NCBI RefSeq assembly: GCF_001995255.1
Contig: NZ_MUZR01000011.1
Location: 1-61,089, forward strand
From: Thioalkalivibrio halophilus
GTDB taxonomy: Bacteria; Pseudomonadota; Gammaproteobacteria; Ectothiorhodospirales; Ectothiorhodospiraceae
Length of the DNA: 61,089 nt
Direction of reading: 5' to 3'
Shown piece after piece: positions 1 through 61,089 of this stretch. The translations under genes were made by a program, and so were the position numbers. Position 1 is the first letter of the stretch. Each line of letters opens with the position of its first letter. The notes under the pieces were generated by a model that ran no database searches, was not told the origin of the DNA, and worked only from the letters and a program-made list of their open reading frames with translations.

Positions 1-142
1 CCGATCCGGCGCAGGAGCCGACCCGGCGCAGGAGATTGCCCGGACGCACAATCGGCCGGAGGGCCGGCCTCCTGCCGGGGGGCAGGGTTCCGTCCGTCGT
101 AGGAGGCCAGCCCCTGGCCGACCCGGCGCAGCCGACCCGGCC
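1..142. repeat. Non-coding left edge with short GC-rich repeats
   Basis: No gene is supported here. Positions 1-17 and 18-34 are a tandem pair of 17-mers differing at one base (CCGATCCGGCGCAGGAG and CCGACCCGGCGCAGGAG). The core CCGACCCGGCGCAG returns at about 118-131, followed by another partial copy that runs to the rsxE stop codon. A GC-rich inverted segment lies around 55-90. It may be the 3' untranslated or terminator region of the rsx operon, but no T-tract is visible and the left edge cuts the context. Confidence 0.4.
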
Positions 143-832
143 CTAGCCGGCGGAAGGCCCGGGCTCCGCCGCGGCGTCTTCGGCGGGTTCGGGGCCGCTC
201 TCCATGGCCGCATCGATCCAGTTCTTGACCGCGATCAGCAGGCCCATGGCGAGGAACGCACCGGGCGGCAGCAGCGCCAGCAGGAAGCCGTGTTCCTCGG
301 GGAAGAACTCGATCCGCAGGGCATGCCCCCATTCGCCCAGCAGCAGGTGGAAGTCGGCGAACAGCGTGCCCTGACCCAGCAGCTCGCGCAGGCCGCCCAG
401 CGCGATCAGCACGCCGGTGAAGCCCAGCCCCATCATCAGCCCGTCGAGCGCGGCGCGCGGGACCGAGTTGCGCGAGGCGAAGGCCTCGGCGCGGCCGATG
501 ATCGCGCAATTGGTCACGATCAGCGGGATGAAGATCCCGAGGATCAGGAACAGGCCGTGGAACCAGGCATTCATCGCCAGTTCGATCGCGGTCACGATGG
601 AGGCGATGATCAGCACGTAGACCGGGATGCGGATCTCCGAGCGCACGTGCTCGCGGATCAGCGACACGATCACGTTGGAGAGCAGCAGGGTCAGGGTGGT
701 GGCGATGCCCAGCCCCACGGCGTTGACCACCGTGCCGGAGATCGCCAGCAGCGGGCACAGCCCCAGCAGCTGCACCAGGCCCGGATTGTTGTGCCACAGA
801 CCGTCACGGATGATGTCGGCGGGCGTGCTCAT
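143..832 (-). CDS. rsxE: Rnf/Rsx electron transport complex subunit E
   Basis: Integral inner-membrane subunit of the Rnf/Rsx complex, which couples NADH:ferredoxin electron transfer to an ion gradient or keeps SoxR reduced. It has 229 residues, the usual length for RsxE, with about six hydrophobic segments. The N-terminal region carries the family-typical [15 protein letters not shown] segment, and a second motif reads [12 protein letters not shown]. The C-terminus is short and acidic. The ATG at 832 overlaps the rsxG stop by 4 bp (ATGA), so translation is probably coupled. It is the last gene of the minus-strand operon rsxABCDGE. Identification is firm; the physiological direction of electron flow is not visible from sequence. 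Confidence 0.95.
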
Positions 833-1515
833 GGCGTTGTCTCCTGATCATCGTCGGGCGTGAGCGGTTCGGTCACGGCCGCTCCCTCGCCGGGTTCGGT
901 CGCCAGCAGTTCCTCGCGATGGGCTTCAAAGTACTCCAGTGACCGGCGCACCGCATGCACCACCGCGCGCGGGGTGATGGTGGCGCCGGTGAACTGGTCG
1001 AAGGCGCCGCCGTCGCGGCGCACGGTCCATTCGTCGCGTGGTGGATCGCCCAGGCGGCGGCCCTCGAACGCGTGGATCCAGTCGGAGCGTCCGGCCTCGA
1101 TGGCGTCCCCCAGTCCGGGCGTCTCGCGGTGTTCCGAGACCCGCACGCCCAGCAGTTCGCCCTCGCGGTCGATTCCGACCAGCAGATGGATGTCGCCGCT
1201 GTAGCCGTCGGGGGCAATCGCGGACAGCACGATGCCGATTACCGCGTCGTCGGCATCGCGTGCGAACCAGGCCGGCAGCTTCGCGCCGCTGAGCTTTTCG
1301 TGGGACAGGACGGTGGTGTCTTTCACCGGCTCGTTGACGTAGTCCAGCTCGCCCAGCAGATCGGCGATGCGCTGGCGGTTGACCTCCATCCGGTTGGCCT
1401 CGATGCGCGCCTCGGTCCCGCTCTGCACCAGCGCGACCAGACCGGTACCGGCCCCGGCGAAGGCGGCCAGCAGCGCGGTGGTGATCGCGATGTCGCGCGG
1501 CTTGAGCCCGGTCAC
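829..1515 (-). CDS. rsxG: Rnf/Rsx electron transport complex subunit G (FMN-binding)
   Basis: Membrane-anchored subunit with a periplasmic FMN-binding domain. The 228-residue product has one N-terminal transmembrane segment (about residues 9-30). It carries the FMN attachment motif [11 protein letters not shown] in its C-terminal half, where the Thr of the (S/T)GAT motif normally takes the covalent phosphoester FMN. The start is the GTG at 1515, overlapping the rsxD stop as GTGA. The reading frame runs on upstream inside rsxD, but that extension has no family similarity. An acidic Pro/Glu/Thr-rich tail follows the FMN domain, as expected for a halophilic host. Part of the coupled operon. Confidence 0.93.
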
Positions 1516-2573
1516 GGCCCGGCCCCCGGCGGTGGCCCGCCTCCGCGCGAATGGCCGTAGATGCGCGGCCGGGTAAAGTGGTCCAGGGTGGGTGCGACCA
1601 TGTTCATCAGCAGCACGGCGAAGGCCACAGCGTCGGGGTAGCCGCCCCAGGTGCGGATCACGTAGATCAGCAGGCCAATGCCGGCGCCGTAGAGGATGCG
1701 CCCCAGCTTGGTGGTGGCCGCCGAGACCGGATCGGTGGCGATGAAGAACGCACCCAGGATCACCGCTCCGCTGAACACGTGGAACGCCGGCGAGGCGTGG
1801 GCGTCCGGATCCAGGATCCAGAAGAACCCGGCGGGGATGGCCACGCCGAGGATCAACGCCAGCGGTATCTCCCAACGGATCACGCGGCGGAACAGCAGGT
1901 ACAGCCCGCCCAGCAGGAAGAAGTTGCCGATCCATTCCCAGCCGGTCTCGGTGAAGCTGCCGAACACCGGGCTGGCGGTGACCTCGGAGACCGTGCGCCC
2001 GGACACCAGTCCCTCGCGCAGGGCGTCCAGCGGTGTGGCGCGCGTGATGGCATCCCATTCCATGCCGGCCGGCAGGCTGCCGGTGAGCACCGTCTGCACG
2101 CTCTGCCAGAGCCCCAGCGGCATCTGCGGCAGGGTCTCCGGGGCCGGCCACAGCGCCATCTCGCGCGGGAACGAGACCAGCACCACCACATAGCCGACCA
2201 TCGCCGGGTTGAACGGGTTGTAGCCCAGTCCGCCATACAGGTGCTTGGCGACCACGATGGCGAACGCGATGCCGATCAGGGTGACCCAGAACGGCGCCAG
2301 CGGCGGGATGGCCAGGGCGAACAGCCAGCCGGTCACGATCGCCGAGTTGTCCGCCAGGGTGGGCCCTACCGGGCGCCGGCGCAGGGCGACCATGGCCGCT
2401 TCCAGGGCCACCGCGAATCCCACCGCCAGGGCGACGTTGATCAGCACGCCCCAGCCGAAGAACCAGGTCATCGCGAGGGTGCCGGGGATCAGGGCCAGCA
2501 GGACCTGCTGCATGACCCCGCCCACTGAATGGCGCGGGATGATGTGCGGTGAGGATTCGGTGCGAAAGCGCAT
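1512..2573 (-). CDS. rsxD: Rnf/Rsx electron transport complex subunit D
   Basis: Multi-spanning membrane subunit of about ten helices, 353 residues, RnfD/NqrB family. The segment SPVFGSFTETGWEWIG corresponds to the family's flavin-attachment region. Other recognisable family pieces are LYGGLGYNPFNPAMVGY and the late ATDPVSAATTKLGRILYGAGIG. The start ATG at 2573 shares one base with the rsxC stop (TGATG), so the genes are coupled. It works with RsxA and RsxE to form the ion-translocating membrane core. Nothing unusual is seen. Confidence 0.94.
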   Translation of the reverse strand: MRFRTESSPHIIPRHSVGGVMQQVLLALIPGTLAMTWFFGWGVLINVALAVGFAVALEAAMVALRRRPVGPTLADNSAIVTGWLFALAIPPLAPFWVTLIGIAFAIVVAKHLYGGLGYNPFNPAMVGYVVVLVSFPREMALWPAPETLPQMPLGLWQSVQTVLTGSLPAGMEWDAITRATPLDALREGLVSGRTVSEVTASPVFGSFTETGWEWIGNFFLLGGLYLLFRRVIRWEIPLALILGVAIPAGFFWILDPDAHASPAFHVFSGAVILGAFFIATDPVSAATTKLGRILYGAGIGLLIYVIRTWGGYPDAVAFAVLLMNMVAPTLDHFTRPRIYGHSRGGGPPPGAGP

Positions 2574-4291
2574 CAGCGTCCGTGCTCCTGACTGTCATCC
2601 GTGGCGTTCGTGGTATCCGCCTGACCCGTGTCTTCGGAGCGGCCGGGCTCGCCGGTCTCCGCGGGTTCGGTTCCCGTGCCGGTGTCGCCGGGGGTGGGGG
2701 AGTCGGCCTCGGGAGCCTCCCCGGTGGAGCCGGCGGAAGAATCGGTGGCGTCCGCCTGGCCCTTGCGCGCCGCCTTGCGTGCGCGCGAGCGTTCCAGCGC
2801 CGCCTGGATGGCGGCCTGCTTGTCGTCGTCCTGGCCTTCCTTGTTCTTCACCGCGGCCTTCTTCTTCGCCAGCTTCTCGGCCTTTTCGCGTTCCTCGCGT
2901 TCCAGCCGGGCCTGACGGAACTCGTAGCGCTCGCGCGCCACGTCCGACTTCTGGCGTTCCTTCTCGCGGGTCCAGATCTCGTGCTTGGCGTAGCGGTAGT
3001 ACTGCACCAGCGGGATGTTGCTGGGGCAGACATGCGCGCAGCAGCCGCATTCGATGCAGTCGAACAGGCCGTAGTCCTGGATGGCGTCGAAGTCCTTGGC
3101 CTTCGCCTGCCAGTACAGCTGCTGCGGCAGCAGCCGGGCGGGGCACACCGCCGCGCATTCGCCGCAGCGGATGCAGGGCATGCGCGGGCCAGGGGAGGGC
3201 GTGTCCTGCGGACGTGTGGCCAGCAGGCAGTTGGTGCCCTTGATCACCGGCAGGGCGTCGTCGTGCACCGCGAAGCCCATCATCGGCCCGCCCATCACCA
3301 GGCGGTCGACCTCGGCGTCGTAGCCGCCGGCCGCGGCCACCAGTTCGGCAAACGGCGTGCCGATCAGCGCGTTGACGTTGCGCGGCCTGTGCACCCCGGG
3401 GCCGGTGACGGTGACCATGCGCGAGACCAGCGGCCGACCCTGGATCACCGCGTCGCAGATCGCGCGGAAGGTCCCCGGGTTGTGACAGACCATGCCCAGG
3501 TCGGCGGGCAGCCCGCCGCTGGGGACCTCGCGGCCGGTCAGGACCTGGATCAGCTGGCGCTCCCCGCCGGTGGGGTAGATGGCGGGGATGGAGACCAGCT
3601 CGAGGCGGTCGGCCAGTTCCGCCGGCGTGTTCTCGGTCAGGGCGCGCATGGCCTCCGGCATGCTGTCTTCCACCGCAAACAGGATGCGCTCCACGCCCAG
3701 CAGGTGGGCGACGATGCGGATGCCTTCGAAGACCGCCTCGGGCGCGGTGCGCATCAGCATGTCGTCGGCGCTGATCCAGGGCTCGCACTCGGCGCCGTTG
3801 ACGATCAGGGTGTGGATGTTCTGCCCGGCACGCGGGTTGAGCTTGACCGCGGTGGGGAACGCCGCCCCGCCCAGGCCCACCACGCCCGCCTCGCGGATGC
3901 GCTCGCGCAACCGGCGGCTGTCGCGGGTGTCCCAGTCCAGCCATGGCTCCATGCGGGTGTCGCCCCATTCGTCGCGACCGTCGGTGCGGATCACCACGCA
4001 GGGGGCGGACAGGCCCGAGGGGTGGGGGACCGGATAGTGACCGATGTCCTCCACCACGCCCGAGGTGGGGGCGTGCACATGGGCCGCGATGTAGCCGGCG
4101 GCCTGACCGATGCGCTGGCCCTTGGTCACGCGGTCGCCGACCTGCACGCAGGGCTCGGTGGGATCGCCGATGTGCTGGCACAGTGGCACCGTCAGGCGTT
4201 CGGGCACGCCCATGGTCAGCACCGGCTCGGCAGTGCTTGCTTCCGTGTTGTCGGCCAGTTTCAGGCCGCCATGAAAACGGTGCAGCTGCAT
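2573..4291 (-). CDS. rsxC: Rnf/Rsx electron transport complex subunit C
   Basis: Peripheral NADH-dehydrogenase-like subunit that binds FMN and two [4Fe-4S] clusters. The 572-residue product starts MQLHRFHGGLKL, the classic RnfC beginning, at ATG 4291, so the longer upstream frame is rejected. The NADH/FMN region contains VGLGGAAFPTAVK and NGAECEPWISADD. Two ferredoxin motifs follow (PCIRCGECAAVCPARL and DCIECGCCAHVCPSN). The C-terminus is a long charged coiled-coil-like tail rich in Lys, Glu and Ala, then an acidic Thr/Glu/Pro segment; RsxC tails vary widely in length. It begins 10 bp after rsxB ends. Confidence 0.95.
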   Translation of the reverse strand: MQLHRFHGGLKLADNTEASTAEPVLTMGVPERLTVPLCQHIGDPTEPCVQVGDRVTKGQRIGQAAGYIAAHVHAPTSGVVEDIGHYPVPHPSGLSAPCVVIRTDGRDEWGDTRMEPWLDWDTRDSRRLRERIREAGVVGLGGAAFPTAVKLNPRAGQNIHTLIVNGAECEPWISADDMLMRTAPEAVFEGIRIVAHLLGVERILFAVEDSMPEAMRALTENTPAELADRLELVSIPAIYPTGGERQLIQVLTGREVPSGGLPADLGMVCHNPGTFRAICDAVIQGRPLVSRMVTVTGPGVHRPRNVNALIGTPFAELVAAAGGYDAEVDRLVMGGPMMGFAVHDDALPVIKGTNCLLATRPQDTPSPGPRMPCIRCGECAAVCPARLLPQQLYWQAKAKDFDAIQDYGLFDCIECGCCAHVCPSNIPLVQYYRYAKHEIWTREKERQKSDVARERYEFRQARLEREEREKAEKLAKKKAAVKNKEGQDDDKQAAIQAALERSRARKAARKGQADATDSSAGSTGEAPEADSPTPGDTGTGTEPAETGEPGRSEDTGQADTTNATDDSQEHGR

Positions 4292-4301
4292 GGTTGCGGT
4301 A

Positions 4302-4874
4302 TCAGGCGGAGGCCCGCGGTGCGTCGCGCGGCCGTTCGATGGGCGAGGGTTCGGGTTCCGACCAGCCCCATTCGCTGATGTCGGTCTCCACCGGCACCAT
4401 GTAGATGCAGTCCACGGGGCAGGGTTCGATGCACAGCTCGCAGCCGGTACATTCTTCCTCGATGACGGTGTGCATCTGTTTGGCGGCGCCCACGATGGCA
4501 TCCACCGGACAGGCCTGGATGCACAGGGTGCAGCCGATGCAGATGTTCTCGTCGATGACCGCGACGGCTTTTTCCTGTTCTTCCTCTTCCAGTGCCTTGG
4601 GGTCGCGGTCGAGCAGATCGGCCAGGGCCTCCACCGTGGCCTGCCCGCCGGGCGGGCAGCGGTTGATGTCGGCCTCGCCGGCGGCGATGGCCTCGGCGTA
4701 GGGCCGGCAGCCGGGGTAGGAGCACTGTCCGCACTGGGTCTGCGGCAGCAGCGCGTCGATCTGGTCCACCACCGGGTTGCTCTCCACGCGGAAGCGCTGC
4801 GCGGCATAGCCGAGCACCAGGCCGAACAGGGCGGCCAGCGCGGTGATGGCGAGTATGGCGATCAGGATGTCCAT
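4302..4874 (-). CDS. rsxB: Rnf/Rsx electron transport complex subunit B (ferredoxin)
   Basis: Iron-sulfur subunit that relays electrons to the complex. The 190-residue product has an N-terminal membrane anchor (about residues 4-24). A Fe-S domain follows with the [20 protein letters not shown] signature, in which the Cys residues bind one cluster. Two bacterial ferredoxin motifs come next ([16 protein letters not shown] and [16 protein letters not shown]). The gap to rsxA is one base, and rsxC follows 10 bp later. Length and motif order match the family. Confidence 0.95.
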
Positions 4875-4875
4875 G

Positions 4876-5454
4876 TCAGGTGGTTACCAGCCCGGAGAAG
4901 CCCATGAAGCCCAGCGACATCAGGCCCGCGGTGATCATCGCGATCGCGCTGCCGCGAAACGCCACCGGCACGTCGGCGACCGCGATGCGTTCGCGGATCG
5001 CCGAGAACAGGATCAGCACCAGCGAGAAGCCGACCGCGGCGCCGAAGCCGTACAACGCCGATTCGACGAAGTTGTGCGCCTCCTGCACGTTCAGCAGGGC
5101 CACGCCCAGCACCGCGCAGTTGGTGGTGATCAGCGGCAGGAAGATCCCCAGCACGTTGTACAGCAGCGGCGAGGTCTTGCGCACCACCAGCTCGGTGAAC
5201 TGGACCACGGCCGCGATCACCAGGATGAACGCGATGGTGCGCAGATATTCCAGGTCCAGCGGGGCGAGGACGAATTCGTTGATGACGTAGGAGGCTACTG
5301 CCGACAGCGTCAGCACGAAGGTCGTGGCCAGGCCCATGCCGGTGGCCGTCTCGACCTTGCGCGAGACCCCCATGAACGGACACAGCCCCAGGAATTTCAC
5401 CAGGACAAAGTTGTTCACCAGGATCGTGCTGATGAGGATCAGGAGGTATTCCAA
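4876..5454 (-). CDS. rsxA: Rnf/Rsx electron transport complex subunit A
   Basis: Membrane subunit homologous to NqrE/RnfA, with six predicted helices. It carries the family signature [20 protein letters not shown] near the N-terminus and [12 protein letters not shown] in the middle. The likely start is TTG at 5454, giving [16 protein letters not shown], which aligns with known RsxA N-termini and is preceded by a GGGAG ribosome-binding site about 6 bases upstream. A TTG at 5472 in the same frame would add six residues with no family match. This is the first gene of the operon, whose promoter should lie between 5455 and 5558. Confidence 0.92.
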
Positions 5455-5558
5455 GTCGGCTCCCGCCCGCAATTTCCGAGTAACAGGGTCAACAACATAG
5501 TATCGACCCCCGTGGATGGCACCTCAACCCTGCCCCGGCCACGGTCATGGCCGGGTGG

Positions 5559-6269
5559 TCAGGCGGCGGTTCCCCAGCGTTCGGCCAGGGCGTTCAGGCT
5601 CAGGGCAGGGTGCGGCTCCCCGTCCGGATCCGCATGGCCGGCGTCGGGCTCCGGCGCCGGGCGGGCGGTCCGGAGCCAGCCCTGGCGCGCGGCATCCAGC
5701 TGCCGGCGGTCCGGCGACAGCACCAGAACCTGGTCCGCCTGCAGCCCGGTCTCGGCGACCAGGCGCCCGAAGCTGCCGGCGTCGCGGCGTCCGCCCAGGC
5801 GGGTATCGAAGTAGCCCGCCAGGCGGGCCTCGAAGTTGCGGTCCGGGCCACGCCGCAGCCACTCGCGCTGGGTGGTGACCGGGGTGGCGCCAAAGCTGTA
5901 CAGCGCGATTCCGGCGTCGACCAGGCGGTTCAGTGCCGCCACCGTGTCCGCATCCAGTTCGGGGCGCAGGCCGCCCTGTTCCAGGATCTCGGTCCAGATC
6001 AGGCCCTGCAGCTGGCGCAGCGGGCTGATGTCCTGCCCTGCGCGCATCCAGCTGTCGATGCGCACGCGCAGCTCGGCGTCGTCCAGGTCGCGCCCGGCAT
6101 AGGCCCGCAGGTCGGCGAGGGTACGCTTCACCAGCGGGTCATCGGCGTGCTGCTCGAGGAACGGGCCCAGTTCCTCGCGGGCGCGTGGCTCCAGGGTCTC
6201 GGCCAGGACGTCCGCCGGGGCCAGCACGCCCTCGAAGGCGAGCACGATTGCCTGGGGTGCCGGGGTCAT
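5559..6269 (-). CDS. mtnC: Enolase-phosphatase E1 homologue with lost catalytic residues
   Basis: HAD-superfamily homologue of MtnC, which in methionine salvage turns 2,3-diketo-5-methylthiopentyl-1-phosphate into the acireductone. The 236 residues have the family's size and fold cues (YFDTRLGG segment, SPDRRQLDAA near the end). However, the HAD motif I nucleophile is missing: the expected DxEGT reads LAFEGV, with Ala at residue 11 where Asp should be. The usual Lys in the YFDTxxGxK segment also appears replaced by Arg or Gly. The start ATG 6269 overlaps the mtnB stop by 4 bp. By homology it is MtnC-like; by residues it may be catalytically impaired or repurposed. Confidence 0.75.
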   Translation of the reverse strand: MTPAPQAIVLAFEGVLAPADVLAETLEPRAREELGPFLEQHADDPLVKRTLADLRAYAGRDLDDAELRVRIDSWMRAGQDISPLRQLQGLIWTEILEQGGLRPELDADTVAALNRLVDAGIALYSFGATPVTTQREWLRRGPDRNFEARLAGYFDTRLGGRRDAGSFGRLVAETGLQADQVLVLSPDRRQLDAARQGWLRTARPAPEPDAGHADPDGEPHPALSLNALAERWGTAA

Positions 6270-6889
6270 GGGTGCAGCTGGCGCGCGAGGATCTCGCACT
6301 CGAACATGAACTCGAAGGCCTCGACCCGCTGGATCGCGGTTTCCACGGTGTGGCTCCAGGTGTACAGGCCGTGCCCGGCGATCAGATAGCCGGCCAGATC
6401 CGGCTGTCGGCTCATGCGGTCATCGACCTGCGCGGCCAGCTGCTGCACGTTCGGGTCGTTGGCAAACACCGGTACGTCGATGCCTTCGGCGGGGTACTGC
6501 ACCACCGGCAGTTCACGCAGGACCTCGTAGTCGCTCAGATGCAGCCCGCCCGGCAGCTGGCGCGAGAGCACCGTGGCATTGGCCGAATGGGTATGCAGGA
6601 CCGCGCCCAGGTCCTTGTCGCGGCGGTACATGATGATGTGCAGGAAGGTCTCCGGCGACGGCGTGCGCTCCGCCGGGGACAGCAGATTGCCGTCGAGATC
6701 GACGATGATGAAGTCGTTCTCGTCGAGCATGTCCTTCTGTCGCCCGGGAGCGGAGACCACGATATGGCGGTCGTCCAGGCGCGCGGAAAAGTGCCCGGCG
6801 CGGGCCGGCAGCCAGCCGCGTGCCGCGAGACGGGCACCGGCATCGGCGAGCAGGCTCACCTGGGCCTTGAATTCGAGACTGTTTTCCAT
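6266..6889 (-). CDS. mtnB: Methylthioribulose-1-phosphate dehydratase
   Basis: Class II aldolase-type Zn enzyme of the methionine salvage pathway. It dehydrates 5-methylthioribulose-1-phosphate to the diketo compound used by MtnC. The 207 residues contain GWLPARAGHFSAR near the N-terminus and the metal-binding HTH at residues 99-101, within VLHTHSANATVLSR. A later GHGLYTWSHT supplies the third His. The start at ATG 6889 (MENSLEFK) fits the family; an upstream in-frame extension does not. It is coupled to the downstream mtnC homologue. No acireductone dioxygenase (mtnD) lies between or beside them, unlike the common mtnB-mtnD-mtnC arrangement. Confidence 0.88.
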   Translation of the reverse strand: MENSLEFKAQVSLLADAGARLAARGWLPARAGHFSARLDDRHIVVSAPGRQKDMLDENDFIIVDLDGNLLSPAERTPSPETFLHIIMYRRDKDLGAVLHTHSANATVLSRQLPGGLHLSDYEVLRELPVVQYPAEGIDVPVFANDPNVQQLAAQVDDRMSRQPDLAGYLIAGHGLYTWSHTVETAIQRVEAFEFMFECEILARQLHP

Positions 6890-6968
6890 GCGTCCCTTGT
6901 TGGCAAAAGGCGGGCAGCTTACGCGAGCACCGGATGCAAATCCATGACCCGCATCACCGGCATGCGGA

Positions 6969-9032
6969 TCACTTGACACGCATGCCGGGCCGGGCCCCGT
7001 CGTCGGGGCTCAGGATCCGGAGTTCGTCGCCACCCGGTCCGGCGGCCAGCACCATCCCCTCGGAAACGCCGAAGCGCATCTTGCGCGGGGCGAGGTTGGC
7101 GACCATCACGGTGTGGCGGCCGACCAGGTCCTCGGGGGCATAGGCCGACTTGATGCCGGCGAAGACCTGGCGGCGTTCGCTGCCAATGTTCAGTTCCAGG
7201 CGCAGCAGCTTGTCCGCGCCCTCCACGTGTTCCGCGACCTCGATGCGGGCGACCCGCAGGTCGACCTGCGCGAAGGTGTCGAAGTCGATGGTGTCGGCGA
7301 TCGGCTCCACCGCCGGGTCCGGTTCCGCGGCTCCGGTCGCCGCCCCGTTTGCCGCCTCGTTTGCCGCGGCCTCGCCACCGCCCAGCGACGCCTTCGAGGC
7401 CTCCAGCAGGCTCTCCACCGTGCTCCCTTCGATGCGGGTCATCAAGGGCTTGAAGCGGTCGATCGAACGGCCGGTGAAGGCCCGGGTGCGCCCGGCCCAG
7501 GAGAGGTCGTCCTCGCGCAGGAAGGCCGCCGCTTCGTCCGCCAGCTTCGGCAGCACCGGTGCGAGGTAGACGATCAGGATGCGGAACAGATCCAGCCCCT
7601 GGGTGTTGATGGCCTGCACCTCGGCCTCGCGTCCGGGTTCCTTCGCCAGCACCCAGGGCCGGGCCTCGTCGATGTACTGGTTGGCCTGGTCGGCCAGCGC
7701 CATGATGCGGCGCATGGCCTGGGCGAATTCGCGGTTCTCGTAGGCCGCGGCGATCGCCTCGCCCTCGTCGACGAACGCCTGGTGCAGGCCGGGGTGCGGC
7801 AGTTCGGCGGCCAGCTGGCCGTCGAAGCGCTTGGTGATGAAGCCCGCGCAGCGGCTGGCGATGTTGACCACCTTGCCGACCAGGTCGGAGTTTACCCGCT
7901 GGATGAAGTCGTCGAGATTGAGGTCGAGGTCGTCGACCCCGTCACCCAGCTTGGCGGCGAGGTAGTAGCGCAGGGCCTCGGGGTTCAGATGGTCGAGGTA
8001 GTCGCGGGCGCGGATGAAGGTCCCGCGCGACTTCGACATCTTGGCACCGTTGACGGTCAGAAAGCCGTGGCAGAACACCGCCGAGGGCGTGCGATAGCCC
8101 GCACCGTGCAGCATGGCCGGCCAGAACAGGGTGTGGAAGTAGGCGATGTCCTTGCCGATGAAGTGGTACAGCTCGGCATCGGAATCCGGCCGCCACCAGG
8201 CGCCGAAGTCCTCGCCGTGTTCGCGCGCCCAGGCGCGAAAGCTCGCCATGTAGCCGATGGGCGCATCCAGCCACACGTAGAAGTACTTGCCCGGCGCCTC
8301 GGGGATCTCGAAGCCGAAGTAGGGCTCGTCGCGGGAGATGTCCCAGTCGCTCAGGCCGGCCTCGAACCATTCTTCCAGCTTGTTGCGGATCGCGTCCTGC
8401 AGGCGTCCGGAGCCCGTCCATTCGCGCAGAAAGGCCTCGAAGTCGGCCAGGCGGAAGAAGAAATGTTCCGACTCGCGCGACTCGGGGGTGACCCCGCTGA
8501 TGGCCGACACCGGCTCCTGCAGCTCCATCGGGCTGTAGGTCGCGCCGCAGGTCTCGCAGGAGTCGCCGTACTGGTCCTCGGCCCCACATTTCGGGCAGCG
8601 GCCCTTCACGAAGCGGTCCGGCAGGAACATCCCGGCCTCGGGGTCATAGGCCTGATCGATGGTGCGGGTGGCGATGTGGCCGGCGTCGCGCAGGGCGCGG
8701 TAGATCTCGCCGGCCAGTTCGCGGTTCTCCGCCGAATGCGTGGAATGGTAGTGGTCGAAGCCGATGTGGAACTCGGCGAAATCCGCCTCGTGCTCCTCGC
8801 GGACGCGCTCGATCAGGGTCTCGGGTTCGATGCCCTCGGCGCGCGCCTTGAGCATGATGGGCGTGCCATGGGCATCGTCCGCGCAGACGTACACCACCTC
8901 GTGGCCGCGGGCGCGCTGGAAACGGACCCAGATGTCGGTCTGGATGTACTCCACCAGATGGCCCAGGTGGATCGGCCCGTTGGCATAGGGCAGGGCACTG
9001 GTGACGAGGATCTTGCGCGGCGTGTCGGTCAT
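6969..9032 (-). CDS. metG: Methionine-tRNA ligase
   Basis: Class I aminoacyl-tRNA synthetase charging tRNA-Met. The 687 residues carry the HIGH-type motif in [16 protein letters not shown], a zinc-knuckle region with [17 protein letters not shown], and the KMSKS motif in [13 protein letters not shown]-terminal EMAP/Trbp111-like tRNA-binding domain ([20 protein letters not shown]) provides dimerisation and tRNA affinity. An Ala/Glu-rich linker joins this domain to the anticodon-binding domain. It is divergent from mrp, a typical gammaproteobacterial pairing, but here an extra gene (9435-10751) separates them. Confidence 0.97.
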
Positions 9033-9434
9033 GGGCCTCGGGATCTGTGGTGTCGGGTCGCGGGTGTCCGGCCACGGACGGTGCAGCCGGCGGGTGATCC
9101 GGAAACGGATATTGTCCGGTGTGGCCGGCGGGATGTCGAGCCGCCGGAACGGACGAGGAGGCCGGCTTAATCCATTTCCCGGTGCCGGTCAAGCCGGCCG
9201 TTGTCCACAGAACCTGTGGACAACTCTGTGGGAAAAACCGTGGCAGGCGAGCCAAACCCTTGTCAGTGCGTGGCTTGCATCAGATTGGGCAAATATTAAC
9301 CACCCTGAATAAAATCCCGTCGAAACAAAAACTTGCAATTTTTTCGCGTGTCGTATCCGGCCGTGATGCGTGCCCGGCTGCCGACTCTGCCCGGGGCGTG
9401 CCGGTCTGTGCAAAACCGCGCAGGATACAGTGTG
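9033..9434. promoter_or_regulatory. Intergenic region upstream of metG holding copy 1 of a duplicated block
   Basis: 402 bp without a gene. The left half is the presumed metG leader and promoter (minus strand). Positions about 9201-9360 resemble 10929-11090 in the same orientation. Both contain TGTCCACAGAACCTGTGGA, then AACTCTGTGGGAAAA, a CTTGTCAG word, TCAGATTGG, an A/T-rich stretch and a GTGTC word. At 9201-9223 TTGTCCACA and TGTGGACAA face each other as an interrupted palindrome resembling diverged DnaA boxes. No ORF is convincing. The AT-rich part (9285-9345) could hold promoter elements. Confidence 0.6.
9201..9360 (+). repeat. Direct repeat copy 1 (DnaA-box-like, metG side)
   Basis: First copy of a roughly 150-160 bp diverged direct repeat; the second is at about 10929-11090. 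Nearly identical over the first 45 bases, it then matches in blocks (TTGTCAG, TCAGATTGG, AACTTG, TTTTTTCG/TTTTGTCG, GTGTC). The two copies bracket the gene at 9435-10751, lying between the divergent metG and mrp. Compared by eye only. Confidence 0.65.
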
Positions 9435-10751
9435 TCAGCGGGCGGCACGGACCTCGCGGATTTCGTCACGCTGCAGCCGAATCACGATGAACCCGCCATG
9501 CAGTCGCTGGCGCAGGCGCAGGTGATCGTCGCCCGCCTCCAGCAGTCGGCCCGGGCGACGGTGCCCGCGTTCGGTAATCACGATGGCGTATCGGTCGACA
9601 TGCCCCGGCAGGGCTTCCCAGGCGAGGATTCCGCCCGTCGGGGCGCCCGGTGCGAGCGCGGTTTCAGTCCCGGAATCGGGTGCGGGGAGGGTTGCCGTCT
9701 CCGCGGCCGTCGGATCCTGCTCGGGGGCGGGTTGGTCCTCCTCGGGCAGGCCGACAAAGTTCCCCGTGTGCAGGTCCACGGGGCCGATGCGCTCGCCGTT
9801 GACCGTAAGGCGCAGGTCGAGCTGATCCAGTAGTTGCACCGGAGAATCCATGCCCCGTGTCTCCCGCAGCGGCTCGCGCACGCGCCCCACCCGGATCTCG
9901 ACGGACTCGGGGTTCGCGATGAATTCGCGGTAGCCATGCGTCAGGATCGGCCCCGGCTGCAGTCCGGCATCGGCCCATACCTGCAGCCATTCGCCCATGT
10001 GGTGCTCGCGCCAGGGTTCTGCCGCCATGCCGCTTTCGCGGATACACAAGTCCTGGAGGGAGGCATAATAGCCCGCATCGCGGTATTCGAAGGTCAGCTC
10101 GCGCATCGGTGCCTCCAGCAGCGCTGGGGCCAGGCGGTCCAGATTGCGCGTGCCCGCCCGGGGTTCCAGTTCCATCCGGGTGTGGAAGATACCGAGCCCG
10201 CCGGCGTGGTGTTCGCTGCGCAGCTCCATCCGCTCGCCGCTGCCCTCGATACGGTAGGACAGCGCAAGGTCGACCGGCGGACGATCCAGGCCCAGACGGT
10301 CGAGAACGCGGGTGTGATCGCTGTCGGCAAGGGCGGCGCAGCCGGCGGTATCCAGGCGCGTGAAAAAACGGGCCAGGGGGGCGTTCGCGTTCGCGCGCGA
10401 CCATGTCGCGGGGATCCGGAGCTGGTGCACCGAGACGCCCAGGGCCCGCGGCAGACGGTCACGCGCCAGGGTCCGGCGCAGGCGCAGGAGCTCCGGGATG
10501 CTTTCGCTCTCCAGGCTGATCCGCTCGGCCTGCAGCCTCCCGGGGAGGGCGTGCGGATCGAAACGGAGCCCTTCCACATGCAGGTGGCCGTTCACGCCGA
10601 TGCGCACCCGGGAATAGTCCAGCTCGCCCAGGGGGCGCAGCTCGGCCGCGAGATCGTCGAGGCTGCCCTCGATCTGACCGATTTCGTACTGGTGGTAACC
10701 CAGTCCGGCAAGCACCAGGACCGCACCGCCGATGGCGACTTGCTTGAGCAT
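9435..10751 (-). CDS. Membrane-anchored protein of unknown function
   Basis: I do not recognise a characterised family. The 438-residue product begins with one hydrophobic anchor (about residues 5-20). A long extracytoplasmic region follows with alternating hydrophobic and polar residues suggesting beta structure (for example LDYSRVRIGVNGHLHVEGL, which recalls AsmA/YdgA-like envelope proteins). Next comes a Pro/Glu/Ala-rich acidic linker (about 345-380). The compact C-terminal domain of about 60 residues (YAIVITERGHRRPGRLLE) looks like a small beta barrel. It sits between metG and mrp, flanked by diverged copies of one intergenic sequence. Its start is ATG 10751. Confidence 0.55.
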   Translation of the reverse strand: MLKQVAIGGAVLVLAGLGYHQYEIGQIEGSLDDLAAELRPLGELDYSRVRIGVNGHLHVEGLRFDPHALPGRLQAERISLESESIPELLRLRRTLARDRLPRALGVSVHQLRIPATWSRANANAPLARFFTRLDTAGCAALADSDHTRVLDRLGLDRPPVDLALSYRIEGSGERMELRSEHHAGGLGIFHTRMELEPRAGTRNLDRLAPALLEAPMRELTFEYRDAGYYASLQDLCIRESGMAAEPWREHHMGEWLQVWADAGLQPGPILTHGYREFIANPESVEIRVGRVREPLRETRGMDSPVQLLDQLDLRLTVNGERIGPVDLHTGNFVGLPEEDQPAPEQDPTAAETATLPAPDSGTETALAPGAPTGGILAWEALPGHVDRYAIVITERGHRRPGRLLEAGDDHLRLRQRLHGGFIVIRLQRDEIREVRAAR

Positions 10752-11299
10752 TGTTTGTCCGTTTCCGTACCGCTGGCTGCCGACGTCGCATTCGGATGCG
10801 CGCCGCGCGAGATTCTACATTAAGGGCTTTGGCCGGGGGATGCACGGCGCGGCATGCACGGCGGGCGGGTTCTGCCGGCCGGGTCACATTGCTGGAGCTA
10901 TCGGGTGACGGGTGTCAAGCCCCGTGACTGTCCACAGAACCTGTGGATAACTCTGTGGGAAAACCCGTGGCATTTGTCCGCAAGCCTTGTCAGACGGGGC
11001 TTTGCCTCAGATTGGTCAAAAAACGACCAACTTTTTAAAAACTATTCATAAACAGGGACTTGAAAAAGTTTTGTCGAGTGTCTTTCCGGCTGTTTTCGCT
11101 ATCCTGTCCCGCCGGGGTGGCCGATCGCCGCGGATGTGCACAAATCGGACAATCTGTCGGGCTGGGGCCTTGACAGGCCTCCTCTCGGCCCGGATCCGGG
11201 GACGCCGAAAGTCGGCCGTGGCGTGCAGTCATTGGCGTCCCGGTCTGCGGGCAGTAGAATCGCGCGATCACACTCCCAATCAACGGAAACCGGGCAACC
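10752..11299. promoter_or_regulatory. Divergent promoter region with copy 2 of the duplicated block
   Basis: 548 bp without a gene, between the unknown gene (minus) and mrp (plus). It contains the second copy of the block seen upstream of metG (about 10929-11090). A perfect DnaA-box sequence TGTGGATAA lies at 10942-10950 (TTATCCACA on the minus strand), and an AT-rich stretch at 11015-11080 could host promoters. The rest, 11090-11299, is GC-rich leader sequence for mrp. Confidence 0.55.
10929..11090 (+). repeat. Direct repeat copy 2 with DnaA box (mrp side)
   Basis: Second copy of the diverged direct repeat described at 9201-9360. It keeps TGTCCACAGAACCTGTGGA followed by TAACTCTGTGGGAAAA and includes the exact DnaA-box 9-mer TTATCCACA on the minus strand at 10942-10950. 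The same 9-mer is altered to TTGTCCACA in copy 1. Confidence 0.65.
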
Positions 11300-12391
<1,092 letters not shown>

Positions 12392-12410
12392 TGACCGCGG
12401 GCGATCAGGG

Positions 12411-12977
12411 ATGACCATCAAGTCCGACCGCTGGATCCGCCGCATGGCCGAGGCCGAAGGGATGATCGAACCCTTCGAGCCCGGCCAGATCCGCTACCGC
12501 GACGACGAGCGCATCGTCTCCTACGGCACATCCAGCTACGGCTACGACGTGCGCTGTTCCGATCACTTCAAGATCTTCACCAACATCAATTCTTCCATCG
12601 TCGACCCCAAGGGCTTCGACGAGGGGAGTTTTGTGGATGTGCATGCCGACGTCTGCATCATCCCTCCCAACTCGTTCGCGCTGGCGCATACGGTCGAGTA
12701 CTTCCGCATCCCGCGCGACGTGCTGACCATCTGCCTGGGCAAGTCGACCTATGCCCGCTGCGGCATCATCGTCAACGTGACACCGCTGGAACCCGAGTGG
12801 GAAGGCCACGTGACCCTGGAGTTCTCCAACACCACGCCGCTGCCGGCCAAGGTGTATGCCAACGAAGGGGTGGCGCAGATGCTGTTCCTGCAGTCGGACG
12901 AGGAGTGCGAGACCTCGTATCGGGACCGCGGGGGCAAGTACCAGGGCCAGCGCGGGGTCACGCTGCCGCGCACCTGA
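12411..12977 (+). CDS. dcd: dCTP deaminase
   Basis: Trimeric enzyme deaminating dCTP to dUTP in pyrimidine nucleotide synthesis. The 188 residues match the family's length and contain [24 protein letters not shown], the substrate-binding [10 protein letters not shown] and the tail [18 protein letters not shown]. The start ATG at 12411 lies 19 bp after the mrp stop. It converges on the patatin gene, with only 12 bp between stops. Confidence 0.96.
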
Positions 12978-12989
12978 GGCCGGCCGGCG

Positions 12990-13949
12990 TCAGCGCTCCA
13001 GCGCGAAACGCCGCTCGGCCAGCTCGTAACCCAGGTCGATCATCTCCCGCGCGCGGTGGAAGTCGAACACTCCGCAGGCATTCACGGGCACCTCGATCAG
13101 GTGCTCGGGGTTGTAGGCGGCCACGCGGAAACGCGCGATGCTGCCCTGCATGGCCTCGATGGAATGCGAGACCATGTCGATCATTCCCAGCGCCCGCGCC
13201 TCCTGTTCCCGGCTCAGCTGCGGGTCCGCCTCGTCCAGGCCCAGACGCCCCTGCCAGTCCTGCAGCCAGGAGCCGATGCGGTCGGGCAGCACGTCGCGCG
13301 CGCTGCGCAGGCCGTCGCGCAGGCGAGTGGCGGCGGAATCCCCCTGATGGTCTCCGGGCGAACTGCGTTTCGGACCCAGACGCTCGTCCACCCGTCCGTT
13401 GAGGCTGACCGCGATGGTGACGTCGCTGTCGTCGTACAGGGTCGGAGCGATGGGGACCGGGTTGAGCAGGCCGCCGTCCACCAGCAGCCGCCCGTTCAGG
13501 CGCACCGGGGTGAATACCGTGGGGATGGCGATGGACGCGCGAATGGCGTCGAACAGCGCCCCCTCGTTGAGCCACACCTCGCGCTCGCGTTCGATGTCCG
13601 TGGCCACCGCGGTAAAGCGGATGGGCAGATTGCGGATGTCGGTATCGCCCAGCATCTCGCGGAGCTTCTCGACCAGGCGTTCGCCGCGGAACAGACCGGC
13701 CCCGGAGAACGAGAAATCCAGCAGCCGCCAGACGTCCTGGCGCCGCAGGGTGCACACCCATTCCTCGTAGGTGTCCAGCTGCCCGGCCGCATAGATGCCG
13801 CCGACCACCGCCCCCATGGAGGAGCCGGCAATCGTCCGGATCTCGTAGTTTGCATGGTCTTCCAGCCAGCGGATGACCCCGATCTCGGCGAGACCGCGGG
13901 CTCCGCCGCTGCCGAGCACGAGCGAGACGGTCCTGGGTGGTTGTGGCAC
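12990..13949 (-). CDS. Patatin-like phospholipase family protein
   Basis: Cytoplasmic patatin/RssA-type serine hydrolase of 319 residues with a Ser-Asp dyad. The oxyanion loop GSGGARGLAEIGV is at residues 13-25, the nucleophile elbow is GSSMGA (about 43-48), and the catalytic Asp lies in VDGGLLNPVP. The last third is helical and charged, with no recognised domain. Substrate is unknown; phospholipase or lysophospholipase activity is inferred from the family. It precedes, on the minus strand, the end of the small ORF at 13961-14395, which lies immediately upstream and may be co-transcribed. Confidence 0.88.
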   Translation of the reverse strand: MPQPPRTVSLVLGSGGARGLAEIGVIRWLEDHANYEIRTIAGSSMGAVVGGIYAAGQLDTYEEWVCTLRRQDVWRLLDFSFSGAGLFRGERLVEKLREMLGDTDIRNLPIRFTAVATDIEREREVWLNEGALFDAIRASIAIPTVFTPVRLNGRLLVDGGLLNPVPIAPTLYDDSDVTIAVSLNGRVDERLGPKRSSPGDHQGDSAATRLRDGLRSARDVLPDRIGSWLQDWQGRLGLDEADPQLSREQEARALGMIDMVSHSIEAMQGSIARFRVAAYNPEHLIEVPVNACGVFDFHRAREMIDLGYELAERRFALER

Positions 13950-13960
13950 GGCGCGGTTCC

Positions 13961-14395
13961 TCAGTTCCGTTCGGGGTCAAGCAGATGGTCGTGCAGGGCG
14001 GTGGCCTGTTCGCCGGCCGGTTCCTCGATGCGGATCTGCCAGACCGCGGCCGGGTGGTCCGGGCTCCAGTCGCTGAAGACCACTAGTCCGGCGTAAGGGC
14101 CGGAACCGGTGATGCGGCCGTGGACCAGGCGTCCCTCGGAGTCGGCATCCAGCCGCACGGAGAACTCCGGGGTGGGCGCGGGAAGCGTCCAGGAACCGTC
14201 GCGGCCGTGTTCGCGAAAGCCCTCGCTGGAGGGCACCGCAGCATCGCCGAAATGGCGCTGCAGCAGCGGCACCGCCAGGCGGTGCGGCAGGCCCAGCACG
14301 GTTTCCACGCCGGCGCGCCCCCGGTCCACCGCGCGCGCGGCGGTGTCCAGCGGATTCCTGCGACGGAACGGATTGCGCAGCCAGCGGATCATCAC
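13961..14395 (-). CDS. Hypothetical protein, 144 residues
   Basis: No family recognised. The product begins with a basic stretch (MMIRWLRNPFRRRNPLD). A region with charged and small residues and possible beta strands follows (GRLVHGRITGSGPYAGLVVFSDWSPD). It lacks clear membrane segments or a signal peptide. It ends 11 bp before the start of the patatin gene on the same strand, suggesting a two-gene transcript. Codon usage resembles neighbours, so I regard it as a real gene. Confidence 0.6.
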   Translation of the reverse strand: MMIRWLRNPFRRRNPLDTAARAVDRGRAGVETVLGLPHRLAVPLLQRHFGDAAVPSSEGFREHGRDGSWTLPAPTPEFSVRLDADSEGRLVHGRITGSGPYAGLVVFSDWSPDHPAAVWQIRIEEPAGEQATALHDHLLDPERN

Positions 14396-14529
14396 GCCGG
14401 CATGATCAAACAGCCCGTCCGGTGCTGCAAATAGGCACAGGTTTCGCCCGAGCCACCCCCTGGCATCCGGCCGGCAGGGTCGCTACGGTGAAATGGCTAC
14501 AGGCCACACGAACGTTCCAGGAGGTCCTT

Positions 14530-15006
14530 ATGGGTTTTGCCCTGTCCGACATGCAGCTCATCAGCCCGGAATTCGAGTCGCGCGGGAAGATCCCGGCGCG
14601 TTACACCGGCGAGGGCGAGGATGTGTCCCCGTCGCTGGCCTGGAGCGGGGCCCCCGAGGGCACCCGCGGGTTCGCGATCATCTGTCACGATCCCGATGCC
14701 CCGCTGGTCAAGCCCGGCGCCTACGGTTTCGTTCACTGGGTGCTGTACAACCTGCCACCCGACGTCACCAACCTGGAGGCCGGCACCTCGCTGGGGACCG
14801 CCGGGCACACCGATTTCGACCGCAGCGGTTACGGCGGCCCCATGCCGCCCGGCGGGCACGGCGTGCACCACTACTTCTTCTGGGTGCTGGCGCTGGATGC
14901 CGATCTCCAGGCTCCGCCGGGGCTGACCCTGGAACAGTTCCTGGAGCGTGCCGAACCGCACGTGATCGGCATGAACCGGCTGGTGGCCACCTACACCCGC
15001 GACTGA
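14530..15006 (+). CDS. YbhB/YbcL family (PEBP) protein
   Basis: Phosphatidylethanolamine-binding-protein-like fold of 158 residues. It shows the typical segments GEGEDVSPSLAWSGAPEGT, CHDPDAPL, FVHWVLYNLP and GVHHYFFWVLALD, which line the anion-binding pocket. No signal peptide is seen, so it is probably cytoplasmic. An AGGAGG-type ribosome-binding site lies just upstream of ATG 14530, and an upstream in-frame start is rejected. Molecular function in bacteria is poorly defined. It converges on the RNA ligase gene with one base between the stop codons. Confidence 0.9.
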   Translation: MGFALSDMQLISPEFESRGKIPARYTGEGEDVSPSLAWSGAPEGTRGFAIICHDPDAPLVKPGAYGFVHWVLYNLPPDVTNLEAGTSLGTAGHTDFDRSGYGGPMPPGGHGVHHYFFWVLALDADLQAPPGLTLEQFLERAEPHVIGMNRLVATYTRD

Positions 15007-15007
15007 T

Positions 15008-16117
15008 TCAGTCGAACTGCGAGTCGCCGCGCAGGGCCGAGGCCAGGGTGCCGGTCATGCGGTCGAAACGCCGCTCCAGATCCACGCGCCAGTAGCCGGC
15101 GTGCTCGCCCGTCTCGGGCTGCGGGCTGGCGGGGTCGATGCGGACGTGGCGCCCGCCGGTGGCCCGCATGTGCTGTATGAACCGCTCGGCGTTCGCGCGT
15201 GCGCGAAAACGACAGCGGTAGGGGTGCCCGACGTGGCCCGTTTCGCGCCCGGACTGCACCGCGTCGCCTACGCCCTCGAGGAAGGCCCGGCCGAGCTCGC
15301 GCTCGATCTCCGGGTCACCGGTGCGGGCGTGCTCGGTCAGGAAGATCGCCAGGCGCATCAGGCGGTGGGTGAAGTACTCCGGGGGCAGGTCCAGCAGCTG
15401 GTTCCCGCACACCCGGATGTCGTTGATGCAGGAACGCCCGGTGACGTATTTCGCGCGTCGGTCGCCGTCTTCCTCCTTGAGCACCAACCCCTCGACACTG
15501 CGGGCATCCAGCTTCAGTACCAGCTCGCGCAGGGCGTCGACGTCCTGCGGCGAGAAGCGGCCGTGGCGCTGTGCATGCGGCAGGCGGTGCGCCCGTTCCA
15601 GGGCCTCCCGCTCGGCATGCGGCAGGAAGCCCGGCCGGTCACGTCGCATCATGTCGAATACGAACAGTTCGACGTCCCGCTCCACCTGGGCGCTCGAACC
15701 CTCGAGATAGGGGGTATCCGGGCCGGCGATCTCGGCGCACAGGATCAGGTCGGGCTCGGCCTCGAAGATCGTGGTGTCGACGAAATCGGGGACGCGATCG
15801 GTGGCGAACGGGCAGACGAAGCCCCCGCGCGAGAAGGCGTAGACCGCGTCGCCCTCGCGCAGGATGCGCACGTTGAAGCCGTCGATCTTCTCTTCCGCCC
15901 GGAACGGCGCAACGAACTGACGGTGCAGGCCGGCCTCCAGGGACTGGATGCGCGCGATGGAGGGGTAGCCCGGGAGTACGCGGCCGCCCGGCAGGACCAC
16001 GCTCCCGCGCGGATGGCCGTCCACGGCCTCCAGCAGCCGGTGGTAATGCAGCCCCGCGTATTCCTGCGCGCTGGCACGACCTGCCTCCACGGCATTGTTC
16101 AGAGTGTTCTGGTCCAT
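15008..16117 (-). CDS. ATP-dependent RNA ligase, Rnl3-like (archaeal type)
   Basis: Nucleotidyltransferase-superfamily ligase of 369 residues. Motif I KIDG has its adenylated Lys at residue 77 ([11 protein letters not shown]). Motif III-like ELFVFDMM, motif [11 protein letters not shown] and motif V RAKYV follow in order. The extended C-terminal helical domain (about 240-369) and overall layout resemble the homodimeric Rnl3 ligases known from archaea. Those seal or circularise RNA 5'-phosphate and 3'-OH ends. The start at ATG 16117 has a G-rich ribosome-binding site and overlaps the transporter gene by 19 bp. Substrate in this host is unknown. Confidence 0.8.
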
Positions 16118-17799
16118 GCCCGATCCCCCCTCGCGTTGTTTCGCCGGCTCCCCGAAGCGCCTCCGTCGGACAGGACCCGCACTGCCTGCAGATGTGCCCG
16201 TGCCTTGGCGGCCTGGCCGGCCATCCGGCGGGCCAGACTGATGATCCGCAGCTGGCGATCCATCTCGGCCATCGACAGCGAGCCGAAAGTCCCTTCGCGC
16301 AGCAGCGCGGCCTTGAGGTCCTGGTAGGCCTCTTCCACCTCGGTCATGGCCTGGTTCATTTCCTGTTCCCCGACGTCGTCTTCGGTTTCCACGCGGCTGC
16401 GGTCCAGGGCGTGGATGACCCGACCCTGCCAGGCGCGCCGCCGCGTGCTGATCGCTGGTGTGGCATCGTTGCCAGCCTCCCGGCGCAGACCCGCGATCTC
16501 GCCGGCCTGGTCGGCGATGTCCTGGTAGTAGCGGGCGACCCGCACGGTGCCGGCTATCCCTTCCGCGGTCGCATCCGTCATGGTGGTGTGTCCGGTCTGG
16601 GTCGCGAACTCGCCGATTGCGCCCGCGAGGTCTTCGACGATGGAATGGCGCAGCTGCATTTTGCGCTCGTCCGGCGGGACCTCGCCGAGGGCCTTGCGTG
16701 CCATGCGGTGACTCAGATCGCCGACCCGTTCGGTTTCCATGATCAGCGCCTGCAGCGCCAGCTCCGGCACCCCGGCGCTGGAACGGTCCAGGTAACGGGG
16801 GCGGGCCTCGTCCAGATCGGTGCCGCGGAAGCGGCCCTGGAGATAGCGGATCAACGGGCTCGCCAGCGGCAGCATGAGCAGGATGCCCAGCAGGTTGAAG
16901 AGGGTGTGATAGAGCGCCAGCAGGACCACCGGCGGGGCGGCCAGGACGCCGTCCTCCGTGGACAGCAGCGTGGCCGAGAGAACTGGCAGCAGCGCCAGGG
17001 CGATGACCGTGCTGATGAGCTTGAAGATGACCAGGGCTGCGGCGACGCGCTTGGCGTTGGCGGTCGCACCGATGACCACGATGACGGCTTTCACCGAAGT
17101 GCCCAGATGGGCCCCGATCATGGCGGCCGCGGCGGCCTCCAGGGAAATCGCGCCGCTCATGGCCGCGGTGAGTGCCATGGCGATGGCTGCCGAGGAGCTC
17201 TGCATGAGCATGGTCAGGCCCAGGCCGGTGGCCATCATCAGCAGGATGCCGGCGAGCCCCGGGCGCGCAATATGCCCCAGGTCCATGGCCTCGCTGACCC
17301 CCACGAACGTCTCGCGCAGGACGTCGATGCCGAGAAAGAGCAGCCCGAAACCGGCCAGGGCCAGCCCCAGGTGCCGGGCGCGGGCGCCGCGGGCGAGGAT
17401 GTATACCAGCCCGCCGATGCCGACGGCCGGCAGGGCCAGTGCCTGGATGGAGAATTCCAGCCCCAGCAGGGAGACCAGCCAGCCCGTCGCCGTGGTGCCC
17501 ATGCTGGAACCGAAGACGACCCAGACGGACTGGCTGACCGTCAGCAGACCGGCGTTGGCGAATCCGATGATCGACAGGGTGACCGCGCTGGAGGATTGCA
17601 CCAGCGCCGTGACACCGATGCCGACGCTCAGAGCACGGATGCGGGTCCGGGTCCAGTTGCCCAGAATGCTCTTCAGGGTGCGCCCGCCCGCGGTGCGCAG
17701 GCCTTCGGCCATCAGGTGCATGCCGAGCAGGAACAGGCCCAGACCGCCGAGGAAACCGGCGATCAGCGCGAGGGCGCCGGTGTCGGGGGCTCCGGTCAT
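16099..17799 (-). CDS. Na/Pi cotransporter family protein with PhoU-like tail
   Basis: Inner-membrane protein of 566 residues. It has two inverted NptA/SLC34-type repeats containing the QSSSA signature ([20 protein letters not shown] and [20 protein letters not shown]), with eight or more transmembrane segments. The C-terminal cytoplasmic domain (about 350-550) is helical and PhoU-like. It may transport phosphate or act as a regulator; the family is often misnamed. It overlaps the RNA ligase gene downstream and follows the beta-CASP RNase gene by 57 bp on the same strand. Confidence 0.85.
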
Positions 17800-17856
17800 G
17801 GTCGTACCCCGATGCCCGTTCCCGAGCCCTTTTCCGGGCCCGGGGCCGGGCGGCGG

Positions 17857-19254
17857 CTACAGCTCGATGGTGTCGCCATAGTCCGGGATGCGGGCGTCCA
17901 GGTCGCGTTCGCGCATCACCTGCGCCAGGGCCTCGCGCGCGGCCGGTTCGCCGTGCACCAGATGGAAGACCGGTCGGTCGCGGAAGCCGGCGGCCCAGTC
18001 GACGAGCCGGGACTGGCCGGCGTGCGCGGAGAGCCCGCCCAGGGTATGCACATGGCCCTTCACCGCGATGTCGTCGCCGTGGATCTTGACCGAGCGGGCG
18101 CCGTCCACCAGCTGGCGGCCGAGGGTCCCGGCGGCCTGGAAACCGGCGATCACGAGATGCGTGCTGCGTCGTTCGAGGTTGTATTTGAGGTGGTGGCGGA
18201 TACGGCCGCCGTTGCACATCCCGGCGCCGGCGATGATGATCGCGCCGCCGGAGATGCGGTTGATGGCCATGGATTCTTCCACCGTGCGGGTGAACTCCAG
18301 CGGCGGGAGGTATTCCCGCGGGTTCCCGTTGGCCGCCTGATGCAGCCGCTCCAGGTCTTTCGCGTTCAGGGACTGGCGGCAGCGCGCGTACAGCTCGGTG
18401 ACGCGGATGCCCATCGGGCTGTCGAGGAAGATCTTCTGCTGCGGCACCCGGCCGGCGTGGTGCAGCATGCCGAGGTGGTAGAGGATTTCCTGCGTGCGGC
18501 CCACGGCGAAGGCGGGGATCAGTACGTTGCCGCCGTCGTCCCAGGCCTCCTGCAGGATCTGCGCGAACTCGTCGATGGTTTCTTCCAGCGGGCGGTGGTC
18601 GCGGTCGCCGTAGGTGCTTTCCAGCAGTACGTGGTCCGCCTGCTCCGGGCGCGCGGGGTCGTTCATCAGCACCGATTCGGGGTTGCCGAGGTCGCCGGAG
18701 AAGAGCAGCCGCCGCTCGCGGCCGCCGGACGGCACCACCAGTTCGACGATGGCGGCACCCAGGATATGCCCGGCGTCGTGGAAGGTCAGGCGCGACCCGT
18801 CTTCCAGGTGCCGGGGCTGGCCGTAGGAGACCGGCTCGCACAGTTCGAGCGTTGTCTCCACGTCCTGTTCGTCGTACAGCGGCTCCAGCAGCTCGCGGTC
18901 GTTGCGCGCGCGCCACTTGTTCTCCCATTCGATGTCCTTCGCCATCACGAAGGCCGAGTCGCGCAGCATGATGTCCAGCAGTTCCAGCGTCCCCGGCGTG
19001 CAGAAGATCGGGCCGCGGTAGCCGTCGCGCACCAGTTTCGGCAGCAGGCCCGAGTGGTCCAGATGGCCGTGCGAGAGGATCACGGCGTCGGTGTTCGCCG
19101 CCACCTCGGCCAGCGAGGCGCGATTGTGCTCGTCGGCGTCGCTGCCGCCCTGCTGCATGCCGCATTCGAGCAGGTAATGGGCGTGGTCGGTGTCGATGCG
19201 ATAGCGCGAACCGGTGACCTCGCCGGTGGCGCCCTGAAAGGTAAGCTGTGCCAT
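17857..19254 (-). CDS. Beta-CASP metallo-beta-lactamase ribonuclease
   Basis: 465-residue MBL-fold RNase of the CPSF/Ysh1-like class. The Zn-binding motif HGHLDH is at residues 62-67 (LSHGHLDHSGLLPKL). Further ligands lie in DAGHILGAA and SGDLG. The beta-CASP insert contains PAFAVGRTQEILYHLG, and the RNA-specificity segment includes VKGHVHTLGGLSAHAGQ and HGEPAAREAL. Such enzymes are exo- or endoribonucleases in RNA processing and decay. It is the second gene of an apparent minus-strand run with the PII-like gene, transporter and RNA ligase, though cotranscription is not proven. Confidence 0.9.
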   Translation of the reverse strand: MAQLTFQGATGEVTGSRYRIDTDHAHYLLECGMQQGGSDADEHNRASLAEVAANTDAVILSHGHLDHSGLLPKLVRDGYRGPIFCTPGTLELLDIMLRDSAFVMAKDIEWENKWRARNDRELLEPLYDEQDVETTLELCEPVSYGQPRHLEDGSRLTFHDAGHILGAAIVELVVPSGGRERRLLFSGDLGNPESVLMNDPARPEQADHVLLESTYGDRDHRPLEETIDEFAQILQEAWDDGGNVLIPAFAVGRTQEILYHLGMLHHAGRVPQQKIFLDSPMGIRVTELYARCRQSLNAKDLERLHQAANGNPREYLPPLEFTRTVEESMAINRISGGAIIIAGAGMCNGGRIRHHLKYNLERRSTHLVIAGFQAAGTLGRQLVDGARSVKIHGDDIAVKGHVHTLGGLSAHAGQSRLVDWAAGFRDRPVFHLVHGEPAAREALAQVMRERDLDARIPDYGDTIEL

Positions 19255-19295
19255 GCCGCGCAGTGTACCGGCTTTGGCGGGGCGGTCGCAGGGGG

Positions 19296-20018
19296 TCAGC
19301 GGTCGCCGTCTTCCAGCAGCCGCTCGATCTGCTCCGGTTTGAGCCCGGCCACTCCGCGCAGTGGCAGCACCAGCCCGAGGCCGCGTCCGTGCGCGGCGAG
19401 TCCCAGTTCGGTGTCCAGCGTGGTGCGCAGGCGTTCGCCGTGGCTGGTCTCCAGGATCGCCAGCAGCAGGGTGCGGGCACCCTCGTAGTGCAGGCTGAGG
19501 ATGCGCGGGTGATGGTCGGTGGCGGCGTTGCGCGCATCCATGAGGGTGAGTCCGGCGCCGCCGCCCCGGCGCACGATCTCCACCGCGCGGTCGCGTTCGG
19601 TGTCGGGGAACATCACCGCCAGCAGCGACAGCGGCAGTCCGGCGGCCGGCGGGGGCGGCGCGTGTCCGGGCGAGGCCGGGGCCTGCGGGCGGGCGCTGGC
19701 CATGTCCAGCAGCGCATCGGTGTCGTCGGAGACGTCCAGGGTAAAGGCCAGGCCGTTATAGGGCTGCAGCAGGTCCAGTTCCAGGTTCAGCCGCCGCGCG
19801 ATGCGTTCACCGCGTGCCGGATCGGTCTTCCAGATGCACACCGATTCGAGTCCCTGGTAGGTCACGCCGAAAAAACGCATGTGCTCCGGAAAGCCGATGC
19901 CGAAGCCCTCGTGCAGCGACGGTTTCGGCGCGCCCTCCTCGGCGGCGATATGCACGGCGCGTTCCTCCAGATCGCCGGCAATCACGGCGACGAGCAGGAC
20001 GGGTGAAGGCTCGGTCAT
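19296..20018 (-). CDS. Tandem PII-like (ferredoxin-fold) domain protein, unknown function
   Basis: 240 residues that seem to contain two similar halves. Each runs LLAV...ERAVxIxxxxGA...(T/S)L and later a hydrophobic strand plus an RLxxELxL segment (VLLVAVIAGDLEERAVHIAA, then LLAVMFPDTERDRAVEIVRR with GLTLMDARN). This recalls PII/CutA-type ferredoxin folds in tandem. A Pro/Ala-rich linker joins them (about 130-150). No signal peptide. PII-like proteins usually sense small molecules and regulate transporters; the nearby Na/Pi transporter would be a candidate partner, which is inference. The start is ATG 20018, with GGAG just upstream. Confidence 0.6.
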   Translation of the reverse strand: MTEPSPVLLVAVIAGDLEERAVHIAAEEGAPKPSLHEGFGIGFPEHMRFFGVTYQGLESVCIWKTDPARGERIARRLNLELDLLQPYNGLAFTLDVSDDTDALLDMASARPQAPASPGHAPPPPAAGLPLSLLAVMFPDTERDRAVEIVRRGGGAGLTLMDARNAATDHHPRILSLHYEGARTLLLAILETSHGERLRTTLDTELGLAAHGRGLGLVLPLRGVAGLKPEQIERLLEDGDR

Positions 20019-20088
20019 GGCTCCCTCCGGGTGGCCGCGTACGGGCGGTTCGCCGCATGATAACGCAGGGGAACGAAAGGAGAACGGC

Positions 20089-21354
20089 ATGCTGGATCCG
20101 TTTGTACCCGAGTCGAACATTGTCGAGATCCCGGCTGCCGGGCCATTGCCGGCGGGAGGGACGGCCGATATTGGCTGGACGCTGGACTGGAACAGCGACG
20201 AGGCCCGCCATCGCGAATGCCTGTGCCTCCCGCGCCTGGATCCCGAGCGGGATGTCTGGCCCGCCGGCAATGGTTCCGGCTTGATCGGAAGTTCGCCGGG
20301 CGAGGCCTGCGAGTGGTCGGCGGCGCCCCTGGTACCCGCGGCCGATCCCGCAAGGGTGGTGGAGCTGTCGCCGGCGGCCTTCAACCGGCGGTTGCGGCGC
20401 CACCGGGTGGTCGAGCCGCGGGCCGGAAGGTTCTATCCACGGGGGTTCATTGCGGGGCACGCCGGGATCGAGAAGGGCGATCGCGCGCTGTTTCGCGTGG
20501 GGGCCCTGGAAGAGGCCCGCCTGCTGGCGGACCTGAATCACCCCCTCGCGGGGCGCGAGCTGCGTCTGACCGGTCGGGTGGTGGGCGTACATCCCGAGGG
20601 CCGCGAGGGGGCCGCGGTCGACGTGACCGGGCGGCTGACCGAACGCGGGCCGGGGATGCAGGCGCGCTGGCGCGGGGTTCCGACGGATTTCTGGAGTGGC
20701 GGTGCCTGCGAGCGGGAGGGCCCGGAGGATGATGCGACGTTCTACGCGCGGCCGCGCATGGTCCACCATCTGGATGCCACCGCGCGCGCCGGGGTCGCGG
20801 CACTGTACGCCGCGCTGGTGCCGCCGGGCGCACGGGTCCTCGATCTCATGGCGAGCTGGGCATCGCATCTGGACCGGGTTGCCGAACCGGAGGCCGTCAT
20901 CGGTCTGGGCATGAATCGGGAAGAGCTGGCCGCCAACCCGGCGCTGAGCCAGGCCCTGGTGCAGGACCTGAATGCCTGTCCCCGTCTGCCATTCCCGGCG
21001 GACAGCCTGGACGTGGTGGTCTGTACCGCTTCGGTCGAATATCTGACCCGGCCCGGCGCGGTCTTTGCCTCGGTGCGGGAGGTGCTCCGCCCGGGTGGAG
21101 TGTTCGTGGTGACCTTCTCGGACCGCTGCTTCCCCACCAGGGCGATCGCGGTCTGGGAGCGGCTGTTCGACTTCGAGCGCATGGGACTGGTGCTGGACCG
21201 GTTTCTGGAGGCGGGGTTCGTGGACCTGGCCACGTTCAGCCTGCGTGGCCTGCCGCGTCCGGCGGACGATCCCTACGCCGGACGTCTGGATCATGCCGAT
21301 CCCGTTTTCGCGGTCTGGGGTACAAGTCCCCACGCGGGCACTCTGAACCGGTAA
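20089..21354 (+). CDS. FKBP-like domain fused to a methyltransferase-like domain
   Basis: 421 residues. The region about 92-170 resembles FKBP/SlyD: it carries [16 protein letters not shown] and the flap signature [18 protein letters not shown] (from residue 149). The C-terminal half (about 225-420) is a class I SAM methyltransferase-like domain with a degenerate motif [13 protein letters not shown], instead of VLDxGxGxG. A conventional [11 protein letters not shown] segment and a [13 protein letters not shown] strand follow. The start is ATG 20089 with an AAGGAG ribosome-binding site; a longer upstream frame is rejected. Substrate is unknown. It lies upstream of ftsK on the same strand. Confidence 0.7.
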
Positions 21355-21409
21355 ACTGCACCCTGATTCGAGATGCCCGCGCTGGCGGGCCGGCACCGAC
21401 GGGGAGCGC

Positions 21410-23818
21410 ATGGCCGCAAGCAAGGCCAAATCCACAGGCAAGGGGCAGAAATCCGGCCCGAAGACGGGGTCGAAGTCCGGTCAGGGCACGGACACGAGCA
21501 AGGGGCGCGGCCGCGCTGCGCAGACCGCGGAGGCGTCGACGCCGCCCACGCTCAGCGGGCAGCTGCTGCGCGGGCTGCGCGAAGGCGCGCTGCTGATCTT
21601 CGGCATGCTGGCGCTGTACCTGCTGATGGCCCTGGTGACCTATCACCCGGGGGACGCCGCCTGGTCCACCACCGGCGACGGCGACGGGACGCGCAACCTG
21701 GGCGGAACCACCGGGGCGTGGTTCGCCGACATCGCCTTTCACCTGCTGGGCCATCTGGCCTTCCTGATCCCGCTGGCGGTCGCCGGCATCGGCTGGTGGC
21801 TGTTCCGTCACCGGCGCGATGCGCGTATGGCCAGTGCCCTGGAGATCGGCGTGCGCGGCGCGGCCCTGGTGGTGGCGCTGATCGCCGGTTCGGCGCTGGC
21901 GGCCCTGCACCTGCTGCCGGGTGGCATGCCGGTGCATGCCGGGGGAATCCTGGGCGACCTGTTCGGGGGCTGGGCGGTCGCCGGGCTGGGGCTGGTCGGC
22001 GGCACGCTGGTGCTGCTGGCGCTGTTCCTTGCCGGGGTCACGCTGTTCACCGGGCTGTCGTGGTTTGCGCTGATGGATGGCCTGGGGCGTACGCTGGTGC
22101 GCGGCTGGGAGGCCGCAAGGGCGCGGCTGGAGCTGGCGCGTGACCGGCGTATCGGCAAGCAGCAGCGGGCCGGGCGCGAAGAGCGCGTGGAGAAGGAGCG
22201 CAAGCGCACCGCGGACCGTCCGCCGAAACGGGTGGAGCCGAAGGTCGAGACCCCGCCGCCCAGTCCGCGGGTGGAGAAGGAAAAGCAGGTGCCGCTGTTC
22301 ACCGCGGGCGAGGGCGCCGATCCGATCCCCCCGCTGGGCCTGCTGGACGAACCCCCGGCGGCCTCCGAGGGGCATTCGGAAGAGGCCCTGCAGGCGTTGT
22401 CGCGCCAGGTGGAGCTCAAGCTGAAGGACTTCGGCGTGGAGGTCGAGGTGGTCGCGGTGCAGCCGGGGCCGGTGATCACCCGCTTCGAGCTGCAGCCGGC
22501 CCCGGGGGTCAAGGCTTCGCGCATCTCCGGGCTGTCCACCGACCTGGCGCGCTCGCTGTCGGTGATCGCGGTGCGCATCGTCGAGGTGATCCCCGGACGC
22601 TCCACGGTGGGTCTGGAGATCCCCAACGACAACCGCGAGATCGTCGCGCTCAGCGAGATCCTGCGCTCGGAGAAGTTCGACTCCGGCAAGTCGCCGCTGA
22701 CCATGGCCCTCGGCAAGGACATCGGCGGCGCGCCGGTGATGGCCGATCTGGCGAAGATGCCGCATCTGCTGGTGGCCGGGACCACCGGCTCCGGCAAGTC
22801 GGTGGGCGTCAACGCGATGCTGCTGTCGCTGCTGTACAAGGCCACCCCGGAAGAGGTGCGGCTGATCCTGATCGACCCCAAGATGCTGGAGCTGTCGGTC
22901 TACGAGGGCATCCCGCATCTGCTGTGCCCGGTGGTCACCGACATGAAGGACGCCTCCAACGCCCTGCGCTGGGCGGTGGGCGAGATGGAACGGCGCTACA
23001 AGCTGATGTCGGCCCTGGGGGTGCGCAACATCGGCGGTTACAACAAGAAGGTGCGCGACGCGCGCGCCGCCGGCGAGCCGCTGAAGGATCCGCTGTTCGA
23101 TCCGGCGCAGTCGGTGACCGCGACCGAGGCCCCGGAGCTGGAGCCGCTGCCGTTCATCGTGATCGTGGTCGACGAGTTCGCCGACATGATGATGGTGGTG
23201 GGCAAGAAGGTGGAGGAGCTGATCGCGCGGCTCGCGCAGAAGGCGCGTGCCGCCGGGCTGCACCTGATCCTCGCCACCCAGCGGCCGTCGGTGGACGTGA
23301 TCACCGGCCTGATCAAGGCCAACATCCCCAGCCGCATCGCCTTCCAGGTGTCGTCGCGGGTGGATTCGCGCACCATCCTTGACCAGATGGGGGCGGAGCA
23401 CCTGCTGGGGCATGGCGACATGCTCTACCTGCCACCGGGCAAAGCGATGCCGGAGCGCGTGCACGGGGCCTTCGTGGGCGACAACGAGGTGCACCAGGTG
23501 GTGGAGTACCTCAAGTCCACCGGCGAACCCGACTACAACGAGGCGATCCTCGACGAGCCGGAGGCCGGCGCGGCGGCGATTCCCGGGCTGGAATCGGGTG
23601 ACGGGAACGAATCGGAGTCGGATCCGCTCTATGACCAGGCGGTGCAGATCGTCACCGAGTCGCGCAAGGCCTCCATTTCCTACGTACAGCGACGGCTGAA
23701 GATCGGCTACAACCGCGCCGCGCGGATCGTGGAGGACATGGAGACCGCCGGACTGGTCAGCCCGGTGCAGTCCAACGGCAATCGCGAGGTGCTGGTGCCC
23801 GATCGCTCGAACGAGTGA
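21410..23818 (+). CDS. ftsK: DNA translocase FtsK
   Basis: Septal DNA pump that segregates chromosomes and activates XerCD at dif. The 802 residues comprise a Lys/Gly-rich cytoplasmic N-terminus, four transmembrane helices (about 55-220) and a short charged linker. The RecA-like motor follows, with Walker A in [15 protein letters not shown] and Walker B in [16 protein letters not shown]-terminal winged-helix gamma domain (about 735-795, [20 protein letters not shown]) recognises KOPS. The linker is short compared with the long one of E. coli FtsK. The start ATG 21410 has GGGGAG upstream. lolA follows after 77 bp. Confidence 0.96.
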
Positions 23819-23895
23819 GGTGCACGGCCTCGTTCACCGCGGATTAAGCTGTCGCCGCGCAATCTGTTGATCCGAGTTTCCCTGACGGAGATCGC

Positions 23896-24570
23896 ATGAA
23901 CCCGCGTCCCCCGAGTTTTGATGTTCGCCCGCTACGCGGGTCTTCCATGTTCCCCGGCCTGGTGGCGGCGTTGCTGCTCCTGTTCGCGGCTCCGGCGGGC
24001 GCGGCCGATGATGCCCGCCTGGCGCTGGAACGTTTCATGGCCGGCCTGGAGACGTTCTCCGCGGAGTTCACCCAGACGGTCAGCGACGAGACCGGTTTCA
24101 CCCTGCAGGAATCCGAAGGGGTGATGCATCTGGGGCTTCCCGACCGGCTGTACTGGGAAGTGCACGAGCCGTTTCCGCAGGTGGTGGTCAGCGACGGCCG
24201 TGAGCTGTGGACGTTCGAACCGGATCTGGCGCAGGCTACGGTGCGCCCGCTGGGCGACGCGCTGGAGGCCACGCCGATCGCCGCCATCAGCCAGCCGGAT
24301 CGGCTGGAAGAGCACTTTCGCACGCTGATCCTGCCGGTGCCGGATGGCGAGGCCCTGCGGCTGCTGCTGCTGCCGCGCGACGAGCATGCGGACTTTGTGC
24401 GCATGATGCTGGATCTGACCCCGGACGGCGACCTGGTGCGCATGCAGTTCGAGGACCTGTTCGGGCAGGTCACCGACGTGCGTTTCAGCGCCAGCGAGCG
24501 CAACCCGGAGCTGGATCCGGACACCTTCCGCTTCGAGGTGCCCGACGGGGCCGACGTCTACCGGCCCTGA
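23896..24570 (+). CDS. lolA: Outer-membrane lipoprotein carrier protein LolA
   Basis: Periplasmic chaperone ferrying lipoproteins from LolCDE to LolB. It has 224 residues with a hydrophobic N-terminal signal region ending about residue 38 (PAGAADDARL). The mature part shows LolA landmarks (ETFSAEFTQTV, GVMHLGLPDRLYWEV, FPQVVVSDGRELWTF, PNxF-like ending). ATG 23896 is preferred because GGAG lies 6 bases upstream, but the ATG at 23947 would give a more compact signal peptide. It sits between ftsK and rarA, a conserved order. Confidence 0.93.
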   Translation: MNPRPPSFDVRPLRGSSMFPGLVAALLLLFAAPAGAADDARLALERFMAGLETFSAEFTQTVSDETGFTLQESEGVMHLGLPDRLYWEVHEPFPQVVVSDGRELWTFEPDLAQATVRPLGDALEATPIAAISQPDRLEEHFRTLILPVPDGEALRLLLLPRDEHADFVRMMLDLTPDGDLVRMQFEDLFGQVTDVRFSASERNPELDPDTFRFEVPDGADVYRP

Positions 24571-24599
24571 CCCGTTCCCGGCGGGGTTACAATTCCGGC

Positions 24600-26015
24600 A
24601 TGAGTGACGACCTGTTCGACAACGACCTGTTCGGGGACGATCCCGCCGGCGGCCCGGAGGCCGACCCGCCGGCCCAGCCGTCATCGCAGTCCGCAGCTGC
24701 GGTAACGACCGTGGATCCCGCCGCCCCGCTGGCCGAGCGCATGCGCCCGGCGCGGCTGGACGAGATGGTGGGGCAGGACCACCTGGTGGGCGCGGATGCC
24801 GCGCTGCGCCGCGCGATCGAAAGCGGTCAGACCCCGTCGATGATCCTGTGGGGGCCGCCCGGCTGTGGCAAGACCACGCTGGCGCGGCTGGTGGCCGAGG
24901 CCGGTGCCCAGCGGCTGGTGACGCTGTCGGCGGTGCTGGCCGGGGTGAAAGACGTGCGCGCGGTGGTGGATGCGGCGAAGACCCGGCGGCGCAATGGCGT
25001 TGGCACGCTGCTGTTCATCGACGAGATCCACCGCTTCAACAAGGGGCAGCAGGACGCCCTGCTGCCGCATATCGAGGACGGTACGCTCACGTTCGTGGGT
25101 GCCACCACCGAGAACCCGTCGTTTGCGCTGAACAGCGCGCTGCTGTCGCGCGCCCGGGTGTACCGCATGGAATCGGTGGGGGAGGCGGCGATCGAGGACC
25201 TGATCGGGCGCGCCCTGGCGGACGCGGAGCGCGGTCTGGGCGGTCGCGGGCTGAGCCTGGCCGACGAAGAACGCCGGCGCCTGGCGGGGGCGGCCGACGG
25301 CGATGCCCGGCGCGCCCTGAACTGGCTGGAAACCGCCTCGGACCTGGCGAGTGACGGGGTGATCACCGGCGAGGCCCTGCGCGCGGTGATGGGGGCCCAG
25401 TCGCTGGCCATGGATCGCCAGGGCGATGCGTTTTACGACCAGATCTCGGCTCTGCACAAATCGGTGCGGGGTTCCGATCCCGACGGGGCGCTGTACTGGC
25501 TGGTGCGCATGCTGGATGCCGGCTGCGACCCGGACTATCTCGGCCGGCGCCTGTTGCGCATGGCCTACGAGGACATCGGCCTGGGCGCGGTGGGGCTGGG
25601 CCAGCGGGTGCTGGCGGCGTGGCAGACCATGGAGCGCCTCGGCCGCCCGGAGGGCGACCTGGCCCTGGTACAGGCGGCGGTGGAGCTGGCCGGGGCCCCC
25701 AAGAGTAACAGCACCTATGCGGCCCTCGGACAGGCGCGGGCGGCGATCGCGGAGACCGGCAGCCCGGAGGTGCCGCTGCATCTGCGCAACGCCCCCACCG
25801 AGCTGATGCGTCAGGAAGGCTTTGGTGCGGGCTATCGCTACGACCACGACGAGCCCGACGGGGTGGCCCGCGGCCAGACCTATCTGCCGGAACTGCTGCT
25901 GGACCGGCGGTTCTACACGCCGAAACGGGCCGGCACCGAACGGGTGCTGGCGGAGCGGCTGGACGCCCTGCGGGGCGACGGCCGGGATGACGGCTCCGGG
26001 GACCTCGGAGTGTAG
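24600..26015 (+). CDS. rarA: Replication-associated recombination protein A
   Basis: AAA+ ATPase (MgsA/RarA/WRNIP1 family) acting at stalled forks. The 471 residues have an N-terminal acidic extension (MSDDLFDNDLFGDDPAGG). Then come MRPARLDEMVGQDHLVG, Walker A GPPGCGKTT, Walker B LLFIDEIHRFNKGQQD, sensor 1 GATTENPSF and a C-terminal tetramerisation domain (YDQISALHKSVRGSDPDGAL). It begins 29 bp after lolA in the ftsK-lolA-rarA order. Length is slightly above the family mean because of the acidic N-terminus. Confidence 0.96.
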   Translation: MSDDLFDNDLFGDDPAGGPEADPPAQPSSQSAAAVTTVDPAAPLAERMRPARLDEMVGQDHLVGADAALRRAIESGQTPSMILWGPPGCGKTTLARLVAEAGAQRLVTLSAVLAGVKDVRAVVDAAKTRRRNGVGTLLFIDEIHRFNKGQQDALLPHIEDGTLTFVGATTENPSFALNSALLSRARVYRMESVGEAAIEDLIGRALADAERGLGGRGLSLADEERRRLAGAADGDARRALNWLETASDLASDGVITGEALRAVMGAQSLAMDRQGDAFYDQISALHKSVRGSDPDGALYWLVRMLDAGCDPDYLGRRLLRMAYEDIGLGAVGLGQRVLAAWQTMERLGRPEGDLALVQAAVELAGAPKSNSTYAALGQARAAIAETGSPEVPLHLRNAPTELMRQEGFGAGYRYDHDEPDGVARGQTYLPELLLDRRFYTPKRAGTERVLAERLDALRGDGRDDGSGDLGV

Positions 26016-26051
26016 CCGGATGCCCGGACCGCGCATGGCAACGACACCGCG

Positions 26052-26744
26052 ATGATGAATTCGCGACCCTCGCGCCGCTGGCTGCCGGTGGCGGCGATCC
26101 TGCTCCTGCTGACCCTGGCCTGGCTGCTGTTCACCGGGGAGGTCCGTCCGCAGGATCTGCGGCTGGAGGACCTGGAGCGCTGGCTGGCGGGGTTCGGCGC
26201 GCTGGCCCCGCTGGTGTTCACACTGGCGTTCGTGGTCCTGGCCCTGCTTCCGTTGCCGAGTACCGCCTGGATTCTGCTGGCGGGGGCGTTGTTCGGGCCG
26301 CTGTACGGGGGGCTTGTGAGCCTGCTGGCGGCGACCCTGGCCGGGGTGATCGCCTTCTGGGCGTCGCGGTATTTTCTTTATCCCTGGGTGGCGCCGCGCC
26401 TGGGGCCGCGCGGACGCCGCCTGTGTGCCGACGTGCGCGAGGAAGGATGGCGTGTGGTGGCTCTGACCCGGCTGGTCCCGGTGTTTCCCTACGCGCCCAC
26501 CAACGTGGTCCTGGGCGTGACCGGCATCCCGGTGGGCGTGTTTGCTCTCACCACCGTCATCACGCTGATCCCCAGCCTGTTCGCCTACGCCTGGCTGGGG
26601 CACAGTGCGCGCGAGGCGGTGAACGGGGCCGAGGGGCGGGTGCAGCTGGGCCTCGCCGTGCTGGCGGTGATCGCCATGACCCTGCTGTTGCCGCGCTTCG
26701 TGCGCCGCCTGTGGCAGGGTCAGCGGGGTGCGCCGGAGGCCTGA
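26052..26744 (+). CDS. TVP38/TMEM64 (DedA-like) family membrane protein
   Basis: 230-residue inner-membrane protein of the SNARE-associated/VTT domain family. About five hydrophobic segments flank the typical core: LPLPSTAWILLAGALFGPLYGGL, the reentrant loop, RLVPVFPYAPTNVVLGVTGI and a following helix. DedA-like proteins are linked to lipid scrambling and membrane homeostasis; the substrate here is unknown. The start ATG 26052 lies 36 bp downstream of rarA. It converges on the GGDEF-EAL gene. Confidence 0.88.
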   Translation: MMNSRPSRRWLPVAAILLLLTLAWLLFTGEVRPQDLRLEDLERWLAGFGALAPLVFTLAFVVLALLPLPSTAWILLAGALFGPLYGGLVSLLAATLAGVIAFWASRYFLYPWVAPRLGPRGRRLCADVREEGWRVVALTRLVPVFPYAPTNVVLGVTGIPVGVFALTTVITLIPSLFAYAWLGHSAREAVNGAEGRVQLGLAVLAVIAMTLLLPRFVRRLWQGQRGAPEA

Positions 26745-26766
26745 TCCGCCCTCGGGCCGGGTGGTT

Positions 26767-29376
26767 TCAGTCCGTGCCGGTGGCCTCCACGCCGGGCCGC
26801 CGCGGGGTAAAACCGGTGTCGGGGTAGCCGAGGTGATGTCCCTGGGCGTAGTCGATGCCGATCTCGCGTACGGCCTCGAGGACCTCCGCGTCTTCCACGA
26901 ATTCGGCGATGGTGCGCATTTGCAGGTCGCGGGCCAGCGCCGCGATGCTGTTGACGAAGGCGCGGTCGCGCGGGTCGCGGGCCATGTTGCGCACGAAGTC
27001 GCCGTCGATCTTTACGTAGTCGATGGGGAAGCGCTTGAGGTAGTGGAACGACGAGAAGCCCGAGCCGAAGTCGTCCACCGCAAACAGGAAACCCTGTTCC
27101 TTCAGTGCCTGCACGAAGGTCTCCAGCACGTTCAGGTTGGACACGGTGTCGCGCTCGGTGATCTCGAACACGATACGCGTCGGGTCGATGCGGTAATCGG
27201 TTGCCAGGGTGCGCACCTTGCCGATGAATTCGCCGATGATCAGCGCGCGCGGCGACAGGTTGATGAACAGCAGGCCGTCGTAACCGGTCTCGTGGATGTG
27301 GCGGAAGGCCTGCTCGATCAGCAGGTAATCGAGCTGGTGCATCACGCCCATGCTCTCGGCGGTCTCGATGAACTCGTTGGCCGGCAGCAGCCTGCCGCTG
27401 GATTCGATGCGCATCAGCAGCTCGTGGATGGCGGTTTCGCCGGAGCGGACATCCACGATGGGCTGGAACACCGGCACGATGCGTTTTTCCTCCAGGGCCT
27501 GCATGATCATCATCCCGGTCTCGCCGGCCTCGCGGAACACCTTCGCCACCTCGTCCTCGTCGGGCAGGCAGACTGCGTTTTTCCCTTCGCGTTTGGCCTT
27601 GTACATCATGTTGTCGGCCACCAGGAATACGTCGCGGGTGCTGTCTCCGTGCTCCGGGTAAACCGCGATGCCGATGCAGGTGGTGGCGCGCACCCGGGTG
27701 CCGTCGGGCGCGGTCAGGGCCAGCTCGTCGGTGGCCTCGGTCATCCGCACCGCCAGTTCGTGCGCGGCTTCGGCGCCCGTCTCGGGCAGGATCAGGGCGA
27801 ATTCGTCGCCCCCGTAGCGCGCCAGGATGTGCTCGTTTTCCACCGCGTTGCGGATAGTGTCGGCATACGCCTGCAGGAACCGGTCGCCGAAGGAATGCCC
27901 GTAGCGGTCGTTGATGGTCTTGAAGTTGTCGAGGTCGACGACCATCACCGCGAACGGGTAGTCGTGACTGGCGGCCCGCTTGAGCTCGTAACCGAACAGT
28001 TCCCAGAACACGCGCTGGTTGTAGAGGTTGGTCAGCGGGTCACGGGTGGCGTAGTACTCGAGGTCCTGGGTGTACTTGTAGATCGCCTTCACCGAGCCGA
28101 CCAGGTTCAGCAGGGTCGACAGGATGCTCTCGATCACCACGTGCCGGACCGGGTCGCGCACCAGATCGGACTGGACCCCGATGCCGACCACGCCGCCAAT
28201 GCGCGGGGTTTCCAGCATCAGGGACTTGGTCGCCAGTTCGATCTCGCTGGCGTCCAGCTCGTGCAGGTCGGTGTGCGGATCCGCCACGTTGTGTTGCACG
28301 GTGATCCGAGCACCCTCGACGAAGTCGTCGTTCGCGCGGATGCGCCGGGTTGCCAGCTTCTCGAAGGTGCGGCGGGTGGCCTCCGGCGGTTCACTGCGCC
28401 AGAAGATCTCCAGTTCGTAGTGGTCCTCGTCCGCCTTGAACAGCGTGAACAGGGTGTAGGCGTCGATGATGGTGTTGATCTCGTTGAGCAGCACGCTGAT
28501 GTATTCGCGCCAGTCCCGCACCACGTCGGAGGTGATAATGAACTTGTCCAGCAGCTTCAGTTCGAATTCCAGGATCTCCTTGTCTACCGCCACGCCGTGC
28601 AGCTTGTGCACCAGCTCGTCGACCTGGCGCACGACCTGATCCAGCTCGACGAATCCGGTGCTGATGGATCGCGTCTCCAGGCGGTTGAGATCGCGCACCG
28701 AATTGATGCTGCGCACCTGGTTCTGAAAGCGGCGTACCGAGCGGCTGATCGGCCCGGTCGCCCAGGCGGCCAGCAGGACCGCGGCCAGCAGCGTGCCGGC
28801 GCCGGTGGCGAGGAAGGTCCACAGGTGCTGCCCGCGGGCGTCCACCAGGGCCTCGCCCATGTCCTGGCGGACCTCCATCACGCCCAGCACGTCGCCGGTG
28901 TCGGCATTGCCGTGGCACTGCAGGCAGGCCTGGCGGGCACGCAGGGGAAAGGTGTAGCGGACCTCCTCGTTGGCCGAGGAGCTTTCGATCTCCCCGGTTT
29001 CAAACGCCCGCCGCACCCGGGCGTCGCGTTCCGGCTGTTCCACCTCGCCGTAGACCTCGGACACCTTGTCGCCGCGGAACAGGTCGAGTCGCAGCGGTGT
29101 GCCCTGGAAGGACTCCTCGATCCCGGCCGAGAATTCCTCGAGCTCCTCGCGGGTCCAGCCCTCGCTCATGATCTGGAACATGGACGCGAAGGTCTGATGG
29201 GCGATCCCGCTCGCGGTCTCTTCGGCCTGCCGGGTCATGGTCCGTTCGTAGATGAGCGAGGACGTGACGCCCGCAGTCACGAACACCAGCAGGGCGACCC
29301 CCATGATGGCGGTCACGATGAAATGGCGCAGGCGCAGGGTGCGGCGTGGCTGAACCGGCTCGGAAGGCTTCGGCAT
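26767..29376 (-). CDS. Haem-c-linked GGDEF-EAL sensor protein
   Basis: 869-residue inner-membrane c-di-GMP signalling protein. A transmembrane segment (about 16-40) leads to a periplasmic sensor domain. This contains a CxxCH haem-attachment motif at residues 151-155 (QACLQCHGN) and resembles the Tll0287/DUF3365-type haem sensors. A second transmembrane segment, a linker and a GAF-like cytoplasmic region follow. The GGDEF domain retains YGGDEF. The EAL domain carries the motif as ELL (HELLMRI), with NLSP and DDFGSGFSSF retained, so phosphodiesterase activity is possible. ATG 29376 has an AGAGGA ribosome-binding site. No regulator partner is adjacent. Confidence 0.85.
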   Translation of the reverse strand: MPKPSEPVQPRRTLRLRHFIVTAIMGVALLVFVTAGVTSSLIYERTMTRQAEETASGIAHQTFASMFQIMSEGWTREELEEFSAGIEESFQGTPLRLDLFRGDKVSEVYGEVEQPERDARVRRAFETGEIESSSANEEVRYTFPLRARQACLQCHGNADTGDVLGVMEVRQDMGEALVDARGQHLWTFLATGAGTLLAAVLLAAWATGPISRSVRRFQNQVRSINSVRDLNRLETRSISTGFVELDQVVRQVDELVHKLHGVAVDKEILEFELKLLDKFIITSDVVRDWREYISVLLNEINTIIDAYTLFTLFKADEDHYELEIFWRSEPPEATRRTFEKLATRRIRANDDFVEGARITVQHNVADPHTDLHELDASEIELATKSLMLETPRIGGVVGIGVQSDLVRDPVRHVVIESILSTLLNLVGSVKAIYKYTQDLEYYATRDPLTNLYNQRVFWELFGYELKRAASHDYPFAVMVVDLDNFKTINDRYGHSFGDRFLQAYADTIRNAVENEHILARYGGDEFALILPETGAEAAHELAVRMTEATDELALTAPDGTRVRATTCIGIAVYPEHGDSTRDVFLVADNMMYKAKREGKNAVCLPDEDEVAKVFREAGETGMMIMQALEEKRIVPVFQPIVDVRSGETAIHELLMRIESSGRLLPANEFIETAESMGVMHQLDYLLIEQAFRHIHETGYDGLLFINLSPRALIIGEFIGKVRTLATDYRIDPTRIVFEITERDTVSNLNVLETFVQALKEQGFLFAVDDFGSGFSSFHYLKRFPIDYVKIDGDFVRNMARDPRDRAFVNSIAALARDLQMRTIAEFVEDAEVLEAVREIGIDYAQGHHLGYPDTGFTPRRPGVEATGTD

Positions 29377-29472
29377 GCAGTCCTCTGAGGGAGCTTTTCG
29401 GATGAACGGGTGTGGCGATCCCGTCAAACCCTGCACTTTGCGGGGGAAGAGGCGGCCAGGTTGTGAGCTGGA

Positions 29473-30498
29473 TCAAGGTTTTTCGGAGAGAATGCGATCG
29501 GCGATGTTCCCGGCCGGGCCGATCTCGCCGTGGGGAAGGTCGCCGTCGGGGTCGAGGATCCACGCGGTGATATCCGCGTGGGTCTGTCGTGCCCCGGAAT
29601 AGCGGGTGAGCAGGTGGTAGCCCTCGGGATAGAACACCGCCCGGTGCCCGGGTCCGCCTTCGGCCAGCGTGCGCAACAGGTCCGCCACCGGTTCCGGCGG
29701 GATCAGGTCGTCGCGGCCGCCGTAGAGCACCAGGCTCGGAGGTGGCAGGTCCGGGGCGGCGGCACGTGCGCGGTCCATCAGGGTGGTGAGGCCGTCCAGG
29801 CTGTCCATCCGGGCATTGGCACGTACCCAGGGGTCGCGCCGCAGGCCGGCGGCCACCACCGGGTCGTCGGTAGGGCGAATATCGAGGTGCGCGGCGTCTT
29901 CCGGGGACAGCCGCAGGCCCGGGAACAGCCGGGTGGAGGTCCACAGGGCCATCCGCTGATACCAGGGCAGGGCATCGCGTGCCCAGACGGCCGGGGCGAT
30001 CAGGACCGTTCCGGCGACCGGCGGTGCCGGCTCGCCGGTGACCGCCAGGGCCGCCACCGCCGCGCCCATGCTCTTGCCGACCATAAGCGGGCGCAGGTCC
30101 GCGTAACGTTCGTCCAGGGCGTGGAGCAGGGCGCGGGCGTCGGCGGCCAGGGCCGCGTGGCCGGCCCAGTAGCCGGCCGAGTCGGTGCGGCCGAAACCGC
30201 GCTGGTCCGGGGCGTAGACCGCAATGCCGCTGGCGGCCAGCGGCCGTGCAAGGGCGTGCATGCTGCCGCCGTAGTCATTGAAACCGTGCAGGGCCAGGAT
30301 CACCCGTTCGGGCTCGCGCGGACCCCAGCGGCGCAGTGGCAGTTCGGTTCCGTCGGGCATCCGGGCCAGACCCTGTTCCAGCCGCGCGGGCTCGGGATTC
30401 TCGGTGGCCGGTGCGGGAAGGCCGGCGGGCGTGGCGGCGCAGCCACCGAGCAGCAGGCCGAACAGCAGTGCCGGGATGAGGCGGGCGAGGCGAGTCAT
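29473..30498 (-). CDS. Alpha/beta-hydrolase lipoprotein (lysophospholipase-like)
   Basis: 341 residues with a lipoprotein signal peptide and lipobox LGGC (Cys at about residue 20), so probably tethered to an envelope membrane. The hydrolase domain of the S33/monoacylglycerol lipase type has HGFNDYGGS (oxyanion), the nucleophile elbow GKSMGAAVAAL and a Asp-containing GGRDDLIPP. The late His is in the EGYHLLTR segment. Substrate is unknown. It is followed on the same strand by nothing close, while the RibD-like gene ends 24 bp upstream of its start, so the two may be co-transcribed. Confidence 0.85.
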   Translation of the reverse strand: MTRLARLIPALLFGLLLGGCAATPAGLPAPATENPEPARLEQGLARMPDGTELPLRRWGPREPERVILALHGFNDYGGSMHALARPLAASGIAVYAPDQRGFGRTDSAGYWAGHAALAADARALLHALDERYADLRPLMVGKSMGAAVAALAVTGEPAPPVAGTVLIAPAVWARDALPWYQRMALWTSTRLFPGLRLSPEDAAHLDIRPTDDPVVAAGLRRDPWVRANARMDSLDGLTTLMDRARAAAPDLPPPSLVLYGGRDDLIPPEPVADLLRTLAEGGPGHRAVFYPEGYHLLTRYSGARQTHADITAWILDPDGDLPHGEIGPAGNIADRILSEKP

Positions 30499-30522
30499 GC
30501 GCGCTCCGGAGGCGGGCGGGGG

Positions 30523-31329
30523 TCAGGGCTTGCTGCGCAAGTCCAGGTCATAGAGGTTGTCGCCGCCCAGCCGGAACTCGCGAAACGGTGGCCGCAGCGC
30601 CCGCGACAGCGAGTCGATCGGGGGCAGGGTGATACCCGGGCGGCCGGAGCCGATGATCATCGGGGCGATGGTGAGATGCAGGCGATCCAGGGTGTCCGCG
30701 GCCAGGAAACGCGAGACGGTACGCCCGCCGCCCTCCACCAGCAGGCGGTTCAGGCCGCGTGCCTCGAGGTGGTCGCGCACCCGGCGGGGGGCAAAGCGTT
30801 CGCGCTGTTCGCCGTCGGCCATGATCGTCTCGACGGGCAGCTCCGCGCGTTCCACGTGGGCCGGCAGGTGATCGGGGGCATGCCCGGGCTTGTGCAGGAC
30901 CAGGGTGGTCGGCCCGCCGGCCGCGAACACCTTGTGATCGGCCGCGAGGCGGCCTTCGGGGTCCAGCACCACGCGCAGCGGATTGCGGCCCTCGACGTCG
31001 CGCACCGTCAGCTGCGGGTCGTCGCTGGCCACGGTGCCGGCGCCCACCACGATGGCATCCACCAGGGCCCGCAGTCGGTGCAGGTGGCGGATGTCCTCCG
31101 GTCCGGTCACGTACTGGGAGTGCCCGGTATGCGTGGCGATCCGTCCGTCGAGGCTCTGTCCCAGCTGGCCGATGGCGATGGTGTCGGGTTCGAGGATCGG
31201 GCCGTAGAGGTCCAGGACCTCGTGCGCGGCCGGGGCCAGCGGGCCCGGCAGGGGCTGGCAGGCCGCATTGTCACAGCGGGTCAGCAGCCATCGCCAGGCC
31301 CGCGCTTCGGTGATGATTTCTTCGCTCAT
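30523..31329 (-). CDS. RibD C-terminal-domain (pyrimidine reductase) family protein
   Basis: 268-residue dihydrofolate-reductase-like protein of the RibD C-terminal class, an NADPH-dependent reductase of the pyrimidine intermediate in riboflavin synthesis. Visible landmarks are SLDGRIATHTGHSQYVTG, RALVDAIVVGAGTVASDDPQLT and LVEGGGRTVSRFL. The deaminase half of bifunctional RibD is absent. It is divergent from ribA, which supports a flavin role, but related proteins also reduce other substrates. The start is ATG 31329 with a GGGGAG ribosome-binding site. Confidence 0.82.
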   Translation of the reverse strand: MSEEIITEARAWRWLLTRCDNAACQPLPGPLAPAAHEVLDLYGPILEPDTIAIGQLGQSLDGRIATHTGHSQYVTGPEDIRHLHRLRALVDAIVVGAGTVASDDPQLTVRDVEGRNPLRVVLDPEGRLAADHKVFAAGGPTTLVLHKPGHAPDHLPAHVERAELPVETIMADGEQRERFAPRRVRDHLEARGLNRLLVEGGGRTVSRFLAADTLDRLHLTIAPMIIGSGRPGITLPPIDSLSRALRPPFREFRLGGDNLYDLDLRSKP

Positions 31330-31433
31330 GGCTTCTCCCCGAGCAGGGTTTGGGGACGGCGGCGGGGCAGTTGGGGTAGTCTGACCGTTCGAGGAGCTAA
31401 CTTCATCAACCCGACTCCGTATGGAAGTACCCG

Positions 31434-32579
31434 ATGCACAACGCCGATCGCGGGATCTTTGACCTTCGCCGGGGCCATCCGATTCGTGTCAGCGGTTCCG
31501 GAACGGATGTCCTTGCAGCGGCCGTCGAGGGCCTGACACCGGGACAGCTCGATCGTCTGACCGTGATGACCGGCGGACGGCCCCGTCTGATTCTAACCCC
31601 CCACCGGGCGTCGGCAATGGGCTGGCCGCAACCGCTGGAAGAAGGCTGGGAAGGCGTGGCGCTGCAGCCGACCGGCACGGTGGATCCGGAATCGCTGTTT
31701 GTCCTCGCCAGCGCGCCCGAAGGCTCCGATGATGCCAGTTCCGCCGCCCGCCTGCTGGAAGGCGCGGTGCTCCAGCGCGCCGGCGAGAGCGAGGCCGCCG
31801 CGCTGGAGCTGGTGCGCGCCGGTCGGCTGCTGCCGGCGGTGGTGACGTCGTCCATCCCCGATCCGGAGCCCGAGGCGATCGCCTCCGCAGTGGCCGACGG
31901 CATGCTGCTGGACGTGGACGCCGCGCAGGCGCGCGAGGTGGCCGAGCATCCGCGCCTGGAGCTGGCCCATGTCAGCGAGGCCCCGGTACCGCTGGCGGAC
32001 GCTCCGGTGACCCGGTTCATGCTGTTTCGCGAGGGCAACGGGATCCAGGAACACGTGGCGGTGGTGATCGGCGAGCCGAGCCGCTGGCCGGACCCGGTGC
32101 CGGTGCGCCTGCATTCGGCCTGCCTGACGGGCGACCTGTTCGGCAGCCTGCGTTGCGACTGCGGGGATCAGCTGCGTCGCGGGGTCAAGATGATCAACGA
32201 CAGCGGCGGCGGGGTGCTGCTGTATCTCGCCCAGGAAGGGCGCGGGATCGGCCTGGCCAACAAGCTGCGTGCCTACACCATGCAGCACGCCGGGATGGAC
32301 ACCATCGACTCCGACTGCCAGCTCGGCTTCGGTGCCGACGGGCGCCGCTACGAGGCGGCGGTGGAGATGCTGGAGTTCCTCGGGATCGACCGTGTGCGCG
32401 TGCTGACCAACAATCCTGCCAAGATCGACGCCCTGCGTGCCGGCGGGATCGAAGTGGCGTCGCGCGAGCCGGTGCATGGCACCGTCAACCCGCACAACCT
32501 GCGCTATCTCAGCACCAAGGCGGACCGCGGCGGGCACTGGCTGGAAGAACTGCTCGCCGCGGAGGCCAGCCGCGGCTAG
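31434..32579 (+). CDS. ribA: GTP cyclohydrolase II with degenerate N-terminal domain
   Basis: 381 residues. The C-terminal part is GTP cyclohydrolase II (first step of riboflavin synthesis). It shows the Zn-binding SACLTGDLFGSLRCDCGDQL, the catalytic YLAQEGRGIGLANKLRAY and TNNPAKIDALRAGGI. The N-terminal about 190 residues resemble the DHBP synthase (RibB) position in bifunctional enzymes. I cannot find intact RibB active-site motifs there, so it is likely a non-catalytic extension. The start is ATG 31434. No FMN riboswitch is visible in the 104-bp divergent gap with the RibD-like gene. Confidence 0.92.
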   Translation: MHNADRGIFDLRRGHPIRVSGSGTDVLAAAVEGLTPGQLDRLTVMTGGRPRLILTPHRASAMGWPQPLEEGWEGVALQPTGTVDPESLFVLASAPEGSDDASSAARLLEGAVLQRAGESEAAALELVRAGRLLPAVVTSSIPDPEPEAIASAVADGMLLDVDAAQAREVAEHPRLELAHVSEAPVPLADAPVTRFMLFREGNGIQEHVAVVIGEPSRWPDPVPVRLHSACLTGDLFGSLRCDCGDQLRRGVKMINDSGGGVLLYLAQEGRGIGLANKLRAYTMQHAGMDTIDSDCQLGFGADGRRYEAAVEMLEFLGIDRVRVLTNNPAKIDALRAGGIEVASREPVHGTVNPHNLRYLSTKADRGGHWLEELLAAEASRG

Positions 32580-32597
32580 CCTCCACGCGGGACGGGC

Positions 32598-33857
32598 TCA
32601 GGCGCCCTTGATCTGATCGTCGCGCCAGGCGTCGAGGAAGCGCTGCTGCGACTCGGTCAGGGTGTCGAGGCCGATGCCCAGGGTCTCCAGCTTGAGTTCG
32701 GCCACCTCGCGGTCGACCTGATCGGGGACCGGATGCACGCCGGGCTCCAGCCCCGCCGCGCGCTCGACCAGATGGCAGGCGGCGACGATCTGCATGGCAA
32801 AGGTCTGATCCATCACCTCCGCCGGGTGGCCCATGGCGGTGGGCGTTGCCAGATTCACCAGCCGCCCCTCGCAGACCAGATGCAGGCGGCGGCCGTCGGC
32901 CAGGCGATACTCCATGATGCCCGGCCGCGCTTCGTGCGGCGGCTCGACGCTCAGCCCCGCCAGCGCCTCGGCGTCGATCTCCACGTTGAAGTGGCCGGCG
33001 TTGGCCAGCAGCGCGCCGTCGGCCATCGCCTCGAAGTGCTCGGCGCGGATCACGTCGCGGTTGCCGGTGGTGGTGATGAAGATCTCGCCCCAGGCGGCGG
33101 CCTCCAGCATCGGCATGACCTCGAAGCCGGCCATGTGGGCGCGCAGCGCCTGGCGCGGCTCGATCTCGGTGATCGCTACCCGGGCCCCCAGTGCCCGCGC
33201 CTTGCCGGCGATGCCGAGACCGCAGTCACCAAAGCCGGCTACCACCACCTTCTTCCCGGCCAGCAGCAGATTGGTGGTCAGCAGCAGGTTGGTGAGCGAG
33301 GACTCGCCGGTGCCGTGGATGTTGTCGAACTCGTGCTTCATCGGTGTGTTGTTCACCGCATAGGCGGGGAACGGCAGGGCGTCGGCGCGCGCCATCGCCT
33401 GCAGCCGCTGCACGCCGGTGGTGGTCTGCTCGCACATGCCGATGAAGTCGTCGAGCAGCGCCGGGCGCTGGTGGACCAGGCGCGCGGTCAGTTCGGCCGC
33501 GTCGTCGAGGATGAAGCGCGGGGCATGATCCAGGGCCTGCAGGTGCAGGGCTTCCAGCTCTTCCTCGGAGACCCCGCGCCGGGCGTAGCCGGTGATGCCG
33601 TCCTGCTCGTTGAGGGCGGCGACCACGTCGTCCTGGCTGGAGCCCGGCTCGCTGCCGGTGAACACCACCTCGGCGCCGGCGGCGGCGAGCGTCTCGACGA
33701 ACACGCCCGTCTTGGCCTCCACATGGGAGCAGACACCCAGGGTAATGCCGGCCAGCGGCCGGCTCCGGCCGAGGCGTTCGCGCAGGGCGGCGTGCACCGG
33801 CATGTGCTCCCGTGCCCAGGCGAGTTTCTGGCGACCCTGTTCGATGTCCGCGGCCAT
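32598..33857 (-). CDS. ahcY: Adenosylhomocysteinase, short form
   Basis: NAD-dependent hydrolase of S-adenosylhomocysteine, 419 residues. It keeps the SAHH core: EQTTTGVQRL, the catalytic Lys/Asp segment NNTPMKHEFDN, and a Rossmann fold (VVVAGFGDCGLGIAGKARALGARV) followed by TTTGNRDVI and ANAGHFNVEID. Length and missing C-terminal PxHYRY-type tail resemble the short archaeal/Thermotoga forms more than typical proteobacterial ones, and the nucleotide loop (GFGDCG) is unusual. It starts at ATG 33857 and converges with ribA. Function in methyl-cycle turnover is inferred. Confidence 0.85.
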   Translation of the reverse strand: MAADIEQGRQKLAWAREHMPVHAALRERLGRSRPLAGITLGVCSHVEAKTGVFVETLAAAGAEVVFTGSEPGSSQDDVVAALNEQDGITGYARRGVSEEELEALHLQALDHAPRFILDDAAELTARLVHQRPALLDDFIGMCEQTTTGVQRLQAMARADALPFPAYAVNNTPMKHEFDNIHGTGESSLTNLLLTTNLLLAGKKVVVAGFGDCGLGIAGKARALGARVAITEIEPRQALRAHMAGFEVMPMLEAAAWGEIFITTTGNRDVIRAEHFEAMADGALLANAGHFNVEIDAEALAGLSVEPPHEARPGIMEYRLADGRRLHLVCEGRLVNLATPTAMGHPAEVMDQTFAMQIVAACHLVERAAGLEPGVHPVPDQVDREVAELKLETLGIGLDTLTESQQRFLDAWRDDQIKGA

Positions 33858-33921
33858 GACGTCCTCCCGTGAATGCGAAAGGCGCGAGTGTGCCGCGCCC
33901 CGGTGGGGACGTCCACCGTCG

Positions 33922-34536
33922 TCAGAGCAGGGCCACCACGAGGATGGCCACCAGGCCCAGGGCGAGAAGGCCGAGCATGACCACGGGCGAGGCCCCCGCG
34001 GCATGCTGCGCCGGCCGGCCCGCGCGGCCCTTGAAGGTCATCGCCAGGGCATGCGAGGCGGCATCGAGATGAGCATGCAGTTCCGCGTGCAGGCGCCGCG
34101 ACCGTTCTTCATCGAGGGGTTCGAGAATCCGGCCGTCGATCCGCGCCCGGCCGTTGTCGAAGCCGACGGTCACGATATCCACCGGCCAGTGGCGTTCGGC
34201 GCGGAACAGGTCGACCAGCGCGGTCTGCGCGCTGGGGCTGGTCCTGAGGGCCTCGTGATCCGCTGCAGAGGCGGCGCTAATGCGCACACGCCGGGTCAGC
34301 CGTGAATCCGGCAGGGGGCGTTCCAGCGGCCCCAGCAACGGGCGCAGCAGGCGCTGCCACCAGCGCCGGCGCCGGAGGGTCAGACGAAGGTCCGGCGGGG
34401 CGTCCTGCTCGATCCGGAGCAGGTCGCCGGACGCGGTCACCTGCGACGGGGTCCCGGGGGGCGCGCCCGGTGCGGGCCCGGGCAGGTCCGCGCGCAGGGG
34501 GTCGGGGTGCCCGGGCGGATGCATGGGTGAATGCAT
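33922..34536 (-). CDS. Hypothetical protein with C-terminal membrane anchor
   Basis: 204 residues, family not recognised. A Pro/His-rich N-terminus (MHSPMHPPGHPDP) is followed by an Arg-rich stretch (RLTLRRRRWWQRLLRP). Next is a mixed alpha/beta region (WPVDIVTVGFDNGRARIDGRI), and the protein ends in one hydrophobic helix (residues 184-204). The topology suggests a tail-anchored cytoplasmic protein. An alternative start is the ATG at 34524. It lies upstream of ahcY on the same strand with a 64-bp gap. I give it moderate confidence because codon use matches neighbours. Confidence 0.55.
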   Translation of the reverse strand: MHSPMHPPGHPDPLRADLPGPAPGAPPGTPSQVTASGDLLRIEQDAPPDLRLTLRRRRWWQRLLRPLLGPLERPLPDSRLTRRVRISAASAADHEALRTSPSAQTALVDLFRAERHWPVDIVTVGFDNGRARIDGRILEPLDEERSRRLHAELHAHLDAASHALAMTFKGRAGRPAQHAAGASPVVMLGLLALGLVAILVVALL

Positions 34537-34661
34537 GGGTGAAGGTCTCTCCGATTCAGCATCTTGGCCAGACCTTGAGGGAATTCACACGGCGGAACAA
34601 TACACCCAATGGGCCATTCCGTTAGCCGGGCGTGAAACCGCGCGGCCCGCGCCGCGTCGGG

Positions 34662-35126
34662 CTACTGCATGACCCAGTTGCCGTAGACATCGCGGCAGGC
34701 GGTGCCGGTGATGGTCTCCGCTTCGCCGTCGATGGTCGCCAGGACTTCGTATTCGCGGCACGGGCGGCCGTCGCGTTCATAGGTACGTTTCGGCGTCGCC
34801 CGGTACTGCTGTCCGGTGTTGGGATTGCGCCACTCCCGGGTTTCGCGGTCGGGGGCGGTCTCCAGGGTCTGCTGCACGCGCATGCGGTCGACCTCGTCCA
34901 TGGAGCGGCCGATGGCACCGCCAATGGCCGCACCGGCCAGGGTCCCGACGATGGTGGCGGCCATCTGCCCGCGGCCGCCGCCGATCTGGCTGCCGATGAC
35001 GCCCCCGGCAGCACCGCCGATGACCGCGCCAGTCTGTTCGCGGGTGGGTGGATGGGTGCAGGCGGCCAGGGCCAGGGCGGTGCCGCCGACGATGGTGACG
35101 ATGAGGGACTGGCGAACGAAGTTCAT
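34662..35126 (-). CDS. Glycine-zipper lipoprotein (SlyB/17 kDa antigen-like)
   Basis: 154-residue lipoprotein with signal peptide and lipobox LAAC (Cys about residue 23). A Gly-rich glycine-zipper segment (about 33-75: GAVIGGAAGGVIGSQIGGG) spans the outer membrane or stabilises the envelope. A C-terminal domain has two Cys (RPCREYEV, GTACRDVYG) that could form a disulfide. ATG 35126 is chosen over upstream in-frame starts because it precedes the signal peptide. It overlaps the recJ stop by 4 bp, an odd pairing of a nuclease with a lipoprotein. Confidence 0.85.
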   Translation of the reverse strand: MNFVRQSLIVTIVGGTALALAACTHPPTREQTGAVIGGAAGGVIGSQIGGGRGQMAATIVGTLAGAAIGGAIGRSMDEVDRMRVQQTLETAPDRETREWRNPNTGQQYRATPKRTYERDGRPCREYEVLATIDGEAETITGTACRDVYGNWVMQ

Positions 35127-36973
35127 GGTTTTCTCCCCACGGCCGCCGACCGCGCCGCGTGAATGCGGACCTGCAGCCTTGACGTGCCGTTGTAATGGTT
35201 CCATTCAGGAGACCCCGCAAGCTGTATCCGGGTTCCCGGCGGCCACGGATCCCGTGCATCCGGTTCCAGCGCATTGAACCAGATCCCCTGCAGGTCGCCA
35301 TCGGCCGTCTCCAGGCGCAGCCGCAGATGGCGTCCGTCGCCCATCCGGCGCAGGCCGCGCAGCTCGCCTTCCCAGACGAACACCGGGCGCGGGAAACCGC
35401 GACCCCAGGGGGCGAGGGCGTCGATCTGCTCGAGGGTCCCGGCCGCCAGGGCACGCGGGGACGGGCCCTCGCCATCGATCTCCAGCACCGGGCCGGGTGT
35501 CCAGCCGTGCTCGCGCTGGCTGTCGGCACAGGCCCGTTCCCACGCATGGGCCAGGCGTTCGCGGTCGGCGCGGGCCAGCGTCAGGCCGCCCGCCTGTGCA
35601 TGGCCGCCGTGTTTCTCCAGCAGGTCGGGTTCGGCGGCGGCCATGGCCGCGAATGCATCGGCGACATGGAAGCCGGGCACCCCACGCGCGGAGCCGGTCA
35701 CCCGCCGGTCGCACTCCCACACCGGCGACACGCAGAGCACCGGCAGCCCCCGGGCCTCGACCATGCGCGAGGCGATGATGCCGTGTACCCCCGGGTGGCC
35801 GTCGGGCAGCCACAGGCACAGACCCGAGACCCCGCGGGCGGCGGCCCGGGCGGCCTCCTCGCGGGCACGCACGGTGAGCTCGCGCTCGATGCGGCGCCGG
35901 TTTTGGTTCTCTTCGTCCAGCAGGGACCACCAGTGTTCGGCCTCCGCCTCATCCTCGGCCAGCAGAAAACGGACCCCGGCCATCGCCTCGTCCAGGCGGC
36001 CGCGGGCGTTGATGCGCGGCCCCAGGCCGAAGGCCAGGTCGGATTCGTCCAGCGGGCGCTCCCCGCCGGTGAGCCGCCGCGCCGCGACCCGCCAGCAGGG
36101 GCGGGTGTCGTCGGCGTTCATGCGCCGCAGGCCCTGATGGACCACCACCCGGTTGTTGAGGCTGTCGCCCAGCGTCACGCAGTCGGCCACGGTGCCCGCG
36201 GCCACTTCGGCCAGCAGGTCGATCAGCAGCGTGCGTCCGGCGGGGTCCTCACGTCCGGTGTCCTGCTGGCGCAGGCGGTGGACGCGCATCAGCAGCAGCC
36301 AGGCCACCATGCAGCCGGCGATCGCGGGGTCGCCATAGCGGCTGTCGCTGCGCGCCGGACTGACGCAGGCCAGGGCCGAGGCGGGCACGCCGTCCGCCGG
36401 GATCACGTGATGATCGGTGACGATGGTGTCGATGCCGGCGGCCCGCAGGCGGGCGATGCGCGCCTCGTCGCCGGAGCCGTTGTCGGCGGTGATCACCAGA
36501 TCGGGCCGGGGGCGGGCGGCGAGGATGCGCTCGGCCAGGGCGTCGGACAGGCCGTAGCCCTCGCGCAGCCGGTGGCCGATCCAGGACTGCAGACGCGCCT
36601 CCGGGTGGCCCAGTACCCGGGTCAGGCCGCGATACAAAAGCGCGTGACTGGTGACCCCGTCGACGTCGTGGTCGGTTTCCAGGGCCACGGTCTCGCCGGC
36701 CTCCAGCGACCGCAGGATGCGCCGCGCCGCCGTATCCAGATCGGGCAGGGCGTCGGGGGGTGTCAGGGCGCGCAGCGGGCGTTCGACAAAGCCGGCCCGC
36801 AGGACATCCGGGTCGGTCTCGCTCACCCGGGCGGCGATCAGGCGGGCCTGCAGCGGGGTCAGTCCGGCCGCGCGCGCCGCGGCCTCCACGTCCGGGTCCG
36901 GCCGGCGTCGGCTCCAGGCCGGCTCCGGCGGCGGCACCAGGTTCTGATCAGGCAGGGGGTCCGTGCTGGACAT
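35123..36973 (-). CDS. recJ: Single-stranded-DNA-specific exonuclease RecJ
   Basis: 5'-3' ssDNA exonuclease of the DHH family used in RecF and mismatch repair, 616 residues. DHH motifs are visible: ALETDHDVDGVTSHALLYRG (motif I), ITADNGSGDEARI and VTDHHVIP (motif III), then GHAQAGGLTL of the DHHA1 domain. The OB-fold C-terminal region includes PVFVWEGELRGLRRMGDGRHL. The DHD in motif I is DHDVDG, as usual. ATG 36973 (MSSTDPLPDQN) is chosen; an upstream frame extension to 37066 lacks family similarity. It overlaps the glycine-zipper gene by 4 bp. Confidence 0.93.
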   Translation of the reverse strand: MSSTDPLPDQNLVPPPEPAWSRRRPDPDVEAAARAAGLTPLQARLIAARVSETDPDVLRAGFVERPLRALTPPDALPDLDTAARRILRSLEAGETVALETDHDVDGVTSHALLYRGLTRVLGHPEARLQSWIGHRLREGYGLSDALAERILAARPRPDLVITADNGSGDEARIARLRAAGIDTIVTDHHVIPADGVPASALACVSPARSDSRYGDPAIAGCMVAWLLLMRVHRLRQQDTGREDPAGRTLLIDLLAEVAAGTVADCVTLGDSLNNRVVVHQGLRRMNADDTRPCWRVAARRLTGGERPLDESDLAFGLGPRINARGRLDEAMAGVRFLLAEDEAEAEHWWSLLDEENQNRRRIERELTVRAREEAARAAARGVSGLCLWLPDGHPGVHGIIASRMVEARGLPVLCVSPVWECDRRVTGSARGVPGFHVADAFAAMAAAEPDLLEKHGGHAQAGGLTLARADRERLAHAWERACADSQREHGWTPGPVLEIDGEGPSPRALAAGTLEQIDALAPWGRGFPRPVFVWEGELRGLRRMGDGRHLRLRLETADGDLQGIWFNALEPDARDPWPPGTRIQLAGSPEWNHYNGTSRLQVRIHAARSAAVGRKP

Positions 36974-37094
36974 CGGGGCACCGCGACTGCGGGTCGTCGG
37001 GAAACGGGCGCACAGGATAGAGGGCGCGGCGCGTGCCGGGAAGTGTCCCGTCCGCGGGCAGGGCAACGCCCGTCCCGGACAGTGACCGGGTCCG

Positions 37095-37769
37095 TCAGCG
37101 CGCGGGTGCTGCCGCGGGCCACAGGGCCGGCCACAGGCGCAGGGTCAGCAGCGCCAGCCCGGCCGTGGCGAGGGTGATCCCGGCGGCGGCCAGTGCCGGC
37201 CCGACGACCCAGCCGCCGATGGCGGTGACGGCCGCCCCGGCGTTGAGCAGGCCCCACTGGGTCCAGGACCACGGGCCCGCGCGCACCGGCCGCTCCATGA
37301 AACGCGGGATCATGTGTTCCGCCAGTCCGGCGATGAACGGGGTGATAAACCCGAGCAGGAAGACATGCAGCACACCCGGCCATGGCCCGTCGGGTGGCAG
37401 CAGGCCGCCGTGCAGCGCCAGCAGGCCCCCGGCGATCGCCAGCCACACGACCGCGGACAGCAGATGGGCGCGGCTGGCCGGCGCCAGGGCGATGCCCACC
37501 GGCGCCGAGTGGCCGCTGCGCTCGGGCGTACCGGCCACGATTTCGCGCGCCTCCTCCGGACTCTGCACACCGACCCCGCGCAGTTCGCCGTCCACGACCA
37601 GTGCGGGGACGGTCTTCAGGCGCAGCCGCTGGACCAGTTCGCGGCCTTCGGGCGTGCCCATGTCCACCACGCTGAAGTCGAACTCGCGTTCCGCCGCGAT
37701 CCGGCTCCATACGGCCTCGGCCGAATCGCAGGAGGGGCACCACTGAGAGACAAGAAGCTGTACGCGCAT
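37095..37769 (-). CDS. Thioredoxin-like domain fused to a NnrS-like membrane domain
   Basis: 224 residues. The N-terminal about 75 residues form a glutaredoxin/NrdH-like thioredoxin fold with active site CPSC at residues 11-14 (LVSQWCPSCDSA) and the cis-Pro segment LKTVPALVVDGE. The C-terminal half has four transmembrane helices. It includes LHVFLLGFITPFIAGLAEHM followed by IPRF, resembling the His-rich helix pair of NnrS and cbb3-subunit-I-like proteins. ATG 37769 with GAGG upstream is the only start giving the domain. Last gene of a compact three-gene operon divergent from hmp. Function unknown; thiol-disulfide or haem/NO chemistry at the membrane is inference. Confidence 0.7.
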   Translation of the reverse strand: MRVQLLVSQWCPSCDSAEAVWSRIAAEREFDFSVVDMGTPEGRELVQRLRLKTVPALVVDGELRGVGVQSPEEAREIVAGTPERSGHSAPVGIALAPASRAHLLSAVVWLAIAGGLLALHGGLLPPDGPWPGVLHVFLLGFITPFIAGLAEHMIPRFMERPVRAGPWSWTQWGLLNAGAAVTAIGGWVVGPALAAAGITLATAGLALLTLRLWPALWPAAAPAR

Positions 37770-37783
37770 TCGTGCCTCGGGGA

Positions 37784-38230
37784 TCAGTCGGCGCAGCGCA
37801 TGCACTGGACGCCGTAACGTTCGATCCACTGTTCCAGCGACTCGCGGGCCCGCTCCCCGGTGTACAGGTGCTCGCGCGCGGTCTCCGGGTCGTCCGGGCG
37901 CAGGCGCAACAGCCAGGCGTCGTCGTAAGGGGCCCGGTTGACGAGATCGGGTCGGGCCGTCACCGCGGCGTTGACCTCCTCGATGGTGCCGTCGAACGGT
38001 GCCGGCACCCCGCCGGCCCATTTGCCGGATTCCAGCCGCGCCAGCGTCTTGCCGCGCCTGCGGTGGGTGCCGGGTCGCTTGAACGTGGTGTACTGCAGCC
38101 GTCCGGCCATGGTCTGTGCCGGATCGGTCAGCCCCAGGATAAAACTGCCGTCGGCGTCTTCGCGGGCCCACAGGTAATCCAGGTCGTAGTAGAGATCCTC
38201 GGGGATCTCGCAGCCGCGATATTCGCTCAT
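37784..38230 (-). CDS. GcvH-like lipoyl-domain protein
   Basis: 148-residue relative of glycine cleavage H protein. The lipoyl-attachment hairpin reads ARLESGKWAGGVPAPFDGTI, with the candidate lipoyl Lys at residue 70, as in ES(V/G)K of GcvH. Residues 1-60 match the GcvH start (EDLYYDLDYLWAREDADGS). The C-terminus carries an extra CMRC (Cys 143 and 146) not seen in standard GcvH. No other glycine-cleavage genes are nearby. It is the middle gene between the membrane proteins, 2 bp after the upstream gene and 14 bp before the thioredoxin fusion. A redox-carrier role is inferred. Confidence 0.75.
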   Translation of the reverse strand: MSEYRGCEIPEDLYYDLDYLWAREDADGSFILGLTDPAQTMAGRLQYTTFKRPGTHRRRGKTLARLESGKWAGGVPAPFDGTIEEVNAAVTARPDLVNRAPYDDAWLLRLRPDDPETAREHLYTGERARESLEQWIERYGVQCMRCAD

Positions 38231-38232
38231 GA

Positions 38233-38643
38233 TCAGGCCTCCCCGGGACCGCGCCGGCGCACCGTGAGCAGGATGTTGAGGGTGAACAGCAGCATCGCCG
38301 CCCAGGTCAGCAGGCCCCCCGCGAGCACGATCTCGCGGCTGCCGGCCAGCCAGCCGGCGGCCATCGCCGGCAGTCCGGCGTTGGCCAGCACGAACTGGGC
38401 ATCGGCGGTGCGCTCGGAAAACAGGTTGCGTCCCGAAAAGCGGGGCAGGGCATGGAGGCCGATCCCGTAGATCATCATGGTGACGAAGCCCAGCAGCATC
38501 AGGTGGGCATGCAGGCGCACCGCATCGCCGGTGATCGTGCCCGGCGCCAGCAGCCAGAGGACGGCCACCCCGCCACCGAGCAGGGCATAGACGAGGGCGA
38601 TGGTGATGAACAGACGGTTGCGCGTCAGCACGCGTATCTCCAT
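38233..38643 (-). CDS. Small cbb3-subunit-I/NnrS-like membrane protein
   Basis: About 136 residues, four transmembrane segments. The segment RLHAHLMLLGFVTMMIYGIGLHALPRFSGR has the H-x-H and YG-xx-H-xx-PRF spacing seen in cbb3 oxidase subunit-I-like and NnrS-like haem-copper proteins. The start is uncertain: ATG 38643 is preferred because AT-rich promoter-like sequence precedes it. The frame remains open to GTG 38697 and an ATG at 38670, with no good ribosome-binding site for any. First gene of the three-gene operon divergent from hmp. Role in NO or oxygen chemistry is inferred. Confidence 0.65.
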   Translation of the reverse strand: MEIRVLTRNRLFITIALVYALLGGGVAVLWLLAPGTITGDAVRLHAHLMLLGFVTMMIYGIGLHALPRFSGRNLFSERTADAQFVLANAGLPAMAAGWLAGSREIVLAGGLLTWAAMLLFTLNILLTVRRRGPGEA

Positions 38644-38813
38644 TTTAAAGATATATTTGTAAAGAATCATAAGGCGGGGCTGTGTTTCGGTCAACACGCC
38701 ATAAAAAATGACTTTAAGGAATGCAATTTATCCGGTTGGCTGTTAGAACTTGCATATAGAAAGCATAGTTATGTAGCGTTCGCGGCTCCACCTGAATACC
38801 AAGGAACGTCTGC
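38644..38813. promoter_or_regulatory. AT-rich divergent promoter region, hmp and membrane operon; candidate NsrR site
   Basis: Strikingly AT-rich compared with its surroundings (38641-38790). It contains AAAGATATATTTGTAAAGAATC-like sequence (38647-38668), whose halves resemble the AAGAT...TTT halves of NsrR operators. Several AT-rich words near hmp (GCATATAGAAAGCATAG region, about 38752-38768) could be a second site. hmp and the membrane operon are divergent, so one regulator could act on both. This rests on eye matching to a loose motif. Confidence 0.35.
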
Positions 38814-40010
38814 ATGCTGGAATCCGGGACCCGCGAGATCGTCAAATCCACCGTGCCCGTGCTGGCGGAGCACGGCGAAACCATCACCCGGCGTTTCTAT
38901 GCCCGGATGTTCGAGGCCCATCCGGAGCTCAGGAACGTTTTCAACCAGGCGCATCAGGCCGCGGGGGAACAACCGCACGCCCTGGCCCGGGCGGTGATGG
39001 CGTGGGCCGAGCACATCGACGAGCCGCAGGTGCTGGAAGACACCGTGCGCCGGATCGCCCACAAGCACGTGAGCCTGCGAGTGACCGCGGATCAGTACGC
39101 GATCGTCGGCGAACATCTGCTGGGGGCCATGGGCGAGGTTCTGGGCGAGGCGGCCACACCGGAGATCGTCGGGGCCTGGGAACAGGCGTACTGGGAGCTG
39201 GCCCGGATCCTGATCGACGCCGAACAGTCGCTGTACGATGAACAGGCCGCGCAGACCGGTGGCTGGACCGGCTGGCGGCGCTTCCGCATCCACAGCAAGA
39301 TGCCCGAAAGCCGCGAGATCACCTCGTTCGAGCTGGTGCCGGAGGACGGCGGCGCGATTCCCGAGCACCGGCCGGGGCAGTATGTCTCGGTCCGCATGGA
39401 TCTGCTGGAGGAGGGCATCGTTCAGCCGCGGCAGTATTCCCTGACCCACCCGCCGGGCAGCGACGCCCTGCGGATCTCGGTGAAGCGGGAAGCCGGCAAC
39501 GGCGCTCCGGATGGCCGGGTGTCCGGTCGCCTGCACGACGCGCTGGGCGAGGGCGATTGCGTGGAGGTCAGCGCGCCCGCCGGCGACTTTGTCCTGCCGC
39601 CCGGCGAGCATCCGCTGGTGCTGGTCGCCGGGGGCGTCGGGATCACCCCGCTGCTGTCGATGCTGCACGAGCTGGACCGGGCGGGGATGCCGCGTCCGGT
39701 GACCCTGCTGCACGGCGTGCGGGAACGCGAAGTGCGGGCGTTCACGGGGGAAATCGAAGCCCTCCGGGCACGCCATCCGGAACGCCTGAAGGTCGCTGTG
39801 TTCCTGGAGGATGGCGATGCGCGGGAGCCGGACGAGTACGCCGGGCGCGTCGATCCCGCGCGGCTGGCACCGGACATGCTGCCGCCCGCGGCGGAGGTGC
39901 GGGTGAGCGGCCCGTTGCCGTTCATTCGTGATCAGCGCGATCGTCTGACAGATGCCGGTATCCCCCCGGAACGGATCTTCCACGAGGTGTTCGGGCCCGA
40001 CGTGCTCTAG
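38814..40010 (+). CDS. hmp: Flavohaemoprotein (nitric oxide dioxygenase)
   Basis: Oxidises NO to nitrate with O2 and NAD(P)H. The 398 residues have a globin domain with proximal His at residue 85 (IAHKHVSL) and Tyr 29. An FAD-binding domain follows (RQYSLTHPPGSDALRISVKRE) and a NAD-binding domain (LVLVAGGVGITPLLSML, ending FHEVFGPDVL). Length matches E. coli Hmp. The start ATG 38814 follows AAGGA. The TAG stop sits at the CTAG boundary of the adjacent inverted-repeat element. Divergent from the lipoyl/thioredoxin membrane operon and close to nsrR. Confidence 0.96.
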   Translation: MLESGTREIVKSTVPVLAEHGETITRRFYARMFEAHPELRNVFNQAHQAAGEQPHALARAVMAWAEHIDEPQVLEDTVRRIAHKHVSLRVTADQYAIVGEHLLGAMGEVLGEAATPEIVGAWEQAYWELARILIDAEQSLYDEQAAQTGGWTGWRRFRIHSKMPESREITSFELVPEDGGAIPEHRPGQYVSVRMDLLEEGIVQPRQYSLTHPPGSDALRISVKREAGNGAPDGRVSGRLHDALGEGDCVEVSAPAGDFVLPPGEHPLVLVAGGVGITPLLSMLHELDRAGMPRPVTLLHGVREREVRAFTGEIEALRARHPERLKVAVFLEDGDAREPDEYAGRVDPARLAPDMLPPAAEVRVSGPLPFIRDQRDRLTDAGIPPERIFHEVFGPDVL

Positions 40011-40296
40011 GGAAACACTGATCAATGTACACGTTCGCGCTCGAGTCGCTTTTGCGTGCGAACAAGGCGCGGCGACCGCCGTGCAGTCATTCTGCACAAG
40101 GGAGCCGCAACGCCGTGCGCGCGCCCGTTTTTGATCAACAACGGGCGGCCGAGCCCCTTCGGGGTTGGCACCCCAGGTTCCCCGATCCTGCGTTTCGGCC
40201 CTTGCCGGTAGAACCACTACCGGCTGCGCACCGCGCCTTGTCTCGGAAAACCTGGGGTGCCAACGCGAACGTGTACATTGATCAGTGTTTCCCTAG
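40007..40296. mobile_element. MITE-like inverted-repeat element between hmp and nsrR
   Basis: A 290-bp non-coding element bounded by perfect 33-nt inverted repeats at 40007-40039 and 40264-40296 (CTAGGGAAACACTGATCAAT... and its reverse complement). Inner perfect 16-nt inverted repeats lie at 40164-40179 and 40249-40264. There are also hairpins GTGCAG-N5-CTGCAC (about 40081-40097) and CCGGTAG-N5-CTACCGG. No ORF of a transposase is present. CTAG at both ends is self-complementary, so it can be either part of the repeat or a duplicated target. The hmp stop TAG is in the left CTAG. Confidence 0.85.
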
Positions 40297-40363
40297 TGAC
40301 ACCGGTGACACGGAGGTGACGGGCGCGATGTTCGACGCGTGCCGGCGGGTGCGGGTATGCTGA

Positions 40364-40379
40364 ATTAGTTAAAGCTAAT
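40364..40379. promoter_or_regulatory. Palindrome upstream of nsrR (possible autoregulatory operator)
   Basis: The sequence ATTAGTTAAAGCTAAT at 40364-40379 is a TTAG-N6-CTAA palindrome in an otherwise GC-rich leader, 57 bp before the nsrR start. Rrf2-family regulators commonly bind AT-rich dyads, and location in its own promoter suggests autoregulation. It does not match the candidate site upstream of the divergent hmp operon, so assignment to NsrR is uncertain. Confidence 0.4.
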
Positions 40380-40436
40380 ACAAGGGCCGGCCCCGGCGTT
40401 GCGCGCGGGCCGGCCTTTCTGCAAGAGGTCGGTGCC

Positions 40437-40886
40437 ATGCAGCTTACCCGCCATACGGACTATGCACTGCGCGTGCTTCTGTTCGTGGCCGTGCAGCCCG
40501 AGGGTGGCCGCACCACGGTCTCGGAGATCAGCGAGCGCTTCGAGGTCCCGCGCAACCACATGGTGAAGATCGTCCACCGCCTGGGGCGGCTCGGCTATCT
40601 GACCAACCGGCGTGGCAAGGGCGGCGGGATCTGGCTGGCGGTGGCGCCCGAGGAGATCAATCTGGGCGAGGTTGTGCGCAACATGGAGCCCACGCTGGAC
40701 GTGATCGACTGCACCCGGCCATGGTGCCCGGTCGCGCCGGCCTGCCGCCTCAAGCCCCTGCTCGACGAGGCGCGCGACGCCTTCCTCGCCGTGCTCGACC
40801 GCTACACCCTCGCCGACATCGTGCGCAACGAAGCCCGTCTGCGAACCCTGCTGCAGATCGAACCGCACCCCCCCGACGCCGGCTGA
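40437..40886 (+). CDS. nsrR: Rrf2 family transcriptional repressor, NsrR
   Basis: NO-sensing Fe-S regulator of 149 residues. An N-terminal winged helix (MQLTRHTDYALRVLLFVA, with Asp 8 near the cluster) is followed by the wing GYLTNRRGKGGGIWLA. The three cluster-binding Cys are at 92, 97 and 103, with C-x4-C-x5-C spacing that matches NsrR and not IscR. It probably represses hmp and the divergent operon until NO damages the cluster. It lies 3' of hmp beyond the inverted-repeat element. Start ATG 40437 with AAGAGG upstream. Confidence 0.9.
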   Translation: MQLTRHTDYALRVLLFVAVQPEGGRTTVSEISERFEVPRNHMVKIVHRLGRLGYLTNRRGKGGGIWLAVAPEEINLGEVVRNMEPTLDVIDCTRPWCPVAPACRLKPLLDEARDAFLAVLDRYTLADIVRNEARLRTLLQIEPHPPDAG

Positions 40887-40900
40887 GCCGACCCGCCCAT

Positions 40901-40928
40901 AAAAAAGGGCCCTCCGGATGGAGGGCCC
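40901..40928 (-). terminator. Rho-independent terminator (DsrE-like gene, shared with nsrR end)
   Basis: Stem GGGCCCTCC (40907-40915), loop GGAT, stem GGAGGGCCC (40920-40928), with six A residues at 40901-40906 that read as a U-tract on the minus strand. It therefore terminates the DsrE-like gene, which ends at 40966. The nsrR gene ends at 40886, so the hairpin may also act from the other side. Confidence 0.85.
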
Positions 40929-40965
40929 TCGGGGGTCTGCCCGGGCTGGCCGGGCAGCGTGCGGC

Positions 40966-41397
40966 TTAGTTGGAGAAGTAGCGCACGTTGGGGTCGGCCA
41001 TGTAGGCGCCCACGTCTTCCGGGTCGGCCGGGGTGACGCCGTCGATCAGGTCTTCCTCGGTGTAGTCGGTATTCGGCAGGAAGATGGCGCAGGTCTCGAC
41101 CTTCGCCCCGTTGTTGATCAGGTTCATCAGCAGCTGCTGGGCGTTGCGGTCGGCGGGCTGCATGGTCGGGCCGTCAAAGTCGTTGGTCGCCATCTTGGCG
41201 GCCGGGCCGCACAGCAGCACGCGCACTTCCTGACCCTGACCCATGGCCTGGTTGCTCAGCACCATCGACATGAACTGGGTGTGGCTGTCACCGGAGGTGA
41301 GGCTGGAGAACATCTTCGAGGGTTCGTCGGCCTGAACGGCGCTGGCGCCGGCAAAGGTCAGGACGGCGGCGGCAGCGAGGGTCTTCATGGTACGCAT
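40966..41397 (-). CDS. Secreted DsrE/DsrF-like family protein
   Basis: 143 residues with a cleavable signal peptide (about residues 1-23, ending ASAVQAD). The mature part has a DsrE/TusD-like pattern (ltsgdshtqfMSMVLSNQAMGQGQEVRVLLCGPAAK, LLMNLINNGAKVETCAIFL), with Cys at 63 and 103. DsrE proteins carry sulfur on a conserved Cys in the cytoplasm, but this one is predicted to be periplasmic, so its role may differ. Start ATG 41397; an internal ATG at 41388 is also possible. Transcription ends at the hairpin at 40901-40928. Confidence 0.8.
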   Translation of the reverse strand: MRTMKTLAAAAVLTFAGASAVQADEPSKMFSSLTSGDSHTQFMSMVLSNQAMGQGQEVRVLLCGPAAKMATNDFDGPTMQPADRNAQQLLMNLINNGAKVETCAIFLPNTDYTEEDLIDGVTPADPEDVGAYMADPNVRYFSN

Positions 41398-41685
41398 GGG
41401 GTACGTCTCCCGTTTGGGTGGTATGTAAGCGTTTTCGAATGTAGTTTAATGCTTATATGGAATGCAAATCAGACTGCGTCCATATGTCGATTGCGTCGCA
41501 TCGGGTGATTCGTTGTTCGGGCGGATTCCCGGCGGGTGCGGCATGCGGCTCCTTTCGGGAAGCTGGCCTGTCGCCGGAATCTCTCCGGTATATGGGGGAC
41601 GGGGAAAGAAGTTCCCGGGGCGGCGGCGGAACCGTGAACCGGCCGATGCTGTCATCCTGTATTCAGAGCGACTGGGGAGGACGTA
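41398..41685. promoter_or_regulatory. Divergent promoter region, DsrE-like and S9 peptidase genes
   Basis: 288 bp between two divergent genes. An AT-rich stretch at about 41425-41470 likely holds promoters for the DsrE-like gene; the rest is GC-rich leader. I see no operator, repeat or RNA gene that I can support. Confidence 0.3.
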
Positions 41686-43800
41686 ATGCAGGAGACGCTG
41701 GACAGGACGAACCGGCGCGGCGTGCGCGACCGAGCAATCGGGGTGCCGGCGCGAACCGCGATCATGGGGGCGCTGCTGCTGACGCTGCCGGCCCTGGCCG
41801 GTGCGCAGATCGAGACCGCGCCGGCCGAGGAGGGCGTCGGGCCGTGGACCGAGGAGGCGCCGCCGCTGGTGAAGCTGGAGCGATTCTTCCGCGACCCGGA
41901 ATACGCCTCCGCGCGGATCTCCCCGGACGGCGATCGTGTCGCCTTCCTGCGACCGTACGGGGGGGCGATGAACATCCATGTCGTGGCGCGGGGCGAGCCG
42001 GTCGAGCGGGCGCAGCCGGTCACCACCGAAGAGCGTTCCATCTCGGGCTTTTTCTGGTCGCGCGATGGCGAGTACCTGCTGTATGCGCGCGATGCCGACG
42101 GCGACGAGGACTTCGAGATCCGGGCCCTGCAGGCCCCGGTCGAGCCCGACGCCGAAGCCGGTGAATACCCCGAATCCCGTCACCTGGCCGGCGGGGACGG
42201 TGTGCGTGCACGCATCTTTCACGTGCCCCGGGAGGCCCCGGGGGAACTGTTCGTGGGGCTGAATGACCGCGATCCCCGCCTGCACGACGTCTACCGGGTC
42301 GACATCGCCTCGGGCGAGCGGGAGCTCGTGGCGGAAAACACCGCGGAGATCGAAGGCTGGCATTTCCACGAGGGCGAGCTGCGCAAGGCGACGCGCACCA
42401 CCGGTGATGGCGGGAGCGAGATCCTGCGCGTGGATGGCGAGGATGATTTTCGGCAGGTCTACGCCTGCGAGTTCGGCGAGAGCTGCTCGCTGGCCGGCTT
42501 CCACGCGGACGGCGCCAGGCTCTATATGCGCACCAACGCGGGCGCGGATCGCGACCTGAGCGAGCTGGTCCTGTTCGACCCGGATTCCGGCGAGGAGACC
42601 CGGGTGCACCGCGACCCGGAAGGTGAGGTGGATCTCGGTCGCGCGCTGTTTTCCGACGATGACCACCGCCTGCTGGCCACGCAGTACACCGGCGACCGGC
42701 AGCGGATCTACGCGCACGACGAGCAATTCGAGCAGGCGCTGGACTGGCTGCGTTCGGAGCTGGGTGACGCGGAGCTGTCGTTCTCCTCGCGAACCCGTGA
42801 CGAGAACGTGTGGACCGTGGGCGTGCAGCGCGACGTCGATCCCGGCAGTGCCTGGGTGGCGGATCTGCGCGAACGCGAACTCGAACGCCTGTATCGCACC
42901 CGGCCGGATCTTCCCGAGGACGTGCTGGCGTACATGGAGCCGATCCGTTATGAAGCCCGCGACGGGACCGAGATCCCGGGCTACCTGACCCTGCCGCGCG
43001 GGGCCGGGGCCGAGGATCTGCCGCTGGTGGTGATGCCGCATGGCGGCCCCTGGGTGCGCGATACCTGGGGCTACAGCGGACAGGTGCAGTTCCTCGCCAA
43101 CCGTGGTTACGCCGTGCTGCAGCCGAATTTCCGCGGTTCCTCCGGTTTTGGCAAGGCGTTTCTCAATGCCGGCAACCAGGAGTGGGGCACCGGCGTGATG
43201 CAGCACGACGTGACCGACGGGGTGAAACATCTGATCGACGAGGGCATCGCCGATCCGGACCGGGTGGCGATCTACGGCGGCTCCTACGGGGGTTACGCAA
43301 CCCTGGCCGGGCTGACCTGGACCCCGGAGCTCTACGCCGCCGGGGTGTCGATGGTGGGGCCGTCCAGCCTGATCACCCTGATGGAGTCCATCCCGCCGTA
43401 CTGGGAAGCGGGGATCAAGCGCATGCACGGTCGTGTGGGTGACCCGGACGATCCGGAGGACCGCGAGCGGCTGAAGGAGCAGTCGCCGCTGTTCCATGTT
43501 GACCGCATCGAGTCGCCGCTGCTGGTGGCCCAGGGGGCCAACGACCCGCGCGTCAAGCAGGCCGAGTCGGACCAGATCGTGGTCGCGCTGCGCGACGCCG
43601 GGCATCCGGTGGAGTACCTGCTGGCGCTGGACGAGGGCCACGGTTTCGTCAACGAGACCAACCGCCTGGCGTTCTTCGCCGGGCTGGAGGGCTTCCTCGC
43701 CGAGCACATCGGCGGGCGTCGCCAGGCGGAATACCCCGAGCCGGTACAGGAACGCCTGGAGCTGCTGCGTCAGGACATCGACGAGGTCGAGGCCCCGTGA
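41686..43800 (+). CDS. S9 family serine peptidase (prolyl oligopeptidase-like)
   Basis: 704 residues with a signal peptide after a basic N-terminus (hydrophobic core about 26-40, ending GAQIETA), so probably periplasmic. A beta-propeller-like region spans residues 60-420 ([14 protein letters not shown] repeats). A C-terminal alpha/beta hydrolase follows, with nucleophile Ser 533 in [25 protein letters not shown] supplying the Asp, and the His in [11 protein letters not shown]. Homologues cleave dipeptides or oligopeptides. GGAGGA precedes ATG 41686. It overlaps the NUDIX gene by 4 bp. Confidence 0.92.
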
Positions 43801-44456
43801 GCGCCGGCGATGGCCGCCGCCCGGGCCTGGGGCCCGAAGATGTCGAGGTCCTCGAACGCGAGACGCTGTTCGAGGGCTTCTTCCGCATGGCCCGCTATAC
43901 GGTGCGCCACCGGCTGTTCGGCGGTGGCTGGAGCCGGCCGCTGACGCGCGAGCGCTTCGAACGCGGACATGCGGCGGTGCTGCTGCCCTACGACCCGGTG
44001 GCCGACCGTGTGGTGCTGATCGAGCAGTTCCGCATCGGCGCGCTGGAGAAACCGGCGGGCCCCTGGCTGCTGGAGTTCGTCGCCGGGGTGATCGAACCGG
44101 GCGAGGAGCCGGAAGCGGTGGTGCGGCGCGAGGCCTTCGAGGAGGCGGGGGTGAACCCGGCGCGCATCGAGTTCGTGCAGGAGGTCTATGTCAGCCCGGG
44201 CGGCAATTCCGAGTCGCTGCGGATCTATTGCGGCGAGGTGGACAGCCTCGGTGCCGGGGGCGTGCACGGACTGGATGCCGAAGACGAGGACATCCGGGTG
44301 TTCACCGTGCCCTTCGACGAGGCGATGCAGCTGCTCGGGGACGGGCGTATCGACTCGGCGGCTCCGGTGATCGCGCTGCAGTGGCTGGCACTCAATCGCG
44401 AGCGGCTGCGGTGCGAATGGGGAGCGGGCGCCCGGGTGGATGAGCCGCGTCGCTGA
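43797..44456 (+). CDS. nudF: NUDIX hydrolase, ADP-ribose pyrophosphatase type
   Basis: 219 residues. The Nudix box GVIEPGEEPEAVVRREAFEEAGV has all Gx5Ex7REUxEExGU residues. Surrounding sequence (FRIGALEKPAGPWLLEFVAG, YVSPGGNSESLRIYCGEVD) is that of ADP-ribose/NudF enzymes, which hydrolyse ADP-ribose to AMP and ribose-5-phosphate. The start is GTG 43797, overlapping the S9 peptidase stop (GTGA), so translation is coupled. The pairing of a periplasmic peptidase and cytosolic ADP-ribose hydrolase is not explained by function. Confidence 0.88.
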   Translation: MSAGDGRRPGLGPEDVEVLERETLFEGFFRMARYTVRHRLFGGGWSRPLTRERFERGHAAVLLPYDPVADRVVLIEQFRIGALEKPAGPWLLEFVAGVIEPGEEPEAVVRREAFEEAGVNPARIEFVQEVYVSPGGNSESLRIYCGEVDSLGAGGVHGLDAEDEDIRVFTVPFDEAMQLLGDGRIDSAAPVIALQWLALNRERLRCEWGAGARVDEPRR

Positions 44457-44556
44457 AGACTCCCCCGCCCGGACCGGGTTGCGTTGACGCATGGCCGGAG
44501 GCTTCCGGATAATCCCCGCTCGAGACAAGGGCGCAATCGCCGTCCGGGGAGGATAC

Positions 44557-44856
44557 GTGGCGCAGGAATACCTGCTCCGCCTGTACGTGACGGGGCAGAC
44601 GGCCCGGTCCGCACGGGCACTGGCCAATCTGCAGGCCATCTGTGAAGAGGAACTCCAGGGACGCTATCGGATCGAGGTGATCGACGTGCTCGAAAATCCC
44701 GAGCGCGGCGAGAACGAGCGCATCGTCGCCACTCCCACCCTGATCCGTGAGCTGCCTCCCCCGATCCGCCGCATCATCGGCGATCTCTCCGACCGCGACG
44801 AAGTGCTGCACGGGCTGGAGCTGGTGTCACCCGGGCAGCGGGAGTCCCTGCAATGA
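44557..44856 (+). CDS. kaiB: Circadian clock protein KaiB homologue
   Basis: 99 residues of the thioredoxin-like KaiB family. The start at GTG 44557, with GGGGAGG 4 bases upstream, gives VAQEYLLRLYVTGQTARSARALANL, which aligns with KaiB starts (YxLxLYVxGxTxxSxRAL). A longer frame to 44491 is rejected. Later segments IEVIDVLENPERGENERIVATPTLIRELPPPIRRIIGD match. It binds the KaiC ring in the cyanobacterial oscillator. It overlaps kaiC by 4 bp (ATGA). No kaiA is present, and a timer rather than a clock is possible. Confidence 0.93.
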   Translation: MAQEYLLRLYVTGQTARSARALANLQAICEEELQGRYRIEVIDVLENPERGENERIVATPTLIRELPPPIRRIIGDLSDRDEVLHGLELVSPGQRESLQ

Positions 44857-46346
44857 GCGCGGACGCACTGCCGGGGATCGACAAGCTGGCCACCGGGATC
44901 CCGGGTTTCGACGCGATTGCCCGGGGCGGTCTGCCCGAGGGGCGCACCACGCTGGTTGCCGGTACGCCGGGCAGTGCCAAGACCGTGTTTGCCGGCCAGT
45001 TCCTGGCTGCCGGTATCCAGCGCGACGACACACCCGGCGTGTTCGTGACCTGCGAGGAGGCGCCCGCGGACCTGCGGCGCAATTTCGGCGCCTTCGGCTG
45101 GTCGATGGCGGACTGGGAAGCCGACGGGCGCTGGACCTTCGTGGACGTGTCGCCGGATCCGGACGAGGAGACGGTGGAGGCCGGCAGCTACGACCTCGGG
45201 GCCCTGGTGGCGCGCATCGAGCATGCGGTGGAGCGCAGCGGGGCCCGCCGTCTGGCGATCGACTCCCTGGGCGCGATGTTTTCGCGCTTCCCGGATACGC
45301 GCCAGGTACGCCGTGACCTGTTCCGCATCGCCTCCCGGCTGAAGGCCCTGGGCGTGACGGCGGTCATGACCGCCGAACGCGAGACCGAATACGGCCCCGT
45401 TGCCCGTCACGGGGTCGAGGAGTTCGTCGCCGACAACGTGGTGATCCTGCGCAACATCCTGGAGAACGAAACCCGTCGGCGGACGCTGGAGATCCTCAAG
45501 TTCCGCGGTACGCAACACCAGAAGGGCGAGTACCCGTTCACCATCCTGCCGGAGGGCGGGCTGATCGCCATCCCGCTGTCGGCGATGGAGCTGACCCAGC
45601 ATTCCACCGACGTGCGCACGACCTCCGGCAACGACGAGCTGGACCGGATGTGCGGCGGCGGTTTCTACCGCGACTCGATCGTGCTGGTGTCCGGTGCCAC
45701 CGGTACCGGCAAGACCCTGATGGCGACGGAGTTCACCGCGGGCGGACTGGCCGCCGGCGAACGCTGCATGCTGTTCGCCTTCGAGGAAAGCCGCGAACAG
45801 CTGATGCGCAATGCGCGCGGGTGGAATGTGGACTATGCCCCGGCGGAGGGGGCCGGGAACCTGGCAATCCGCTGCGATTACCCCGAGGCCGCCGGGCTGG
45901 AAGACCATCTGGTCCGCATCAAGCAGGAAATCGACCGTTTCCGCCCGGACCGGGTCGCGCTGGACAGCCTGACCGCGCTGGAGCGGGTGGCCAGCCCGCG
46001 CGGTTTCCGCGAATTCGTGATCAGCCTGACCTCGTTTATCAAGGAGCGTCAGATCGCCGGACTGTTTACCGCTTCTACGCCGTCGCTGATGGGCGGCGCC
46101 TCGGTGACCGAGGCGCACATCTCCACCCTGACCGATTCCATCATCGTCCTGCGCTATGTCGAGATGCGCGGCCGGGTCCATCGCGGTCTGGCCGTGCTGA
46201 AGATGCGCGGCGCGGGCCATGATGCCGGGATCCGGTGCTTTAACATCGACGATCGCGGTATGCATATCGGCCAGCGCTTCAGCGGCGTGGAGGGCATCCT
46301 CGAAGGGCATCCCGTGCATGTGCAGCAAGGAGACGAGGACACATGA
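44853..46346 (+). CDS. kaiC: Circadian clock ATPase/autokinase KaiC homologue
   Basis: 497 residues with tandem RecA-like domains. CI has Walker A GTPGSAKT at 37-44 and an EE pair in TCEEAPADL. CII has Walker A GATGTGKT at 281-288 and EE in FEESREQ. The phosphorylation triad is conserved: Ser 424 and Thr 425 correspond to cyanobacterial S431 and T432 in TEAHISTLTDSIIVL, and Thr 419 to T426. So both the ATPase clock and the autokinase should work in principle. The C-terminus is shorter than in cyanobacteria, where it binds KaiA. It is coupled to kaiB and the PAS-GGDEF gene. Confidence 0.95.
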   Translation: MSADALPGIDKLATGIPGFDAIARGGLPEGRTTLVAGTPGSAKTVFAGQFLAAGIQRDDTPGVFVTCEEAPADLRRNFGAFGWSMADWEADGRWTFVDVSPDPDEETVEAGSYDLGALVARIEHAVERSGARRLAIDSLGAMFSRFPDTRQVRRDLFRIASRLKALGVTAVMTAERETEYGPVARHGVEEFVADNVVILRNILENETRRRTLEILKFRGTQHQKGEYPFTILPEGGLIAIPLSAMELTQHSTDVRTTSGNDELDRMCGGGFYRDSIVLVSGATGTGKTLMATEFTAGGLAAGERCMLFAFEESREQLMRNARGWNVDYAPAEGAGNLAIRCDYPEAAGLEDHLVRIKQEIDRFRPDRVALDSLTALERVASPRGFREFVISLTSFIKERQIAGLFTASTPSLMGGASVTEAHISTLTDSIIVLRYVEMRGRVHRGLAVLKMRGAGHDAGIRCFNIDDRGMHIGQRFSGVEGILEGHPVHVQQGDEDT

Positions 46347-47677
46347 TGCCGAATCCGGACCTTTCGATGCCCCCGGCCGCAGTGCCCGGCGCCGTGCTGT
46401 GGGCGGGCGACGGGGGCGGCGACTTCGCCGGCTCCGGTCCGTCGGGCGATGGCCTGCGGGCGATCCTCGAGGCCTCCGCCGATGCCATCATCGTGGTGGA
46501 CTCGGCGGGCGTGCTGCGGTATGCCAACCCGGCCGCCAGCCGGCTGTTCGGGCGCGACCTGCAGGCCCTCAGGGGCACCGGGTTCGGTTTCCCGACGGCT
46601 CCCGGACGCACCGAGATCGACGTGCTGCCTCCCGGCGAGGCCCCGCGCGTCGCCGAGATGCACGTGACCGCCCTGAGCTGGGACGGGGATGACGCCAGCC
46701 TGGCGATCCTGCGCGATGTCACCGAGCGCAAGGCCATGGAAGACGAGCTGCGCCTGGCGGCCCAGGTATTCGAGAACGCCTCCGAGGGGCTGCTGATCAC
46801 CGATGCGGGGCAGCGTGTGCTGAAGGTGAACCCCGCCTTCATGTCCATCACCGGGTACCAGCCCGGCGAGGTGCACGGACGGCCGATGGGCGAACTGCTG
46901 GATTCCGAGCATCAGGACCCGGCCCTGCTGGAAACCATCGAAGCCGCGGTGCGCAGCGCCGGCCGCTGGGAGGGCGAGCTGGTCAAGCGGCGGCGCGACG
47001 GCGGGCCCTGCTACACCTGGACCACGGTGGTCGCGGTTCGCGGCGAGATGGGGCAGCCGACCCATTTCATCGTGACCTTCGAGGACATCACCCGCTGGAA
47101 AGAGGCCCAGCAGCGCCTGGACCATCTGGCGCACGCCGATCCGCTGACCGACCTGCCGAACCGCACCGCCTTCCATCAGCATCTCGATCTGGCGCTGGGG
47201 CAGGCGCGGCGTCATGGAGATGTCGTGTCCGTACTGTTCGTGGATCTTGACCACTTCAAGCCCGTCAACGACGCTCTGGGCCACGCGGTGGGGGACGAGA
47301 TCCTGCAGGCCGTGGCCGCACGCCTGCGCGAGACCGTGCGCGAGAGCGATCTGGTCGCGCGGCTGGGCGGGGACGAGTTCATCGTGCTGGTGCGGGACAT
47401 CCGGCGCGAGGCCGATGCGGGAATCGTGGCCCAGAAGGTCATCGACGCACTACAGGCTCCGTTTTACGTGCGCGATCACGAGGTCCACATCGGGTCCAGC
47501 GTGGGCATCGCCATGTATCCGGATGATGGCCACGACTGTGACGGCCTGATCCACCAGGCCGACCAGGCCATGTATCGCGCCAAGGATCGCGGGCGCGGCC
47601 TCTTCGCATTCGCGAGCGAAGTCGGAGACAAACCGTCCCCGAAGCCGCCCCGGGGAGAGTCGACCGACTGCGCCTGA
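46343..47677 (+). CDS. PAS-PAS-GGDEF diguanylate cyclase coupled to kaiBC
   Basis: 444 residues without clear membrane segments, so cytoplasmic. Two PAS domains (about 35-130 and 145-255) precede a GGDEF domain with LTDLPNRTAFHQHLD, LFVDLDHFKPVND and an intact GGDEF. An RxxD inhibitory site (RESD) lies five residues upstream, so c-di-GMP synthesis with product inhibition is expected. ATG 46343 overlaps the kaiC stop (ATGA), suggesting a kaiB-kaiC-cyclase operon. PAS ligands are not predictable. Confidence 0.9.
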   Translation: MMPNPDLSMPPAAVPGAVLWAGDGGGDFAGSGPSGDGLRAILEASADAIIVVDSAGVLRYANPAASRLFGRDLQALRGTGFGFPTAPGRTEIDVLPPGEAPRVAEMHVTALSWDGDDASLAILRDVTERKAMEDELRLAAQVFENASEGLLITDAGQRVLKVNPAFMSITGYQPGEVHGRPMGELLDSEHQDPALLETIEAAVRSAGRWEGELVKRRRDGGPCYTWTTVVAVRGEMGQPTHFIVTFEDITRWKEAQQRLDHLAHADPLTDLPNRTAFHQHLDLALGQARRHGDVVSVLFVDLDHFKPVNDALGHAVGDEILQAVAARLRETVRESDLVARLGGDEFIVLVRDIRREADAGIVAQKVIDALQAPFYVRDHEVHIGSSVGIAMYPDDGHDCDGLIHQADQAMYRAKDRGRGLFAFASEVGDKPSPKPPRGESTDCA

Positions 47678-47704
47678 GCCCGGCCGCGGGGTTGCGGGAT
47701 TCCG

Positions 47705-47905
47705 TCAGGCCGGGCAGGACTCGTCCGGGATCCTGCGCCGGTCGCCTTCATCGTCGCGTGCCTTGGCGGGCGTGCCGACCGTCTCCAGTGGGGTCGCCGA
47801 GCGTTCGGTATCGGCGACGGCGGAGCCCGCCCCGGTGATGAACAGGCCCAGTGCGGCCGCACCGGCGACCGTGATGGCGGTGTAGCGGGTGTAGCGATGG
47901 TTCAT
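47705..47905 (-). CDS. Small exported protein, 66 residues
   Basis: No family recognised. ATG 47905 has GGAGG 7 bases upstream. The product MNHRYTRYTAITVAGAAALG begins with a hydrophobic signal-like segment and an AVAD cleavage site around residue 32. A short charged mature part ends in ...ESCPA with one Cys. It follows the direction of arxR-arxS-arxX and starts 98 bp after arxR ends, so it may be a trailing gene of that transcript or independent. The longer upstream frame is a shadow of arxR. Confidence 0.55.
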   Translation of the reverse strand: MNHRYTRYTAITVAGAAALGLFITGAGSAVADTERSATPLETVGTPAKARDDEGDRRRIPDESCPA

Positions 47906-48003
47906 GACGCGCCTCCCGTGTTCCCTGCCCCGGAGATCGCTCGGCGGCGGTGACCCGGCGGCGGGAATGTTGCCTCTCGGTGGGTGACGGCCCGGCGCAG
48001 GGT

Positions 48004-49401
48004 TTATTCCGCCCCGGGTCCCTGCAGCCCGTGCCGGCGCATCTTCTCCCACAGGTTCTTGCGGCTGATGCCCAGGTGCTCCGCGGTCTGCGTGATGCGC
48101 CATTCGTGGTGTTCCAGCGCCTGGCGGATGTAGGCGGCCTCCTGCGCCTGTAGGTAGTCGGCCAGCGGAGGGCGGGATGCCGGGTCTGTCGCTTCGGTTG
48201 ACGGGTCCCCGGAGGGCGGCAGGTGATCGGGGTCGGCCGGGTCGCACAGATCCGCCTCGCCCAGCACCGGGGCCGGGGAAAAGATGGTGGCCCGCTCCAG
48301 GCAGTGGCGCAGTTCGCGGACATTGCCCGGCCATTCGTGTTCCAGCATCGCCTGTTCCGCGTCGGCGGCCAGACGTCGGGGTTCGCCTCCTTCCCGGCGG
48401 GCCAGGTCCTCCAGGGTCTGGCGGGCCAGCCACAGGATGTCCTCGCGGCGGTCGCGCAGCGGAGGGATGCGCAGGTGCACGACGTTGATGCGGTAGAAGA
48501 GGTCCTCGCGGAAATCACCACGATCAACGTACTCGCGCAGGTTGCGATGGGTGGCACAGACCAGCCGCAGGTTCACGTCGAGCGGGTTTTCCGAGCCCAG
48601 CGGAGTGACCTGGCGCTCCTGGATGACGCGCAGCAGCTTGGCCTGCATGGCCAGCGACATGTCACCGATTTCGTCGAGGAACAAGGTCCCGCCGTCGGCC
48701 TGTTCAAAGACACCGCGACGCTGGCGCGTCGCTCCGGTGAAGGCCCCCTTCTCGTGGCCGAAGAGTTCGGCCTCCAGGAGATTCTCGGGCAGGGCGGCGC
48801 AATTGACGGCCACGAAAGGGGCATCCGGATTCGGCCCCGCGTTGTGCAGGGCATGGGCGACGAATTCCTTGCCCGCACCGGACTCGCCGGTGATCAGCAC
48901 GGTGGTCGCACGGGCGGCCACGCGTGGCAGCATCGCCGCCATGCGCTGCATCGGCAGTGACTTGCCCAGGGAAAGATCCGCTGCCGCAGAAACGGCATCA
49001 GCCGTTTGCATCCGCGGGTCTTCCTCGGCGCACAGTCCGCGGATCTGCCCGATCAGCGCGTCGAGGTCGAAGGGCTTGGTGATGTAGTCGGCCGCCCCCC
49101 GCTTGAGCAGGTCCACTGCGGTTTCCACCGCGCCATACCCGGTGATGAACAGGGTTCGCGGGGTCTCCTGGGCGAGGGTCTCCTGGAGTTGCGCAAACAG
49201 GGCGTCGCCCGTCAGGTCGGGCAGGCGGATATCGCTCACCATCAGGTGAAAGTGACGGTCGCCTTCGAGTGTCTCCCGGGCCGCGCCGGCGGTCTGGCAC
49301 CAGGTGACTTCGAAGCCTTCCAGTTCGAAGCGGTCGTACAGCGATTCCCCCATGATGGGATCGTCCTCGACCAGCAGGATGCGGCAGGAAGATGTGGTCA
49401 T
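48004..49401 (-). CDS. arxR: Sigma-54-dependent response regulator ArxR
   Basis: 465-residue NtrC-family activator. The receiver domain has phosphoacceptor Asp 57 (MVSDIRLPD). The AAA+ sigma-54-interaction domain has Walker A GESGAGKE at 172-179 and GAFTGA at 219-224. A Fis-type helix-turn-helix is at the C-terminus (EWRITQTAEHLGISRKNLWEKMRRHGL). GAFTGA means it works with sigma-54. The ATG at 49401 overlaps the arxS stop by 4 bp. By position with ArxX and ArxS it is the candidate activator for the arx operon, which carries a -24/-12 promoter and paired palindromes (see 53811-53870). Confidence 0.85.
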   Translation of the reverse strand: MTTSSCRILLVEDDPIMGESLYDRFELEGFEVTWCQTAGAARETLEGDRHFHLMVSDIRLPDLTGDALFAQLQETLAQETPRTLFITGYGAVETAVDLLKRGAADYITKPFDLDALIGQIRGLCAEEDPRMQTADAVSAAADLSLGKSLPMQRMAAMLPRVAARATTVLITGESGAGKEFVAHALHNAGPNPDAPFVAVNCAALPENLLEAELFGHEKGAFTGATRQRRGVFEQADGGTLFLDEIGDMSLAMQAKLLRVIQERQVTPLGSENPLDVNLRLVCATHRNLREYVDRGDFREDLFYRINVVHLRIPPLRDRREDILWLARQTLEDLARREGGEPRRLAADAEQAMLEHEWPGNVRELRHCLERATIFSPAPVLGEADLCDPADPDHLPPSGDPSTEATDPASRPPLADYLQAQEAAYIRQALEHHEWRITQTAEHLGISRKNLWEKMRRHGLQGPGAE

Positions 49402-50936
49402 GAGCGTTCCGAACGGTTGTCAGTGGGCGGCAGTGCGGGCTCCAGGGCCTCGGCCCGGGGAAGCCGGACTCGGAATTCGGTCCAGCCGGGCCGACTGTCG
49501 ACGTCGATCGTCCCCTTGAGCTGGGTGGTGATCTGCCAGGTCATCCAGAGTCCGATGCCGCGTCCCGCGGCGGCTTCGCGCGGTTCGGCCCCCGGCGGGG
49601 CATCGGGTTCGAACAGGCGGGCGACCCGGTCTTCCGGGATGTGCTGGCCGGTATTGCCGATCTGCAGTTTCAGGGCATCGTCATCGTACCGGATGCGGCA
49701 CTCGATCCGCCCGCCGTTTTCCACGGCCTGGGTGGCGTTGAGCAGCAGGTTGATGAGGATCTGCCGCACCAGCGCGGCGGGCAGGGGGATTGTTTCGCGC
49801 AGATCGTCATGCCAGTCGAGGCGCGCCTTCCTGCGCTGGATGTTCGGCTGGATCAGCGTGCGCACGTCCTGCAGGTCGGTGGGCGCCAGTGGCTGGCGTT
49901 CCGGACGTGCCTCGACCAGCAGCGCGGAGACGGTGTCGCGGATCTGCAGCAGCCCGCGTTCCAGCAGGTCCAGGGTGCGTGCTGTGCGGGCGTCGGTGTC
50001 ACCGTGGCGTTTCTGCGTGCTGATGGCGTTGAGCATGCCGCCCAGCGGATTGTTGATTTCGTGGGCGATGCCGCCGGTGAGCCGACCGACGGCCGCCAGA
50101 CGTTCCGAGGCCATGACCTGCTGCTCCAGGAGCTCCTTCTGGCGCAGTTCGGCGAGCATCTCGCGCAGGCGGCGGGAGAGCTGTCCGATCTCGTCGTTCG
50201 ACTCCTGCAGCCGGCATTCCGGTTCTTCAGGGATGCGGTCACCGACGCGTTTCATGCAGTCGGCGAGGGTGGTCAGCGGGCGGGCCATGCGCCGCCCCCA
50301 CCACCAGCTCAGTGGCAGGAGGGCCAGCAGGACCAGCAGGGTCACCGTCGCCGCGCGTTCCACCATCCCCACGAAGCGCGGCCAGTGGATGTCCCGCGGA
50401 TAGCGCAGGATCAGGGTGCCCATCATGACCCCGTCGGCCATGACCGGCTGGAGCATGAAATAGTGTTCTTCCCCGACCAGACGTCGTGGAGCGGGCGGGG
50501 TGGCATCCGATGTTTGCGGGCGGCTGAACATGTCCTCGATGGCTTGCGCCACCGGGGTCGGGGATGCGCCGGCCTCCTCCAGCGAGGCGAGCATGCGGGT
50601 TTCCCCGGGCTGGCTGGAGACGAAGATGCGTTGCCGGTCGTCCACCAGCAACAGCTTGTCCGCGCCGTTGTCGCCCGCGACCAGGGGTGCGCGGATGATC
50701 TCGTAGGCGCGCCAGACGTCGTCGTTGCGCATCGGCTCGACCAGGGTCTCGCTCAGTACGCCACCGAGGATCTCGGCATTGTTGAACAGATCCTGGCGGA
50801 GCTCGTCATAGACTCGGGTCACGATCGCGCTGGTCAGCGCGATGGCCGTCACCAGCATCAGGGCCGTCGCCCGGGCCGGGATCTTGTAGCGCAGACTGAG
50901 GTTGGCCGGCGAGGGCCATTCAGATAGCCATTTCAT
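49398..50936 (-). CDS. arxS: Sensor histidine kinase ArxS
   Basis: 512-residue membrane kinase. Two transmembrane segments (about 22-40 and 197-213) flank a periplasmic sensor domain. A HAMP-like segment is followed by the DHp domain with phospho-His 292 in GGIAHEINNPLGG and a HATPase domain (LINLLLNATQAVENGG, GRGIGLWMTWQI). The ATG at 50936 is chosen because it starts a normal kinase N-terminus and overlaps the end of arxX by 17 bp. It probably receives the ArxX signal and phosphorylates ArxR. Confidence 0.86.
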   Translation of the reverse strand: MKWLSEWPSPANLSLRYKIPARATALMLVTAIALTSAIVTRVYDELRQDLFNNAEILGGVLSETLVEPMRNDDVWRAYEIIRAPLVAGDNGADKLLLVDDRQRIFVSSQPGETRMLASLEEAGASPTPVAQAIEDMFSRPQTSDATPPAPRRLVGEEHYFMLQPVMADGVMMGTLILRYPRDIHWPRFVGMVERAATVTLLVLLALLPLSWWWGRRMARPLTTLADCMKRVGDRIPEEPECRLQESNDEIGQLSRRLREMLAELRQKELLEQQVMASERLAAVGRLTGGIAHEINNPLGGMLNAISTQKRHGDTDARTARTLDLLERGLLQIRDTVSALLVEARPERQPLAPTDLQDVRTLIQPNIQRRKARLDWHDDLRETIPLPAALVRQILINLLLNATQAVENGGRIECRIRYDDDALKLQIGNTGQHIPEDRVARLFEPDAPPGAEPREAAAGRGIGLWMTWQITTQLKGTIDVDSRPGWTEFRVRLPRAEALEPALPPTDNRSERS

Positions 50937-51765
50937 CGGCGATCCGGCGCACGCTGTCGTAGAGCTCGGGACTCGTGGGGTCGAACCCGTCGAGCCCCAG
51001 GGCCGCAAGGATCCCGCGCCCCTCGTCGTGATCGGACATCGAGTCCAGCACCTCGCGACAGTGCCGGGCGTCCTCCTCGGGAAAGGCGTCACGCGCGACG
51101 ATCGGCGGGAAACCGTGGTAACGCGAGCGCGAGACGATCCGGGTACGCGCGACCACCGCGGGTTCGTGTTGCTTCAGCATGTCCCAGACATAGCCATCCA
51201 CGGCGGCTCCGTCCACCAGGCGTTCGGCCACGGCCTTGATGGCGTTGCGATGGGTCCACGACATGATCGTACGGGCAAAGTAGCCATCCGGATCCGCGCC
51301 GGTGGCGAAGATCGCATGACGGGGAAGGTGGTAGCCGGACAGCGAGTCCGGGTCGCTGTAGGCAAAGAAGCGGCCCTGCAGATCGGTGATGGTGTGGGTG
51401 TCCTGATCGGAGTCAGGAACAATCAGGTACGAACGGTAGAGGGGCCGTCCGTCGTAAACCGGGGTGACCAGCAGCCGTAACCGCTCTTCCTCGATCACAT
51501 AGGGGTAGCTGCACAGCCAGGCGACGTCGAGGTCACCCAGGCGCAGCAGCTCCATGATCTCGGCATAACTCCCCCGCTGGATCAAGCGAACCGGCCTGAG
51601 CAGTCGCTGTTCCAGGAAGTGCCGCCAGCGCCGCAGCAGCGCTTCGCGGTGGTCGAGAAAGACCGGCGTAAGACCGAAACGCAGCACGCGGGGTTCCGGA
51701 CCGTCGGCCAGCAGCTTTCCGGCCGGCGCCGCCAGCGCCATTCCGAGAAAACCGCGTCGATTCAA
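50920..51765 (-). CDS. arxX: Periplasmic substrate-binding sensor ArxX (PhnD/AioX-like)
   Basis: 281-residue binding protein of the phosphate/phosphonate-binding (PhnD) class. It has a twin-arginine-like export signal (MNRRGFLGMALAAP) and a PBP-like fold in FGLTPVFLDHREALL, GDLDVAWLCSYPYV (Cys 85) and RNAIKAVAERLVDGAAVDGYVWD. In AioX relatives an essential Cys binds arsenite; whether Cys 85 is that residue is untested here. First gene of arxXSR on the minus strand. It probably senses arsenite and signals through ArxS. Confidence 0.82.
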   Translation of the reverse strand: MNRRGFLGMALAAPAGKLLADGPEPRVLRFGLTPVFLDHREALLRRWRHFLEQRLLRPVRLIQRGSYAEIMELLRLGDLDVAWLCSYPYVIEEERLRLLVTPVYDGRPLYRSYLIVPDSDQDTHTITDLQGRFFAYSDPDSLSGYHLPRHAIFATGADPDGYFARTIMSWTHRNAIKAVAERLVDGAAVDGYVWDMLKQHEPAVVARTRIVSRSRYHGFPPIVARDAFPEEDARHCREVLDSMSDHDEGRGILAALGLDGFDPTSPELYDSVRRIADEMAI

Positions 51766-51799
51766 TATTCCCTCCAGCCGAACTCGCGGCGCGCCCCTT

Positions 51800-51826
51800 G
51801 GGAAACACTATTGATCAGTGTTTCCC
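51800..51826. repeat. Remnant of the hmp-nsrR MITE ends
   Basis: GGGAAACACT (51800-51809) and its complement AGTGTTTCCC (51817-51826) form a 10-bp stem with a 7-nt loop. The right 17 nt ATTGATCAGTGTTTCCC are identical to 40277-40293 at the right end of the element at 40007-40296, and the left 10 nt equal its left end. This looks like an internally deleted copy. It lies 35 bp upstream of the arxX start, within the likely 5' leader. Confidence 0.75.
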
Positions 51827-51828
51827 CT

Positions 51829-51864
51829 GGTGAACATTCTGTAACGTGGTGAACAGACTGTACA
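51829..51864. promoter_or_regulatory. 15-bp direct repeats upstream of arxX
   Basis: GGTGAACATTCTGTA (51829-51843) and GGTGAACAGACTGTA (51848-51862) recur with a 19-bp period. The first copy continues to GTAAC at 51841-51845, so GTGAA-N6-GTAAC resembles one half of the GTYAC-N6-GTAAC palindromes upstream of the arx operon. Possible autoregulatory ArxR sites, but they match the palindrome in one half only. Confidence 0.4.
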
Positions 51865-51904
51865 CCGGTAAACGGGGCGGCCGGAACGGTCGTCGGTTCG
51901 AGTT

Positions 51905-52375
51905 TCAGTCCTTGATGGCCAGGACCGTCGCACGGATACGCAGCGGATGGCCGGCCAGCGGGTGGTTGCCGTCGAGCAGCGCGCCGCGCTCGGTCAGTTC
52001 CACCACCCGCAGCTGCCATGCACGCCGGCCCGACTCGTCTCCGGTGTACAGTGGCAGTCCGGGTTCCAGGCGTACGTCGGCGGGCAGGTTGTCGCGCACC
52101 GCCTCGAAAACCAGTTCCGGACGGCGTTCGCCGAAGGCGCGGGCCGCGGGGATTTCCAGCTCTTCCGGCTGTCCCGTCGCCAGGCCGAGCACGGCTTCGT
52201 CGAGCCCCGGCAGCGGGGGTGTTTCGGTCCCGATGCGAAGGCGGATTTCGTGTTCGTCCGCATCCAGTCCGGCAGTATTCAGAGGCAGTTCACCCTCGGG
52301 TCGGATACTGTAGCGAAGGTGAACGTGATCACCGTTGCGCACGCAGCGATCGGAGGCTTCGTGATTCGGCGGCAT
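51905..52375 (-). CDS. SlyD-like FKBP-type peptidyl-prolyl isomerase
   Basis: 156 residues. The FKBP core (DHVHLRYSIRPEGE, FEAVRDNLPADVRLEPG) and the SlyD flap signature DGNHPLAGHPLRIRATVL are present. SlyD's metal-binding His/Cys-rich tail is missing, so it is a short SlyD/FKBP family member, likely cytoplasmic. It lies in the arx island on the same strand as arxXSR, 139 bp upstream of arxX, and could be cotranscribed with it. A folding role for arx proteins is inference. Confidence 0.88.
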   Translation of the reverse strand: MPPNHEASDRCVRNGDHVHLRYSIRPEGELPLNTAGLDADEHEIRLRIGTETPPLPGLDEAVLGLATGQPEELEIPAARAFGERRPELVFEAVRDNLPADVRLEPGLPLYTGDESGRRAWQLRVVELTERGALLDGNHPLAGHPLRIRATVLAIKD

Positions 52376-52734
52376 AGGGTGTCCCGTTCAGGAAATAAAA
52401 GGGTCAGGGCCCGCACGGGGCGGGCCGCCTGACAAGGCCCACAGGAGGAGCACGCTTCACCGGCTCCGGAAGCAAGACTCGGACCATGTTGAAATACGGA
52501 TATTATTCAATGGCTTGGGGTTTTCCTGTCGGCTGTCGATTACCGCGGGGTAACATCGCCCGCGGTTCGATGGCGCCGGAGGTTACACTCCGGTAACGGG
52601 TTTACGGTGCGCCATGACCCCTTGTCCCTGACAGGCATGAGGGAAGAGACCGGCCCGAACCGGCGTCCTGTCAGGGTGGGGCCCGGACGAACCGGGCTGG
52701 ACCGAATTCCGCAAAGAACTGGGGAGAACGATTG
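52376..52734. promoter_or_regulatory. Divergent promoter region, SlyD-like and degenerate MBL genes
   Basis: 359 bp without a gene. It contains two GTYAC-N6-GTAAC palindromes (52539-52554 and 52582-52597, annotated separately). A 10-bp inverted repeat CCCTGACAGG (52626-52635) / CCTGTCAGGG (52667-52676), with 31 nt between arms, could fold in RNA or bind a protein. A GC-rich hairpin is near 52407-52428. No convincing -24/-12 element is found for the MBL gene: the best match (TGG at 52698, GC at 52711) would place the transcript start on top of the ribosome-binding site. An AT-rich stretch lies at 52490-52510. Confidence 0.5.
52539..52597. promoter_or_regulatory. Paired ArxR-like palindromes upstream of the MBL gene
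   Basis: ATTAC-CGCGGG-GTAAC at 52539-52554 and GTTAC-ACTCCG-GTAAC at 52582-52597. Centres lie 43 bp apart, about four helical turns. The same GTYAC-N6-GTAAC form and spacing recur upstream of arxB2. The pair stands 138 bp or more upstream of the MBL start and also faces the divergent SlyD-like gene. Binding by ArxR is inferred from position and motif. Confidence 0.6.
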
Positions 52735-53724
52735 ATGACGATGAACAGATGGCTCGTGACGGGGTGCCTTTCCCTCGCCATGGCCACCACGGCGGCCGCC
52801 GGGGTGGAGATCCCGGCGGACAGTGAACGCCTGAGTGATGCGCGCACCTCCGATCTCGAACGGGTGGACGCGCTGCAGCCCGTGCGCGTGGCCGAAGATA
52901 TCTACGCAATCATTGGTTCCGTGGAGAACCGCACCTACGAGAACGAGGCCCTGAACGTGAATCTGGGCTTCGTGGTCACCGAAGAAGGCGTGGTGCTGAT
53001 CGATTCCGGCCCCTCCCGGCGTTTCGGCGGGCTTCTGGAAGAGGCGGTGTCCGAAGTGACCGAAAAACCCGTGACGCACGTGATCGGGATCGGCGCCCAG
53101 GACCACCGCTGGCTGGCCAATGGCTATTTCGAGGAGCAGGGTGCGGAGCTGATCGCGCTGGAACGGACGGTCGCGACCCGACTGGACTTTGCCGACCGTC
53201 ATATGGACCGGCTCTCGGGCGTGCTGGATGATCGGTTCGAGGGTAGCGAGCCGGTGGTGACCGATGCGCCGCTGGAAGGCGACCGGCAGGTGCTGGAGAT
53301 CGGTGGTACCGAATTCCATCTGGAATACTGGGCGGATGCCCACTTCCCGGGTGACGCGGTGCTGTATCTGCCCGCAACCGACGTTCTGTTCTCCGGCGAC
53401 CTGGTCTACGTCGACCGTATCCTCGGTATCCATCCGTGGAGTGACCCCGTGCAGTGGGTGGAAGCCCTCGATCAGCTGGAAGAGCGCGCCCCGGCCGCCG
53501 TGGTACCGGGGCACGGCGACGTGGCCGACATGGCGCGGGTGAAGGCCGACACGATCGATTACATGCGCTACATCACCGAGGGTTCGGCCCGGCACATCGA
53601 GGACTGGTCCAGCCTGGACGAAGCCGTGAACGATCTGGCGGATGCTCCGCAGTTCGAACATCTGCTCCATTTTGATCAGTGGCACCGGACGAACGTGAAC
53701 CGGACGTATCTTTTCATGGAGTGA
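52735..53724 (+). CDS. Exported MBL-fold protein with degenerate metal site
   Basis: 329 residues with a signal peptide (about 1-22, TAAAG). The fold and overall sequence belong to the SoxH/quinoprotein-relay type of metallo-beta-lactamase (GFVVTEEGVVLIDSGPSRRFG, AHFPGDAVLYLPATDVLFSGDLVYVDR, VPGHGD). The HxHxDH motif is lost: the segment reads VIGIGAQDHRWLANGYF, so only Asp 123 and His 124 remain. Later His and Asp positions are kept. Start ATG 52735 has GGGGAG 8 bases upstream. The gene ends at a strong terminator, so it is monocistronic. It lies between the arx regulator and structural operons with matching operators; role unknown. Confidence 0.8.
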   Translation: MTMNRWLVTGCLSLAMATTAAAGVEIPADSERLSDARTSDLERVDALQPVRVAEDIYAIIGSVENRTYENEALNVNLGFVVTEEGVVLIDSGPSRRFGGLLEEAVSEVTEKPVTHVIGIGAQDHRWLANGYFEEQGAELIALERTVATRLDFADRHMDRLSGVLDDRFEGSEPVVTDAPLEGDRQVLEIGGTEFHLEYWADAHFPGDAVLYLPATDVLFSGDLVYVDRILGIHPWSDPVQWVEALDQLEERAPAAVVPGHGDVADMARVKADTIDYMRYITEGSARHIEDWSSLDEAVNDLADAPQFEHLLHFDQWHRTNVNRTYLFME

Positions 53725-53750
53725 CGGCGGCCCCGCTTCGCCCGACAGAG

Positions 53751-53784
53751 GCCCCGGTACCGGAAACGGTGCCGGGGCTTTTTT
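53751..53784 (+). terminator. Rho-independent terminator of the MBL gene
   Basis: Stem GCCCCGGTACCG (53751-53762), loop GAAA, stem CGGTGCCGGGGC (53767-53778) with one G:U-type pair, followed by TTTTTT (53779-53784). It ends transcription of the MBL gene 27 bp after its stop and separates it from the arx promoter. Confidence 0.9.
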
Positions 53785-53810
53785 GTGTGCTTTCGTTGAA
53801 CGCTCCCGGC

Positions 53811-53870
53811 GTCACCGTGAGGTAACCGGCGTCCGGCCGCTCGTGTACGCCCTCGTCACCGTTAAGTAAC
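53811..53870. promoter_or_regulatory. Paired enhancer sites for the arx operon
   Basis: GTCAC-CGTGAG-GTAAC at 53811-53826 and GTCAC-CGTTAA-GTAAC at 53855-53870, centres 44 bp apart. They lie about 131 and 88 bp upstream of the predicted sigma-54 start site near 53950, the usual distance for NtrC-type enhancers. Form and spacing match 52539-52597. Confidence 0.75.
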
Positions 53871-53923
53871 GCCGGGCGAAAGGAAAAGATCGCATGGCGC
53901 GCCATGGAGGCATTTCGGGAACA

Positions 53924-53940
53924 CGGCATGTCCCTTGCTT
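53924..53940 (+). promoter_or_regulatory. Sigma-54 (-24/-12) promoter of arxB2-arxA-arxB1-arxC
   Basis: CGGCATG-N4-TTGCTT at 53924-53940, with the invariant GG and GC 10 bases apart. It matches the TGGCACG-N4-TTGCA consensus at all but the first and sixth base of the -24 box. The predicted start near 53950 leaves about 45 nt of leader before the ATG at 53995. An NtrC-type activator (ArxR) is encoded nearby. Confidence 0.8.
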
Positions 53941-53994
53941 CCGATCGGGTGATTGGTGGCCCCCGGGGCCCTGACTTTCCGAGCCGGAGCGTTC

Positions 53995-55254
53995 ATGTCA
54001 TCAGCCGATACCGCCGAAATCCGGTTTCGCCGGTTGCACCCGGATATCTCCGAACTGGCCTTTCTGGCCGAGGACTGCCTGCCGGCGCGTTCGCCGCTGT
54101 CGCGCTGCGATGACTGCGCGCGCGCCTGCCCGGTGGATGTCCTGACGGCGGTCAAGGGGAAGCTGGAGCTGAGCGATGGCTGTCTGCGCTGCGGACGTTG
54201 TGCTGCCGCCTGTCCCACCGGTGCCCTGCGCGCGGCGGATTTCCCGCGCACCGAGGCCATGCAGGAGATGCCCCCGGCCCGCGACGAACCCCTGTATGTG
54301 GACTGCTGGCGGGTGCCGGAGGAGGTATCTCCGGAAGGGGCCCTGCGCGTGCCCTGTACCGGCGGACTCGACGCGGGGGCGGTGGCCGAGCTGACGAGTC
54401 TGCGTGATGGCCCGGTGGTGGTGCTGGATCGTGGCTGGTGCGAACGGTGTCCCGCCGGGGGGGGTGCCCGCCCGGCGCAGACCGCCCTGGAAACCGCGGC
54501 CGCGGCCCTCGACGCCGCGGAGGCGATGGAATCGCTGCTGCCGCGGTTCGAGGCGCGCGGGTTGCCGCGCGAACGGGCACGGGGCGACGGCCCGCCGGCG
54601 CGTTCGGCCATGACTGCCGTGAGCCGTCGCGGCCTGTTCCGGCGCATGGCCGGGGAGGTCGCCGGAGCGCTGGACGACACACCCATGGAGGCCGAAGGCG
54701 AGGGCCCGTCGCGCCCGTTGCGCGATCGCATCCCCGCGCCCCCGCGACAGCGCATGGTGCGCGCGCTCGAGCGTTTCGATGAAACGCTCCCGGCCAGCCA
54801 GCGCCCCGGACTGAACGTGGATCAGGACGCCTGCTGTAACCAGCGGGTGTGCGCCTCGCTGTGTCCCACCGGGGCGCTGGAGGCCTTCGATGCCGAGGGC
54901 GGGAGTGGACTGCACTTCCGTCCGGAGGAGTGCATCGGTTGCGAATTGTGCGTGCGCGTATGTCCCGAGCGCGCGCTCACCTCGTACCCCGAAGGGGGGC
55001 AGTCGGGAGAACTGACCCGGCATGCATTCCGCCGTTGTCCGGAATGCCGGAGACCGTTCGCGGGCGGCGAAGGACGTTTCTGTCCGTCCTGCGACAAGAA
55101 ATACGGCCTGCTCGCGGGGGGTGGCTACGAGCTGCTCTTCGGGCAGGCCCCCGATTCCCGGGCGCCCGATGGCTGCGGTGCCCGGGTACAACAGGCGAGT
55201 CGCGATGCGGCCAGCGCCGATGCGAAGACGAGAGGGAGTGAGAGTCCGATATGA
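53995..55254 (+). CDS. arxB2: Arx polyferredoxin, ArxB2
   Basis: 419-residue iron-sulfur protein with four or more ferredoxin-type cluster motifs. Cys 38, 41, 45 (with Cys 28) form one group; 63, 66, 69, 73 (CLRCGRCAAACPTGAL) another; 280/281, 286, 290 a third; 313, 316, 319, 323 (CIGCELCVRVCPERAL) a fourth. A C-terminal Cys pair set (348/351, 363/366: CPECRRPF...FCPSC) looks like a zinc ribbon. No export signal is evident. ATG 53995 (GGAG 5 bases upstream) is chosen over GTG 53953, which would start at the transcript start itself. First gene of the operon; overlaps arxA by 4 bp. Confidence 0.85.
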   Translation: MSSADTAEIRFRRLHPDISELAFLAEDCLPARSPLSRCDDCARACPVDVLTAVKGKLELSDGCLRCGRCAAACPTGALRAADFPRTEAMQEMPPARDEPLYVDCWRVPEEVSPEGALRVPCTGGLDAGAVAELTSLRDGPVVVLDRGWCERCPAGGGARPAQTALETAAAALDAAEAMESLLPRFEARGLPRERARGDGPPARSAMTAVSRRGLFRRMAGEVAGALDDTPMEAEGEGPSRPLRDRIPAPPRQRMVRALERFDETLPASQRPGLNVDQDACCNQRVCASLCPTGALEAFDAEGGSGLHFRPEECIGCELCVRVCPERALTSYPEGGQSGELTRHAFRRCPECRRPFAGGEGRFCPSCDKKYGLLAGGGYELLFGQAPDSRAPDGCGARVQQASRDAASADAKTRGSESPI

Positions 55255-57791
55255 AGAATATCCTCGAGAGCATGTTCACGCGGAGGCGGTTTCTGCAGAC
55301 CTCCGGGGCAACCGGGGCCGCGGCGTTCGGCGCCGCCGGCATGGCCAAGCTGACCGGCTTTTCCGCGGTCGGGGCGGGCGGTGCTGCACCGTCGAATGCG
55401 GCCGCGGCCTCCAATGGCAGCTGGAAGGACCTGCAGATGACCAAGAACATCTGCCACCAGTGTCCGGCCCGCTGCGGTATCAATGTCTACACCTACGAAG
55501 ACCCGTCCACCGGTAACCGGCGGGTGACGAGCATCTACGGCGACCCGGGCAATCCGATCGCCAATGGCAAGCTGTGCCCGAAGGGGCATCTGGGAACGTA
55601 CTTCCTCTACGACCCGGACCGCTTCAAGCAGCCCATGCGCCGGACCAACCCGAACAAGGGTCGGGACGAGGATCCGGGCTGGGAGCCCATCTCCTGGGAC
55701 GAGGCCTATGACGAGATCGCGAGCCGGATCAACGAACTGCGCGAGAACGGCGAGGCCCACAAGATCGCGCATCTCTACGGCCGGGGCTGGGGACCGAGTG
55801 ACGCCGGCCTGTACGGCGACTGGGGCAAACTGGTCGGTACGCCGAACGCGGCCATCGGCCACGCCTCCATCTGCGCGGAAGGCTCCAAGCACGCCAAGGC
55901 CGCAGTCGAGGGCAACGCGTCGTACAACTCCTACGACTACAAGAACACCAACTACCTGCTGATCTTCGGCGCGGGCTTTCTCGAGGCCTTCCGCCCGTAC
56001 AACTACCTGATGCAGGTCTGGGGTCACATGCGCACCAAGAGCCCGAAGACCCGGGTCACCACGGTGGACGTGCGCATGAACCCCACCATGGCGGCATCGG
56101 ACCGCTACCTGATGACCAAACCCGGCACCGACGGGGCCCTGGCCCTGGCCATGGCCCACGTGATCCTCACCGAAGGGCTGTGGGATCGCGAGTTCGTGGG
56201 GGACTTCGACGACGGCGAGAATCGCTTCTCCACCGGCTCCACCGTGGACGCGGAGCGCTTCGAGGAGGTCTGGACCCGGGGGCTCGTCGACTGGTGGAAC
56301 GCCGAGCTCAAGGACCGCACGCCGGAATGGGCGGCCGGGATCACTGGCGTCGACGCGGACGACATCCGCCGGACGGCGGTGGAATTCGGTTCCACGCGCC
56401 CGGCCATGGCGATCTTCGAGCGCGGCCCCACCGCGCACACCAACGGGGTCTACAACGGCATGGCGATCCATGCGCTGAACGCGCTGTCGGGCTCGATGTT
56501 CGCCGAGGGCGGGCTGTTCTACCAGATGGGCCCGTCCTATGCTTCCGGGCCGGCCGACGCGGACGACTACCGCGACGGGATCTCGCGGACCATGGAAGGC
56601 CGCTATCCGCGCATCGACATGGCCGGCACCGAGCGCTGGCCGTTCGCCGGGACCATGATGCAGGAGGTCGCGAAGAACCATAACGCCGGCGACCCCTACA
56701 AGCTGAAGATGGCGATGTTCTACACCACCAACCCCATCTGGACCGCACCGGATGCGCCGGAATGGGAAAAGATGATGAGCGAGATCTTCGTGGTGGATAC
56801 CTCGCCGTTCCCCGGCGAGACCGCGAAATTCGCCGACATCGTGCTGCCGGAGTCGACCTACCTCGAGCGCCTGCAGGATTCGCCGACCTATCCGTTCGAG
56901 GGCTGGCCCATGACCGCTCTGCGCGTGCCGGCGGTGGAGCCGATCTACGACACCACCGAGTTCGGCAACATGATGATCGAGATCGGCAAGCGGATTAAGG
57001 GGCCCACCAGCGACTACTACCGTCAGGTGGATAACGTCGAGAACCTGCTGAAGCACCTGGCCCGCGGATTCGAGGATGATCCCGGCGACAACGGCGTCGA
57101 CGGCTGGGAGGCCTGGAAAGAGCAGGGGGTCTGGTACAAGAAGCCCTACCACTGGAAGCAGCACCGTGGCGTGTTCTACGAGTGGGATGGCGAGGGCTAC
57201 AACATCGAGATGACCGAGGAAGAGGTCAGGGAAAAGCTCATGCCCACCGAATCGGGCAAGTTCGAGTTCGATTCCTCCTACCTGCGCGCTGAGGTCGACT
57301 ACATCACCCAGCATCTGAACGTGAGCCGGGACCGGGTCGGTTTCCCGCAGTGGCTGGATCCGGAATACACGGGCGGCAATCGGGACCTGCACTTCGTCAC
57401 GCCCAAGACCCCGATGACCGCCGAGGGTCGCAGCGGGAATATCCCGCAGGCCACGGCCCTGATGCAGCCCAGCGTTGGCGGCAACGATCGCTGTTACGTG
57501 GAGATGCACCCGCAGACGGCGCGCGAGCGCGGCATCAAGGACGGCGACCGGGTCCGGATCACGGCGGATCTCGGCAGTATCGAGGCCTACGTGCGCCTGA
57601 TGCCGCAGAACCGTCCGGACACCATCATCCTGCCCTACGAGCACGGGCACTGGGCCCAGGGGCGCTGGGCCGAGGCCCAGGAGCGTGCCACCGCACCGGG
57701 TAACCCCAACGAAATGACCGAAAACGTCTCGGACCCGATCTCGGGCCTGGCGGCCTATTACACCGGCCGGGTCGATGTCGAGCGCGTCTGA
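55251..57791 (+). CDS. arxA: Anaerobic arsenite oxidase catalytic subunit ArxA
   Basis: 846-residue DMSO-reductase-family molybdoenzyme. It has a Tat signal (RRRFLQTSGATG, residues 11-22), the [4Fe-4S] motif C68-x2-C71-x3-C75...C109, and the Mo-bis-MGD fold. The motif YGRGWG (residues 176-181) is that reported for ArxA, where ArrA has a different sequence. The Mo ligand is Cys 208 in GHASICAEGSK. His 204 and Lys 213 align with the ArrA active-site H189 and K198 by their offsets from Cys. It oxidises arsenite (or runs the reverse, arsenate reduction) in the periplasm. The closest alternative is ArrA. Confidence 0.9.
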   Translation: MKNILESMFTRRRFLQTSGATGAAAFGAAGMAKLTGFSAVGAGGAAPSNAAAASNGSWKDLQMTKNICHQCPARCGINVYTYEDPSTGNRRVTSIYGDPGNPIANGKLCPKGHLGTYFLYDPDRFKQPMRRTNPNKGRDEDPGWEPISWDEAYDEIASRINELRENGEAHKIAHLYGRGWGPSDAGLYGDWGKLVGTPNAAIGHASICAEGSKHAKAAVEGNASYNSYDYKNTNYLLIFGAGFLEAFRPYNYLMQVWGHMRTKSPKTRVTTVDVRMNPTMAASDRYLMTKPGTDGALALAMAHVILTEGLWDREFVGDFDDGENRFSTGSTVDAERFEEVWTRGLVDWWNAELKDRTPEWAAGITGVDADDIRRTAVEFGSTRPAMAIFERGPTAHTNGVYNGMAIHALNALSGSMFAEGGLFYQMGPSYASGPADADDYRDGISRTMEGRYPRIDMAGTERWPFAGTMMQEVAKNHNAGDPYKLKMAMFYTTNPIWTAPDAPEWEKMMSEIFVVDTSPFPGETAKFADIVLPESTYLERLQDSPTYPFEGWPMTALRVPAVEPIYDTTEFGNMMIEIGKRIKGPTSDYYRQVDNVENLLKHLARGFEDDPGDNGVDGWEAWKEQGVWYKKPYHWKQHRGVFYEWDGEGYNIEMTEEEVREKLMPTESGKFEFDSSYLRAEVDYITQHLNVSRDRVGFPQWLDPEYTGGNRDLHFVTPKTPMTAEGRSGNIPQATALMQPSVGGNDRCYVEMHPQTARERGIKDGDRVRITADLGSIEAYVRLMPQNRPDTIILPYEHGHWAQGRWAEAQERATAPGNPNEMTENVSDPISGLAAYYTGRVDVERV

Positions 57792-57825
57792 GCGCGCGGT
57801 CCGGAACGCAAGAGGAGACTAGAGA

Positions 57826-58572
57826 ATGGCGAAATGGGGAATGGTCATTGACCTCGATAAATGTACGGGCTGCCAGGCCTGTACCACGGCCTGTGACATG
57901 GAGAACGACACCCTGCCGGGCGAGAGCTGGCAGGACGTTCTGTACTACACCGAAGGGGAGTATCCCAGTGGTCAGATGAAGTGGCTGCCACGGCCCTGCA
58001 TGCAGTGCGAGGACCCGTCCTGCGTGCATGTCTGCCCGACCCGGGCCACCTACAAGGACCACGATGCGGGCGGCATCGTGTTCATCGACTGGGACAAGTG
58101 CATCGGCTGCAAGTACTGCATGATCGCCTGCCCCTACGGCGTGCGGTTCTTCGCGGATGAAAAGCCGCTGGTGGAGCCGGATCTCAAGGAGGTCTTTGCC
58201 GGCAGCGGCGGGCAGCTGTGGGATCCGCCGGGGCAGAGCCCGGATACCGACTATCGCCGTGGCATCGGCGTGCAGCCCAAGGGCGTCGTGTCCAAGTGCA
58301 CCTTCTGCTACCACCGCGTGAAGGAAGCCCCCGAAGGGGTCCCGGACCTCGACGAGGATGATCCCGAGCTGGTCGATTACGTTCCGGCCTGTGTGCGGAC
58401 CTGCCCGCCCAAGGCCCGGTTCTTCGGCGATCTCGACAATCCCGCCAGCAATGTCAACAAGCTGATCGGGAACAAGAACGGCATTCGCCTGAAGGACCAC
58501 ACCGGCAACCGCCCGCAGGTCTACTACCTCGGCGCCGGCGCGGGCATCCCCGCGTTCCAGCCCAAGTCGTAA
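57826..58572 (+). CDS. arxB1: Arx iron-sulfur electron-transfer subunit ArxB1
   Basis: 248 residues, DmsB/NrfC-type. Four clusters are visible: Cys 13/16/19/23 (CTGCQACTTACDM), CMQCEDPSCVHVCP, CIGCKYCMIACPYG and CTFCYHRV with CVRTCPP. There is no signal peptide, so it is carried out with ArxA by the Tat system. It passes electrons from ArxA to the membrane anchor ArxC. It starts 34 bp after the arxA stop and ends 12 bp before arxC. Confidence 0.88.
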   Translation: MAKWGMVIDLDKCTGCQACTTACDMENDTLPGESWQDVLYYTEGEYPSGQMKWLPRPCMQCEDPSCVHVCPTRATYKDHDAGGIVFIDWDKCIGCKYCMIACPYGVRFFADEKPLVEPDLKEVFAGSGGQLWDPPGQSPDTDYRRGIGVQPKGVVSKCTFCYHRVKEAPEGVPDLDEDDPELVDYVPACVRTCPPKARFFGDLDNPASNVNKLIGNKNGIRLKDHTGNRPQVYYLGAGAGIPAFQPKS

Positions 58573-58584
58573 GGGAGACGATTC

Positions 58585-59796
58585 ATGACTGCGCAAGACA
58601 ACCAATCGGGCAATCCGGCGCTGTTCACGCCGATGCTCTACGTCGGAGCGGCGATCGCGATCATCGCGTTCGTCTTTTCCGGCTTCATGCTGATGACCCA
58701 GGGTCACGCCGCATTCAACATGGATGCGAACGTGGCGTGGGGTCTGCCCATTTCCACCTACGTGTACTTCGCCCTGATGTCCTCGGGGCTCACGCTGCTG
58801 GCCGCGCTGGCCATGGTGTTCGGGTTCAAGCAGTACTACCCGCTGGTGAAGCGGGCCATCTGGCTGGCGATCATCACCCTGGTCGCCGGGCTTGCGGTGC
58901 TGGCCATGGAGATCGGTCACACCTTCCGCATGTTGTGGGCCATCCCGCTGAACCTGCAGGTCGAGTCGGCCATGTTCTGGATGGGCGTGTTCTATCTGGC
59001 GGATCTGATCTTCCTGCTGTGGAAGTTCCAGCGCATGGAACGCGGCGACTGGAGCAGCAAGCTCAGCCGTCAGGTCGGAATCGCGGGTTTCATCGCCGTG
59101 GTGCTGGCCGCCGGGACGCTGGCGCTGGTGTTCGGCATGATGAGCATGCGTCCGTTCTGGTACGACCCGACCCTGCCGGTGTGGTTCTACGCCACCGCCG
59201 CGCTGACCGGTGTCGCCGGTCTGGTGTTCTTCACCTACCTGAGCTACGGCATGAATACCGAACGCATGCCGAAGGCGCTGCGCATGGACATGGAAGGCCC
59301 GCTGCCGCGGCTGTTCCTGATCCTGCTGTTCATCACCCTGGTGATGTTCCTGGCGCGTCTGACCACCGGGCTGTATGCCAATGCGACCGAAGTGAACGTG
59401 GTGTGGGCGGACTACCTGCTGGCTTCGGGCTGGTTCCATCTCGGCGTGTGGGGCGGCATCCTGCTGCCGTTCGTGCTGTTGCTGGCACGCGGCCTGCGCC
59501 AGTCGCCGGCGATCCAGATGCTGGCCGCCGTGCTGGTGCTGGTGGGCATGTTCATCGAGCGCCTGTACTTCGTGGTTGGCGGTCAGGTGGTCCCGCTGTT
59601 CAAGGGCACCTGGGAGCGTGACCTGGTGGCCTACGTGCCGTCGCCGACGGAATGGGTGCTGACCGTCATGGGTATCGCCCTGGTCTTCGCCCTGTATGCC
59701 CTGGGCGAGCGGCTGTTCAACCTGAGCGACATGCCGCAGGCAGAGCCGGGCGAGGCCGAAGCCGAACCCGAAGCCACGGCCGAAGCACGCTCTTGA
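58585..59796 (+). CDS. arxC: Arx membrane anchor ArxC (NrfD-like quinone subunit)
   Basis: 403-residue integral membrane protein of the NrfD/PsrC family with eight to ten transmembrane helices. Recognisable parts are GLPISTYVYFALMSSGLTLL, AMEIGHTFRMLWAIPLN and the later WADYLLASGWFHLG. It exchanges electrons with the quinone pool, here probably receiving them from ArxB1. The start ATG is at 58585. The acidic Glu/Ala-rich C-terminus is typical of halophiles. It is followed by a terminator-like hairpin before arxD. Confidence 0.9.
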   Translation: MTAQDNQSGNPALFTPMLYVGAAIAIIAFVFSGFMLMTQGHAAFNMDANVAWGLPISTYVYFALMSSGLTLLAALAMVFGFKQYYPLVKRAIWLAIITLVAGLAVLAMEIGHTFRMLWAIPLNLQVESAMFWMGVFYLADLIFLLWKFQRMERGDWSSKLSRQVGIAGFIAVVLAAGTLALVFGMMSMRPFWYDPTLPVWFYATAALTGVAGLVFFTYLSYGMNTERMPKALRMDMEGPLPRLFLILLFITLVMFLARLTTGLYANATEVNVVWADYLLASGWFHLGVWGGILLPFVLLLARGLRQSPAIQMLAAVLVLVGMFIERLYFVVGGQVVPLFKGTWERDLVAYVPSPTEWVLTVMGIALVFALYALGERLFNLSDMPQAEPGEAEAEPEATAEARS

Positions 59797-59835
59797 GCGG
59801 CCGGCCATCCGCGTGAATGTGGCACGGCCACAGGG

Positions 59836-59866
59836 ACGGGCCGGGGTACGCCTCCGGCCCGTTTTT
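59836..59866 (+). terminator. Terminator-like hairpin between arxC and arxD
   Basis: Stem ACGGGCCGG (59836-59844), 9-nt loop, stem CCGGCCCGT (59854-59862), then TTTTT (59862-59866). It lies 40 bp after the arxC stop and 18 bp before the arxD start. It may reduce transcript reaching arxD and moaA, giving the chaperone less expression than the enzyme. Confidence 0.75.
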
Positions 59867-59883
59867 GTATACAAGGAGCGAAA

Positions 59884-60819
59884 ATGAACCTTGAAGCAAC
59901 GCAAACCGAAACCGATTTCCTGGTCCCCTTCGGCGAGACCCTGCTCTGCCTCGGGCAGGCGTTCCTGACGCCGAAGGAATCCGAGCGGGCGAATGCCCTG
60001 CGGGACGACCTGGTTCCGGATCTCGAAGCCCTGCGGGAAGCGACCGGAGTCCCCGCAGCCGGGGAACTGGACGCCCTGGCGTCGGCACTGCGGTCCACCG
60101 CGGACGCCGAGGGCGGCCTGCTGCGCGTCTACAGCCGACTGTTCCTGGCTCCTCCGTTTCCGGCTCCTCTGAATGCCGGCATCCAGCTCGACGGGGCCCT
60201 GATGGGGCAGAGCACGGTGGAGATGGAACGTTTTTACCAGCGCCACGGCCTGACCCGGGACCGCGAATTTCGCGATCTTCCGGATCACCTGGCCCTGCAA
60301 CTCCAGTTCGTCGCTTTCCTGCACGCGAAGGCCGCGGAGACGGAGGACCGGGAGGAATGCGCCGCGATCGCCGGTGATGCGCGCTATTTCGTGCGTCAGC
60401 TGATGCTGTCGTGGTTCCCCGGATGGCTGGAACAGCTGGACGAGGCGGTAACGCACCTCCCGACCGCGGAAGCCTGGCGCCAGCTGGGGCGGGTGACCCG
60501 CGAGGTGCTGGAGGCCGACGTGGTCTACCTGGAGGCCCTGGCTCCCGAAGTGCACGCCGAAACCGCCGCCAGGCCGTCGCTGGAAGAGGCACTGGACGCG
60601 CGCATGGCGCCCGAGCGCTCGCTGGAGGCCCCGGCCGCCTGCCGGGTGTGCGGCAAGGAATTCGCCATGGGCCGCGACATGGTGTTCATGCTGCAGCAGC
60701 TGCAGGCGCGCGGGCTGGAGACCGAACACCTGGAGGCCTGTCCGGATTGTCGTGCCGGCGAGATGGGACTGTCGGAAACCACGGTGGAATTGCCGGCGGC
60801 GGTGAGCAAGCATGTCTGA
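59884..60819 (+). CDS. arxD: Arx molybdoenzyme chaperone ArxD (TorD family)
   Basis: 311-residue TorD/DmsD-type chaperone with an all-helical domain (about 10-215) including YSRLFLAPPFPAPLNAG and LALQLQFVAFLHAKAAE. It folds apo-ArxA and oversees cofactor insertion and Tat export. Unusually, the C-terminus carries two Cys pairs, CRVC (253/256) and CPDC (286/289), spaced 29 residues apart like a zinc site. AAGGAG precedes ATG 59884. It overlaps moaA by 8 bp. Confidence 0.88.
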   Translation: MNLEATQTETDFLVPFGETLLCLGQAFLTPKESERANALRDDLVPDLEALREATGVPAAGELDALASALRSTADAEGGLLRVYSRLFLAPPFPAPLNAGIQLDGALMGQSTVEMERFYQRHGLTRDREFRDLPDHLALQLQFVAFLHAKAAETEDREECAAIAGDARYFVRQLMLSWFPGWLEQLDEAVTHLPTAEAWRQLGRVTREVLEADVVYLEALAPEVHAETAARPSLEEALDARMAPERSLEAPAACRVCGKEFAMGRDMVFMLQQLQARGLETEHLEACPDCRAGEMGLSETTVELPAAVSKHV

Positions 60820-61089
60820 CCAATCCAGGAACGGCGATCGGGGTCTGGTCGACCGGCACGGGAGGCGCATCGAATACGTACGCGTGTCGGTCACCGACCG
60901 CTGCGACCTGCGCTGCTTTTACTGCATGCCGGAGGGCTTTCGCGACTTCGAAGTGCCCGAGCACTGGCTGACCTTCGACGAGATCGAGCGGGTGATGGCG
61001 GCCTTCGGGCGCCTTGGCACCCGGCGGGTGCGCCTGACCGGCGGCGAACCGCTGGTGCGTCACGGCCTCCCGGATCTGGCGGCGCGGCT
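60812..61089 (+). CDS. moaA: GTP 3',8-cyclase MoaA (cut by the right edge)
   Basis: First 92 residues of the radical-SAM enzyme that begins molybdopterin synthesis. The radical-SAM motif CDLRCFYC (Cys at about 34, 38, 41) is intact and LTGGEPLVR follows. ATG 60812 overlaps the arxD stop by 8 bp, so it is coupled to the arx operon. The frame has no stop before 61089. Placing cofactor synthesis in the molybdoenzyme operon is consistent with supply on demand. Confidence 0.9.
   Translation, partial: MSDQSRNGDRGLVDRHGRRIEYVRVSVTDRCDLRCFYCMPEGFRDFEVPEHWLTFDEIERVMAAFGRLGTRRVRLTGGEPLVRHGLPDLAAR

Follow-up and report, generated by a model that had tools for sequence, protein, structure and literature searches.

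Paired palindromes before the arx operon of Thioalkalivibrio halophilus, best read as ArxR operators of a sigma-54 promoter, and the two operator spellings of related regulators

The stretch of DNA analysed here, which we call the window, consists of 61,089 nucleotides from Thioalkalivibrio halophilus (NZ_MUZR01000011.1), whose genome measures 2.87 Mb. It holds an arx island, the closest arxA relatives of which in our search came from Thioalkalivibrio. The structural operon on the plus strand begins with arxB2, a ferredoxin-type protein (53995–55254, likely from the ATG at 53995), and continues with arxA, the catalytic subunit of anaerobic arsenite oxidase, named for its resemblance to the arxA proteins of known clusters (55251–57791), and with arxB, arxC and arxD (57826–60819). 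On the minus strand, a gene for an FKBP-type peptidyl-prolyl isomerase (51905–52375; Pfam match just below the cut-off) would be the first of a divergent transcript including arxX, a PhnD-type periplasmic binding protein (50920–51765), arxS, a sensor kinase whose open frame overlaps arxX and whose start is approximate (49398–51092), and arxR (48004–49401). The latter encodes an NtrC-type activator with a receiver domain, an AAA+ domain and a Fis-type helix-turn-helix with the helix SRKNLWEKM; the GAFTGA motif that the first-pass annotation had reported for ArxR is present in the AAA+ domain. The FKBP-type gene accompanies arx in 14 of 34 loci, the window included, and in 4 of 11 further loci (L101–L104, L101 repeating L011); it is divergent in the window, L009 and L010 and lies on the same strand beyond arxD in L011, L012, L014, L015, L017, L019, L021, L023, L024, L037 and L039.

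Sequence patterns place two predicted ArxR operators before arxB2ABCD, a distal one, GTCACCGTGAGGTAAC, at 53811–53826 and a proximal one, GTCACCGTTAAGTAAC, at 53855–53870, neither assigned to a strand. Both read GTCAC-N6-GTAAC and their centres are 44 bp apart, exactly as the first-pass annotation had described them, and the sigma-54 box with invariant GG and GC that it had drawn downstream is likewise there. This plus-strand -24/-12 box, CGGCATGTCCCTTGCT, occupies 53924–53939, starts 69 bp from the proximal operator and has its GG at 53925–53926 and its GC at 53937–53938; relative to the sigma-54 consensus, the GG-N10-GC core is kept and the preceding base is C instead of T. From the position of the box, we infer a transcription start for arxB2ABCD at about 53950. 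The genome contains rpoN (477.8 bits, cut-off 277.35), and the features that characterize a sigma-54 promoter under an NtrC-type activator are all found: a GG-N10-GC box, rpoN, and an activator with receiver, GAFTGA-bearing AAA+ and Fis-type domains. The arrangement typical of AioR/ArxR operators, two copies upstream of a sigma-54 box adjoining an XSR module, is found as well. A perfect 14-bp palindrome, CATGGCGCGCCATG, lies at 53893–53906, downstream of the near operator and before the -24 box; it occurs in 4 of 178 loci, all of them copies of the window stretch. Farther upstream, a strong plus-strand hairpin followed by a T-run (53747–53784; z -6.0, 0 of 200 shuffles folding equally well) is a probable terminator between a preceding gene of the MBL fold and the arx promoter, and a simple pattern scan for terminators did not list it.

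The island has a second pair of predicted operators, which as such was absent from the first-pass annotation's claim. The copy distal to a predicted minus-strand promoter, GTTACACTCCGGTAAC, lies at 52582–52597 and the proximal one, ATTACCGCGGGGTAAC, which has one mismatch, at 52539–52554 (both found by sequence pattern, with no strand assigned). They are 43 bp apart and 68 bp from a sigma-54 box on the minus strand, TGGTCCGAGTCTTGCT (52486–52471), that faces FKBP-arxXSR and scores equal to the arxB2 box. The two promoters are thus near mirror images, with distances of 69 and 44 bp in one and 68 and 43 bp in the other. Between them lies a plus-strand gene of the MBL fold (52732–53724), resembling PQQ/SoxH-related zinc metallohydrolases below the cut-off; a homologue (51%) adjoins arxR in L105. 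That the second pair drives this gene is unsupported, the best plus-strand box scoring 3.5. In L009, L010 and L016, a minus-strand sigma-54 box, TGGCCCGATGGTTGCT, is found at the matching place, L016 ending before the position where an FKBP-type gene would lie.

The pattern GTYAC-N6-GTRAC occurs three times in the window against 0.15 expected, a count reached by none of 100 shuffles, and six times in the whole genome, three of these inside the arx island, while the reversed-pattern control gave two matches. The shorter TTAC-N6-GTAA showed no excess in the genome (three matches, as in the control), and a loose scan of the window for sigma-54 boxes with two mismatches gave 56, no more than the 68.6 expected by chance. 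Under a stricter box score of our own devising, four boxes in the window reach 6.0, and two of the four stand at the two operator pairs.

For comparison, a protein search gave 124 relatives, from which 80 loci were kept; 33 of them encode arxA at 55% identity or more (L009–L041), whereas L042–L088, at 23–28% identity, were not treated as arx. Other loci were added from genome and plasmid searches. One plasmid search had 481 matching records; 14 hits from it and one further search were taken in, and H6, H9, H15, H18 and others left out. The arx comparison set of 36 loci took in 27 of the 33 together with the window and 8 additions, and fell into 32 promoter clusters. Dropped were L013, L014, L022, L024, L025 and L028, where the upstream DNA was too short or the promoter undefined; L101, on the same contig as L011; L118, with no arxXSR found and arxB2 elsewhere; the truncated L119; L123 and L150, which have no annotated arsenic enzyme gene; L146 and L147; and the short duplicates L089–L100, L108–L111 and L126–L136. 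Related loci, such as L029–L033, L106/L107, L120/L121 and L116/L125, are not independent, and upstream stretches were counted from alignment starts rather than mapped start codons.

When all palindromes of five-nucleotide half-sites with spacers of 0–20 were counted in the 32 cluster representatives, GTTAC with a spacer of six ranked first, with at least one exact copy in 25 and at least two in 20. The runner-up, TTACC with a spacer of four (in 6 of 32), is this palindrome displaced by one position, and no unrelated palindrome came near; in base-shuffled promoters, an average of 0.01 of 32 had at least one site. The 450-bp stretches preceding arxB2 contain 50 exact matches to GTYAC-N6-GTRAC in 14.4 kb, compared with 8 in 631 kb for the remainder of these loci, a 274-fold higher density; one of the eight outside sites is a member of the window's second pair. 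Allowing one mismatch to this pattern, 27 of 32 representatives have sites. Among the 52 representative sites, positions 2, 4, 5, 12, 15 and 16 are invariant, an invariance that comes partly from their selection at no more than one mismatch, and position 6 is C in 42. Extra exact GTTAC-N6-GTAAC copies lie off the promoter pair in L029, L032, L033 and L034 (about +524 to +539 from the arxB2 alignment start) and in L030, L031, L112 (+203), L019 (+65) and L105 (-575); those of Aromatoleum/Azoarcus fall inside arxB2. L106 and L107 have three successive operators, with gaps of 30 and 34 bp and no downstream sigma-54 box at score 4.5.

The sites follow the regulator. We distinguished regulators with the recognition helix RK[NST]LWE (K type) from those with RTT[LF]W (T type). 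The absence of the palindromes from orthologous arx promoters, which the first-pass annotation had named as evidence against its reading, was not borne out: a K-type ArxR accompanies 29 of the 36 arx loci, and every one of these contains GTTAC-type sites within one mismatch, 25 of them at least two and four a single one (L027, L035, L037 and L112). Two further arx loci combine a T-type regulator with GTTCG pairs, and five have no ArxR match. Three of these five (L017 Billgrantia, L021 Halomonas and L023) have no site; L036 has sites but its contig stops inside arxS, leaving no arxR, and L019, whose 10-kb contig showed no arxXSR, has a site pair. Outside this set, L118, where no arxXSR was found, has no exact site and three one-mismatch matches, including one at 331 bp upstream of arxA, and the aio locus L142, with no regulator detected, has one site with one mismatch. 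Because an earlier paper reports arxXSR as missing in Oceanospirillales (PMC6549141), the siteless Halomonas and Billgrantia serve as a natural control, albeit one representing a single lineage. The arrA loci found by profile (L146 and L147, the latter of 8.1 kb) had no GTTAC or GTTCG site within one mismatch and no detected AioR-type regulator.

At the genome scale, all 11 arx-bearing genomes tested contained exact GTTAC-N6-GTAAC, against none of 10 arx-free congeners searched (10 of 25 such congeners), and 22 of the 26 sites lie at arx; G021, an arx-free genome outside the ten, has an exact site at hdrC, not arx, and would make this 1 of 11. As the reversed-pattern control gave 17 matches in the same 21 genomes against 26, the informative property is the place of the sites and not their number. 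Ten of the 11 arx-bearing genomes have at least two exact sites at arx, whereas the window's own genome has one there. Its only exact copy outside the island (C40:34091) precedes an hdrC-like gene and drew attention since the arx-bearing congener G022 shares it. We rejected it as a new ArxR target because the hdrC match occurs with or without arx: in the corresponding position, a match with up to three mismatches is found in 24 of the 25 genus genomes with hdrC (our own included; 30 searched), in 23 of them within one. The conserved element, GTTRCC..GGTAA about 90–100 bp before the hdrC-like gene (L007:6092–6107 and 24 of 25 hdrC loci, L154–L178), is probably the site of another regulator mimicking the predicted ArxR operator. 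The other two non-arx exact sites lie inside a coding frame (G010) and between two genes (G008). The genome matches on C5 and C7 were also set aside, having no second site within two mismatches and no sigma-54 box above 4.

The spacing of the sites is stepped. With the highest-scoring box picked regardless of spacing, the near site lies 48, 58, 69–71, 80–82, 92–93, 102–104, 114 or 138 bp from it in 24 of 27 site-bearing representatives; the remaining three have no box at score 4.5 (L032, with a 3.5-scoring box at 80 bp, L038 and L106). The distances are phased with a period of 11.2 bp (R 0.907; R 0.739 at 10.5), a pattern seen in 0 of 20,000 random sets for the 14 distinct values and at P 5e-5 for eight classes grouped by eye, all of these statistics counting related promoters as independent. 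Of 13 T-type promoters examined, nine entered a test against the phase obtained from the K-type promoters and were consistent with it (P 0.003, or P 0.03 on distinct values), though shifted by about 1.2 bp. Excluded from this test were L138, which has no site, L144 and L145, which lack a usable box, and L018, whose best box scores 2.0. The gap between paired sites is 33–34 or 42–45 bp in 24 of 26 cases, and 30 and 90 bp in the other two. An activator that assembles into a ring on one face of the DNA would require such stepped spacing; for a preferred period longer than the usual 10.5 bp we offer no explanation.

Elements of this kind are known from aerobic arsenite oxidase genes. Earlier papers describe an AioR motif with a DNase footprint on mcp of A. 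tumefaciens GW4 (Shi 2017, PMC5335332), and two tandem palindrome-like sequences with -24/-12 boxes in all 12 aioBA operons with aioXSR, absent from operons without it (Li 2013, PMC3834237); in Herminiimonas, the aoxAB start has been mapped and rpoN insertions abolish oxidase activity (PMC2848651; see also PMC6011840). The aioBA upstream activating sequences share with arx a 16-bp palindrome, two tandem copies, a -24/-12 box and an NtrC-type regulator of an XSR module. The spelling and spacing differ: six named alphaproteobacterial aio loci have GTTCG-N6-CGAAC within one mismatch, and five of them hold two such sites separated by 29–33 bp, whereas arx sites are mostly GTTAC-N6-GTAAC, 42–45 or 33–34 bp apart. 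The published AioR motif appears to merge both spellings. The window's arx sites read GTC-N10-AAC; C as the third base agrees with the longer motif (GT[TC]) and conflicts with GTTN10AAC, and a comparison by hand shows two departures of each site from the published 16-position motif. In the second pair, GTTACACTCCGGTAAC fits GTTN10AAC. The first-pass annotation had tentatively given the AioR operator the form GTTNC-N6-GNAAC. This was roughly right in that a degenerate AioR motif and paired palindromes are in print, but not in its exact form, as the string GTTNC was not found in the literature searched and the footprinted GTTCG-N6-CGAAC does not fit it.

For arx, a study of Alkalilimnicola ehrlichii MLHE-1 reports, as in the window, an ArxR, a predicted RpoN promoter and an AioR-like ArxR site before arx, together with differing phylogenies of regulators and enzymes (Badilla 2018, PMC5908839). 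The site given there, gtaacaattcaagc, differs in not being a GTTAC-N6-GTAAC palindrome and might represent a single GTAAC half-site in a shifted register; none of the 178 loci compared contains either published string. Two papers from 2019 state that ArxR/ArxXSR had yet to be shown to act in the expression of arx (PMC6683785, PMC6549141). Beyond the papers cited, our searches, whose coverage left out most subscription journals, gave no arx promoter study and no study of the AioR/ArxR recognition helix among the matches listed.

The spelling extends across enzymes. Burkholderiales aioBA loci (Caballeronia L114, Paraburkholderia L120 and L121, Hydrogenophaga L149) have GTTAC-type sites within one mismatch and a K-type AioR, with pairs 43 bp apart in three of four and a single site in L149, but unlike arx they drive the aerobic oxidase AioBA. 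An Azoarcus sp. KH32C plasmid (L113) resembles arx in its GTTAC-type pair 44 bp apart, sigma-54 box and K-type regulator, and differs in driving what is read from gene order as a respiratory arsenate reductase cluster. The idea that arx and aio promoters share the same recognition code therefore holds for the four Burkholderiales AioR of GTTAC type and fails for the six named alphaproteobacterial AioR of GTTCG type. With at most one mismatch, GTTAC-type sites occur at all 34 loci with K-type regulators (29 arx, 1 arr and 4 aio) and GTTCG-type sites at none, whereas among the 14 loci with T-type regulators (2 arx and 12 aio), 13 have GTTCG-type and none GTTAC-type sites. Two of the three aio loci without a detected regulator have neither type and one has a single one-mismatch GTTAC site. 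In 7 of 12 T-type aio promoters, two sites lie 29–33 bp apart, often one of them weaker, in agreement with the tandem palindromes of Li and colleagues. The two arx loci of Rhodobacteraceae have GTTCG, as expected from the helix, although an earlier hint meant that this expectation was not blind. The window, with its GTCAC-GTAAC sites and helix RKNLW, does not fit the GTTCG dialect.

As judged from these sequences, the force of the split is that enzyme type is uncoupled from dialect, with arx and aio on both sides; the dialect follows the regulator lineage and not the enzyme. The existence of two operator dialects is apparently new. One reading, to which we give an even chance, is a two-dialect code set by one recognition-helix residue, lysine reading GTTAC-N6-GTAAC and threonine GTTCG-N6-CGAAC, with aio, arx and arr as interchangeable cargo under one layout and a fixed helical face. 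In the maximum-likelihood tree, the K and T types lie on opposite sides of one branch (one change, support 100/100), so that the dialect split amounts to one evolutionary change and all 48 regulators represent one event; furthermore, since the K/T residue served to define the groups, their perfect separation by it is by construction, while column -30 separates them just as fully and columns -29, -27, -23, -6 and +2 nearly so. Both points favour the alternative that other differences in the DNA-binding domain produced the split and the K/T residue does not set specificity, which we regard as having somewhat less than an even chance. What speaks for the helix residue is that, among the group-separating columns, only +1 and +2 fall in the recognition helix, and the corresponding residues of Fis/NtrC-type helices touch DNA.

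On the identity of the element in the window we are far more confident. The element is real, regulatory and well conserved, and its best reading is a pair of ArxR operators belonging to a sigma-54 promoter; the claim that ArxR operators drive such a promoter here is strongly supported by the comparison. A point against it is that the window's own arx sites read GTCAC-GTAAC and that their box has no leading T. As a whole, the palindromes are very probably a tandem upstream activating sequence for ArxR. The sites, with their conservation, pairing, stepped spacing and link to the regulator, come from sequence and comparison; the model we infer from them adds the binding of ArxR, arsenite as the signal, ring assembly, the start sites and the reading of arxXSR from the FKBP promoter. 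According to this model, ArxX would bind arsenite in the periplasm and activate ArxS, which would phosphorylate ArxR; ArxR dimers would then bind both GTYAC-N6-GTAAC sites on one helix face and assemble an AAA+ ring, and the ring would contact RNA polymerase with sigma-54 at 53924–53939 to start arxB2ABCD from about 53950. The mirror-image promoter (sites at 52539 and 52582, box at 52486–52471) probably drives FKBP and arxXSR, which would result in positive autoregulation.

The palindromes could instead be bound by a different regulator, for instance of the ArsR/AioF type or PhoB, with ArxR acting elsewhere. Precedents are AioF, which in Thiomonas binds the aioB region next to a putative AioR site (PMC7533571), and PhoBR, reported to control aio in Halomonas HAL1 (PMC4563254); some loci also have extra sites inside arxB2. 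The sites nevertheless co-occur with arxR-type genes and not with arx itself (L019 and L142 being exceptions), stand at stepped distances from the sigma-54 box and differ in spelling between the two regulator lineages, and we consider a different regulator very unlikely. That the pair is a chance feature without a role would gain from the lack of box excess in the loose scan, from TTAC-N6-GTAA being no commoner than its control and from the look-alike before hdrC. Against this stand the window count never reached in shuffles, the sites in 27 of 32 cluster representatives and the lack of any comparable unrelated palindrome, and we find chance barely credible.

Paired palindromes before aioBA and one predicted ArxR site are already in print. 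To this known kind our analysis adds the arx set, a divergent second promoter, a phase rule and two dialects. As at least two exact sites occur at arx in 10 of the 11 arx-bearing genomes, the GTTAC site pair could help annotation. The two spellings offer a reason for the degeneracy of the published AioR motif at positions 4 and 5. For the arx island itself, the sites give exact bases to mutate and predict a divergent, perhaps autoregulated, FKBP-arxXSR promoter.
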